Source: Chloroflexota bacterium
GTDB lineage: Bacteria > Chloroflexota > Dehalococcoidia > Dehalococcoidales > RBG-16-60-22
Direction: 5' to 3'
Length of the DNA: 38,484 nt
NCBI GenBank assembly: GCA_016190585.1
Contig: JACPQH010000074.1
Location: 1 to 38,484, forward strand
Under the pieces are notes generated by a model. That model made no database searches and had not been told where the DNA came from. It worked only from the letters and a program-made list of their open reading frames with translations. This document shows, piece by piece, positions 1 through 38,484 of the stretch. How positions within the stretch are numbered: the stretch's first letter is position 1; each line of letters begins with the position of its first letter. The position numbers and the translations under genes are program-made.

Positions 1-3000
1 GCCCCGGTGTTCCAGAGGGCCGACACCGGCTCCTGGGACTCGTATGCCGTTGCCACGCCCGCGGTAATCAGGAACAGCGGCACCAGCTACGAGCTCTGGT
101 ACACCGGTATGACGGCGACATCGGCCTACTTTCGCGACTTCCTGAAGGGGACCGTAACCCTGAACGACGCTGTTAGGAACGGGTTTGAATCCGCAATCGG
201 CCACGCCACGTCCGCCGACGGCATAAGCTGGACCAGGGACGGTTCGGCGCCGGTTGTCGCCCGGGGTTCCGGTGAGGCATGGGATGGGTCCTGGGTGGCG
301 GCGCCGTCGGTGATTAAAGTCGGCAACACCCTCCAGATGTGGTACACCAGTGCCAGCGCCGACCCGAAAGCGTCGGTTAACGCCATCCTGGATGGCGCGG
401 GCATTATGGCGGCGCTGTCAGCGAGCGAGGTGGCGGTCGGCTATGCCTACTCCGGCGAGCGTACGCTGGCGTCTATCGCGGTCACCCCGGCGTCCACTTC
501 GGTGGGCGTGGGCAAGACACGGCAATTCACGGCTACCGCAGTCTTTTCCGACGGCTCGACCGAGGACATCAGAGGCGCGGCGGACATTGTCTGGACCTCC
601 AGCACCGCCAAAGCGAGCGTCAGCTCGACCGGCCTGGCAACCGGCCTGGAGCTTGGCTCAACCCTGATAACGGCCGCGCGGGCGGGCGTCACCAGCAACC
701 AGGCGGTGCTCAGCGTGACCGCCGCCGAGTTAAGCTCTATCACGGTCAGCCCGGACGCGCCGACTGTCCCGCTCGGACGGAGCTTGCCTTTCAGCGCCAC
801 CGGCGTTTATTCCGACGGCTCTTCCGCCAACCTGACCGCGCTGGCCACCTGGTCAAGCAGCGTCACCGCCAAGGCGACCATCTCATCGAGCGGCGTCGCC
901 ACCGGCCGGGCAACCGGCACCACGACCATCGCGGCCGCTTACTCCGGCGTCAGCGGCAGCACCGTCCTGACCGTAGGCGAAGCCGAGCTGACCTCGTTTG
1001 CCGTAACGCCGGACGGCCCGAGCGTCGCCGGAGGCAATTCTCTACAGTTCACCGCCAGTGAATATTACAGCGACGGCTCGGTTATCAACCGCAGCGCCGG
1101 CGCGACGTGGTCCAGCAGCAGTCCGGAGGTGGCCAGTATAACCGGGAGCGGCCTGGCAAGCGCGCTTACCGCCGGGAGCACCACTATTACGGCCACCTAC
1201 GGCGATAACTCCGATTCTACCCTTATGACAGTAACCGCCCCCGCGCTGCAGTCGGTGGCGATAGACGAAGCTTCACCCGCGGTCGCGGCGGGGAACACGC
1301 TTCAGCTCCACCTGACCGGGACCTACTCCGACAACACGACCGCCGAGCTTACCTCGGACGCCGGCACCGTCTGGGCGAGCCTCGACCTGGCCAGGGCTAC
1401 CGTATCCGGGGCTGGCCTGGTTACCGGCGTCGCGGAAGGCGCGGTCACCATCCGGGCCACGAACAACGGCCTCAGGGCAACCGTTCAGCTAACGGTATCG
1501 CCGGCGACCCTGGCGTCAATATCGGTTACCCCTGCCTCGCCAAAAGCGACCCTCGGACGTTCCGTCCAGTTTGCCGCTACCGGGACCTACACCGACGGCA
1601 GTACCCGGGATATTACCGGTACTGTCACCTGGTCGAGCGACAATACCACGGTCGCCAGTATCAGCGCAGGCGGTCTGGCCGCGGCCGCGGCCGAAGGCAC
1701 GTCAATTATCGGTGCCGCTTCCGGCGGGGTAACCGGAACCACTACCATGACGGTCACCCCGGCCACGCTGACGGGTATCGCGGTAACGCCGGCGGGCTCA
1801 TCGGTGGCGGCGGGCCGGATCACGCAGCTAACAGCTACCGGTACCTTTTCAGACACCTCGACGGCGGATATCACTGGCATGGTGACGTGGACGAGTCTAA
1901 ACAGTTCCGTCGCCACCATAAACAACACCGGTCTGGCGACGGGCGTAACAGCGGGGTCGACTGCTACGGTCAGGGCCAGCCTGGGCGCCGTCAACGGCAC
2001 CACGACGCTGAGCGTAACGGCCGCCGTGCTTGATTCTATCGCGGTAACGCCGGCCAGCCCGTCAGTCGCCGCGGGCAAGGCCCGGCAGTTTACCGCCACC
2101 GGTACCTATTCTAATGCCACTACGGCTGATATTACCGCCCTGGTTACCTGGGAAAGCGCTAGTACCGAAGTCGCGACGATAGCCGGCTCCGGGCTGGCGA
2201 CTACCCTGGTTCCCGGCACGGCTTCGATATCGGCGGCCTTGTCCGGGAAGACGGGCGATACCACCCTGACCGTGACCGCCGCCTCCCTCGAATCTGTCAC
2301 GGTCGCCCCGGGCAGCTTTTCCGTGGCGGCCGGCGGGACAAAACAGTTTACGGCCACCGGCGTCTACTCTAACGGTACAGCGCAGGACCTGACCGCTGCG
2401 GCTATCTGGTCAAGCTCGAACGGCGCGCTGGCGACCGTTGCCTCGGGGCTGGCCCGGGGCCGGGCTGTCGGCGCACCGACGATAGCTGCCGTCGTCAGCG
2501 GCAAGAGCGGCAGCGCCGTTCTAACCGTTACAGCGGCGACCCTCGATTCTTTGACGATAAGCCCGCTCAATCCGCGCATCGCCCCGGGGGACAGCCGGCA
2601 GTTCCGCGCCGTGGGCGCGTACACGGACGGTACGATAAAAGACGTTACCGCTCAGGCCGCCTGGACCAGCGGTAACACCTTGGTAGCCACAATCGGTCTT
2701 AATACCGGCCTTGCTGCTGGGATCGCCGCGGGAACCGCTGACATTACCGCCAGCCTGGACGCCCGGACGGCCGATACCGCCCTCGCGGTGTCATCGGCTA
2801 CGCTGTCGTCCCTGGCGGTGACCCCGGCCACGGCATCGGTAGCCGCCGGCCAGACGCGGCAGTATACCGCCACCGGGACATACTCGGACACCACTACAGC
2901 GGACCTGACCGCTTTTGTGACCTGGACAAGCGGCAACACCGATATCGCCAGGGTCAACGCGGCCGGCCTGGCCGCTACCTACCTGGAAGGCACCGCCGGG

Positions 3001-6000
3001 GTGACCGCCGCGCTCTCCGGAGTAACCAGCCCGGCGGCGGAACTGACGGTTACCGCCCCGGTGCTCAGTTCGGTCAAAATCACGCCGGTAAGCCCGGTTA
3101 TCACGTTTGTTTCCGGGACACCCCCTACTATGCAATTTACCAGCACCGGTATAAATTCCGATGGCTCTACCGCCTCCGTCACCGGCAGCGCGACCTGGAG
3201 CAGCGATAACACCTCGGTAGCTACCGTCAGCGGCTCCGGCCTGGTAACCACCGTCGCCGCCGGGACGGCCGTGATAAGCGCCGAGAAAAGCGGCAAGTCG
3301 GACGGCATCACTCTTACAGTGCTGCCGGATACCGTCGCGCCGGTTATTACCCTGACCAGCCCCGCCGAGGGCGCTATCAGGAACGATAAGAGCCTGACGG
3401 TAAGGGGGCGGGTGGACGACAAGCTCGCCGCGGCCAGTCTCATCGTCAACGGCGGCGCGCCTCTGGACTTGACCCTGGATGAGGAAGGCGCTCTCAGCAA
3501 GGGCGTCCTGCTTAACAGCGGCAGCAATACGGTGCTGGTGAAGGCGCTGGACGCGGCCGGTAACACCGGCACGTCGGGCACCCGGACGGTGGTCGTGGAT
3601 GCCGCCAAGCCGGCGATTGTCATCGACTCACCGCAGGAAAGCGCGCTGACCAACGACGCGGACTTAACCGTTACCGGCACGATTACCGGAGCGACGACGG
3701 CGTCGCTGGTGCTTAACGGCACCGGACAGGCCGTAACGCCCGTAGAGGGAGCTTTCTCGGCCGGCGTTACGCTGGGGGAAGGCACTAATATTATTGTGGT
3801 CAAGGCCTATACAACGGGTCATGAAAATGACGCCGACTATCTCGGGACGTCCGGAACCCGGCGGGTCGTGCTTGACAGCACCGCCCCCACGGTGACCATC
3901 ACCTCGCCGGTTTCCGGGGCGGTCGTCAGCGCGCCGGAGGTTACGGTGGCCGGCACGGTCAACGACCCCTCGGCAACCAGCGCCGTTCTTACCCTGAACG
4001 GCGTACCGCTTACGGTTACCGTGGCGGGGGGCAGCTTCAGCCAGCCGGTGACTTTGTCCGCCGGCAGCAACGCCATTACGGTGGTCGCCACCGACCGGGC
4101 GGGGAATGCCTCAGCGGCATCCCCGGTTACGGTGACGCTGGATACCAGCAAGCCGCAGGTAGCCATAACTTCCCCGGAGAACAAGTTTCTGACCAACGGG
4201 GGTGTTGTCAACGTCACCGGGACCGTGGACGACCCGTCAATCACCAGCGTGACTCTTTATCTCAATGGCTCAGGAACGAGCATCCCCATCGCCTCCAGCG
4301 GCGATTTCAACGCCCTGGTCAGCCTGGTTTCCGGGGACAACAGCATCGAGGTGCGGGCGACCAACAACGCCGAACCGCCCACTACCGGGACCTCGGGGGT
4401 TATTACCGTAACACGGGATACCACGGCGCCGGTGCTGAGCATCGGCCTCAGCGACCCCGCGGATTCTATCATAATAACCGTCGCTGCCAATGAGGCCCTC
4501 GCGGCGCCGCCCTCGGTAACGGTTGATGGCGCGATAACCATGACGGCGGTCGACATAAACAAGTGGTCAGGCGTCTACGGCAGCAGCGCCTCGCCAATCG
4601 CGGCCGGGGCTTACACTGTCACCGTCACCGGAACCGATAAAGCCGGCAACGGCGCTACCAGGACGGCGACCTTCACACGAAAGAGCATCGACGTTGACGG
4701 TGTCGCCGCGACCCGGGTGGAGACAGCCACAACTACCATGGATGTCCAAACCAACGGCGCGGTGTCCGGCGCGGCCATCAGCGTGACGCAGCACCTGGAC
4801 AACCCGTCGGGCAATGTCGGCAATCCGTCCGGGGCCGGTAACAGCGCCGGCGTCTTCCTGGAGATAAATACCTCGCCGGAGCTGAGGGACAACCTGAAGC
4901 AGATCGAGATAAGGGTGAGCTACGACCCGGCGGAGCTGCCGGCCGGCACGAACGAGTCGAGCCTGAAGCTTTACCTCTGGGACGTCGCCTCCGGTACCTG
5001 GCAGGCGGTCCCCGGCAGCGGCGTCAATACCGGCGAGAATTATATCTACGGTATCGTGACCCACCTGAGCAAATACGGCGGTTTTGGTTCCGCGACCGTT
5101 TCTCCACCCCCATCCGGCGGTCCGGGCGGAGGCGGCGGCGGCCCGGCCCCCGGGATAACGAGCCTGAGCGGCATGATAAGCTTTACCGGCAAGCTGTTAT
5201 ACGAGGTTGTCGCCACCTCGGACGACGGTCGGAGCACCCTGCTCATCCCGGCGAACAGCACCGGCTTGAAATCGAACGGCCTGGCCCTTGACCGGATTAC
5301 CATGACCAGGCTGTCGCAGGCGCCCGCTTCGGTGCCGGCTTACCAGACCGTAATCGGCGAACTTTACGACTTCGGGCCCGACGGCGCTCGCTTTCAGCCG
5401 TCCGCGACGCTGGCTATCAAGTATGATGCGACCATGATCCCGGCCGGTGTCACCGCCGACAAGATATACATCGCCTTCTGGGATAACAGCGCGGCGCAAT
5501 GGGTGGCGCTGCCGAGCACGGCGGATACCGCTGCCGGCATCGTCAGGGCCCCGGTGGCGCATTTCACCCGGTTCACCGTCATGGTATCGGCCAGGCCGGC
5601 GTCCTTTACGGTTACCAACCTGACCGTCAACCCTGCCAGCGTCAATCCGGATGAGGCAGTGACCGTCAGCGCCGTTTTTGCCAACACCGGTGATGTGGGC
5701 GGCACGTACAACGCCGTCCTTAAAATAAACGACGTGGTGGAACAAAGCCGGGAGATAAGCATCGGCGGCGGCGTCAGCCAGCAGGTTGTCTTTACCGCGG
5801 TGAGATCGACCCCCGGCACCTACCAGGTTGATATCAGCGGCCAGGCCGGCTCCTTCACGGTGGCGCCGCCGGCGCCGCCTGCTCCGACCCCGCCCGCGCC
5901 GGCGGCGGTCTTCCGTCTCAACTCGCTGGCAATCACACCGGAGCTGGCCGCGAGCGATGCTCTCGTTTCTATAAGCATCCAGGTGACCAATGCCGGGACC

Positions 6001-6558
6001 GCCTCGGGCAGCTACGAGGCGCTGCTCAAAATTAATAACCAGGTGATCGAGACCAAGAGAATAACGCTGGCCGCCGGCGCCAGCGAAAGGGTCAGCTTCA
6101 ATACCTCCGGCGGCAGTCCCGGCATTTATGTCGTTGATATCAACGGTATCGCCGGCCAGTTCATAGTCGGCCGGGCGGCGGCTTTCGTGGTGTCCGAATT
6201 TACCGTAGCCCCGTCGGAAATTCCGGCCGGCGAACGAGCTACGGTTACCGTGCTGGTTACCAACACCGGCGATTTCGCCGATAAGTATGTCCTGACCTTG
6301 AAGACCGGTGAGACCGTCGTCGGTACCCGGGAAGTAACCCTGGAAGGCGGGGCCAGCGAGCGGGTGTCCTTCGTGGTGTCCGGGGACACCTCGGGTGTCC
6401 TTTCTCTTGACATAAATGGCCTGCAAGGCAGCTTGATTGTCAGGGAGGCGGAGGGGGCGGGAAACCGGGGCCTGTTGTGGCTGGCCATCGCCGGTGTGAC
6501 GCTGCTGCTCATCGCGTTAGCCTTCCTGGTAATCAGGCGGCGGCGGTACCCGGTATAG
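1..6558 (+). CDS. Giant surface protein: propeller-like N-terminus, 11 Big2 Ig repeats, Ig-like and CARDB domains, C-terminal TM (5' partial)
   Basis: The frame is open to the left edge, so the true start and any signal peptide lie outside the window; about 2185 residues are visible. Residues 1-150 (counted from the GTG at 7) carry two W..LWYTG-type blades like the beta-propeller of glycosidase-related proteins. Residues 155-1112 hold eleven Big2-like repeats of about 87 residues, each opening with a version of LxSIAVTPASxSVAAG and then a QFTATGTYSDGSTADI-like strand. Residues 1113-1560 hold four or five Ig-like units starting D-x-AP-x-ITLTSP. A Pro/Gly linker lies near 1700, then a ZU5-like module, three CARDB-like domains (about 1864, 1966 and 2057) and a TM helix (2155-2176) before RRRRYPV. 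It is probably a cell-surface adhesin or stalk. Its C-terminal half resembles the next gene, which starts 35 bp downstream. The binding target is unknown. Confidence 0.85.
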   Translation, partial: APVFQRADTGSWDSYAVATPAVIRNSGTSYELWYTGMTATSAYFRDFLKGTVTLNDAVRNGFESAIGHATSADGISWTRDGSAPVVARGSGEAWDGSWVAAPSVIKVGNTLQMWYTSASADPKASVNAILDGAGIMAALSASEVAVGYAYSGERTLASIAVTPASTSVGVGKTRQFTATAVFSDGSTEDIRGAADIVWTSSTAKASVSSTGLATGLELGSTLITAARAGVTSNQAVLSVTAAELSSITVSPDAPTVPLGRSLPFSATGVYSDGSSANLTALATWSSSVTAKATISSSGVATGRATGTTTIAAAYSGVSGSTVLTVGEAELTSFAVTPDGPSVAGGNSLQFTASEYYSDGSVINRSAGATWSSSSPEVASITGSGLASALTAGSTTITATYGDNSDSTLMTVTAPALQSVAIDEASPAVAAGNTLQLHLTGTYSDNTTAELTSDAGTVWASLDLARATVSGAGLVTGVAEGAVTIRATNNGLRATVQLTVSPATLASISVTPASPKATLGRSVQFAATGTYTDGSTRDITGTVTWSSDNTTVASISAGGLAAAAAEGTSIIGAASGGVTGTTTMTVTPATLTGIAVTPAGSSVAAGRITQLTATGTFSDTSTADITGMVTWTSLNSSVATINNTGLATGVTAGSTATVRASLGAVNGTTTLSVTAAVLDSIAVTPASPSVAAGKARQFTATGTYSNATTADITALVTWESASTEVATIAGSGLATTLVPGTASISAALSGKTGDTTLTVTAASLESVTVAPGSFSVAAGGTKQFTATGVYSNGTAQDLTAAAIWSSSNGALATVASGLARGRAVGAPTIAAVVSGKSGSAVLTVTAATLDSLTISPLNPRIAPGDSRQFRAVGAYTDGTIKDVTAQAAWTSGNTLVATIGLNTGLAAGIAAGTADITASLDARTADTALAVSSATLSSLAVTPATASVAAGQTRQYTATGTYSDTTTADLTAFVTWTSGNTDIARVNAAGLAATYLEGTAGVTAALSGVTSPAAELTVTAPVLSSVKITPVSPVITFVSGTPPTMQFTSTGINSDGSTASVTGSATWSSDNTSVATVSGSGLVTTVAAGTAVISAEKSGKSDGITLTVLPDTVAPVITLTSPAEGAIRNDKSLTVRGRVDDKLAAASLIVNGGAPLDLTLDEEGALSKGVLLNSGSNTVLVKALDAAGNTGTSGTRTVVVDAAKPAIVIDSPQESALTNDADLTVTGTITGATTASLVLNGTGQAVTPVEGAFSAGVTLGEGTNIIVVKAYTTGHENDADYLGTSGTRRVVLDSTAPTVTITSPVSGAVVSAPEVTVAGTVNDPSATSAVLTLNGVPLTVTVAGGSFSQPVTLSAGSNAITVVATDRAGNASAASPVTVTLDTSKPQVAITSPENKFLTNGGVVNVTGTVDDPSITSVTLYLNGSGTSIPIASSGDFNALVSLVSGDNSIEVRATNNAEPPTTGTSGVITVTRDTTAPVLSIGLSDPADSIIITVAANEALAAPPSVTVDGAITMTAVDINKWSGVYGSSASPIAAGAYTVTVTGTDKAGNGATRTATFTRKSIDVDGVAATRVETATTTMDVQTNGAVSGAAISVTQHLDNPSGNVGNPSGAGNSAGVFLEINTSPELRDNLKQIEIRVSYDPAELPAGTNESSLKLYLWDVASGTWQAVPGSGVNTGENYIYGIVTHLSKYGGFGSATVSPPPSGGPGGGGGGPAPGITSLSGMISFTGKLLYEVVATSDDGRSTLLIPANSTGLKSNGLALDRITMTRLSQAPASVPAYQTVIGELYDFGPDGARFQPSATLAIKYDATMIPAGVTADKIYIAFWDNSAAQWVALPSTADTAAGIVRAPVAHFTRFTVMVSARPASFTVTNLTVNPASVNPDEAVTVSAVFANTGDVGGTYNAVLKINDVVEQSREISIGGGVSQQVVFTAVRSTPGTYQVDISGQAGSFTVAPPAPPAPTPPAPAAVFRLNSLAITPELAASDALVSISIQVTNAGTASGSYEALLKINNQVIETKRITLAAGASERVSFNTSGGSPGIYVVDINGIAGQFIVGRAAAFVVSEFTVAPSEIPAGERATVTVLVTNTGDFADKYVLTLKTGETVVGTREVTLEGGASERVSFVVSGDTSGVLSLDINGLQGSLIVREAEGAGNRGLLWLAIAGVTLLLIALAFLVIRRRRYPV

Positions 6559-6593
6559 GATAGTACCCGGGACAGGATATTAATAGCGGAGCT

Positions 6594-8381
6594 ATGGGCG
6601 TGTTGCGATGCCGGAAAGTCCGGCGCTGGATTATCCCCGTTGCGATGGGTCTGAGCCTGCTAGCCTGGCAGCCGGGAGGGGCCCGGGCTTTGTCGGTGGC
6701 GGAATATTTTACGCTGAGCTACGCCGTCCAGCTCGATAAGACCGCCGTCCGGCTGAACGAGCCATTCAGCGCGACCCTGACGGGTACCATCGCGGTCAAG
6801 CAGGACCTGCCGTTCAATGTGAGCCAGGCGAGGATTACGTCCCGCGTCATCGCCAGTCACACCGCCAGCGGGGCGCAGGTAGTCCTCGATCCGGGCTATA
6901 ACGTCGCGATAACACCTTTCCCCAGCAAAGCCGGGGAGACCGCACAAGCGACCGATGTCATTCCTCTGCTGTTTCCTGCCTCAAGCGCGCCGGGCCAATA
7001 CTACTTGACCGGCGAGCTTACCGAAGCCCTGGTGATAGTTGCCGGCGCCTGGCTTCCCGTGACGGACTACATGCCGCCGGTCCAGCCGATGGGCTCGGTA
7101 GAGCTAGTGGACGGAGACGACGCCGGCGCCGGCAGGGGGGGGCAGAGCGGGGGAAACACCGGCAACAGCCAGGTTACCTTGACCCCAACGCCAACAACCA
7201 CCCCCGGCATACACGACTTGTCGGTCCTTGTTGATCACCAGGGCCGGTTCAAGCAAAAATACACCGGCAAATCATCCGACGGGAAGGTAGCCGTCACGGT
7301 CAAGGCCGGGACGCGGGCCGTAAAAAAGGACGGGCTGCCGTTGTCCCACATCAGCGCGCAAAAATTTACGAGCCCGAAGCCGGCCCCGGAGCACATGAAG
7401 ATTGTCGATCTGTACGAGTTCGGGCCGGACGGCGTCACCTTTGACCCCGCGGTCTCGGTCACGTTTAGTTACGATTACCGGGAGCTGCCGCCCGGTTTTG
7501 ATGAAAATAAGCTGGCGGTCATGACAGTTGACGTGAACGGGGAGTGGACCCGGCTCGAAGATTTCATCGTGGACCCCGCGGCGCGCACTGTCACGGCCGC
7601 GCTGACCCACTTCAGTGTTTATGCCGTGGTTGCGCCGGCGCGCCCCGCCGCCTTCAAGATGAGCGACATCGCGCTGGCGCCTGAGCGGGCGGACGTCGGG
7701 CAGGATGTCAGTCTCGGCTCGACCATAACAAACACCGGCGATCTGGCCGGGGTTTACACGCTTACCCTGCGGGTGAACGGTGAAATCGAGCAAAGCAAAA
7801 TAGTGACGCTGGACGGGGGCGAGAGCCAGGGGGTTCTCTTTACCATAAGCCGGCCGGCGGCCGGGGCCTATCAAGCCGATATCAACGGCATTTCCCGCTC
7901 GTTCACCGTCGGGACGCCGGCCGAGCTCGCGGTAGAACACCTCGAAATCGGCTCGCCGGAAATCGAAGCCGGTCAGCCGGTCACGGTTACCGCTCGCGTT
8001 ACCAACAAAGGCGATTTGCCCGGCGACTTTACCGCCGTCCTGACCCTGAACGGGGTCGTGACCGAGACAAGGGAGCTAAACATCGGACCGCGGACAAGCG
8101 CCCAGGTGGTTTTTATCGTCGCTGCCAGTGTCCCGGGCAGCTATGAGGTGGGGGTCGGCGGGGTATCGGGCAGGCTGATGGTTATCGCTGAGGAAGAAGA
8201 CCCACCTTCTAATGAATCGCGCCCGTCCTTTATCGAGGCCGAGCCGTATATCCCGCAGAAGATTAACCTGTGGCTCGTCTTGGGGATACTCGTCCTGCAA
8301 ATCGGCCTGGCCGTCGGCATCTATTTAATCCTCAGGCGTCCCCGGACGAAGAAGCGGGACGAATATCCCGGCAATCACTGA
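6594..8381 (+). CDS. Secreted, membrane-anchored CARDB-domain surface protein
   Basis: 595 residues. A basic N-terminus and hydrophobic core ending near A-R-A (about residue 33) form a signal peptide. A Ser/Gly/Thr/Pro-rich linker (about 180-205) leads to a module with LYEFGPDGVTFDPAVSVTFSY, which closely matches LYDFGPDGARFQPSATLAIKY in the upstream giant protein. Two CARDB-like domains (from about 352 and 437) follow, then a TM helix (559-580) and a basic tail. The same ZU5-like + CARDB + TM architecture shows that the two genes share ancestry and probably a surface complex. They lie in one transcription unit. The ATG is used here, but the GGAG at 6588-6591 is better spaced for the in-frame GTG at 6600, two codons later. 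No enzymatic motif is visible. Confidence 0.85.
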   Translation: MGVLRCRKVRRWIIPVAMGLSLLAWQPGGARALSVAEYFTLSYAVQLDKTAVRLNEPFSATLTGTIAVKQDLPFNVSQARITSRVIASHTASGAQVVLDPGYNVAITPFPSKAGETAQATDVIPLLFPASSAPGQYYLTGELTEALVIVAGAWLPVTDYMPPVQPMGSVELVDGDDAGAGRGGQSGGNTGNSQVTLTPTPTTTPGIHDLSVLVDHQGRFKQKYTGKSSDGKVAVTVKAGTRAVKKDGLPLSHISAQKFTSPKPAPEHMKIVDLYEFGPDGVTFDPAVSVTFSYDYRELPPGFDENKLAVMTVDVNGEWTRLEDFIVDPAARTVTAALTHFSVYAVVAPARPAAFKMSDIALAPERADVGQDVSLGSTITNTGDLAGVYTLTLRVNGEIEQSKIVTLDGGESQGVLFTISRPAAGAYQADINGISRSFTVGTPAELAVEHLEIGSPEIEAGQPVTVTARVTNKGDLPGDFTAVLTLNGVVTETRELNIGPRTSAQVVFIVAASVPGSYEVGVGGVSGRLMVIAEEEDPPSNESRPSFIEAEPYIPQKINLWLVLGILVLQIGLAVGIYLILRRPRTKKRDEYPGNH

Positions 8382-9181
8382 GCCCCGCCCCCGTCCAGGG
8401 AGGCGAGCAGCCGGTCGTGGATAACGCCATTGCTGGCGACGATTTCCGAATCACCGCCGTTCAGCCTGAAACCGGCCCCGTTAAAATCAGTTATCCGCCC
8501 GCCGGCTTCGTCCAGGATGAGGATGCCGGCAACGTAATCCCAGAGCTCGCTGCCGCCGACCAGGAAGCCGTCAATCCGGCCGCAGGCGACATTGCACAGG
8601 GATAAAGCGGTGGAGCCGTCCCGGCGGAGCGCCTGGCTGGCGTGGGACAGGCTGGCGAAGTTTTTCAGGGTCCGGTCGAAAGCCGCTGTCTTGCCCGGGT
8701 AGGGGAAGGAGACGCTCAGCAGGCTTTCCGCCAGAACCGCGGTCGAGGAGACCCTTATCCGGGCCCCGTTGAGATGGGCCCCCCGTCCTTTGGCGGCGCT
8801 GAACAGCTCGCCGCAGATGGGGTTGTTTACCGCTGCCGCCACGATATCGCCCCGGTAGACCAGCCCGATAGAAACGGCGAAGTTCCGGTAGCCGTGCAGG
8901 TAGTTGACCGTGCCGTCAAGGGGATCGATGAACCAGGTAAAATCAGAGTCCTTGATGTCGGGGCCGCGCTCCTCGGATATGAGACTGTGGTCGGGGAAGC
9001 TCCGCTTGAGGCTTTCCAGGATGATACGCTCGGCGCCCTGGTCGACTGATGAGGCCGGGTCTTTATGCTCGAGATCCTTGAAATAGACTTCCCGGGCGCC
9101 GCCGAAGTTGTCAAGCAAAAACTGGCCGGCCTTACTGGCGGCGTCCCGCGCGGCTTCCAGGTAGCGGTTAACGTCAGGCAA
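8375..9181 (-). CDS. Inositol monophosphatase family protein
   Basis: 268 residues from a TTG start. It carries the metal-dependent phosphatase signature: S-E-E at 69-71, DPLDGTVNY at 86-94 and WDYVAG near the C-terminus, so it should hydrolyse a sugar or inositol monophosphate (or a related phosphate such as fructose-1,6-bisphosphate or NADP) with Mg2+. The start is set by a strong GGAGGAG about 7 bases upstream of the TTG at 9181, which overlaps the AOR stop (ATTGCCTGA); a longer reading from 9220 would add 13 Arg/Trp-rich residues unlike the family. The overlap implies translational coupling to the AOR gene. Its 3' end overlaps the convergent surface-protein gene by 7 bases. Substrate is not determinable from sequence. 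Confidence 0.9.
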   Translation of the reverse strand: MPDVNRYLEAARDAASKAGQFLLDNFGGAREVYFKDLEHKDPASSVDQGAERIILESLKRSFPDHSLISEERGPDIKDSDFTWFIDPLDGTVNYLHGYRNFAVSIGLVYRGDIVAAAVNNPICGELFSAAKGRGAHLNGARIRVSSTAVLAESLLSVSFPYPGKTAAFDRTLKNFASLSHASQALRRDGSTALSLCNVACGRIDGFLVGGSELWDYVAGILILDEAGGRITDFNGAGFRLNGGDSEIVASNGVIHDRLLASLDGGGAQ

Positions 9182-11027
9182 TGCCCAGCTCCTCCAACCT
9201 CTCCGGCAGCGGCACGCCACGGGCGTCCCATCCCATCAGGTTATAGTAGTAGGCCCTGGCCCTGGCCATCTTCTCGGGGTCGAGCGCCTTGTTCGCCAGC
9301 GCGCCGTTCCGCTTGGGCTGCATGAGGCGGTCGGGAAGGCGGTCATCGTCGGCGCTGAAGCCTTCGCGGGTGTTAAAGAGACGGGCGGCGGTAAGGATAC
9401 GTTCGCCGACTCGCAACTGCTCGGCGACGCTCGTGTCCCAGCCGGTGACCCCGGCGACGACATCGGCGGTCTGGGTGAAGCTGTAGGGCAGGAAGGTGCA
9501 CAGCACCAGGGAATCGAAGAGGGTGCGCTTGATCTGGATGGCCTTGAATATCGCCACCTTCTTGGGGCCAATATCGTCCTGGGGCAGGGCTTCGGAGATG
9601 CCCAGGGGTATCAGTTCCCTCATCTGCTTGTCTTTGACAAACCTCTCGTCAAACATTATGGAGCAGTGGTCGGCGCCCTGCGGCCCGACCATGTAGCCCA
9701 GGCCGAAACCGGGTTTTAACTTGGGCTCGTGGAAACCGGCTTCAAGCCCCTTTACCTGCATGGCGAACTCCGGGGCGCGCCCGCCTAGCTTCCGGGCCGC
9801 GCGTAGAGTGCCCTCGGCGAGGAGATCGCCAATGCCCTGCCGCCGGGCGATAAGCTCGATGGCCTGGAGCATGGCCCCGGCGCTGCCGAACCTTAGCTCC
9901 AGACCGCCGGTATCCTCCCGGGTAATGAGGCCATTCTCGAAACACTCCATGCCGAAGGCGATGGCGCCGCCGGTGGAGATGGTATCCAGGGAGTACGCCC
10001 CGCATAGCTCATTGCCCTTGGCGATGGCTTTAAGGTCGTCCACGCCGCAGTTGGAACCCAGGCCCGCCAGGGTCTCGTACTCGGGACCGCCGTAGGCCGG
10101 GTCAACGGTGTAGGGCTCGGTGACGCGCACCACCTTCTTGCAGCGCACCGGGCAGGCGTGACAGCCCTCCATGCCTATCCCGATGGAAATTTTCAGGGTC
10201 TCAGCGTCAATCTGCCGGGCCCCCGCAAAGACGCCGTCGCGAAAATTGTTTATCGGCAGGTTCCCGTTCTGCTCGAACTCGACCATAGTGACGCCGGTGC
10301 CGAACTCCTGGTAGCCGCGCATGATGCGCATGTTCTCCAGCAGCCACTGCCTCAGTTCCCTGACCTTGTCCGGGGCGGCAACGGCGGGGAGCTTCTGGCC
10401 GCGGACGGCGATGGCCTTGAGGTTTTTCGAGCCCATGACGGCGCCCAGCCCGCCCCTGGCGGCGGCATCGAAAAGACCGCTCATTATCGCGGCGAATCTG
10501 ACCAGGTTCTCGCCGCCGGGCCCGATGGCGGATACGCGGATGAGCCGGTCGCCCAGCTCGGCCAGGAGCGTGTCCTGGGTCTCCTTGGTGCTCTTGCCCC
10601 AGAGGTGGCCGGCGTCACGTATCTCGACCCGGCTGTCGTGCGCCCACAGGTAGACCGGCCGTTCGGCCCGGCCCTCGACTATCAGGCCGTCGAAACCGGC
10701 GCGCTTAAGCTCGGCGCCCCAGAATCCCCCGGCCTCCCCCTTGGCAAAGCCGCCGGTCAGGGGAGACTTGGCCCCGATCGTGTGGCGCCCGGCGCCAGGC
10801 AGGCTGAGCCCGGTGAGGGGCCCCAAGGCGAAAATCAGCTTGTTGTCAGGCGACAGCGGGTCGATGCCGGGACGGAGTTCCTTCAAGAGATAGTAGCTGA
10901 CGAACCCGGCGCCGCCGAGGTAGCTGCGGCACAGCGACTCGCTTAACGGCTCCGAGGTCACGGATCCGGTGGTCAGATTGACCCTGGCGATGCGGCCGTT
11001 GTATCCTCCGGCGGTGCCTTCAGACAT
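9174..11027 (-). CDS. Aldehyde:ferredoxin oxidoreductase (tungsten/molybdopterin)
   Basis: 617 residues, the normal AOR family length. It oxidises aldehydes to acids with ferredoxin, or runs in reverse, using a bis-pterin W or Mo cofactor and one [4Fe-4S] cluster. Visible features are the N-terminal GRIARVNLTTG start typical of the family, the pterin-binding stretch around GPGGENLVRFAAIMSG (169-184), ARGGLGAVMGSKNLKAI, and the cluster cysteines C289-x2-C292-x3-C296 with C510 in LVLCTFLPYSF. The ATG is preceded by GAGGAGG. It has its own promoter and is followed by the overlapping inositol-monophosphatase-family gene. The physiological aldehyde is not known; AOR, FOR, GOR and benzoyl-CoA-type relatives cannot be separated by eye. 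Confidence 0.95.
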   Translation of the reverse strand: MSEGTAGGYNGRIARVNLTTGSVTSEPLSESLCRSYLGGAGFVSYYLLKELRPGIDPLSPDNKLIFALGPLTGLSLPGAGRHTIGAKSPLTGGFAKGEAGGFWGAELKRAGFDGLIVEGRAERPVYLWAHDSRVEIRDAGHLWGKSTKETQDTLLAELGDRLIRVSAIGPGGENLVRFAAIMSGLFDAAARGGLGAVMGSKNLKAIAVRGQKLPAVAAPDKVRELRQWLLENMRIMRGYQEFGTGVTMVEFEQNGNLPINNFRDGVFAGARQIDAETLKISIGIGMEGCHACPVRCKKVVRVTEPYTVDPAYGGPEYETLAGLGSNCGVDDLKAIAKGNELCGAYSLDTISTGGAIAFGMECFENGLITREDTGGLELRFGSAGAMLQAIELIARRQGIGDLLAEGTLRAARKLGGRAPEFAMQVKGLEAGFHEPKLKPGFGLGYMVGPQGADHCSIMFDERFVKDKQMRELIPLGISEALPQDDIGPKKVAIFKAIQIKRTLFDSLVLCTFLPYSFTQTADVVAGVTGWDTSVAEQLRVGERILTAARLFNTREGFSADDDRLPDRLMQPKRNGALANKALDPEKMARARAYYYNLMGWDARGVPLPERLEELGIA

Positions 11028-11052
11028 GCGCTTCCTCCTCAGGGGATATCAA

Positions 11053-11083
11053 GACTATTATAGAGACTATTAAGAGACTATTA
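11053..11083. repeat. Three tandem GACTATTA repeats in the AOR leader
   Basis: GACTATTA occurs at 11053-11060, 11065-11072 and 11076-11083, with 12- and 11-base periods. On the minus strand two units create TATAAT boxes. It sits between the AOR promoter and the AOR ribosome-binding site, so it could be an operator, a tandem start region or a slippage tract. Confidence 0.7.
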
Positions 11084-11109
11084 TAGGTGCCCGTTGAAGC
11101 GGGCGTCAA
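11080..11109 (-). promoter_or_regulatory. Housekeeping-type promoter of the AOR gene
   Basis: On the minus strand TTGACG (11104-11109) and TATAAT (11080-11085) are separated by 18 bases, so transcription should start near 11073, about 45 bases before the AOR start codon. A second TATAAT lies at 11057-11062, inside the adjacent short repeats, without a matching -35. Confidence 0.7.
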
Positions 11110-11238
11110 ACCGGGCGGGCTTCCACCCTTTTGCCATGAACTCGACGACGGCATTTGCAAAGCGCCTCAAGGGCGCCTGAACCTCGATTGATTTAATTCG
11201 CGGGATATGATTAAATTTGTCGAAAGGAGTAAAGTAAG

Positions 11239-11943
11239 GTGAATAAATACACGCTCAAAGCCTCCCGCCGGGACGTGGCGGGTAAGAAAACCAGATTCCT
11301 GAGGAAGCAAGGCGTCACACCGGCGCATCTTTACGGGCACGGTGTGGACTCGCTGGCTCTCCAGTGCGATACGGTGCAACTGCAGAAGGTCCTGTCGCGC
11401 CTGGGCAACAGGCTTCTGGCGCTCGATATTGACGGCGACGGCCAGTCCAGGAGTGTCTTCGTGCGCGAAGTGCAAAGCGACGCCATCAGCCGGCAGTTGC
11501 TTCACGTGGACTTTTATCAGGTTAAAGAGGATGAGCTGATCGAGGCCGAGATACCGCTCGTCCTGGCAGGTGAGTCCCAGCTTATCAAGGGCAAGACCAA
11601 GGTCCTGATTCGCGGCGTGAGCAGTCTGCACGTGAAAAGCCTGCCGAAGGACCTGCCGCCCCAGATTGAAGTCGACCTCAACCTGCTCGAGCGCCAGGCG
11701 GCCATCTACGTCAAGAATATCGCCCTGCCGCCGGGAGTTACCCTGAAGACCGACCCCGACCAGCTAATCGCCAAGCTGAGCGAAGCCCGGAAGGTTGAGG
11801 TTGAAGAAGCCCGGCCGGCCGTGGTAGCGGCGCCGGACGAGGGCGGTGCGGCGGCTGCGGCGGGCGCCGGGCAAGCCGCCCCCAAGGCTGAGGCCAAGAC
11901 CGAGGTCAAGCCCGGTAAGACGGAGAAATCCGAAGCCAAGTAG
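11239..11943 (+). CDS. rplY: 50S ribosomal protein L25 / general stress protein Ctc
   Basis: 234 residues, the long TL5/Ctc form that binds 5S rRNA. The N-terminal domain runs from YTLKASRRDVAGKKTRFLRKQG through FYQVKEDELIEAEIPL, and the C-terminal beta domain covers about residues 100-190. An Ala/Lys/Glu-rich tail of about 45 residues ends in KTEKSEAK and is probably disordered. The GTG start is set by AAAGGAG at 11223-11229, 9 bases upstream; no other in-frame start fits. It leads an apparent operon with the amidohydrolase (13 bases downstream) and thpR. I saw no clear promoter in the 200 bases before it. Confidence 0.95.
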   Translation: MNKYTLKASRRDVAGKKTRFLRKQGVTPAHLYGHGVDSLALQCDTVQLQKVLSRLGNRLLALDIDGDGQSRSVFVREVQSDAISRQLLHVDFYQVKEDELIEAEIPLVLAGESQLIKGKTKVLIRGVSSLHVKSLPKDLPPQIEVDLNLLERQAAIYVKNIALPPGVTLKTDPDQLIAKLSEARKVEVEEARPAVVAAPDEGGAAAAAGAGQAAPKAEAKTEVKPGKTEKSEAK

Positions 11944-11956
11944 CGCCGGGTCGGCG

Positions 11957-12787
11957 ATGATTGTCGATAGCCACACGCACATCTTCGCGCCGGCTGTCAG
12001 GGAAAACCGGGAGCGCTACCTCGAAGCCGACGCGATCTTCGCCGAGCTCTACGACCGGAAAAGCGCTAAAATCGCGACGGCCGAAGAGTTGGTCGGGAGC
12101 ATGGATGCGGACGGGGTCGACATATCGGTCGCGGCCGGTTTTCCCTGGTCCAGCGACCGGCTGTGTTTCGAAGGCAACGACTACCTGATAGAATCCGCGG
12201 CGCGGCATCCGGGCCGGCTGATTCCTTTTTGCTCCGTGCCGCCGATGTCGGAGAACGCCGCGGCCGAGGTCAGGCGCTGCGCCGGGAGAGGCGCCCGGGG
12301 TATCGGCGAGCTGCGTCTGGACCGGGAGTGGCTCGACAGTGAGCCGTTCCGGCGCTTCGCGCAGAGCATGGTCGCCGAGCGCCTGGTTTTGCTCGTTCAC
12401 AGCTCGGAACCGGTAGGGCACCGCTATCCGGGGAAAGGGGAGACCGGTCCGGATGTGCTCTACGGACTGGCGGTGAGGTTCCCGGAGCTGAAGATAGTCT
12501 GCGCCCACTGGGGCGGCGGCCTGCCTTTTTACACCCTCATGCCCGAGGTGAGCCAGGCGCTGGCCAACGTCTATTTCGATTCAGCGGCCTCGCCGTTTCT
12601 TTACCGGCCGGAGATATCTGCGGAAGTGGGCCGGCTGGCGGGCATGGACAAGGTGTTGTTCGGCAGCGATTACCCCTTGATATCGCAAAGGCGGGTCCTC
12701 AAGGAAATCGAGTCCGGCGCACTTGATGGGACGGCAAGGGAGATGATAACCGGCGGCAACGCGCGACGACTCCTGGGCATAACATGA
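11957..12787 (+). CDS. Amidohydrolase family protein (metal-dependent TIM barrel)
   Basis: 276 residues starting MIVDSHTHIFAP. The N-terminal HTH metal motif (H6, H8), the CAHWGGGLPF strand with its His, and FGSDYPLI with the conserved Asp near the C-terminus are the ligands expected of an amidohydrolase_2 barrel (the ACMSD/gamma-resorcylate decarboxylase superfamily). Such proteins hydrolyse or decarboxylate small metabolites; the substrate here is unknown. The frame stays open upstream into the L25 gene, but the HTH motif sits where family N-termini begin, so the ATG at 11957 is preferred despite a weak Shine-Dalgarno. The stop overlaps the thpR start by 4 bases (ATGA). Confidence 0.85.
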   Translation: MIVDSHTHIFAPAVRENRERYLEADAIFAELYDRKSAKIATAEELVGSMDADGVDISVAAGFPWSSDRLCFEGNDYLIESAARHPGRLIPFCSVPPMSENAAAEVRRCAGRGARGIGELRLDREWLDSEPFRRFAQSMVAERLVLLVHSSEPVGHRYPGKGETGPDVLYGLAVRFPELKIVCAHWGGGLPFYTLMPEVSQALANVYFDSAASPFLYRPEISAEVGRLAGMDKVLFGSDYPLISQRRVLKEIESGALDGTAREMITGGNARRLLGIT

Positions 12788-13377
12788 CGGAACTGGTGCG
12801 CTCGTTCATCGCTATCGAGCTGCCTGATGAGATAAAGACGGCCCTGGCGGGCCTGCGGGATGAGCTGAAACGAGGGCGGGCGGACTGCGTAAAATGGGTG
12901 GAACCGCGGGTGATTCACCTTACCCTGAAGTTCCTGGGCAACGTCAAAGCGGAAAGCCTGGGGGCGGTGGCGCAGGCCATGCACCGGGCCGCCGCCGAAG
13001 TAGCGCCGTTTTCTGTGGCGGTAACCAACCTGGGTGTTTTCCCCAGCCTCAGGCGCATAAGGGTTATCTGGGTGGGGCTTACCGGCGACCTGGAAGAGCT
13101 GCAGAAACTTCAGCAGGCAGTGGAGCGCCATGTGCGGCCCCTCGGCTTCCCCACCGAAGCGCGCGCCTTCACGCCTCACCTCACCATCGCCAGGGTAAGG
13201 GAGGGGGCTTCGCCCGGGGAGCAGCGAGCGCTTTGCCAGGCAGTCTCGACCACCAGTTTCCCCGGCGAGCACAGCTTTGCGGTGCGGGACATCAGCCTGA
13301 TGCGGAGCCAGTTGACCAGGGGCGGGGCGGTCTACAGCCGGCTGGAGTCGGCACGGCTGGGGACGCCGCCGGCCTGA
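12784..13377 (+). CDS. thpR: RNA 2',3'-cyclic phosphodiesterase (2H family)
   Basis: 197 residues, normal for the LigT/ThpR family. The two catalytic H-x-T-x motifs are present: HLTL at 45-48 and HLTI at 132-135, with the family opening RSFIAIELPDEIK. The enzyme opens 2',3'-cyclic phosphates at RNA ends, giving 2'-phosphates. It is translationally coupled to the upstream amidohydrolase through ATGA. The tail shows no extra domain. Confidence 0.93.
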   Translation: MTELVRSFIAIELPDEIKTALAGLRDELKRGRADCVKWVEPRVIHLTLKFLGNVKAESLGAVAQAMHRAAAEVAPFSVAVTNLGVFPSLRRIRVIWVGLTGDLEELQKLQQAVERHVRPLGFPTEARAFTPHLTIARVREGASPGEQRALCQAVSTTSFPGEHSFAVRDISLMRSQLTRGGAVYSRLESARLGTPPA

Positions 13378-13441
13378 AATCCCGGGCCTGAGGGGGTCCG
13401 CGGCGCCGCAACATGCCTCGCACAGGTTCTCCGGGCATCCA

Positions 13442-13470
13442 TTGACGCCCCCCGGCCGGGGTGCTAGAAT
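13442..13470 (+). promoter_or_regulatory. Promoter of the deacylase gene
   Basis: TTGACG (13442-13447) and TAGAAT (13465-13470) are separated by 17 bases. Transcription from about 13477 leaves a leader of about 90 bases before the GTG start at 13570. Confidence 0.65.
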
Positions 13471-13483
13471 AGCGGCAACCTGG

Positions 13484-13528
13484 ACGGCGGGACCTCGTGA
13501 AACTCCGCCGTTCGGAACGGCAACCGTT
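13484..13528 (+). other. Stem-loops in the deacylase 5' leader
   Basis: ACGGCGG (13484-13490) pairs with CCGCCGT (13505-13511), and immediately after it AACGG-CAA-CCGTT (13516-13528) makes a second small hairpin. Both lie between the promoter and the Shine-Dalgarno (AAGGAGGG near 13555). No known riboswitch consensus was recognised. Confidence 0.4.
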
Positions 13529-13569
13529 TCTGGTAATACCTATTTTAACAAGAAAAGGAGGGCAGACAC

Positions 13570-14535
13570 GTGGGCAAAGAGACTTTTACCGTGGGAACGG
13601 CGTCAGCCAGACCGGGGACGAGAAGCTTCGGCAAGCTGATCGTGGGCGAGCTGAGCGACGGCTCGCCGGTGGAAATGCCGGTGATTGTGGTCAACGGCGC
13701 GAATCCGGGACCGGTACTCTATGTCGGCGCGGCTATTCACGCCAACGAACTGAACGGCGTCGAAATCATCAGGCGAATGGTGCCGGAAATCGACCCGCAA
13801 AAGCTCAGCGGGACGATAATCTTCGTGCCTACCCAGAACCCGCTCGCCTTCCGGGCCAAGCACCCCCTGACGCCCTTTTTTCACGAGAAAGGCGATATTA
13901 CGGATATGTGGCAGGCCTTCCCCGGCAATCCCAACCATGACGTTACTTCCATCATGACCCACATCCTCGTTACGGAAGCGATGTCAAAGGCCGAGTATAT
14001 CATCGACCTCCACGGCGGTTTTCCGGCCGACCGGTGCGCGGCGCTGCCCATGCCCGATAATAAAAAGGCCGAGGAGCTGGCGAAGGCCTTTAACCTGTGG
14101 ATTATCGAGTACGCCCCGCCGGTAAAGGTGCCGCTGTATGACCTGGGCAAGGACATGAAAAAGGTGGTCGTCTGCGTCGAACTGGGCCACAGCGAGTGGC
14201 TTGATGAGCGGCGCATCACGCAGGGTATAAAGGGAATGTGGAACGCCCTGAGGCACCTGAAGATGATCGAAGGCGCGGTAGAGCCGCCCGAGAAACCGCC
14301 CATCTACATTATGAGCAGCATGACCATCCGTGCGGGCAAGGGCGGCTGGCTGATAACCCATGTCGATTGCCTCGATGAGGTAAAGAAGGGCCACCTCCTG
14401 GCGACCGTCTACAACCTGTTTGACTTTGAGAAAACTGAAGAGATACGGGCGCCGCGGGACGGCGTCGTGCTCCGTATCGTGACATACCCGCAGGTCAACC
14501 GCGGCAGCCGCGTCGTGGCCCTGGGCTGGAGCTAG
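13570..14535 (+). CDS. Succinylglutamate desuccinylase/aspartoacylase family zinc deacylase
   Basis: 321 residues. The M14-like zinc site is readable: H57-x2-E60 in AAIHANELNG and the second His in IIDLHGG (H148). The C-terminal 60 residues form a small beta domain typical of the family (MTIRAGKGGWLITHV... DGVVLRIVTYPQV). It is expected to remove an acyl group from an N-acyl amino acid or related amide in the cytoplasm; the substrate cannot be inferred. The GTG start is set by AAGGAGGG about 8 bases upstream. It forms a single-gene unit with its own promoter and structured leader. Confidence 0.85.
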   Translation: MGKETFTVGTASARPGTRSFGKLIVGELSDGSPVEMPVIVVNGANPGPVLYVGAAIHANELNGVEIIRRMVPEIDPQKLSGTIIFVPTQNPLAFRAKHPLTPFFHEKGDITDMWQAFPGNPNHDVTSIMTHILVTEAMSKAEYIIDLHGGFPADRCAALPMPDNKKAEELAKAFNLWIIEYAPPVKVPLYDLGKDMKKVVVCVELGHSEWLDERRITQGIKGMWNALRHLKMIEGAVEPPEKPPIYIMSSMTIRAGKGGWLITHVDCLDEVKKGHLLATVYNLFDFEKTEEIRAPRDGVVLRIVTYPQVNRGSRVVALGWS

Positions 14536-14557
14536 CGCTTCGTTGCAATTTCAGTCC

Positions 14558-14634
14558 CTTCTCCCTTGAGGGGAGAAGGTTAGGATGAGGGTGACCCTCA
14601 CCGTAATCCTCTCCCGGAAGGGGATAGGATTACG
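14558..14634. repeat. Intergenic repeat element built of nested inverted repeats
   Basis: CTTCTCCC (14558-14565) pairs with GGGAGAAG (14571-14578). A second inverted repeat pairs the arm 14602-14615 with 14620-14634 around GGAA. Between them is GAGGGTGACCCTC, itself palindromic. The CCCTTGAGGGGAGAAGGTTAGGATGAGGGTGA style matches a widespread class of short intergenic palindromes, and similar text recurs near 30186 and 36191. The first hairpin could also end the deacylase transcript. Confidence 0.6.
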
Positions 14635-14656
14635 CATAGTCAATTGCGCAAGTAAT

Positions 14657-14719
14657 TGATGGGGCCAGCTTTCCTAGGCGTTTGTAACCAAGCCTGAACC
14701 TGGAAAGCTGGCCCTATCA
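14657..14719. terminator. Long inverted repeat between convergent genes
   Basis: The 18-base arms 14657-14674 and 14702-14719 are complementary apart from one G/A position (a G-U pair on one RNA strand), with a 27-base loop that contains a further AGGC/GCCT pairing. It ends one base before the stop codon of the CapA-like gene and follows the deacylase gene. It could stop transcription from both sides, although neither strand has a clear U-tract. It may instead be a small mobile palindrome. Confidence 0.5.
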
Positions 14720-14720
14720 T

Positions 14721-16049
14721 TTACAACTCGACGGTTGCGGACTCGCCCTCGATCTGAAGCGCCGTGCCGAAGTCAGCGGAAAGTTCGGCGACCCGTCCCA
14801 GAATCTGCGCGGCTGTCGAGCCGTGCGCCAGTAGAGGCAGGCCGACCTGCGACCGCGGCTCCTTGATGTGGGTCACCGGGTGCAGCCGGACGCCGCTCAG
14901 CTTGCGCCCGTCCCCGAACGCGCAGACGGCGACAAAGCAGCCGACGACGCGCGTGGCGAAGTTACCGCCGGGCGGGTTGAGAGGCTTGGGTAGCGCTTCA
15001 CGGGCGTCATAGCCGTCAGCGGGCGTCGCCTTCCAGCCGCGCACCTCCGGGCTGTATTCCGGCCAGGCATAGAAGTCGGCCGGCAGCCGGGTGACGGTGT
15101 TGCTCATCAGCATGAAGTCACCCGGGTCGTAGAAAATCGGCTTGCCGTGATAGACTTCGACGCCCCGCAGCGGCGCGTGGCTGCCTTCCCCGACAAATAC
15201 GTCGGCCCCGGCGTCGATGCAGGCGCGGGCGAAGGGCGGCACGAAAGTCGCCGGAATGGCCATGCCCTTGTCCGGGTGAAACTCGTGGCTTTGCAGGTGC
15301 ACCAGCACCCAGTCGGCCTGACGCCGGGCATCGCGGATGGCACGGAGATTGCGTTCGGCGTCCTCCTCGTAAGCGGCGGTAAGGACACCGTCCTCCTGCC
15401 CCTCGACGACGATGGTGATCGCCGGGCGGATACCGGCCGGGTTAAACAGCCACATCTTGCCCGATTGGGCCACCCACCAGCCGACCTTTCTGGCTACCTC
15501 TTTAATCATCTCCAGGTCGCGCGGACCGGCGATGTAATAGAAGCGCAGGGGGTTGAGGCCCGGGCGGCCCGGTACATCCGGCCTGACCTCGCCGGCGCGC
15601 GTCCAGTTGGTAAACGAGGAGCACATGGATATCAGCGCCACCCGTCCCTTTTCGGTGTCCAGGTAAGCAGGCTCGGTGGCCTCGGCCAGGTTGCGGCCGG
15701 TCCCGGCGAAGGGCAGGCCGCCCTCCTTCAGGGCACGCCAGGTGGAGTAGAGACCGCCGTAAGAATAGTCCAGCGTGTGATTGGAGGCGTGCGAGACGAT
15801 ATCGAAGCCCGCCCATTTAAGCTCGTCAACGATAAAGCGGGGCGAGCGCATCCAGGTCCAGCCGGACTCGGCGGCGGGGAAGACCTCCGGCCCTTCATAG
15901 TCGTGTATCAGCGTCTCCAGGTGAGTATAGCCGACATCGGCGTCCCGGATTATCTTGATAAGGGATAAAAAATCCCGGTCCCCGATGACGGATATCCGCC
16001 GGTTGATGATAGCATCACCGGTTATGGCGAACGTTGTCTCTTTCGTCAT
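14721..16049 (-). CDS. CapA family protein (PgsA/CapA-type metallophosphatase fold)
   Basis: 442 residues. CapA features are FAITGDAII near the start, SHASNHTLDYSYGG (the NH-x-LD-x-G motif), LVHLQSHE, and GEGSHAPLRGVEVYHGKPIFYDPGDF near residue 300. In Bacillus the family member PgsA/CapA takes part in poly-gamma-glutamate export; many stand-alone homologues such as this one lack the synthetase partners and their role is unsettled. The start at 16049 is set by GAGGAGG upstream; the in-frame ATG at 16073 falls inside the predicted -10 box and is excluded. No signal peptide is visible, so it looks cytoplasmic. Confidence 0.8.
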   Translation of the reverse strand: MTKETTFAITGDAIINRRISVIGDRDFLSLIKIIRDADVGYTHLETLIHDYEGPEVFPAAESGWTWMRSPRFIVDELKWAGFDIVSHASNHTLDYSYGGLYSTWRALKEGGLPFAGTGRNLAEATEPAYLDTEKGRVALISMCSSFTNWTRAGEVRPDVPGRPGLNPLRFYYIAGPRDLEMIKEVARKVGWWVAQSGKMWLFNPAGIRPAITIVVEGQEDGVLTAAYEEDAERNLRAIRDARRQADWVLVHLQSHEFHPDKGMAIPATFVPPFARACIDAGADVFVGEGSHAPLRGVEVYHGKPIFYDPGDFMLMSNTVTRLPADFYAWPEYSPEVRGWKATPADGYDAREALPKPLNPPGGNFATRVVGCFVAVCAFGDGRKLSGVRLHPVTHIKEPRSQVGLPLLAHGSTAAQILGRVAELSADFGTALQIEGESATVEL

Positions 16050-16068
16050 GGCGCCTCCTCTTGCGCCC

Positions 16069-16098
16069 ATCATAAGTCAGGTAATTTCCTCAAGTCAA
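16069..16098 (-). promoter_or_regulatory. Promoter of the CapA-like gene
   Basis: Minus strand TTGACT (16093-16098), 18-base spacer, TATGAT (16069-16074). Initiation near 16062 gives a leader of about 13 bases that is almost entirely the ribosome-binding site, which also fixes the start codon at 16049. Confidence 0.65.
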
Positions 16099-16129
16099 TA
16101 TACGTAACATATTGGGCGCGTGCGCCATC

Positions 16130-16158
16130 TTGACAAGTCTGCGGGGTAATGCTAAATT
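16130..16158 (+). promoter_or_regulatory. Promoter of the DUF4392/CMD operon
   Basis: TTGACA (16130-16135), 17-base spacer, TAAATT (16153-16158). Transcription from about 16165 would leave an unusually long leader of roughly 158 bases. The promoter lies back to back with that of the CapA-like gene. Confidence 0.6.
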
Positions 16159-16243
16159 GGCCTGAACCCGGCAGGATGAAGACTTTTGAGGCAACGTATC
16201 TCCTGGAGGGCCGGGGCGCTATTCTTTCTGCCGACAGCGAAGT

Positions 16244-16297
16244 ATGAAAAAGGGGGTGATTATTTCGACTCTTATTATTTTATTTGCTACCGAGTAA
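16244..16297 (+). CDS. Possible 17-residue hydrophobic leader ORF
   Basis: An ATG at 16244 opens MKKGVIISTLIILFATE and stops at 16297, inside the long leader of the downstream gene and 25 bases before its ATG. It has a basic start and a hydrophobic run. The ribosome-binding site is weak (GCGAAG). It may be a chance ORF or a leader peptide; there is no homology to call on. Confidence 0.25.
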   Translation: MKKGVIISTLIILFATE

Positions 16298-16322
16298 TAG
16301 TAATAAGAAGGAGATTGCAATC

Positions 16323-17381
16323 ATGCCAGAAATAATCGGAGACAATATCGACCGGCTGGTGACCGTGGAGCTGAAAAAAGCCAAGAACCGCATGCGGGGC
16401 CGGCTGCATTTCTTCTACGAGGCGGCCCGCGAAAAGGTGGGCGGCAAGCCGATAAGCTTCGTGGCGGCCAGCAGGTTAATGGAGCAGGTGCACCGCGGCG
16501 ATAACGTCATCGTTACCACCGGGACGAGCTGCCCAACCATGCCCCACGGCGAGACCGACGGCCCTCCCGGCGCGGCCGCTATCGCCCGGACCATCTGCTT
16601 TGGTCTGGGGGCCACTCCTATCTACGTGGTGGCCAAAGGGGACATAGACCCGGTAGTCGCCACCTCCCGGGCGGCGGGCCTTAACGTGGATAGCTACGAG
16701 ATGGCCAAGCCGGCGGAACGCTTCGCGGCTGTCGCCGAGTACCCGTACGGCGAGGCTGAAGCCCGCAAGGCCGCTAAAGATATTCTGGATACCTATTCTC
16801 CCAAGGCGCTCATCGGCGTCGAGACAATGGGGCCGAATGTCAAGGACATCGTGCACAGCTCCCTGGGTTACGCCATCAACGGCATGGCGCCGCTTCACCA
16901 CCTGTACGACGAGGCGCGGGCGCGGGGCATCCTGACCATCGGCTGCCTGGACAACGGCAACGAGATTGGCAGCGGCCTGATCGCCGAGACAATCAGCAAG
17001 ATCGCGCCCTTCGGGCCGGTCTGCCGCTGTCCTTGCCAGGCGGGTATCGGGTGCGTCACGCCGACCGATGTGGCTTTCCCGGTAATAACCTCGAACTGGG
17101 GGGCTTACGGCATCGCCGCCATGCTGGCCTTCATGCTGAAGGACGCCAGTCTCCTGCACGATTCCGCGATGGAGCTGCGCATGATTGACGCCTGTACCGG
17201 CGCGGGCGGCGTGGACGCGCAGAGCCTCAGCACCAACCTTATCGTGGACGGCATACCGACCCGGTGCCATCCGGGCGTGGTCGATATCCTGCACGGGATT
17301 GTCGAGAACGGTCTCTATGAGGGCAATCCTAACGCGCTTTCAGACGTGCTTTCCCGCACCGGGGTAAATTTAAAGGTATAG
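16323..17381 (+). CDS. Glutamate cyclase-like protein (DUF4392 domain)
   Basis: 352 residues. The sequence resembles the C-terminal domain of D-glutamate cyclase (DGLUCY/DUF4392): TTGTSCPTMPHGETDGPPGAAAIAR-type glycine-rich substrate loop near residue 70, then GVETMGPN, GCLDNGNEIGSG, PVITSNWGAYGIAA and a closing TRCHPGVVDILHGIVE. The human relative converts D-glutamate to 5-oxoproline; bacterial stand-alone forms are not well studied, so substrate is inference. The ATG at 16323 is chosen because AAGGAG stands 8 bases before it; an upstream in-frame ATG at 16284 lacks a site. It is followed after 30 bases by a CMD-like gene with its own AGAGGAGG. Confidence 0.75.
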   Translation: MPEIIGDNIDRLVTVELKKAKNRMRGRLHFFYEAAREKVGGKPISFVAASRLMEQVHRGDNVIVTTGTSCPTMPHGETDGPPGAAAIARTICFGLGATPIYVVAKGDIDPVVATSRAAGLNVDSYEMAKPAERFAAVAEYPYGEAEARKAAKDILDTYSPKALIGVETMGPNVKDIVHSSLGYAINGMAPLHHLYDEARARGILTIGCLDNGNEIGSGLIAETISKIAPFGPVCRCPCQAGIGCVTPTDVAFPVITSNWGAYGIAAMLAFMLKDASLLHDSAMELRMIDACTGAGGVDAQSLSTNLIVDGIPTRCHPGVVDILHGIVENGLYEGNPNALSDVLSRTGVNLKV

Positions 17382-17411
17382 TAGTCGCCGGGTAACAAAG
17401 AGGAGGCATCC

Positions 17412-17831
17412 GTGGATACTGAGGCGAAGGCCCGGAAATCTCGGGAGCTCATCGAGCTCATGGAGAAGGAGCGGGGTTTCTCCCGGCTGTGGCGCAAGCT
17501 GCTGGCCGAAAGGGACCCGGAGTTCATGGAGCTGTTTCACAAGGCCGCCATGCACGTCTTCCGCGACGGCGCTTTGCCCCGCAAGACCAAGGAGCTGATC
17601 TGCATCTGCGCCGACGCGTTCCAGTTCTATGAGCCGGGGGTCAGGATTCACACGCGCAACGCCCTGGCCCTGGGCGCCACCGAAGACGAGATAATCGAGG
17701 CCCTGGAGACGGCCATCATGCCGGGCATCCATTACCTGTCAGCCCTCCTGCCCGCCATCGTGGAGGAGGTTGACAGCCACCAGAAGGGCGGAAAAAGGGA
17801 GGAAATCTACCGGGACGGCCAGGGGCATTAG
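17412..17831 (+). CDS. Carboxymuconolactone decarboxylase family protein lacking the CxxC pair
   Basis: 139 residues, one all-helical CMD/AhpD-like domain. The family helix ELICICADAFQFYEPGVRIHTRNALALGATEDEI is recognisable, with the conserved His. However, the two cysteines that AhpD-type proteins have at H-7 and H-4 are Tyr and Gly here, so thiol peroxidase-reductase activity is unlikely. Function is unknown. Start is GTG with AGAGGAGG 6-8 bases upstream. It is co-transcribed with the DUF4392 gene. Confidence 0.82.
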   Translation: MDTEAKARKSRELIELMEKERGFSRLWRKLLAERDPEFMELFHKAAMHVFRDGALPRKTKELICICADAFQFYEPGVRIHTRNALALGATEDEIIEALETAIMPGIHYLSALLPAIVEEVDSHQKGGKREEIYRDGQGH

Positions 17832-17906
17832 CACTCAGGCCTGAAGGACTAGGGCCCCTTAGGCGAGCAAAATCAAAAGGTATTGTGGAGGGGGCTTGCC
17901 GGCAAG

Positions 17907-18422
17907 CTAGGCAGCTCCCTCTTCTTTTTCCCCGCGCATGAAGGCCAAAAGGCCTCCCGCCCTCAGTATCTGCATCGGCGGGCTGTCGGCGGGCAGTGCC
18001 TCTCCCCGGAGACTCAACCCCCGGCTGAGGTTAGCCACCTCGCCGGTCGCGATGTTGACCCGGCAGCGGTCGCCTTCCGCGAAGGCTCCGGAGACGCCCT
18101 CGCAGAGGAGCACGGGCAGGCCGATGTTGACGGCGTTGCGGAAGAAGAGACGCGACATGGAATCGGCCAGGACGGCGCTCACCCCCAGCGTTTTCAGCAG
18201 GCGGGCCGCGGGGCGGCTGGAGCCGCAGCCCCAGTTACGGCCGCCGATGACAATATCGCCTTGCCGGACCTGCCCCGCCCAGCCCGGCCGCAGGTTTTTC
18301 ATGCAGAAAGTGGCGGCTTCCTCGTCGGTGATACCCGGTTTGGCCATGACATCCGGCCCCGGCATGATAAGGTCGGTGTTAACGCTGTCGCCGAACTTCC
18401 AGACCCGGCCTTCCAGTATCAC
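17907..18422 (-). CDS. 3-isopropylmalate dehydratase small subunit type (LeuD/aconitase swivel domain)
   Basis: 171 residues, the length of stand-alone archaeal-type LeuD. The swivel-domain marks are GDSVNTDLIMPG and IGGRNWGCGSSRPAA (the GCGSSR loop). It pairs with the large subunit, whose stop it overlaps by 4 bases (GTGA; GTG start). The complex performs a dehydration/rehydration that moves a hydroxyl on a branched or tricarboxylic acid. No leuA, leuB or ilv gene lies in the window, and the neighbours are a TRAP transporter and a fumarase-type hydro-lyase, so a catabolic role (citramalate-, methylmalate- or dimethylmalate-like substrate) is as likely as leucine synthesis. Confidence 0.88.
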   Translation of the reverse strand: MILEGRVWKFGDSVNTDLIMPGPDVMAKPGITDEEAATFCMKNLRPGWAGQVRQGDIVIGGRNWGCGSSRPAARLLKTLGVSAVLADSMSRLFFRNAVNIGLPVLLCEGVSGAFAEGDRCRVNIATGEVANLSRGLSLRGEALPADSPPMQILRAGGLLAFMRGEKEEGAA

Positions 18423-19681
18423 AGGAACGCCCTCGGGTCGGTAATATAGCCCGCCACCGCGGAGGCCGCCGCCGTGGCCGCGTTGGCCAGGTAGACGAAA
18501 GACCGGGGGCTGCCCTGCCGGCCCTGGAAGTTACGGTTGCTCGTCGCGATGCAGACCTCGCCGTCCCCCAGTAACCCGAGGTGCATACCGGCACACGGGC
18601 CGCAAGTGGAGTGGGTGACCAGCGCCCCGGCCTCGCTGAAAATGTCCCAGATGCCTTCCTCCAGGCAGGCGCGCCAGATAGCCTGGGAGGCCGGGCTGGC
18701 GAGAAGGCGCACCTCTGGGTGGACCTTGCGCCCCTTGAGCACGCGGGCGGCCATCCGAAAATCCTCCAGCCGGCCGTTGGTGCAGGAGCCGATATAGGCC
18801 TGGTCGATCTTGATTCGCTTCCCGGCGACCTCGGTAACCGGCACGCTGTTAGAGGGATCGTGCGGGCAGGCGACGTATGGCGGCAGGCCGGTGACGTCCA
18901 GGGAAAAATTCGATTCATAAACGGCGTCCGGGTCCGGGCTGACGGGACGGGCGGGGCGTTTCATTTTGCCCTCGAGGTATTGCATGAGCTTGTCGTCGCA
19001 CGGGAAGATGGCGAACTTGGCGCCGATCTCGGCGGCCATGTTGGCGATGGTGTAACGGCTGGCCATGCTCATGGCGCGGACGGTGGGGCCGTCGAACTCG
19101 ATCGAGCGGTAAAGTCCCACCTCGGCGCCGTGGTCGGCGGCTATCCGAAGGATGACGTCCTTGCCCACGACAAACCCGTCGGGCCCCGGCAGCGTGCCGG
19201 TGAGGGTAAAACGGATGCTTTGGGGCACGCGGAACCAGAGCCTGCCCCGGCCTATGACGAAAGGGGCCTCCTCGAAGATTGAGCACCCGGCGACATTGAA
19301 ACATCCGTAGCTGGTGCTGTGGGAGTCGGTACTGGCGATGAGGTCGCCGGGTGCCAGGTAGCCGTGCTGCGGGAAGAGCTCGTGCAGGATACCGTGGCGG
19401 CCGTACTCGAAGTAGTTTGTGATGCCGTACTTCTTGACCAGTCGCCGCATGTTGGCCGTCGCGTTAGCCGCGGCGACGGTGGGCGGCGGCGAGAGGTGGT
19501 CCTCGACGGCATAGACGCGGTCGGGATCGAAGACGCTCGCGTAGCCGTACTCTTCAAGCTGCCTGAGGTTGTCCGGCGTGGCCGCCGTACCGTCGATTCC
19601 GGCCCAGACATACTCGCCGGGCTTTACATAAGCACGGCCGGAATGAGCGGCCAGTATCTTCTCGGCGATGGTCATGCCCAT
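18419..19681 (-). CDS. 3-isopropylmalate dehydratase large subunit type (LeuC/aconitase family)
   Basis: 420 residues from MGMTIAEKILAAHSG, the size of the two-subunit archaeal/LeuC2-type enzymes. The [4Fe-4S] ligands are C300 (GSCTNGRLEDF) and C360/C363 (CGPCAG), followed by the TSNRNFQGR active-site strand. The upstream reading to 19804 adds 41 residues that cross a terminator hairpin and is rejected; GGCGGAAGA before the ATG at 19681 is a modest ribosome-binding site. It is translated together with the small subunit. The DSHSTSYGCFNVAG stretch departs from the usual SHTCTYGALGAF of leucine-pathway enzymes, which supports a different substrate. Confidence 0.88.
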   Translation of the reverse strand: MGMTIAEKILAAHSGRAYVKPGEYVWAGIDGTAATPDNLRQLEEYGYASVFDPDRVYAVEDHLSPPPTVAAANATANMRRLVKKYGITNYFEYGRHGILHELFPQHGYLAPGDLIASTDSHSTSYGCFNVAGCSIFEEAPFVIGRGRLWFRVPQSIRFTLTGTLPGPDGFVVGKDVILRIAADHGAEVGLYRSIEFDGPTVRAMSMASRYTIANMAAEIGAKFAIFPCDDKLMQYLEGKMKRPARPVSPDPDAVYESNFSLDVTGLPPYVACPHDPSNSVPVTEVAGKRIKIDQAYIGSCTNGRLEDFRMAARVLKGRKVHPEVRLLASPASQAIWRACLEEGIWDIFSEAGALVTHSTCGPCAGMHLGLLGDGEVCIATSNRNFQGRQGSPRSFVYLANAATAAASAVAGYITDPRAFL

Positions 19682-19721
19682 AACAAATCTTCCGCCTGAC
19701 CCGTACTGAGAGCTATCTCCC

Positions 19722-19765
19722 AAAAAAAAGGGCGAAGCCCGGTTCAATATCGCGAGCTTCGCCCT
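19722..19765 (-). terminator. Intrinsic terminator after the TRAP genes
   Basis: On the minus strand a perfect 10-bp stem (arms 19756-19765 and 19729-19738) is followed by eight T (19729-19722). It separates the dctM stop from the leuC-type start. No good promoter follows it, so the dehydratase genes depend either on partial read-through or on a promoter I cannot see. Confidence 0.85.
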
Positions 19766-19813
19766 GTGGTTTCCGTATTTACATCTGGTGCGTCGATCCG
19801 GCAAATCCCCGCC

Positions 19814-21121
19814 CTAGCCGTTCATGGTGGAGGGCAGCCAGAGGGCGATCTGGGGGAACATGATAAGCAGGGCGACGACGCCGATATAGGATAGCCAGAA
19901 CTGATAGGTATTTTTATAGATTGTCCAGAGCTCGACCTCGTCACCGAGTACCGCCTTTACGGCAAAGACGGCCAGGCCGACCGGCGGGCTTATCGCGGCG
20001 ATTTCCACCATCATGATGAAGACTACGCCGAACCATACCGGGTCATAACCCAGGCCGATGACTATCGGGAAAACGGTAGATATCGAGACCGCGAGCATGG
20101 AAGTCGCGTCCATGAACATACCCAGGAAGATGTACATCGTCAATATACCGATCAGGATAACCACGCGAGGGGCCTGAAGACCGCCGACCCAGGCACCGAG
20201 AGAAGGGCTGATATCGCTCAGGACGAGAAGCTTGGAAAACATGAAAGCGCCGATCATGATGAGGAACACAAAGGATGTCATCTTGGTAGTGGCAAGGCAA
20301 GCTTCCCCGAGCCTGTGCCAGGTCAGCTTCCGCTGCATAAGGGCGATAATCAGGGCGCCGAAGGCCCCGGCGCCGGCGGCTTCGGTGGCGGTAAAGAGGC
20401 CGCCGTAAAGCCCGCCGGTCACGATGCCGGCCAGGACGATGACGCTCCAGATAGTTTTCAGAGCAAAGAATTTTTGCTTCCAGGTTGATTTCGGTCCGGG
20501 AGGGGCGATGGTGGGGTTCAGCTTGGCCCTGACATACATCAGGGCGGTCAGCGCCAGGGTGGTCACGAGACCGGGAATGGCGCCGGCCATGAGGACGCTG
20601 GTTATCGGCGTGTTGGTGAACATCCCGTATAGGGTACCCATGACGCTGGGCGGAATGAGTACCGCCAGGCTGCCGGCCGAGGCGATACAGGCGCTGGCCA
20701 GGCCCCGGTCATAACCGAACTTCATGAGCTCTTTCCACGAAGCCCGTGCCATCGCCATCGAGCCGACCATGCCCGAGCCGGAGACGGCGCCGAAGGCGGC
20801 GCAGCCGAAAAATATGGCCATGCCCATGCCGCCGGGCAGACGGCCAAACCAGGTGTTCATGGTATTAAATAGCTCTGAGGTCAGACCGGCGTGAAAGGCG
20901 AACTCGCCCATGATGATGAACAGCGGCAGGGCGGCGAAACCGAAGACCGCCACCGTGCGGAACGGGACGATGCCGAGCATGGATAACCCGGCTCCCGGTC
21001 CGGAGAAAATCATGACGCCGACGACACCGACGAGGCCCAGGGCTACGGCGATATTCATGCCGACAGCGACCAGGATGATGAAAACAGCAAGAAGGATGAA
21101 TCCGATTGTTTCCGGGGTCAT
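19814..21121 (-). CDS. dctM: TRAP transporter large permease subunit (DctM)
   Basis: 435 residues, almost wholly hydrophobic, with about twelve membrane helices. Family marks include the N-terminal ILVAVGMNIAVALGLVG, PLFIIMGEFAFHAGLT, GSGMVGSMAMARASWKELMKFGYDRGLASACIASAGSLAVLIPPSV-type stretch (read in segments) and MDATSMLAVSISTVFPIV. It is the ion-coupled channel of a tripartite ATP-independent periplasmic transporter that imports organic acids with sodium. It overlaps dctQ by 4 bases and has GGAGGAAAGC just before its ATG. Confidence 0.95.
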   Translation of the reverse strand: MTPETIGFILLAVFIILVAVGMNIAVALGLVGVVGVMIFSGPGAGLSMLGIVPFRTVAVFGFAALPLFIIMGEFAFHAGLTSELFNTMNTWFGRLPGGMGMAIFFGCAAFGAVSGSGMVGSMAMARASWKELMKFGYDRGLASACIASAGSLAVLIPPSVMGTLYGMFTNTPITSVLMAGAIPGLVTTLALTALMYVRAKLNPTIAPPGPKSTWKQKFFALKTIWSVIVLAGIVTGGLYGGLFTATEAAGAGAFGALIIALMQRKLTWHRLGEACLATTKMTSFVFLIMIGAFMFSKLLVLSDISPSLGAWVGGLQAPRVVILIGILTMYIFLGMFMDATSMLAVSISTVFPIVIGLGYDPVWFGVVFIMMVEIAAISPPVGLAVFAVKAVLGDEVELWTIYKNTYQFWLSYIGVVALLIMFPQIALWLPSTMNG

Positions 21122-21639
21122 GCTTTCCTCCTGTCGGGGGCGAGCTGAGCGGGCGGCTTAAGGTTCCATTTTTTGGGTACCAGCTCGGTTAGCAATTGGA
21201 CGAGTATGAAGAAGCAGCCAATGGGTACGGCCAGTTTCGCGGGGTAGGCCGGCAGGGGAATCAGACCGAACGAGACCTCCTTCATCTCCCAGGACTCCCA
21301 GCCGAAGATGGCCGCCTGCCAGGTAAATAAGCCCATGTAAACGGCCATCAGGAGGGTGCTAAAGTACTCCGAGGCTCCCCGAAGCGAGGGCGACATGCGT
21401 TTGACGAGGAACTCCATCCTGACAAATCCCTTCGCCCGCTGGGTGTAGGCGAAAGCGGGGAAGACGACGCCTACCATCAGGAATTCGACGGCTTCGAGGG
21501 AGGCCTGCATCGGCCTGTTCAGGATGGCGCGCATGGTAATATCGGTGACGATGAGCAGCATCATGGACATGATGCAGATGGCGCCGAATATTCCCAGCGA
21601 GTTGACAACCCGCCTGTACCAGATAACGACAGCCCCCAT
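21118..21639 (-). CDS. dctQ: TRAP transporter small permease subunit (DctQ)
   Basis: 173 residues with four predicted membrane helices, as in DctQ proteins. The second helical hairpin holds the family text LEAVEFLMVGVVFPAFAYTQRAKGFVRMEFLVKR. It stabilises DctM and docks the binding protein. GGAGGG stands 4 bases before the ATG. The stop overlaps the dctM start. Confidence 0.92.
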   Translation of the reverse strand: MGAVVIWYRRVVNSLGIFGAICIMSMMLLIVTDITMRAILNRPMQASLEAVEFLMVGVVFPAFAYTQRAKGFVRMEFLVKRMSPSLRGASEYFSTLLMAVYMGLFTWQAAIFGWESWEMKEVSFGLIPLPAYPAKLAVPIGCFFILVQLLTELVPKKWNLKPPAQLAPDRRKA

Positions 21640-21686
21640 GGTACCCTCCAGACAAGTATTTCGCGGCGAGACAGGGGAGATGAAGA

Positions 21687-21711
21687 AGGAGGGAGCTAAA
21701 AGCTCCCTCCT
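21687..21711 (-). other. Perfect hairpin between dctP and dctQ
   Basis: The arms AGGAGGGAGCT (21687-21697) and AGCTCCCTCCT (21701-21711) form an 11-bp perfect stem with a 3-base loop, starting 14 bases after the dctP stop. There is no U-tract. Such hairpins after binding-protein genes usually stabilise the upstream mRNA or reduce permease expression relative to the binding protein. Confidence 0.7.
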
Positions 21712-21724
21712 CTATCGATGGGGT

Positions 21725-23008
21725 TTATAGACCGAGCAAGAAGGCGGAGTGTTTCTTCCAGGCCTCGGCCCAGACCTTTTCCATGTCCGACGTGGACATC
21801 TTGGACAGTTCGAAAATCCGGTCCATCATCTTCTGACCGGGCTGCCCGTAATCGTTCATTTCTTTGATCCAGTCGGCATAAAGGTCGGGCACCTTGCTCG
21901 CCCAATCGTCCCTTTCGGCCTTGCTGAAGTTGACCAGGGTCACGCCGAGAGTGCCGGTCAGGGTGTTCAGGGCTTCCTGGGCGTCCCGCTCCATGAAGTC
22001 GGCGAACTCCTTTTCCATCTTCTGGCCTTCCCCGACCATTATCTGCTTGACGTCCAGGGGCAGGCTCTTCCAGACGTCCAGGTTCATGATGATGCCGAGG
22101 CCGGCGTTGGCGATGCGGGTGTTGCCTACGCGGAAGATGTACTTGGCGACCTTATCGAACTGGCCGTCGCGGATGGACGGGGTGACGCTGTTGAAGCCGG
22201 CGAGAACGCCCTTCTGGATGGCGTCGTAAACGTCGCTGAGCTGCATGGCGACCGGAATCATGCCGGCGGCCGCCAGGATCTTGGGCGTGTAGGTGCCGGT
22301 TACCCGGATCCTCAGGCCCTGCATGTCCGCCAGGGTCTTTATGGGTTTGTTCACGAGAATGTAGGATGAGCCCGAGGCGATGCCGAAGAGGTCGATGGAG
22401 TTATTCTTGATATACTCTTCCTGGAAAACGGGGAACTCGGTCCAGAGTATCCGGGCCAGCAGCGCCGACCGGTAGGCGTCCAGGACGTCGCCGAAAAGGT
22501 CGTTGACGTCAATTTTGTGGGCTTTCAGGATGCTGGGGAAGTAGCTGGACTGGATGAGGGCGGTGTCGGTGATGCCTTTCCTGACGCCGTCGAGCACCTC
22601 TCGTTCGGCGAGCAACGAGGCGTCATGGTATGGTTTCACGGTGATCTTGTTGGTGGTCCGTTCGGCGACCCTTTCCGAGTAGGGTAGTACGGACTTCACC
22701 CAGTACTGGAGGTGCATGACGTTCTGCGGGTTGGCGTATTTCAGCTCAACCGCCTTTGCCGGGCTGATGGTGCTGGGGGCGCCGGTCGGGGCGGGGGCTG
22801 CGGTGCCGGTGGGTTTGGGGGCGGCGGTGGTGGGCCCGGGAGCGGCCGTGGCCGGCGCCGGAGCCGCCGTTGTGGGCTTGGGCGCCGCGGTAGTGGGCGC
22901 GGGAGCCGCCGTGGTCGGGGCCGGCGCCTGCGTGGTCGGGCCGGAGCAGCCGATGAGCAGCGCCGTCACCAACACGAGAGAGATGACAATAACCAGACCT
23001 TTTCTCAT
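21725..23008 (-). CDS. dctP: TRAP transporter substrate-binding lipoprotein (DctP)
   Basis: 427 residues. The signal peptide ends in a lipobox LLIGC with Cys21 as the lipid anchor. Residues 22-80 are a low-complexity Ala/Pro/Thr linker of repeated PTTAAP units, which makes a stalk holding the binding domain off the membrane. From about residue 85 it is a DctP domain: AERTTNKITVKPYHDASLL, GLRIRVTG with the conserved Arg that binds the substrate carboxylate, VAMQLSDVYDAIQKG and the C-terminal helices. The substrate is probably a dicarboxylate or hydroxy acid, inferred from neighbouring hydro-lyases. GGGAGGAAGGA precedes the ATG, and it has its own promoter. Confidence 0.93.
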   Translation of the reverse strand: MRKGLVIVISLVLVTALLIGCSGPTTQAPAPTTAAPAPTTAAPKPTTAAPAPATAAPGPTTAAPKPTGTAAPAPTGAPSTISPAKAVELKYANPQNVMHLQYWVKSVLPYSERVAERTTNKITVKPYHDASLLAEREVLDGVRKGITDTALIQSSYFPSILKAHKIDVNDLFGDVLDAYRSALLARILWTEFPVFQEEYIKNNSIDLFGIASGSSYILVNKPIKTLADMQGLRIRVTGTYTPKILAAAGMIPVAMQLSDVYDAIQKGVLAGFNSVTPSIRDGQFDKVAKYIFRVGNTRIANAGLGIIMNLDVWKSLPLDVKQIMVGEGQKMEKEFADFMERDAQEALNTLTGTLGVTLVNFSKAERDDWASKVPDLYADWIKEMNDYGQPGQKMMDRIFELSKMSTSDMEKVWAEAWKKHSAFLLGL

Positions 23009-23041
23009 TCCTTCCTCCCTTTTTGAAAGTTTAGTTAAGGC

Positions 23042-23070
23042 AGTCTAGTATACTCAAACGCCGTTGTCAA
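23042..23070 (-). promoter_or_regulatory. Internal promoter of dctPQM
   Basis: Minus strand TTGACA (23065-23070), 17-base spacer, TAGACT (23042-23047). The -35 overlaps the stop codon of the upstream hydro-lyase subunit, so the transporter can be transcribed apart from it. Predicted start is near 23035. Confidence 0.65.
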
Positions 23071-23714
23071 GAGCGGCGTGAAGACATCGCGCTGGAATAT
23101 TCAAAATTTTCCCGGATGCCGTGCCGGGCATAGAGCGCCTTCATCGTTTTGTCGATGTTTTCTTCCATCTGGCGGAAAAGGTTGTGGCCGTGGGCGTCGA
23201 TGTCCACGATGAAGGGACCGAACCCGGCTACATCGAGGAGCAGGGTGGCCTCCTCTTCGACATCGTTCTTGTCATCGTTGAAGTGGATGGCGATGATGCT
23301 TTTCGTGGCCTCGACCAGGGTGTTTTCCGGCGAGCCGACGCGGGTCAGGTGCACGCAGCCGAGCTCCTGCATGACCTTCATGGTAGCCTCGCTCAGGGTG
23401 GTCTTGCCCAGGATGGCCCGCAGCTTTAGCTGCCTGATAAGCGGCGGCATGTAGGCGTCGTACATGATGCTCGAGGTAGGGCCGAGAGCCAGCAGCTTGT
23501 ACTCGCCCCGTACCTTTTTCATCATCGGGTGCACGTGCAACAGCACGTTGGTCCGGCTGAGGTCGGGGGGCGGCGTTTTCCCCTGATTGACCAGCCCCTC
23601 GCAAAACAGTTTGGCGCCGGTGTAGATGACACCGTCCAGGTAGACGATATCGCCGGCGGCGAGGCCGCGGGTATCGGACTCGCTCAGCGGCGCTTTTAAA
23701 GTTAGCTCTGCCAT
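23067..23714 (-). CDS. Class I fumarase/tartrate dehydratase, beta (C-terminal) subunit
   Basis: 215 residues, the separate C-terminal subunit of split fumarate hydratase/L(+)-tartrate dehydratase. The opening LKAPLSESDTRGLAAGDIVYLDGVIYTG is typical (LxxGD-x-V-x-L-x-G-x-I), followed by LLALGPTSSIMYDAYMPP, where the family has GPTTSxRM, and by RAILGKTTLSEAT. It reaches from KLFCEGL to a VDAHG-like FIVDIDAHGHNLF stretch. With the alpha subunit it adds water to or removes it from a C4 dicarboxylate through an Fe-S cluster. It lies 9 bases downstream of alpha. Its exact substrate (fumarate/malate, tartrate or a methylated analogue) is undetermined. Confidence 0.88.
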   Translation of the reverse strand: MAELTLKAPLSESDTRGLAAGDIVYLDGVIYTGAKLFCEGLVNQGKTPPPDLSRTNVLLHVHPMMKKVRGEYKLLALGPTSSIMYDAYMPPLIRQLKLRAILGKTTLSEATMKVMQELGCVHLTRVGSPENTLVEATKSIIAIHFNDDKNDVEEEATLLLDVAGFGPFIVDIDAHGHNLFRQMEENIDKTMKALYARHGIRENFEYSSAMSSRRS

Positions 23715-23723
23715 GGCTGCCTC

Positions 23724-24650
23724 CTACCTGTAATTCCAGACCGGGGCGTCGCTGTACCTGATGCGGCCGTTGCCGCCGTAGCGGACGACCGCCCGGCGGG
23801 CGACACAGCACTCAAGCTGGACGCCGACCGGCAGGGCGGCCTCGTGGGTCATGGCGTACTCGATATGAACGTCGAGCACGCCGGTCGAACCGCCGGTCCC
23901 CATCGGCCCCCGGTCCATCATCCTGAAAGTCTCGAAGAGATCGGTCTCCATCCGGGCGATCTCCGGGTCCGGGTGGTGGCTGCCGACGGGCCGGAGCAGC
24001 GCTGCCTCCTTGGCCAGCTTCATGGACATATCGGCGGTGCCGCCGATGCCGATGCCGACGATGTTGGGCCCGCAGGTCTTGCCGGCGTAGGTGCCTTCCT
24101 TGACGCTGTCCAGGACGAACTTGATTATGCCCGGGAGGCCATCCTCCTTGGACAGCATCCGGTAGAAAGTGCCGAAGGCCTCGGAACCGCCGCCTTTGGT
24201 CACGGCGATGATTTCCAGGCAGTCGAGGCCGGCATCGAACCGGACCTCAACCTTGGGAATATAGAGGCCGGTATTGGTGCCGGTATACTCGCGGGTCAGG
24301 GGGTGCACCATGTTTTCCCTCAAGCGTCCCCGTTTGGTGGCCTGCTCGACCACCTGCCGGCTGATATCGTAGAGCGTCGAGAAGCCGCCCTCGATGGTCA
24401 CGTTGTCGCCGATCTTGACGAAGAACAGCGGCCAGCCGGTATCGGCGCAGGCGAAGCCCTTTTTCGCTTCGCCAAGCTCGATGCTTCGCAGGGTGGTCGC
24501 CAGGTGGGCCCTGGCCAGGGGGCTGCTCTCTTCGTCGAGGCCCTGCTTGAGCCGGGCGCGGACGTCCCCGGGTACGATCATCGCCGACCGGGTTATGGCG
24601 GCGTACATCATTCTGCGCAGGATCTTCTGGCTAACATGGACTGCGTTCAC
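23724..24650 (-). CDS. Class I fumarase/tartrate dehydratase, alpha (N-terminal) subunit
   Basis: 308 residues from a GTG start preceded by GGAGGG. The three [4Fe-4S] ligand positions are readable: C68 in FACADTGWPLFF, C193 in KTCGPNIVGIGIGG and C281/C282 in LECCVARRA. The family usually has CQDTG at the first site, so the Ala and Trp around the Cys are a deviation that may mark a different substrate pocket. It heads the hydro-lyase/TRAP transcription unit and is divergent from the PreA-like gene. Confidence 0.9.
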   Translation of the reverse strand: MNAVHVSQKILRRMMYAAITRSAMIVPGDVRARLKQGLDEESSPLARAHLATTLRSIELGEAKKGFACADTGWPLFFVKIGDNVTIEGGFSTLYDISRQVVEQATKRGRLRENMVHPLTREYTGTNTGLYIPKVEVRFDAGLDCLEIIAVTKGGGSEAFGTFYRMLSKEDGLPGIIKFVLDSVKEGTYAGKTCGPNIVGIGIGGTADMSMKLAKEAALLRPVGSHHPDPEIARMETDLFETFRMMDRGPMGTGGSTGVLDVHIEYAMTHEAALPVGVQLECCVARRAVVRYGGNGRIRYSDAPVWNYR

Positions 24651-24760
24651 CCCGGCCCTCCTTAAACGCTAATTAGGCAAGACAAAGTAGTCGATCCCCG
24701 GCTGGCAAGCCAACCTGCAGCCCTGTTTCAGGTAAAATCAACCCCCCTTTAAGTTAATGA

Positions 24761-24790
24761 AGGCTAGCACAGGCCAGACGTGGTTGTCAA
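24761..24790 (-). promoter_or_regulatory. Possible promoter of the hydro-lyase/TRAP operon
   Basis: Minus strand TTGACA (24785-24790) is perfect, with an 18-base spacer to TAGCCT (24761-24766), which is a poor -10. A leader of about 105 bases would follow. An activator may be needed. Confidence 0.35.
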
Positions 24791-24831
24791 GAGAAGCAGG
24801 CAGGAAAAATAAATTAATTTCCGAGCGGACA

Positions 24832-24860
24832 TTGACCCTGAACGCCTGTTTGGCTATAAT
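24832..24860 (+). promoter_or_regulatory. Strong promoter of the PreA-like gene
   Basis: TTGACC (24832-24837), 17-base spacer, perfect TATAAT (24855-24860). Start of transcription is expected near 24867, about 59 bases before the ATG. Confidence 0.75.
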
Positions 24861-24893
24861 CACCTAAATCACAAAAAACAGGCATCACGCCGC

Positions 24894-24928
24894 AAGGAGG
24901 AGCCGGCCTGCGCCGGAAAATCAATATG
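24894..24928 (+). promoter_or_regulatory. Ribosome-binding site with a hairpin between Shine-Dalgarno and ATG
   Basis: AAGGAGGA (24894-24901) is a near-perfect Shine-Dalgarno but lies 24 bases before the ATG at 24926. A hairpin CCGGC-ctgc-GCCGG (24903-24916) fills the gap. The loop holds an in-frame CTG (24908-24910) at ideal spacing, so translation may start at CTG (adding LRRKIN) or reach the ATG because the hairpin shortens the distance. Confidence 0.55.
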
Positions 24929-26173
24929 GCTGTTGATTTACGCGTAAACCTGGGGGGCGTGGCGCTGAACAACCCGCTGGTCATCGCTTCATCCGACCTG
25001 GGCTGCCATCTGGGCGCGATCAAGGAGGCCGAAGGCTACGGGGCCGGGGCTTTCATCACCAAAGGCTGCATATCGCGGCCGGACGCCGTCGGCCTGAAGC
25101 GCAAGCCGCGCCACCGTGTCGACCTGAAGAAGATGACGATTTCCGGCCACTCCGGCTCGCGGCGGCTCAGCCTGGAGCAGGCCGAATCCCTCATATCCCG
25201 GGCGAAGAAAGAGGTCAAGATACCGGTCGGGGCCAACCTCTTCGTCTTTAATCCCGGTGAAGAAGAGAAATACTTCGTTACCCGGGCGGCTGAGAGGATA
25301 TACCGGAGCGGGGCCGATTTCATCGAACTGGACTGTACCGGGAACCTGCCGGTGCATTTCGGCGAGACGGGAGAGACGAATGTAACCGGCGAGAGCTTCG
25401 CCGATGAAGCGGGCGCGCAGTACCTAGGCTTCATCTTCGAGGTCGTGCGGAGTGTCAAAAACGTGGTCGGCGTGCCGGTCATGGCCAAGGTGGCTTACGA
25501 GAACATCAACGTGCCGGTGCTCGTCCAGGCGATGACGAGGGGCGGGGCGGACATCATCGATATAGGCAACGCGGCGGTCGGCCTGGCGCCCGGCATGATC
25601 GACGTCTACCACCCGGAAAAGAAGCTGGGGGGGTTCGTGAGCGCCAGCAAGAGTACCATGCTCAACCTGTTCGGCGAGCCGCTGCGGGCGGTCGCCCAGG
25701 GCTATCTCGTTCGTACCGCCAAGCTGCTCAGGACGCCCATCCTGGCCTGCGGCGGCATAACGAGCTGGCAGCACGTCGTCGAGGGCATCATGTGCGGGGC
25801 TACGGCAACCGCGGCCTGTACGATATATATGCTGCGGGGGTTCGAGGTCCTGCGCAAGATGGAGAGCGGCCTGCGCAAGTTCATGGAGGAACAGGGCTAC
25901 GCTACCCTGGACGAGTTTCGCGGCGTCATCCTGGACCGGGTGGCGCTTAACTTCGCCGAGATAGAGGTAAGGGATGCCGTGGCCCGGATTGACCCGGCGA
26001 AATGCAATGGCTGCGGCCTGTGCCTTAAGCCGGGGCACTGCGGGCTGGAGAGACGGGCCATAACGATGGCCGGCGGCAAGGCGGTGGTCGAAGAGGCGCA
26101 GTGCGTCGGCTGCGAGACCTGCGCCTCCATCTGCCCTACCGGCGCGGTTGCAATTATCCTGACGGCCGGCTGA
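24926..26173 (+). CDS. PreA/dihydroorotate dehydrogenase-like FMN protein with C-terminal 2[4Fe-4S] ferredoxin domain
   Basis: 415 residues. Residues 1-345 form a DHOD-type FMN barrel: opening VDLRVNLGGVALNNPLVIASS, ELDCTGN, PVMAKVA, IIDIGNA and ILACGGITSWQHVVEGIMCGA. Residues 355-410 are a ferredoxin domain. Its second cluster motif is canonical (C393-x2-C396-x2-C399-x3-C403-P), but the first has wider spacing (C360-x2-C363-x2-C366-x5-C372). The architecture resembles PreA, the catalytic subunit of dihydropyrimidine dehydrogenase, but no preT partner is present, so it probably takes electrons from ferredoxin. Family starts match the ATG at 24926. It is divergent from the hydro-lyase operon and has its own strong promoter. 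Confidence 0.85.
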   Translation: MAVDLRVNLGGVALNNPLVIASSDLGCHLGAIKEAEGYGAGAFITKGCISRPDAVGLKRKPRHRVDLKKMTISGHSGSRRLSLEQAESLISRAKKEVKIPVGANLFVFNPGEEEKYFVTRAAERIYRSGADFIELDCTGNLPVHFGETGETNVTGESFADEAGAQYLGFIFEVVRSVKNVVGVPVMAKVAYENINVPVLVQAMTRGGADIIDIGNAAVGLAPGMIDVYHPEKKLGGFVSASKSTMLNLFGEPLRAVAQGYLVRTAKLLRTPILACGGITSWQHVVEGIMCGATATAACTIYMLRGFEVLRKMESGLRKFMEEQGYATLDEFRGVILDRVALNFAEIEVRDAVARIDPAKCNGCGLCLKPGHCGLERRAITMAGGKAVVEEAQCVGCETCASICPTGAVAIILTAG

Positions 26174-26198
26174 CCGCCGGTCAGGGGGGAAGCCCGCA

Positions 26199-26227
26199 TT
26201 GACAACGCGCCCGGGACTTGGGACAAT
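26199..26227 (+). promoter_or_regulatory. Promoter of the protease-MoxR-DUF58-VWA operon
   Basis: TTGACA (26199-26204), 17-base spacer, GACAAT (26222-26227). A GC-rich palindrome around 26257-26277 (TCTCCCGGG/CCGGGGAGA) forms a hairpin in the leader. Confidence 0.55.
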
Positions 26228-26307
26228 TTAGTTAAGCGCTTTTCCGAACTCCCCGGTCTCCCGGGACCCCGGGGAGAAGCCTGGCAGACCTCTGCAAGGA
26301 GAACCAG

Positions 26308-27195
26308 ATGCGGCAGAGACCGCCGTTTCCGCCGATCCCTCCGCAGCCCCAACCGGGTCCGACAGCCCCTGTATCCCGGCCGGAGCTCCTGAAACGGCGC
26401 CTGGGTCTTTATTACGCCCGCTTGCACAGCGTTTTACTTGTCCTGGCGGCCGTTATCCTGACCTTCGGGGTGGTGCTGCTGTATGATTCGACTAAACCCC
26501 TGCCGCAGCATCTCACCCAGCGCGATATCAATACGGCGGTGGAACGCGCCCTGGCCGCGGCGCCGTCCAAGCCTTCGATTGCTTCCCGGGCCTACGAGAT
26601 AGTCCGGCCGTCGGTGGTGCAGGTCGACGTCACTACCGTTTCTGCCGGAGGCAGGCCCGGCACCGCCCTGGGTGGTGGGGTCGTGGTGGATGATACCGGC
26701 ACCATTATCACCAGCCTGCACGTGGTCAAAGACGCCGCCCGGATTGCCGTAACTTTTGCCGACGGCTCCAGGTCTGAAGCGGAGGTGACAACGAGCCAGC
26801 CGGAAAACGACCTCGCGGTGCTGCGACCCCGGGAGATACCGGACGACCTCGTACCGGCGACGCTGGCGGGCTCGGCGGGGCTGCTTATCGGCGACGAGGT
26901 AATCGCTGTCGGGAACCCCTTCGGTATGAGCGACTCGGTTTCGGCTGGCGTCGTCTCCGGCCTGGGGCGGAGCATTAAATCGCGTAAAACGGGCGAGATA
27001 TTGACCAACCTGATACAGTTTGACGCGGCTGTGAATCCGGGAAACTCCGGGGGGCCGCTGGTTGACCGGAACGGCGAAGTCGTCGGTATCGTCACGGCGC
27101 TGCTGAACCCTACCGACCAGGAGGTGTTCATCGGCATCGGTCTCGCCGTTCCCATCGAGACGGCAGCCGGGGCGGCGGGCGCGCCGCCGGTATAG
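26308..27195 (+). CDS. Membrane-anchored trypsin-like serine protease (HtrA/DegP family, no PDZ)
   Basis: 295 residues. A Pro-rich cytoplasmic N-terminus is followed by one TM helix (about 41-59), so the protease domain lies outside the membrane. The catalytic triad is H138 (ITSLHVV), D168 (ENDLAV) and S247 (NPGNSGGPLV), with the oxyanion region VGNPFG. The chain ends right after the protease domain; the PDZ domains of DegP/DegS are absent. It opens an operon with MoxR, DUF58 and VWA genes (18 bases to moxR), which suggests a role in envelope quality control together with that chaperone-like set. GCAAGGAG precedes the ATG. Confidence 0.9.
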   Translation: MRQRPPFPPIPPQPQPGPTAPVSRPELLKRRLGLYYARLHSVLLVLAAVILTFGVVLLYDSTKPLPQHLTQRDINTAVERALAAAPSKPSIASRAYEIVRPSVVQVDVTTVSAGGRPGTALGGGVVVDDTGTIITSLHVVKDAARIAVTFADGSRSEAEVTTSQPENDLAVLRPREIPDDLVPATLAGSAGLLIGDEVIAVGNPFGMSDSVSAGVVSGLGRSIKSRKTGEILTNLIQFDAAVNPGNSGGPLVDRNGEVVGIVTALLNPTDQEVFIGIGLAVPIETAAGAAGAPPV

Positions 27196-27212
27196 ATTAG
27201 GAGGCGAGGTTC

Positions 27213-28226
27213 ATGATGGAGGAGCGTCCGGAAAAAGCCGAAGCCCCGCTGATGGAGCAGGTGCTCTACGAGATAAAGAAAGTAATCGTCGGGCAGGACC
27301 ATCTTCTGGAACGCGTGATCGTGGCGCTGCTTACCCAGGGCCACCTGCTGGTCGAGGGGGTGCCCGGCCTGGCCAAGACCCTGACGGTAAAAACCCTGGC
27401 CGAGGCGGTCAACGGCAGCTTCAAGCGCATCCAGTTCACGCCGGACCTCGTCCCGGCGGACCTTATCGGCACGCGCATATACAACCAGAAGACCGCTGAG
27501 TTCAGCACTTCGCTGGGGCCGGTCTTCACCAATCTCCTGCTCGCCGATGAGATAAACCGGGCGCCGGCCAAGGTGCAGAGCGCCTTGCTCGAGGTGATGC
27601 AGGAGCGCCAGGTAACCATCGGCGGTCAGGCGCACAAAGTGCCCGATCCGTTCCTGGTGATGGCGACGCAGAACCCTATCGAGACCGAGGGAACGTATCC
27701 CCTGCCCGAGGCGCAGGTTGACCGCTTTATGATGAAGGTGCTGGTGGACTACCCCGGGGAAAGCGACGAGTTCGTCATCGTTGAGAGGATGACGGGCGCA
27801 CTAGCCCCGGTGAGCGCCGTCATCAACACGGCGCAGCTTATCGACCTCCGGCGAGAGACGGAAAGGGTCTATGTTGATCCGTCGCTGATGCAGTACGCGG
27901 TGCGCCTGGCCGCGGCGACGCGCAAGCCGGACGGGGCGGGCGTGCCCGAGGTGGGCAGGTACATCACGTACGGCGCCAGCCCGCGAGCCTCTATCAACCT
28001 GGTCGTCACCGCGCGCGCCCTGGCCTTCGTGCGCGGCCGCTCCTACGTCCTGCCGCAGGACATCATGGACATGGCGCTCGATGTGATGCGACACCGCCTG
28101 GTGCTCTCTTACGAGGCCTTGTCGGATAACGTCAGCGCTGACATGGTCCTGCAGCGGATATTGGAGAACATCACGGCCCCGGCGGCGCCGCTGCAGGCCC
28201 ACGTGAAAGTCAATGAATGCCCCTGA
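27213..28226 (+). CDS. MoxR family AAA+ ATPase
   Basis: 337 residues. Walker A is EGVPGLAKT (48-56), Walker B LLLADEINRAP (about 110-120), sensor 1 ATQNPIETEGTYPLPEAQ and an arginine-finger region DRFMMKV, all typical of MoxR. These ATPases act with DUF58 and VWA proteins as metal-insertion or complex-assembly chaperones. TAGGAGG stands before the tandem ATG codons. Its 3' end overlaps the DUF58 gene by 14 bases. Confidence 0.95.
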   Translation: MMEERPEKAEAPLMEQVLYEIKKVIVGQDHLLERVIVALLTQGHLLVEGVPGLAKTLTVKTLAEAVNGSFKRIQFTPDLVPADLIGTRIYNQKTAEFSTSLGPVFTNLLLADEINRAPAKVQSALLEVMQERQVTIGGQAHKVPDPFLVMATQNPIETEGTYPLPEAQVDRFMMKVLVDYPGESDEFVIVERMTGALAPVSAVINTAQLIDLRRETERVYVDPSLMQYAVRLAAATRKPDGAGVPEVGRYITYGASPRASINLVVTARALAFVRGRSYVLPQDIMDMALDVMRHRLVLSYEALSDNVSADMVLQRILENITAPAAPLQAHVKVNECP

Positions 28227-29148
28227 AGCCGTATTACAGCGCCTGGACTGGACGGTCGTCCGCCGCCTCGACGGCCTGCTGCAAGGCGACAACCGGACGC
28301 TGTTCCACGGCTTCGGACTGGACCTGGCCGAGCTGCGCGAGTACCAGCTAACCGACGACGTCCGTTATATCGACTGGAATGTTACGGCGCGCATGCAGAC
28401 GCCTTACGTCCGCCAGTACCTTGAGGACCGCGAGGTCACCGCGTGGTTCCTGCTCGACCTCAGTCCCTCGGTGGACTTCGGCACGGTGCAGACCCTCAAG
28501 CGCAACGTGCTGACCGATTTCGTGACGGTGCTGGCGCGCCTGCTGACACGGCACGGCAACCGGGTGGGGGCGGTGTTCTTCGGCGGCGAAGCCGGGCGCG
28601 TCATACCGCCGCAGGGGGGGCGGGTCCAGGTGCTGCGGCTCGTCAGGGCCCTGCTCGACGAACCCAGGCTGGCGCGCGCGCCGGCAACCGACCTGGCCGG
28701 CCTGTTCAACACCGCGCTCCGCGTTATCCGGAGGCGCTCGCTGGTCTTCGCCGTATCCGATTTCATCAGCGCGCCGGGTTGGGACCGGCCGCTGGGCATG
28801 ATGGCACAGCGCCACGAGCTTCTGGCCGTCCGGCTCTATGACCCGCGCGAGATGGAAATGCCCGATATCGGCATGGTTTTGCTTGAAGACGCCGAGACCG
28901 GCGAGCAGCTTTACCTGAATACCCATGACCGGCGGTTCCGGCGGCGTTTCGAGGAAGCGGCGCGGCGGCGGGACCACGAGCTTGGTGTCTTAACCCGCCG
29001 CCTGGGCGTGGATGTCCTGCGGCTCTCCACTGAAGACGATATGGTCGAAGAAATCGTGCGTTTCGCGATGCTCCGGAAGCAGCGCAAGAAGTCGCCGGCG
29101 TCCTTCGCCCGGCCGGGGCGGGGCGCGGCAGCGGCCGCGGTGGGGTAG
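28213..29148 (+). CDS. DUF58 domain-containing protein
   Basis: 311 residues. The DUF58 signature DDVRYIDWNVTAR with the following EDREVTAWFLLDLSPSVDFG lies at about residues 50-95, and the C-terminal half has a VWA-like fold with ARRRSLVFAVSDFIS-like text. There is no N-terminal membrane pair, so it is the short, soluble DUF58 type. It begins inside the moxR 3' end, indicating translational coupling, and is followed by a VWA protein after 3 bases. A partner of MoxR; its biochemical role is not established. Confidence 0.9.
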   Translation: MNAPEAVLQRLDWTVVRRLDGLLQGDNRTLFHGFGLDLAELREYQLTDDVRYIDWNVTARMQTPYVRQYLEDREVTAWFLLDLSPSVDFGTVQTLKRNVLTDFVTVLARLLTRHGNRVGAVFFGGEAGRVIPPQGGRVQVLRLVRALLDEPRLARAPATDLAGLFNTALRVIRRRSLVFAVSDFISAPGWDRPLGMMAQRHELLAVRLYDPREMEMPDIGMVLLEDAETGEQLYLNTHDRRFRRRFEEAARRRDHELGVLTRRLGVDVLRLSTEDDMVEEIVRFAMLRKQRKKSPASFARPGRGAAAAAVG

Positions 29149-29151
29149 GGT

Positions 29152-30165
29152 ATGTCATTTCTCTGGGGGGGAATGCTCTGGCTGCTGCTGTTCGTCCCCA
29201 TGCTCGCCGCGGTTTATATCCTGATGCAGCGGCGGCGGCGCAAGTACGCGCTGCGGTATTCGAGCCTGTCGCTGGTCAAAGAGGCTCTCGGGCGCGGGCC
29301 GGGTTTCCGGCGGCACATCCCGCCTATCCTGTTCCTCCTGGCGCTGACAGCCATGACCACGGCGCTGGCGCGGCCCGCGGCCACTATCATGATGCCGCTG
29401 CGGCAGGGTACGGTCGTCCTGACGCTCGATGTTTCCGGGAGCATGCGCGCGGACGACCTAAAGCCGAACCGGCTGGAGGCGGCGAAAACGGCGGCACGCA
29501 CCTTCATCGAGAAACAGCCGGCGCATGTCCGCATCGGGGTGGTTTCCTTCAGCGACGGCGCCGCGCTGGTTCAGGCGCCGACCACCGACCGCGAGGCCGC
29601 CCTGGCGGCAATCAACCGGCTTGCCGTCCAGCGCCGTACCGCCGTCGGCAGCGCCATCATAACCTCGCTCGACGCCATATTCGAAGAAGCGGTCGCGAAA
29701 CCGTCGCCTGGTCTGGGCGATGCGCTCGGGTCGCCGCCGGCCCCGGCCGCCGCGCCGGTTCCGGCCGGGAGCTACCATGCCGCGGTTATCATCCTGCTCA
29801 GCGACGGCGTGAGCAACACCGGGCCCCTGCCCCTGGACGCCGTGAAGCAGGCTTCCGAGCGGGGGGTGCGCGTCTACACCGTGGGCCTCGGCGACCCGCA
29901 AGGCGCTATCCTGCGGTTCCAGGGGTACTCCATGCGCGTGCGGCTCGACGAGGAAACCCTCAAGGCGATTGCCGAGAAAACGGATGCCCAGTACTTTAAA
30001 GCGGAGAGCGAGACCGACCTGAGCAACATCTACGAAAACCTGAGCACACAGGTGGTCCTGAAGAATGAGCAGACCGAACTCACCGCCTGGTTTACCGGGT
30101 TTGCCGTGCTGCTGATGCTGGCCGCCGGTCTGCTCTCGATGCTGTGGTTCAACCGGCTGCCGTAG
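29152..30165 (+). CDS. VWA domain membrane protein (BatA-like)
   Basis: 337 residues. Two N-terminal helices (about 7-25 and 56-74) and one at the C-terminus (about 307-328) frame a von Willebrand A domain. The MIDAS motif is D93-V-S-G-S97, with a Thr in APTTDRE and an ILLSDGVSNTG strand that supplies the distal Asp. The layout matches BatA/BatB of aerotolerance operons. A Pro/Ala-rich insertion lies at about 190-205. It is the last gene of the operon; a repeat with hairpins follows. Confidence 0.9.
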   Translation: MSFLWGGMLWLLLFVPMLAAVYILMQRRRRKYALRYSSLSLVKEALGRGPGFRRHIPPILFLLALTAMTTALARPAATIMMPLRQGTVVLTLDVSGSMRADDLKPNRLEAAKTAARTFIEKQPAHVRIGVVSFSDGAALVQAPTTDREAALAAINRLAVQRRTAVGSAIITSLDAIFEEAVAKPSPGLGDALGSPPAPAAAPVPAGSYHAAVIILLSDGVSNTGPLPLDAVKQASERGVRVYTVGLGDPQGAILRFQGYSMRVRLDEETLKAIAEKTDAQYFKAESETDLSNIYENLSTQVVLKNEQTELTAWFTGFAVLLMLAAGLLSMLWFNRLP

Positions 30166-30185
30166 CCTGGTACAATCCCTCTTTC

Positions 30186-30278
30186 TCTCCCTTTGCGAAA
30201 GGGAGACGAAATATCTTCCAGAACGGCGGGAAATTTTCAGCGATGTGATCCCCCTTTGGCAAAGGCGGCCAGGGGGAT
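30186..30278. repeat. Intergenic palindromic repeats after the VWA gene
   Basis: TCTCCCTTT-gcg-AAAGGGAGA (30186-30206) is a perfect 9-bp stem and may end the operon transcript, although no U-tract follows. From 30249 an ATCCCCCT/AGGGGGAT pair (right arm 30271-30278) flanks CTTTGGCAAAGG. Both are of the CCCTTT/AAAGGG intergenic palindrome style that is common in environmental bacterial genomes. The rest of the 178-base gap shows nothing else. Confidence 0.55.
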
Positions 30279-30343
30279 TTTCAGGTAATCGCTCGCTCTC
30301 CCGTTACGATAGGGAAACCGAACCATAGAGACATCCCGCTGTC

Positions 30344-32308
30344 TTAAATCCGGCGCCCCACCTCGGCGCCTTCATTGACGGCCTCACGGGCATCGCGCGC
30401 CTTGACACAGTCGCCGATGGCGTATAACTCCGGCACGAGACCCTGAAGCTCGGCGGCCAGGCCGTTCTCCGGCCTGGCGCCCACCGCCATGACCACCGTA
30501 TCAGCCGTCAGGAACATCAGCTCGCCGTTGTTGATGATATGGACGCCGTCTTTCCTGATATCGACGACCGGCGACAGGGCGAATATCATGACTCGCCGTT
30601 CAGCCAGCATATTCCTCAGGGTCACGAAGAGGTTCCGCTCCAGCGGCTCGCCGTCCTCGCCGAGACGGTTCCGGGTGACGAGCGAGACATATTTGCCCAG
30701 CCCGGCCAGAAGGTGAGCGACCTCCATCCCGCGCAGCCGCCCGCCGATGACCACCACGCGGTCGCCGGTGACGGCTTTCCCGGCGAAAACATCAACCGCC
30801 TGCACCACGTTGGGGCCGTCGGCACCGGGGACGTTTATCGCCTGAGATACCGCGCCGGTAGCCACCACGACCGCGTCCGGGGCAAGCTCCCGGACCATTT
30901 CCCGGGTTACCTCGGCATTAAGATTGAGCCGGACGCCGGCCTTCTCCAGGCCCCGGAGCTGGTATTCCAGGAAGCCGCCAAAACCCTCTTTTGAGGGTAT
31001 GGAACTGGCAATACGCCACTGGCCGCCCAGACGGCCGTCTTTCTCGTACAGCGTTACCCTGTGCCCGCGCTCGGCGAGCACCCGGGCCGCTTCAATACCG
31101 GCCAGCCCGCCGCCGATGACCATGACCTTCTTCGGGACAGCCGCCGGCTTCAGCCGGAACTCGGTCTCCCGCAGCAGGGCGGGGTTCACCGTGCAGCCCA
31201 GGGTGGTACCGCGTTTCATTATTCGTTCTTTGGCCAGGAAACCAAGCCGGCAGTTGTTGCAGTAAAGGCACCGGCGGATGTCCTCCATTTGTCCCGCCCG
31301 AGCCTTGTTGGCCAGGTCGGGGTCGGCGAACAGGGCCCGCCCCATGGCAATAAAATCAGCCTTGCCTTCTTCCAGCACGCGCTCGGCGAGCAGCGGGTCG
31401 CCGATCTTGCCCACGGTGATTACCGGGACGCTGACGAACTTCTTGATCGCCTCCGCCAGGTGGACGATAGCGCCGTCGGGGAAGAGGTAGGTGAGGTCGC
31501 GCCACTCCCGGGATTCCTGGATAGCGGCGGAAATATCCAGCGCGTCAACACCGGCCTCGACGAACATGATGGCCTGGCGCCTGGCTTCCTCGATGGTCAG
31601 ACCGCCCCGCAGAAAGTCGCTGCCGTTCATCCTGATGAGAACGGGGAAGTCCGGCCCAACCTTTTCCCGCGTGCGCCGGATAATCTCGCAGGCGAACCTG
31701 GCGCGGTTCTCGACTGCGCCCCCGTACTCATCGGTGCGGCGGTTGGTCAGGGGCGACAGGAAGGAGCCCAGCAGGTAGCCGTGAGCGCCGTGGATTTCCA
31801 CGGCATCGAAGCCCGCCGCCTGCGCCCGGCGTCCAGCCTCCGCCCAGGCCTCGACCAGGCGGTGTATCTCCCCGCGAGAAAGCTCGCGTGGCGTTACCTT
31901 GTGGGTGAAGCTGGGTTTAGCGGAGGGGCCGACCGGTTCGGCCTCAGGGGGGCGCTCGTAGCCGACATATCCCGCCGGCAGCATGACGCCGAGGTGGTTC
32001 GGCTGGCACACGATTTTCGCGCCGAAGCTCTGCACCGCCCGCGCCAGCGCCTTCAGTCCCGGCATAAAGCGGTCGTCGTATATGCCGATAACATGGGGCG
32101 GATGGGCCTCGGGGACGAAGGCCGTGCCCTGGGTGATGATGAGGCCGACGCCGCCCTTCGCCCGCTCCACGTAGTAATCGATGGTGCGCTGGTTGACGCA
32201 GCCGTCCTTGTCCGCCGAGTAGGTGCCCAGCGGGGCCATGACTATCCTGTTCCGCACCTCCAACCCGCCTATTTTACCCGGCTCGAATAGCCTGGAAAGC
32301 TGGGTCAT
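30344..32308 (-). CDS. NADH:flavin oxidoreductase / 2,4-dienoyl-CoA reductase family (OYE + Fe-S + FAD)
   Basis: 654 residues in three parts: an Old Yellow Enzyme FMN barrel (1-340, with EIHGAHGYLLGSFLSPLTNRR at 171-191 read in pieces), a [4Fe-4S] site, and FAD/NAD domains starting at VMVIGGGLAGIEAARV (395-410) with VVIGGRLRG as the second dinucleotide fold. The cluster cysteines are C347, C350, C353 and C372; the gap between the second and third Cys is two residues rather than the three of E. coli FadH. It reduces an activated C=C bond of an enoate or enoyl-CoA. AGGAGG precedes the ATG. It is third in a unit behind MaoC-like and deacylase genes. Confidence 0.9.
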   Translation of the reverse strand: MTQLSRLFEPGKIGGLEVRNRIVMAPLGTYSADKDGCVNQRTIDYYVERAKGGVGLIITQGTAFVPEAHPPHVIGIYDDRFMPGLKALARAVQSFGAKIVCQPNHLGVMLPAGYVGYERPPEAEPVGPSAKPSFTHKVTPRELSRGEIHRLVEAWAEAGRRAQAAGFDAVEIHGAHGYLLGSFLSPLTNRRTDEYGGAVENRARFACEIIRRTREKVGPDFPVLIRMNGSDFLRGGLTIEEARRQAIMFVEAGVDALDISAAIQESREWRDLTYLFPDGAIVHLAEAIKKFVSVPVITVGKIGDPLLAERVLEEGKADFIAMGRALFADPDLANKARAGQMEDIRRCLYCNNCRLGFLAKERIMKRGTTLGCTVNPALLRETEFRLKPAAVPKKVMVIGGGLAGIEAARVLAERGHRVTLYEKDGRLGGQWRIASSIPSKEGFGGFLEYQLRGLEKAGVRLNLNAEVTREMVRELAPDAVVVATGAVSQAINVPGADGPNVVQAVDVFAGKAVTGDRVVVIGGRLRGMEVAHLLAGLGKYVSLVTRNRLGEDGEPLERNLFVTLRNMLAERRVMIFALSPVVDIRKDGVHIINNGELMFLTADTVVMAVGARPENGLAAELQGLVPELYAIGDCVKARDAREAVNEGAEVGRRI

Positions 32309-32358
32309 CTAAATCCTCCTTGCCCTCACCTTGGTCCTCGCCCGCGGTCGGGCGGGGA

Positions 32359-33927
32359 TCAGTCCTGTCCCTTGCGCAGCGCCCGGCCGGGCAAGGCCCC
32401 GGTGTGATTGCCGTGATCAGCGACCACGACGCCGTTGACGATAACATAATCAATCCCCGACGGGTACTGGCGCGGCTGGCGGAGGGTCGCCGTGGACCGC
32501 ACGCCGGCGGGGTCAAACACGACGACATCAGCCTTGAACCCGTCGAGCAGGAAACCCCGGTCGCGCAGGCCGAGGCGCCGGGCAGGGGCGGCGGTCATTT
32601 TCCTGACCGCTTCGGGCAGGGTCAGGAACCGCTCGTCGCGCACCATCGTCCCCAGGATGTAGGGGTAGGTGCCGTAGCTGCGCGGGCTGGGATAGTCGCC
32701 GATGAGCAGGGCGTCGGTGCCGACCATGTGGGCGGGGTGCTGGTAGAAAGCGGGCAGGGTGGCGGCATTGGCGCTGGCCCGCACGTAGGACACCTGGAGC
32801 GCCTCTTCGAGGAGCAGGTCGCATATGACGTCGACCAGGCCCTTGCCGCGGCCTTCGACCACCTCGGCGATAGACTTCCCTTCCCACTGTTTGTTGTGGG
32901 GTTGGCTGAAATTGGTGAGCCACATATCACGCCAGCTATCGGAGCGCGGCGAGACCTCCCGGGCCAGGCGCTGCCGCACCTCCGGCGAGCCGAGCCGGTC
33001 CAGCAGGGCGTCAGGGCCGCCCGTTTGCACCCACTGCGGCAGGATGATGGTCAGGAGCGTGCTGCCGTAGGGGTAGGGGCAGGAGTCGAAGGTCACGTCC
33101 ACCCCGTCGTCGCGCGCCCGGTCAACCAGCGCCAGCATTTCGTGGTGGCCGCCCCTTCCCGGCACGCGCTGGTTGAAGTGGGTGAGGTGTACCGGCGCCC
33201 CGGAGCGCCGCCCGATATCGATGGCCTCCCGGAAGGGGTCGAGGAATTTATCCCCCAGTGTGTAGCGGACATGGGTATGGTAGAAGCCGCCGAGGCGGTT
33301 GACTTCTCGACACAACTCGACAAGCTCATCGGTACCGGCGTAGCAGCCCGGCAGGTAGTCCAGGCCGGTGGACAGGCCGTAAGCGCCCTCCGCCATGCCC
33401 TGGCGGATGACGGCCAGCATGCGCGCCAGTTCGTCCCGGGACGGCGTCCGGTCTTCCCAGCCCATCGCCGTGATACGGACGGGGCCTGAGCCCAGAACGA
33501 AAGCCGTGTTGCAGGCAACGCCATCGAACTGGTCGAGGTACTCAGCAACCGTGAGCCAGCAGAGGTCTAGCGGCGGCGCGCCGTCCAGGCCGGAGTTGAA
33601 ACGGATGAACTTCGCCAGCGCCTCACGGGAGCCGAAGGGCGCGAAGGAAATGCCGTCAACGCCGACCAGCTCCGTGGTAACGCCCTGGAAGACCTTGGGC
33701 TCGTGGCGGGGATGGGCCAGGGCGATAAGGCCGGAGTGCGCGTGGACATCAATGAAGCCGGGACAAACGACGCGGCCGTCGGCCTCGATGGTCCTGGCGG
33801 CGGGCACGTCGCTGACGTTGCCGCGCAGTAGGTTCAAACGGTCGCCGTCAATCCCGACACTGCCCCGGTAGCCGGTGTTGCCGGAACCGTCGATGATAAG
33901 GCCGTCTTTTATCAGGATATCAAGCAC
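32359..33927 (-). CDS. N-acyl-D-amino-acid deacylase family amidohydrolase
   Basis: 522 residues. The N-terminal beta domain (ILIKDGLIIDGSGNTGYRGSVGI) and FIDVHAHSG supply the two metal His residues. GFYHTHVRY and PVHLTHFNQ give the later His ligands, and VGTDALLI the Asp. At the position of the bridging Cys in D-aminoacylase (GNCG) this protein has G-V-D-G, so an Asp replaces the Cys ligand. It should cleave an N-acyl amino acid or a cyclic amide; substrate unknown. The start is GTG, overlapping the MaoC stop by 8 bases, with CGGAG 6-7 bases before it. Confidence 0.85.
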   Translation of the reverse strand: MLDILIKDGLIIDGSGNTGYRGSVGIDGDRLNLLRGNVSDVPAARTIEADGRVVCPGFIDVHAHSGLIALAHPRHEPKVFQGVTTELVGVDGISFAPFGSREALAKFIRFNSGLDGAPPLDLCWLTVAEYLDQFDGVACNTAFVLGSGPVRITAMGWEDRTPSRDELARMLAVIRQGMAEGAYGLSTGLDYLPGCYAGTDELVELCREVNRLGGFYHTHVRYTLGDKFLDPFREAIDIGRRSGAPVHLTHFNQRVPGRGGHHEMLALVDRARDDGVDVTFDSCPYPYGSTLLTIILPQWVQTGGPDALLDRLGSPEVRQRLAREVSPRSDSWRDMWLTNFSQPHNKQWEGKSIAEVVEGRGKGLVDVICDLLLEEALQVSYVRASANAATLPAFYQHPAHMVGTDALLIGDYPSPRSYGTYPYILGTMVRDERFLTLPEAVRKMTAAPARRLGLRDRGFLLDGFKADVVVFDPAGVRSTATLRQPRQYPSGIDYVIVNGVVVADHGNHTGALPGRALRKGQD

Positions 33928-34405
33928 CGCAGGCTCCGATATTGGTGCCGTCGGGCGCCCGGACCTCGAGTGTCGTGTACAGGGCTTCCATGACCACCTC
34001 CTGGCGCTGGTTCAGGGTCTGGAGGCGTACGGTGACCACGCCGCGGTCGGGCTTGCGCGACGGCTTCTTGCCGGTGACCTCGCCGGAACAGGTGATGGTA
34101 TCGCCGGGGAGGACGGGCTTCAGGAACCTTATATCCAGGCCCAGCATAGCGATGGAGCTGACGCCGAAAAGGTTCATGCGGGACAACAGGCCGATGCTCA
34201 TGGACAGGACGAGCGAGCCGTGCGCGATGCGGGTGCCGAAGCCGGTACGCCCGGCGAACTCCTCGTCGGTATGCTGGGGATTCCAGATGCCGGCCACCCC
34301 GGCGAAGCTGACGATGTCGGCCTCGGTGACCGTGCGGGAGGGCGTGACAAGCCTGTCCCCCACGGCGAAGTCCTCATAATATTTCGTGTTTAAACGGTAT
34401 TCCAT
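33920..34405 (-). CDS. MaoC-like hot-dog dehydratase family protein
   Basis: 161 residues from MEYRLNTKYYEDFAVGDRL. The hot-dog fold is shown by the hydratase segment NPQHTDEEFAGRTGFGTRIAHGSLVLSMSIG, which has the catalytic His. The Asp of the D-x-N-P-x-H motif is Ile here (IWNPQH), so classic hydratase chemistry is doubtful. A start at 34483 lies inside the predicted promoter and is rejected; 34426 (adds MGPGDIK) is possible. First gene of the MaoC-deacylase-OYE unit. Confidence 0.82.
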   Translation of the reverse strand: MEYRLNTKYYEDFAVGDRLVTPSRTVTEADIVSFAGVAGIWNPQHTDEEFAGRTGFGTRIAHGSLVLSMSIGLLSRMNLFGVSSIAMLGLDIRFLKPVLPGDTITCSGEVTGKKPSRKPDRGVVTVRLQTLNQRQEVVMEALYTTLEVRAPDGTNIGACGA

Positions 34406-34464
34406 CTTTATGTCCCCGGGACCCATCACAGACTGGCGGATGGCGCGCGCGCCGGTTTTCCCGA

Positions 34465-34494
34465 ATAATACCCGAATCCGCACGGAACAGTCAA
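34465..34494 (-). promoter_or_regulatory. Promoter of the MaoC-deacylase-OYE operon
   Basis: Minus strand TTGACT (34489-34494), 18-base spacer, TATTAT (34465-34470). Predicted start near 34458 rules out the upstream GTG at 34483 as the MaoC start. Confidence 0.65.
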
Positions 34495-34528
34495 GGCGCG
34501 CCGGCTCGCGGCGACCTACCGGACCAAG

Positions 34529-35654
34529 TCAGTCTACCTCCCTCAGCTCCCTCGCCCTGAGCTGCGGGTAGGACGAGATGACGCGCTTCACGGTCTCCAG
34601 CCGGCGCACATCTTCGGGTTTCAGGCCGCCGCCGGCGATCAGGGCTTTCAGCTTTGCCTGATCGAGACCCAGGACGTCGTGCCACAAGCCGGCCTTGACC
34701 AGGATGTCTTTTATTCCGGCCTCATCGAAGCTCGTCCTTTCCACCATCTGGTACCGCGTGCTTCTCGCCATAGACCCGCTGCACGCCCTGCGCCTGGCAG
34801 TAGGCGATGATGGCCGCTTTTATCTCATCAAGTTTGGCTTCAAGCTCTTTAATCTGCTTTTGCAGCGAAACGTAGCTCTCGACCATTTCCACGGCGCTAA
34901 AGCCGGGCAGGGCGGGTTGTGTCGGGGGTTCGTACCGGTCGCTGTGGTAGGGACAGAGCCGGGCGAAATCGCAGGGGCAGTACTCGCGCTCGGTGGCCGG
35001 GAACCGGCCGGCGGCGATTTTCCCGGCGACCTCGGCGACCAGCGCCCTGGCACTCTCTATCTCCGCCCGGTCCCGCGGCGGGCAGGTACAGGGCGTGTTC
35101 GACCTCAGGTGATAGAGGGTCAAGCTCGCGACGGGCAGCCGCCACATCTCCTGGACGGCCGACTGGTACAGCGATAGCTGGAGGTCTTTGGCGAGGTAAT
35201 CACTGGTAAAGAGCTCCCGGTTGGTCTTGTAATCAACGATGCCCAAGCCGCCGCCCGGCAGCCGGTCCACGCGGTCGATCCGGCCGGTGAACTTGACGCC
35301 ATCGATGTCAATCAGGAAGTGCTTCTCCACGGCGACCGGCACGCGGAAGTCGCGAGCGTGCAGCCCCCAGAAGTCCTTGAGAATGGCCTCGCCATAGGCC
35401 CGGTACTTCAGCTCTTCATCGCCGGACTCGTAGCCGTCCGGAATCCAGTTGGCGCGGTAAAACTCGAGCAGCGTTTCCATCGGCGACGGCGGCGGCGCGC
35501 TCACCCGGAAGAAGTGCTCGGCGCAGAGGTGCAGGGTGCTGCCGAAGCTCAGGTACCACCGGTCTTTGGGCTTGAGGCCGTCAACGTACCGCAGCCGGTA
35601 GTACAGCGGGCAACGAAGGTAGTCCGATACCCGGCTGAAGCTCAGCGGTTTGAT
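34529..35654 (-). pseudogene. RecB-like PD-(D/E)XK nuclease, start lost and C-terminus frameshifted
   Basis: The reading frame from 35654 to 34722 encodes a RecB/Cas4-like nuclease: LSFSRVSDYLRCPLYYRLRYVDG, then FTGRIDRVD and IVDYKTN (the D...D-x-K core), QLSLYQSAV, and a Cys group C-P-C-x5-C that with the N-terminal Cys could hold an Fe-S cluster. It breaks after VYGEKHAV near 34750, while the other frame continues to 34529 with YQMVERTSFDEAGIKDILVKAGLW, the usual C-terminal text of this family. The conserved N-terminus also lies upstream of the first GTG (35504). The expected start codon reads ATC (35654) after a GGAG; alternatively the ATG at 35708, overlapping the GYD stop (TAATG), was the start and a second frameshift followed. 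Two lesions suggest decay, unless assembly errors are involved. Confidence 0.7.
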
Positions 35655-35706
35655 GGTTCGTCTCCGGCGGTCAAAGCGGGTAAGGGGTATCTAACGGTGT
35701 TGGCCA

Positions 35707-35994
35707 TTACTTCCTGAGATTGTTAATGAAGTCGGTCAGCTTCATGGCGGCCAGCGTAATTGTCTGGAGCGTGCCGCGTGACCCGAGCTCGATGGCGACC
35801 TTCGACACGGCCTCGTTGCTGTCCGCTTCCAGGATGTTGATGAAGTCGTACTGGCCGAGCACGGCGTACTGGGCGAGTATCTTGACGCCCATGGCTTCGA
35901 CTTCCTTGTTGACCTCCAGAATCCTTTGCGGGTTGGCTTTGATCGTTTTGCGGCCCTCATCGGTCAGTGTGGTTAGCATAACGTATATACCCAT
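35707..35994 (-). CDS. GYD domain protein
   Basis: 95 residues, a single GYD domain, named for a motif that here reads LGQYDFINILEA. It begins IYVMLTTLTDEGRKTIKANP. These small ferredoxin-like-fold proteins occur in many bacteria and archaea without an assigned function; some resemble dimeric sensor domains. AGGAGGTCTAAC precedes the ATG. The stop overlaps an ATG of a frame leading into the decayed nuclease, so the pair was probably an operon. Confidence 0.88.
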   Translation of the reverse strand: MGIYVMLTTLTDEGRKTIKANPQRILEVNKEVEAMGVKILAQYAVLGQYDFINILEADSNEAVSKVAIELGSRGTLQTITLAAMKLTDFINNLRK

Positions 35995-36046
35995 GTTAGA
36001 CCTCCTTTATTACCGATACCCCTTACCCGCCGGGATTTTTACCTCA

Positions 36047-36075
36047 ATTATAGAATGGTTTGGGTTGACAGTCCA
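36047..36075 (-). promoter_or_regulatory. Promoter of the GYD gene
   Basis: Minus strand TGGACT (36070-36075), 17-base spacer, perfect TATAAT (36047-36052), about 50 bases before the GYD start codon. Confidence 0.55.
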
Positions 36076-36190
36076 TACGTCAGGGGGAGGGGCAATCCTG
36101 GCGGCCCCGGCAATATTTCCTGCCTGGCATGCAAGAAAACGCCCTGTCTTTCCTGGTTCTGCTAAATCTTGGTTGTGATTTATTAAACAA

Positions 36191-36271
36191 CCTCACCTGA
36201 CGCCCCTATCCATCCATCCATAGGTTTGTGCGGAACCGTATTTCAGGATGGAGAGGGGTTTGGGGGTGAGG
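36191..36271. repeat. 81-bp MITE-like inverted-repeat element
   Basis: The left arm begins CCTCACC (36191-36197) and the right arm ends GGTGAGG (36265-36271). Arms of about 25 bases match imperfectly and share CCCCTATCCATCC / GGATGGAGAGGGG. It resembles the short CCTCACCC-type intergenic palindromes seen at 14558. It lies within the 490-base gap between the GYD gene and the small Cys protein, just upstream of a broken thioredoxin gene. No transposase is present. Confidence 0.55.
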
Positions 36272-36298
36272 CAAGTCTGTCAGCTACCAAGATCGAGT

Positions 36299-36474
36299 AA
36301 TAAATCTTTTCCGGTAGCCCTTGACAGGCAGTTCCGAATTGCCGCAGCATATAACTTGGGGGTTGTTCCGGAGTCCTTCCTCGTGGACCGGAACGGGATT
36401 ATCCAGAGAGGAAGGTGGGCGCTATTAAGGGCAAGGCTGAAATCGAGGCCGGCTTGCGCCGGATATCCGGCTAA
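36299..36474 (+). pseudogene. Remnant of a TlpA/ResA-like thioredoxin
   Basis: One frame reads FPVALDRQFRIAAAYNLGVVPESFLVDRNGIIQR (read in pieces), which is the C-terminal half of a TlpA/AhpC-TSA-type thioredoxin (V-P-x-x-F-x-V-D-x-x-G-I-I). At about 36410 the frame shifts by one base, and the next frame continues with KVGAIKGKAEIEAGLRRISG and a stop at 36472-36474, the expected family ending. The N-terminal half with the CxxC is missing; a weak RPVF...KSW trace lies at 36140-36175, before the repeat element. The gene that follows starts 12 bases after its stop, so they were once an operon. Confidence 0.7.
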
Positions 36475-36486
36475 AGGAGTGAGGTG

Positions 36487-36792
36487 ATGGGAGATATTTT
36501 AAACGAGGCTTACGGGATAATGCAATGCAAGGAGTGCCCGTGGTACAAGTCCTGCGTGACGCCGCTCAGGCTCACTCCCGAGGACATACGCCGCCAGATG
36601 CAGTCCTTCCCGGGAGGCGGGGCGGGACAGGTGGATGCGGGGCTTCAGGGTCTGCTGGGGGGGATGGCGACCGCCGCGCAGAACTCCATCCTCGAGGGCT
36701 GCCCGGTATTTATCGAGCGCCTGCGCAGCAACCCCCGGCTCGCCCAGAGGCTGAAGCAGGTGATGCTCAACTGGACCGAGGAAGAAGGCTAG
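36487..36792 (+). CDS. Small Cys-motif protein of unknown function
   Basis: 101 residues. Near the N-terminus is QCKECPWYKSC (C-x2-C-x4-C), and a fourth Cys lies in LEGCPVF, so it could bind zinc or an Fe-S cluster. The middle is Gly/Gln-rich and the C-terminus helical (RLRSNPRLAQRLKQVMLNWTEEEG, in pieces). AAAGGAG stands 7 bases before the ATG at 36487; a GTG at 36484 would be too close. It follows the thioredoxin remnant by 12 bases, which hints at a redox or metal-related role. Its last 26 bases overlap the convergent epimerase-like gene. Confidence 0.75.
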   Translation: MGDILNEAYGIMQCKECPWYKSCVTPLRLTPEDIRRQMQSFPGGGAGQVDAGLQGLLGGMATAAQNSILEGCPVFIERLRSNPRLAQRLKQVMLNWTEEEG

Positions 36793-37432
36793 GCGGCGCT
36801 TTCCCCGCGAGCTCGCTCAGCCGGCGGAAGCTGCGGGCGGGGTCCGGCTGAAGAAAAATGGCGCTGCCGACATAGATCACGTCCACCCCGGTACCGGCCA
36901 CCTCCGCGATGTTGTTCTCCTTGATGCCGCCGTCGATGCCTATCTCGATGCCGGGGTGCGACCGGCGCAGTTCAGTTATCTTCCCGAGGACTTCCGGAAC
37001 GAACTTCGCCCCGTAGAAGCCCGGGTTCACCGAGAGGAGCAGCAGGCTGTCGACGCGCCCGGTAAGCCCGCGTAACGCCGCTACGGGCGTGCCGGGATTT
37101 ATGGCCACGCCGGCTTCAAGCCCCAGCTTCTTTATCCGGACGATGACCGCATCCGGGGTGGCGGTAGCTTCATAGTGAAATATTATCCGGCGGGCGCCGG
37201 CTTCGCGGAAGCCTTCGATATAGTCCTCTGGCGCCTTCACCATGAGGTGGGCTTCCCAGCGCAGCCTGGGACGCAGTCCCGCCAGGTCCCGCCAGGTGAC
37301 GCTGCGGGAGGGGACAAACTGACCGTCCATGATATCCATCTGAACATAGTCGGTAAAGGACTCTGCCTGGCGCACCATGCTCTCGAGGTCGCCGGCATTA
37401 TCGGTAAGGACGGCGGGGACGACACGGCTCAT
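36767..37432 (-). CDS. rpe: Ribulose-phosphate 3-epimerase-like protein with a substituted metal ligand
   Basis: 221 residues with the RPE barrel order: VPAVLT, DYVQMDIMDGQFVPS, WEAHLMVKAPEDY, LLLSVNPGFYGAKF, GIDGGIKENN and VGSAIF. Canonical Rpe binds Zn/Fe through His-Asp-His-Asp. Here D33, H62 and D167 are present, but the first His is Gln31 (V-Q-M-D instead of V-H-F-D), and the PSILSAD opening is PAVLTDN. It may be a divergent epimerase or a related sugar-phosphate isomerase. The ATG at 37432 fits the family start; an upstream reading to 37474 would cross the terminator. The gene is preceded directly by an attenuator-like leader and has a poor ribosome-binding site. Confidence 0.8.
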   Translation of the reverse strand: MSRVVPAVLTDNAGDLESMVRQAESFTDYVQMDIMDGQFVPSRSVTWRDLAGLRPRLRWEAHLMVKAPEDYIEGFREAGARRIIFHYEATATPDAVIVRIKKLGLEAGVAINPGTPVAALRGLTGRVDSLLLLSVNPGFYGAKFVPEVLGKITELRRSHPGIEIGIDGGIKENNIAEVAGTGVDVIYVGSAIFLQPDPARSFRRLSELAGKAPPSLLPRSS

Positions 37433-37446
37433 AAGAGAACCCCGGC

Positions 37447-37482
37447 AATAAAAAAGTGGAGGCTGCTTCCGCAACCTCCACT
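37447..37482 (-). terminator. Intrinsic terminator just before the epimerase-like gene
   Basis: On the minus strand AGTGGAGGTTGC (37482-37471) and GCAGCCTCCACT (37466-37455) form a 12-bp stem with a GGAA tetraloop, followed by TTTTTATT (37454-37447). It ends 14 bases before the start codon. It must be bypassed for the gene to be expressed from the upstream promoter, which marks it as an attenuator. Confidence 0.85.
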
Positions 37483-37520
37483 CGTCTGCCTCTCAAACCC
37501 CGCTCTAATTTCGATGATTA

Positions 37521-37562
37521 CTATCGAACGAGGAGCCAATCAAGTCTTCCTCTTTCCCTCAT
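37521..37562 (-). CDS. Second possible short ORF in the same leader
   Basis: An ATG at 37562 opens MRERGRLDWLLVR, ending in TAG. It has no convincing Shine-Dalgarno, and the codons cover the GAGGA/TCCTC stem. It may be chance; it is listed because it lies between the first leader ORF and the terminator. Confidence 0.2.
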   Translation of the reverse strand: MRERGRLDWLLVR

Positions 37563-37608
37563 CTGCCGAGCCAGGTTTGATTCCGTTGCGCCCTGTCCCC
37601 ACAGGGCA

Positions 37609-37653
37609 CTAACTGTCCACCTGGAGTACCCGGTAAATCAAGTGAAGCTTCAT
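37609..37653 (-). CDS. 14-codon leader peptide ORF in the attenuator leader
   Basis: ATG AAG CTT CAC TTG ATT and so on encodes MKLHLIYRVLQVDS, ending in TAG at 37611-37609. GGAGG stands 5 bases before the ATG, the best ribosome-binding site in the neighbourhood. Half of the residues are Leu, Ile or Val. Its end overlaps the first strong leader stem, so ribosome position could decide the fold of the RNA. No homologue is known to me. Confidence 0.5.
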   Translation of the reverse strand: MKLHLIYRVLQVDS

Positions 37654-37701
37654 ATTCACCTCCGAAGCAAATCTCAGAGAGGGTTAGGAGCTTCGTATCT
37701 C

Positions 37702-37730
37702 AAATTAACATAATCAGGGTAAATTGTCAA
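37702..37730 (-). promoter_or_regulatory. Promoter of the leader RNA and epimerase-like gene
   Basis: Minus strand TTGACA (37725-37730), 17-base spacer, TAATTT (37702-37707), a weak -10 behind a perfect -35. Its -35 bases are shared with the biotin ligase promoter on the other strand. Confidence 0.5.
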
Positions 37731-37752
37731 GGGGCACCGGTGAGGCTATAAT
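37724..37752 (+). promoter_or_regulatory. Promoter of the biotin ligase gene
   Basis: TTGTCA (37724-37729), 17-base spacer, perfect TATAAT (37747-37752). Initiation 7-8 bases downstream falls at 37759-37760, exactly where the GTG start codon of the gene is. Confidence 0.65.
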
Positions 37753-37759
37753 AAAATTT

Positions 37760-38484
37760 GTGGAAGAGCTTTCTGCCGGGGTTATCGAACGGGGCCTGCA
37801 GACCCGGATTGTGGGGCGGCGCGTGGTCTATTATCCCAGTGTTGGCTCAACCAACGAGGTGGGGAAGGAAGCGGTGCGGCGCGGCGCTGAAGAAGGCACC
37901 GTGATAGTTACCGAGGAGCAGACCACCGGCAAAGGCCGCCTCAAGCGCGCCTGGCTTACCCCTAAAGGCAATATCGCCCTGTCGGTCCTTCTGTACCCGC
38001 CGAGTGAGCGCCTGTACCATCTGATAATGCTGTCGTCGCTGGCCGTGGCGCACACCATTGACAAGATGACCGGCCTGAAGTCTGAGATAAAGTGGCCCAA
38101 CGACGTTCTGATAGGCAGTAAAAAGGTCTGCGGCATTCTTATCGAAAACGATATCGGCAACGGGTTCGTGCACGCCGTCATCGGCATCGGTATCAACGTA
38201 AAGCTGGACCCGGCGGCGTCATCCGACTTTCTCGCGGCGGCTACCAGCCTGAACCGGGAAGCCGGGCGAGAAATATCACGCGTCGACCTTGTCCGGACGC
38301 TGCTCGTTGAGCTGGACCGGCTGTACGATACGCTGATATCAAGCCCCCATGAGCTTTACGAGATGTGGTCGCACCGCCTGGGCACGCTGGGCAAGAAAGT
38401 CAGGGTGACTTCAGGCGATGAGGTTACCGAAGGCGTAGCCGAATCGGTCGGCGAGGACGGCAGCCTGCGCCTGCGCCTGGGCGA
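37760..38484 (+). CDS. birA: Biotin--[acetyl-CoA-carboxylase] ligase (3' partial, probably leaderless)
   Basis: About 241 residues are visible before the window ends. It opens MEELSAGVIERGLQTRIVG, with no N-terminal helix-turn-helix, so it is a monofunctional (class I) ligase rather than a repressor. The biotinyl-AMP loop is TTGKGRLKRAW (the GRGRxGR-type loop, with Lys in place of the first Arg), followed by KWPNDVLIGSKKVCGIL and the IGIGINV strand; the C-terminal SH3-like cap begins at LGTLGKKVRVTSGDEV. It joins biotin to the carboxyl carrier protein. No Shine-Dalgarno precedes the GTG, and the predicted transcription start coincides with it. Internal GTGs at 37811 and 37823 are less likely since they would remove conserved residues. 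Confidence 0.88.
   Translation, partial: MEELSAGVIERGLQTRIVGRRVVYYPSVGSTNEVGKEAVRRGAEEGTVIVTEEQTTGKGRLKRAWLTPKGNIALSVLLYPPSERLYHLIMLSSLAVAHTIDKMTGLKSEIKWPNDVLIGSKKVCGILIENDIGNGFVHAVIGIGINVKLDPAASSDFLAAATSLNREAGREISRVDLVRTLLVELDRLYDTLISSPHELYEMWSHRLGTLGKKVRVTSGDEVTEGVAESVGEDGSLRLRLG

Follow-up and report, generated by a model that had tools for sequence, protein, structure and literature searches.

Upstream of a ribulose-phosphate 3-epimerase (rpe) gene in a 38,484-nt Chloroflexota contig (hereafter, the window, which is the whole stretch analyzed) lies a compact stack of transcription and translation signals, and the locus raises the question of whether these form an attenuator of rpe, as a preliminary description had proposed, or belong to an RNA with a role of its own. 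The RNA is encoded on the minus strand, as are all features below unless noted, and is flanked by rpe (36767-37432; PF00834) on one side and by a divergently oriented biotin-ligase gene (PF03099) on the other. From 37730 to 37450 it comprises a promoter, a Shine-Dalgarno sequence, a 14-codon ORF, several stems and an intrinsic terminator, after which rpe follows; the anatomy first described, with its GGAGG, short ORF, stems and GGAA-loop terminator with U-tract, thus stands.

The -35 box, TTGACA (37730-37725), is a perfect match, and the -10 region (around 37709-37702) is weak, with GTTAAT as the best candidate (spacing 15) ahead of TTAATT (16) and TAATTT (17); a stricter promoter scan did not list this promoter. 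The -35 box is overlapped at 37725-37730 by a plus-strand promoter of the biotin-ligase gene, TTGTCA-17-TATAAT (11/12 matches; 37724-37752), so the two promoters may compete. The Shine-Dalgarno sequence GGAGG (37663-37659) is nearly invariant in the 88 copies described below, each G being conserved in at least 98% and the A in 95%. It precedes the ORF MKLHLIYRVLQVDS (37653-37609, stop included), for which the family consensus is M[RK]LHxx[FY]GVWQVD(S) before the stop. The window peptide reads RVLQVD where the consensus has GVWQVD, differing at two of the six core positions and lacking both the G and the W. Six bases separate the GAC (Asp) codon from the start of hairpin P2 (37590-37607; GCCCTGT/ACAGGGC with a GGGG loop). 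Beyond it lies a three-way-junction domain (37493-37580), which is closed by helix P3 (37580-37568 with 37505-37493) and in which the covariation alignment places two internal hairpins, P4 (helix 5; 37530-37552) and P5 (helices 6-7; 37510-37528), the latter with GTAAT in its loop. The terminator, with a GGAA loop, spans 37483-37454 including G-T ends (core stem 37481-37456) and runs into six U residues (37455-37450). The last of these is 17 nt before the rpe ATG, rather than the 14 bases given in the preliminary description. The 253-nt RNA has a predicted folding energy of -101.9 kcal/mol, lower than that of any of 200 shuffles (-77.6 +/- 4.6; z -5.3). On the other side of rpe, a 102-residue ORF without a Pfam match (36484-36789, plus strand) is convergent with the gene.

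The RNA matches no Rfam 15 family in the window at the gathering score (riboswitches, T-box, 6S and others), in keeping with the earlier statement that no known riboswitch consensus was found. Four weak matches at E <= 5 all fall below their gathering scores and look like chance; the best, to a viral frameshift-site model (22.3 bits against a gathering score of 53), is on the opposite strand and was taken as chance. ARAGORN gave no tmRNA match in the window. Across 20 relatives, Rfam returned four matches (5S rRNA, two tRNAs and a cobalamin riboswitch), none overlapping the RNA; the riboswitch, at L045 1835-1981 (plus strand), is close to that locus's copy on the opposite strand. The open-license text of PMC, the literature covered here, yielded no account of this RNA or of its GVWQVD peptide, and viral sequences gave no match to one exact pattern, which fits only the commonest spelling. 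The RNA belongs to an apparently undescribed small RNA gene family of Chloroflexota.

A protein search with RPE gave 43 loci. L002 and L012 carry a clearly homologous RNA directly before rpe, and in L006 and L009 it is found farther upstream with another gene between. The L012 RNA had blastn matches in 13 of 20 genomes, and the coding pattern CGGAGTNTGGCARGTNGAY, with one mismatch allowed, matched 84 times in 61 of the 156 genomes of the order, against 10 matches for the pattern read backwards. A covariance model, R1, was built from 13 copies (alignment A2), the window included, and gave 88 matches at E <= 1e-4 over 88 sources hand-picked for diversity. It scores the window RNA, one of its own 13 training rows, at 116.2 bits and the rest of the window at no more than 7.4 bits.

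In the alignment of the 88 copies, 91.8% of cells are paired compared with 81.9% in shuffles, and 323 cells have changed on both sides of a pair compared with 94, numbers to be read knowing that alignment A3 was fitted to the R1 structure and favors it, which the shuffle and slide controls answer only partly. Structures slid along the alignment pair at only 29-50%. At least one double-sided change is seen in 29 of the 35 pairs, including all 12 pairs of helices 3 and 4 and six of the seven pairs of P2, 99.2% of whose cells are paired. In a separate column-pair scan (82 rows), the ten strongest signals all coincide with proposed pairs, and P3 gains a three-pair extension; the other pairs outside the structure among the strongest ones form no helix, and none of them suggests an alternative helix, be it an antiterminator or one that a stalled ribosome would set free, the terminator itself being outside the model. 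Helix 1 lies within the ORF, hardly varies and has no covariation support, and the three-way-junction domain keeps conserved loop and junction bases. A further alignment, A4, holds 50 rows hand-picked for diversity from 82 references. By these comparisons the copies are a structured RNA family with covarying stems.

The signals that bound the RNA recur as well. A promoter-like site (at least nine of 12 matches) is present upstream of 85 of the 88 copies, compared with 12% of 298 control stretches, its -10 element ending a median of 33 nt before the model start, and a terminator stands behind the domain in 83 of the 88, compared with 5% of controls. Covarying stems and a conserved terminator, the evidence that the preliminary description had named in support of its structured RNA, are therefore both present. 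Comparison of the copies indicates an autonomous RNA gene of about 250 nt, running from its own promoter to its own terminator.

We read the ORF in 86 of the 88 copies (leaving out L058 and L181). Its core residues are conserved as G in 80, V in 86, W in 68, Q in 83, V in 79 and D in 80, so that W is absent from 18, while all four Val codons occur, as do both codons of Gln and of Asp, and His is CAC in 35 copies and CAT in 35. Third bases vary while the peptide stays, which shows coding selection on a roughly 14-residue peptide that closes with [FY]GVWQVD and a variable tail; the preliminary description had stressed its richness in Leu, Ile and Val, in place of which this motif is the conserved feature. 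The Leu codon CTT is kept in 71 of the 86 copies, which hints at an added constraint on the RNA. Masking of the Shine-Dalgarno sequence, also suggested earlier, is not borne out across the family: the window does have a stem of CGAAGC (37695-37690) with GCTTCG (37668-37663), but a stem abutting the Shine-Dalgarno sequence occurs in 16% of the 88 copies, little above the 11% in shuffles.

Beyond the Asp codon, the residues vary freely, as they would past an arrest site. The stop is the second codon after it in 56 of the 86 copies, and the tail may be a single residue or exceed 20. The ORF has in this way two sequence features of ribosome-arrest peptides, a C-terminal sequence preserved by coding selection and a tail that is free to vary. 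The hairpin, whose sequence also varies freely, above all in the second form described below, starts 6-7 nt past the Asp codon in 75 of 99 distinct copies with exact GVWQVD codons, at least one of which (L126) is a chance match inside a gene; starts were allowed only 2-12 nt after Asp. Against mononucleotide shuffles, 76 of the 99 hairpins score above the 95th percentile. With the usual ribosome footprint, the hairpin would be at the mRNA entrance while the Asp is being placed.

These features bear on the possibility that the locus is simply a micropeptide gene, its peptide (e.g., a signal or a small regulator) being the product and the structured RNA a stabilizing 3' untranslated region. Strong coding conservation and a dedicated promoter and terminator would suit such a gene, but a tail of such variable length would not, nor would a peptide in which no export signal is seen by eye, and the hairpin keeps its distance from the Asp codon also in ORFs that extend into the hairpin. 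We regard this explanation as unlikely.

The family is widespread without being universal. Under a strict filter, which makes these counts underestimates, R1 matched 78 of 393 genomes drawn from the class and 31 of 400 drawn from the phylum, nine of the 31 having already matched in the class draw. It matched none of the 23 genomes of the other RPE-search loci, two of which are labeled Chloroflexota/Dehalococcoidales. A second covariance model, R2, represents the ORF-hairpin module and, with the same undercount, matched 83 of the 156 genomes of the order at E <= 1e-5 and 84 at 0.01. The 73 genomes of the order without an R2 match at 1e-5, and the two Dehalococcoidales-labeled genomes without an R1 match, indicate that the RNA is not universal even within the order. 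Among 120 Pseudomonadota genomes, R2 had no match at 1e-5 and six at 0.01 (again under the strict filter, an undercount), the top two lacking the architecture. It matched 18 of 29 genomes in a second class and three of 39 in a third, the genus groups in both having been chosen because a member had matched, as well as three of 11 in a smaller sample of the first class, and had no match in the only genome of a further class; classes were taken as different from their sizes and the genomes drawn. In the second class a different domain (CCTCAGGCTA ... TAGATGTCCTGA) follows the hairpin, which makes the ORF and hairpin the most stable part of the RNA. On the sequence matches, then, the ORF-hairpin module occurs in three classes of Chloroflexota.

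Reading frames downstream of the RNA fell into 22 clusters of at least two loci (single-locus neighbors were left out), of which nine were set aside by eye as overlapping frames, leaving 13 conserved neighborhoods. Seven of these are co-directional (rpe, rhomboid, NusA, M16 peptidase, PAC2, a lipoprotein-like gene and one unnamed) and six convergent, including a nitronate monooxygenase, an MFS transporter and, in the rpe lineage, a small membrane protein, so there is no orientation bias. Pfam confirms the rhomboid, NusA, M16, PAC2, NMO, MFS, PyrK-type and CysS neighbors, and the neighbors behind different copies share no pathway.

Where rpe does follow directly, in seven relatives among the 88 copies, it has in every case its own promoter (TTGACA-18-TACAAT or -TAGAAT) between the terminator and the gene. 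A free RNA with the gene's promoter behind the terminator is the arrangement that the preliminary description had set against its own proposal, and it holds for all seven relatives, not for the window, where the 17-nt gap between U-run and rpe contains no promoter. These promoters, and the convergent or unrelated genes elsewhere, indicate that the RNA is not in general an rpe attenuator. A leader-peptide attenuator, in which the place of the ribosome on the ORF chooses between terminator and read-through, does fit the window, with its promoterless gap and an order of ORF, stems, terminator and gene like that of leader-peptide attenuators and uORF motifs such as those of PMC8632094. The family differs from these in having no regulatory codon run, no antiterminator helix supported by the column-pair scan and no conserved downstream gene, and as an account of the RNA we consider this attenuator quite improbable. 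What stands of the original proposal is local: since no promoter fits between the terminator and rpe in the window, read-through may control the gene there as a derived state, and is probably how the gene is reached. A ligand-sensing attenuator, with the three-way-junction domain as a riboswitch-like aptamer that would govern the terminator whatever gene lies behind it, would draw on the domain's covariation in every helix, its conserved loop and junction bases and its place just before the terminator, but is made very unlikely by the six convergent neighborhoods of 13 and by the different domain behind the hairpin in the second class.

The module also exists in a second, shorter form: 28 copies lack the junction domain. 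Their ORFs (MEINRLYGVWQVD..., MKLNMLYGVWQVD...) begin a median of 124 nt ahead of the next gene. By a crude hydrophobicity rule for signal peptides, that gene has a secreted-like start in 23 of 25 cases behind the second form and in six of 23 co-directional cases behind the first form, the two counts using different distance windows. The second-form set has 29 rows, for 25 of which a script found the next gene, and one of the 29, L095, is a first-form copy (127.9 bits); the first-form set has 49 rows, namely the A3 members and eight loci named by hand. L065, L070, L078, L104, L126 and one of two L102 rows were dropped from the comparison as chance pattern matches. R1 scores reach at most 49.6 bits in the second form and run from 48.9 to 175.2 bits in the first; since these ranges meet, the forms were told apart by reading the sequences and not by score alone. 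Pfam searches of ten second-form neighbors gave a matrixin (L063), a C39-like peptidase (L099) and DUF6345 (L092) above the curated cut-off, and below it a peptidase A4, another matrixin and a PapC_C match; four of the ten had no match. The second form probably controls its secreted-protein genes in cis.

With modest confidence, we favor an autonomous Chloroflexota RNA in which an arrest or pausing peptide and the hairpin serve as a pause module, the RNA itself being the output in the first form. The ribosome would slow when the Asp codon is at or close to the P site and P2 is at the mRNA entrance, so that peptide and P2 form one pause module, and the presence of a ribosome at this place would decide whether P2 and the domain behind it fold. 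In the second form the same module stands before secreted-protein genes and probably acts in cis. The output of the first form would be the RNA, whether or not it carries its ribosome, and it would work in trans or as a sensor. As for rpe in the window, the gene has come to lie directly behind the terminator and probably depends on read-through.

Dual-function small RNAs with a short ORF include SgrS, SR1 and RNAIII. Judged from sequence, our family has the defining features of this group, a promoter and terminator of its own and a predicted translated short ORF, and it resembles these three in being a free-standing transcript that also carries an ORF; unlike in them, conservation is greatest in the ORF and in the spacing of the hairpin. 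TnaC and SecM belong, with ErmBL, to the ribosome-arrest leader peptides. ErmBL is the closest proven counterpart in kind: it stalls at the Asp of RNVDK, with Arg7 and Val9-Lys11 critical (PMC4935803). The [W/R]QVD of our family resembles that motif, with arrest at Asp being our proposal here, and the two share a very short ORF, a strong Shine-Dalgarno sequence, conserved C-terminal residues and free residues beyond the site. Unlike ErmBL, the RNA is in most cases not a leader but a free transcript that ends at a terminator of its own, its hairpin keeps a fixed spacing, and no rRNA methyltransferase or other resistance gene is among the neighbors named.

A bolder version of the favored reading is possible, although we would sooner doubt than accept it: a family spanning the phylum, with members in three classes or more, where the regulator or sensor is a ribosome halted on a free RNA by a near-invariant hexapeptide and a precisely spaced hairpin, with the module copied before genes for exported proteins, some of them likely proteases, that share the signal. 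Such a regulon would be defined by a nascent peptide and not by a DNA-binding protein. Should the favored reading hold, a largely uncultured bacterial phylum has a conserved, ribosome-coupled RNA that Rfam 15 lacks, with an ORF so short that ordinary gene calling passes it over. The constant spacing of peptide and hairpin yields a model of joint pausing by nascent chain and mRNA structure that can be tested directly, and the modules ahead of exported-protein genes point to a regulon that is open to immediate test.

Several individual neighborhoods have features of their own. L092 and, with three copies, L097 have second-form modules in tandem, each followed by a gene for a secreted protein, and genes upstream of the module in L055, L061, L093, L125, L096 and L128 resemble, by eye, response regulators or a sigma or anti-sigma factor. 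A nusA gene stands co-directionally behind the RNA in L142 and L153, with a NusA_N domain in L142, and is a neighbor worth mention, since hairpin pausing and termination are processes on which NusA acts. In one distant lineage (L176, L180, L196, L197, L198 and L203), a gene read as pyrE, from a phosphoribosyltransferase match just under the Pfam cut-off in L198, lies close behind the RNA, so control in cis is possible there.
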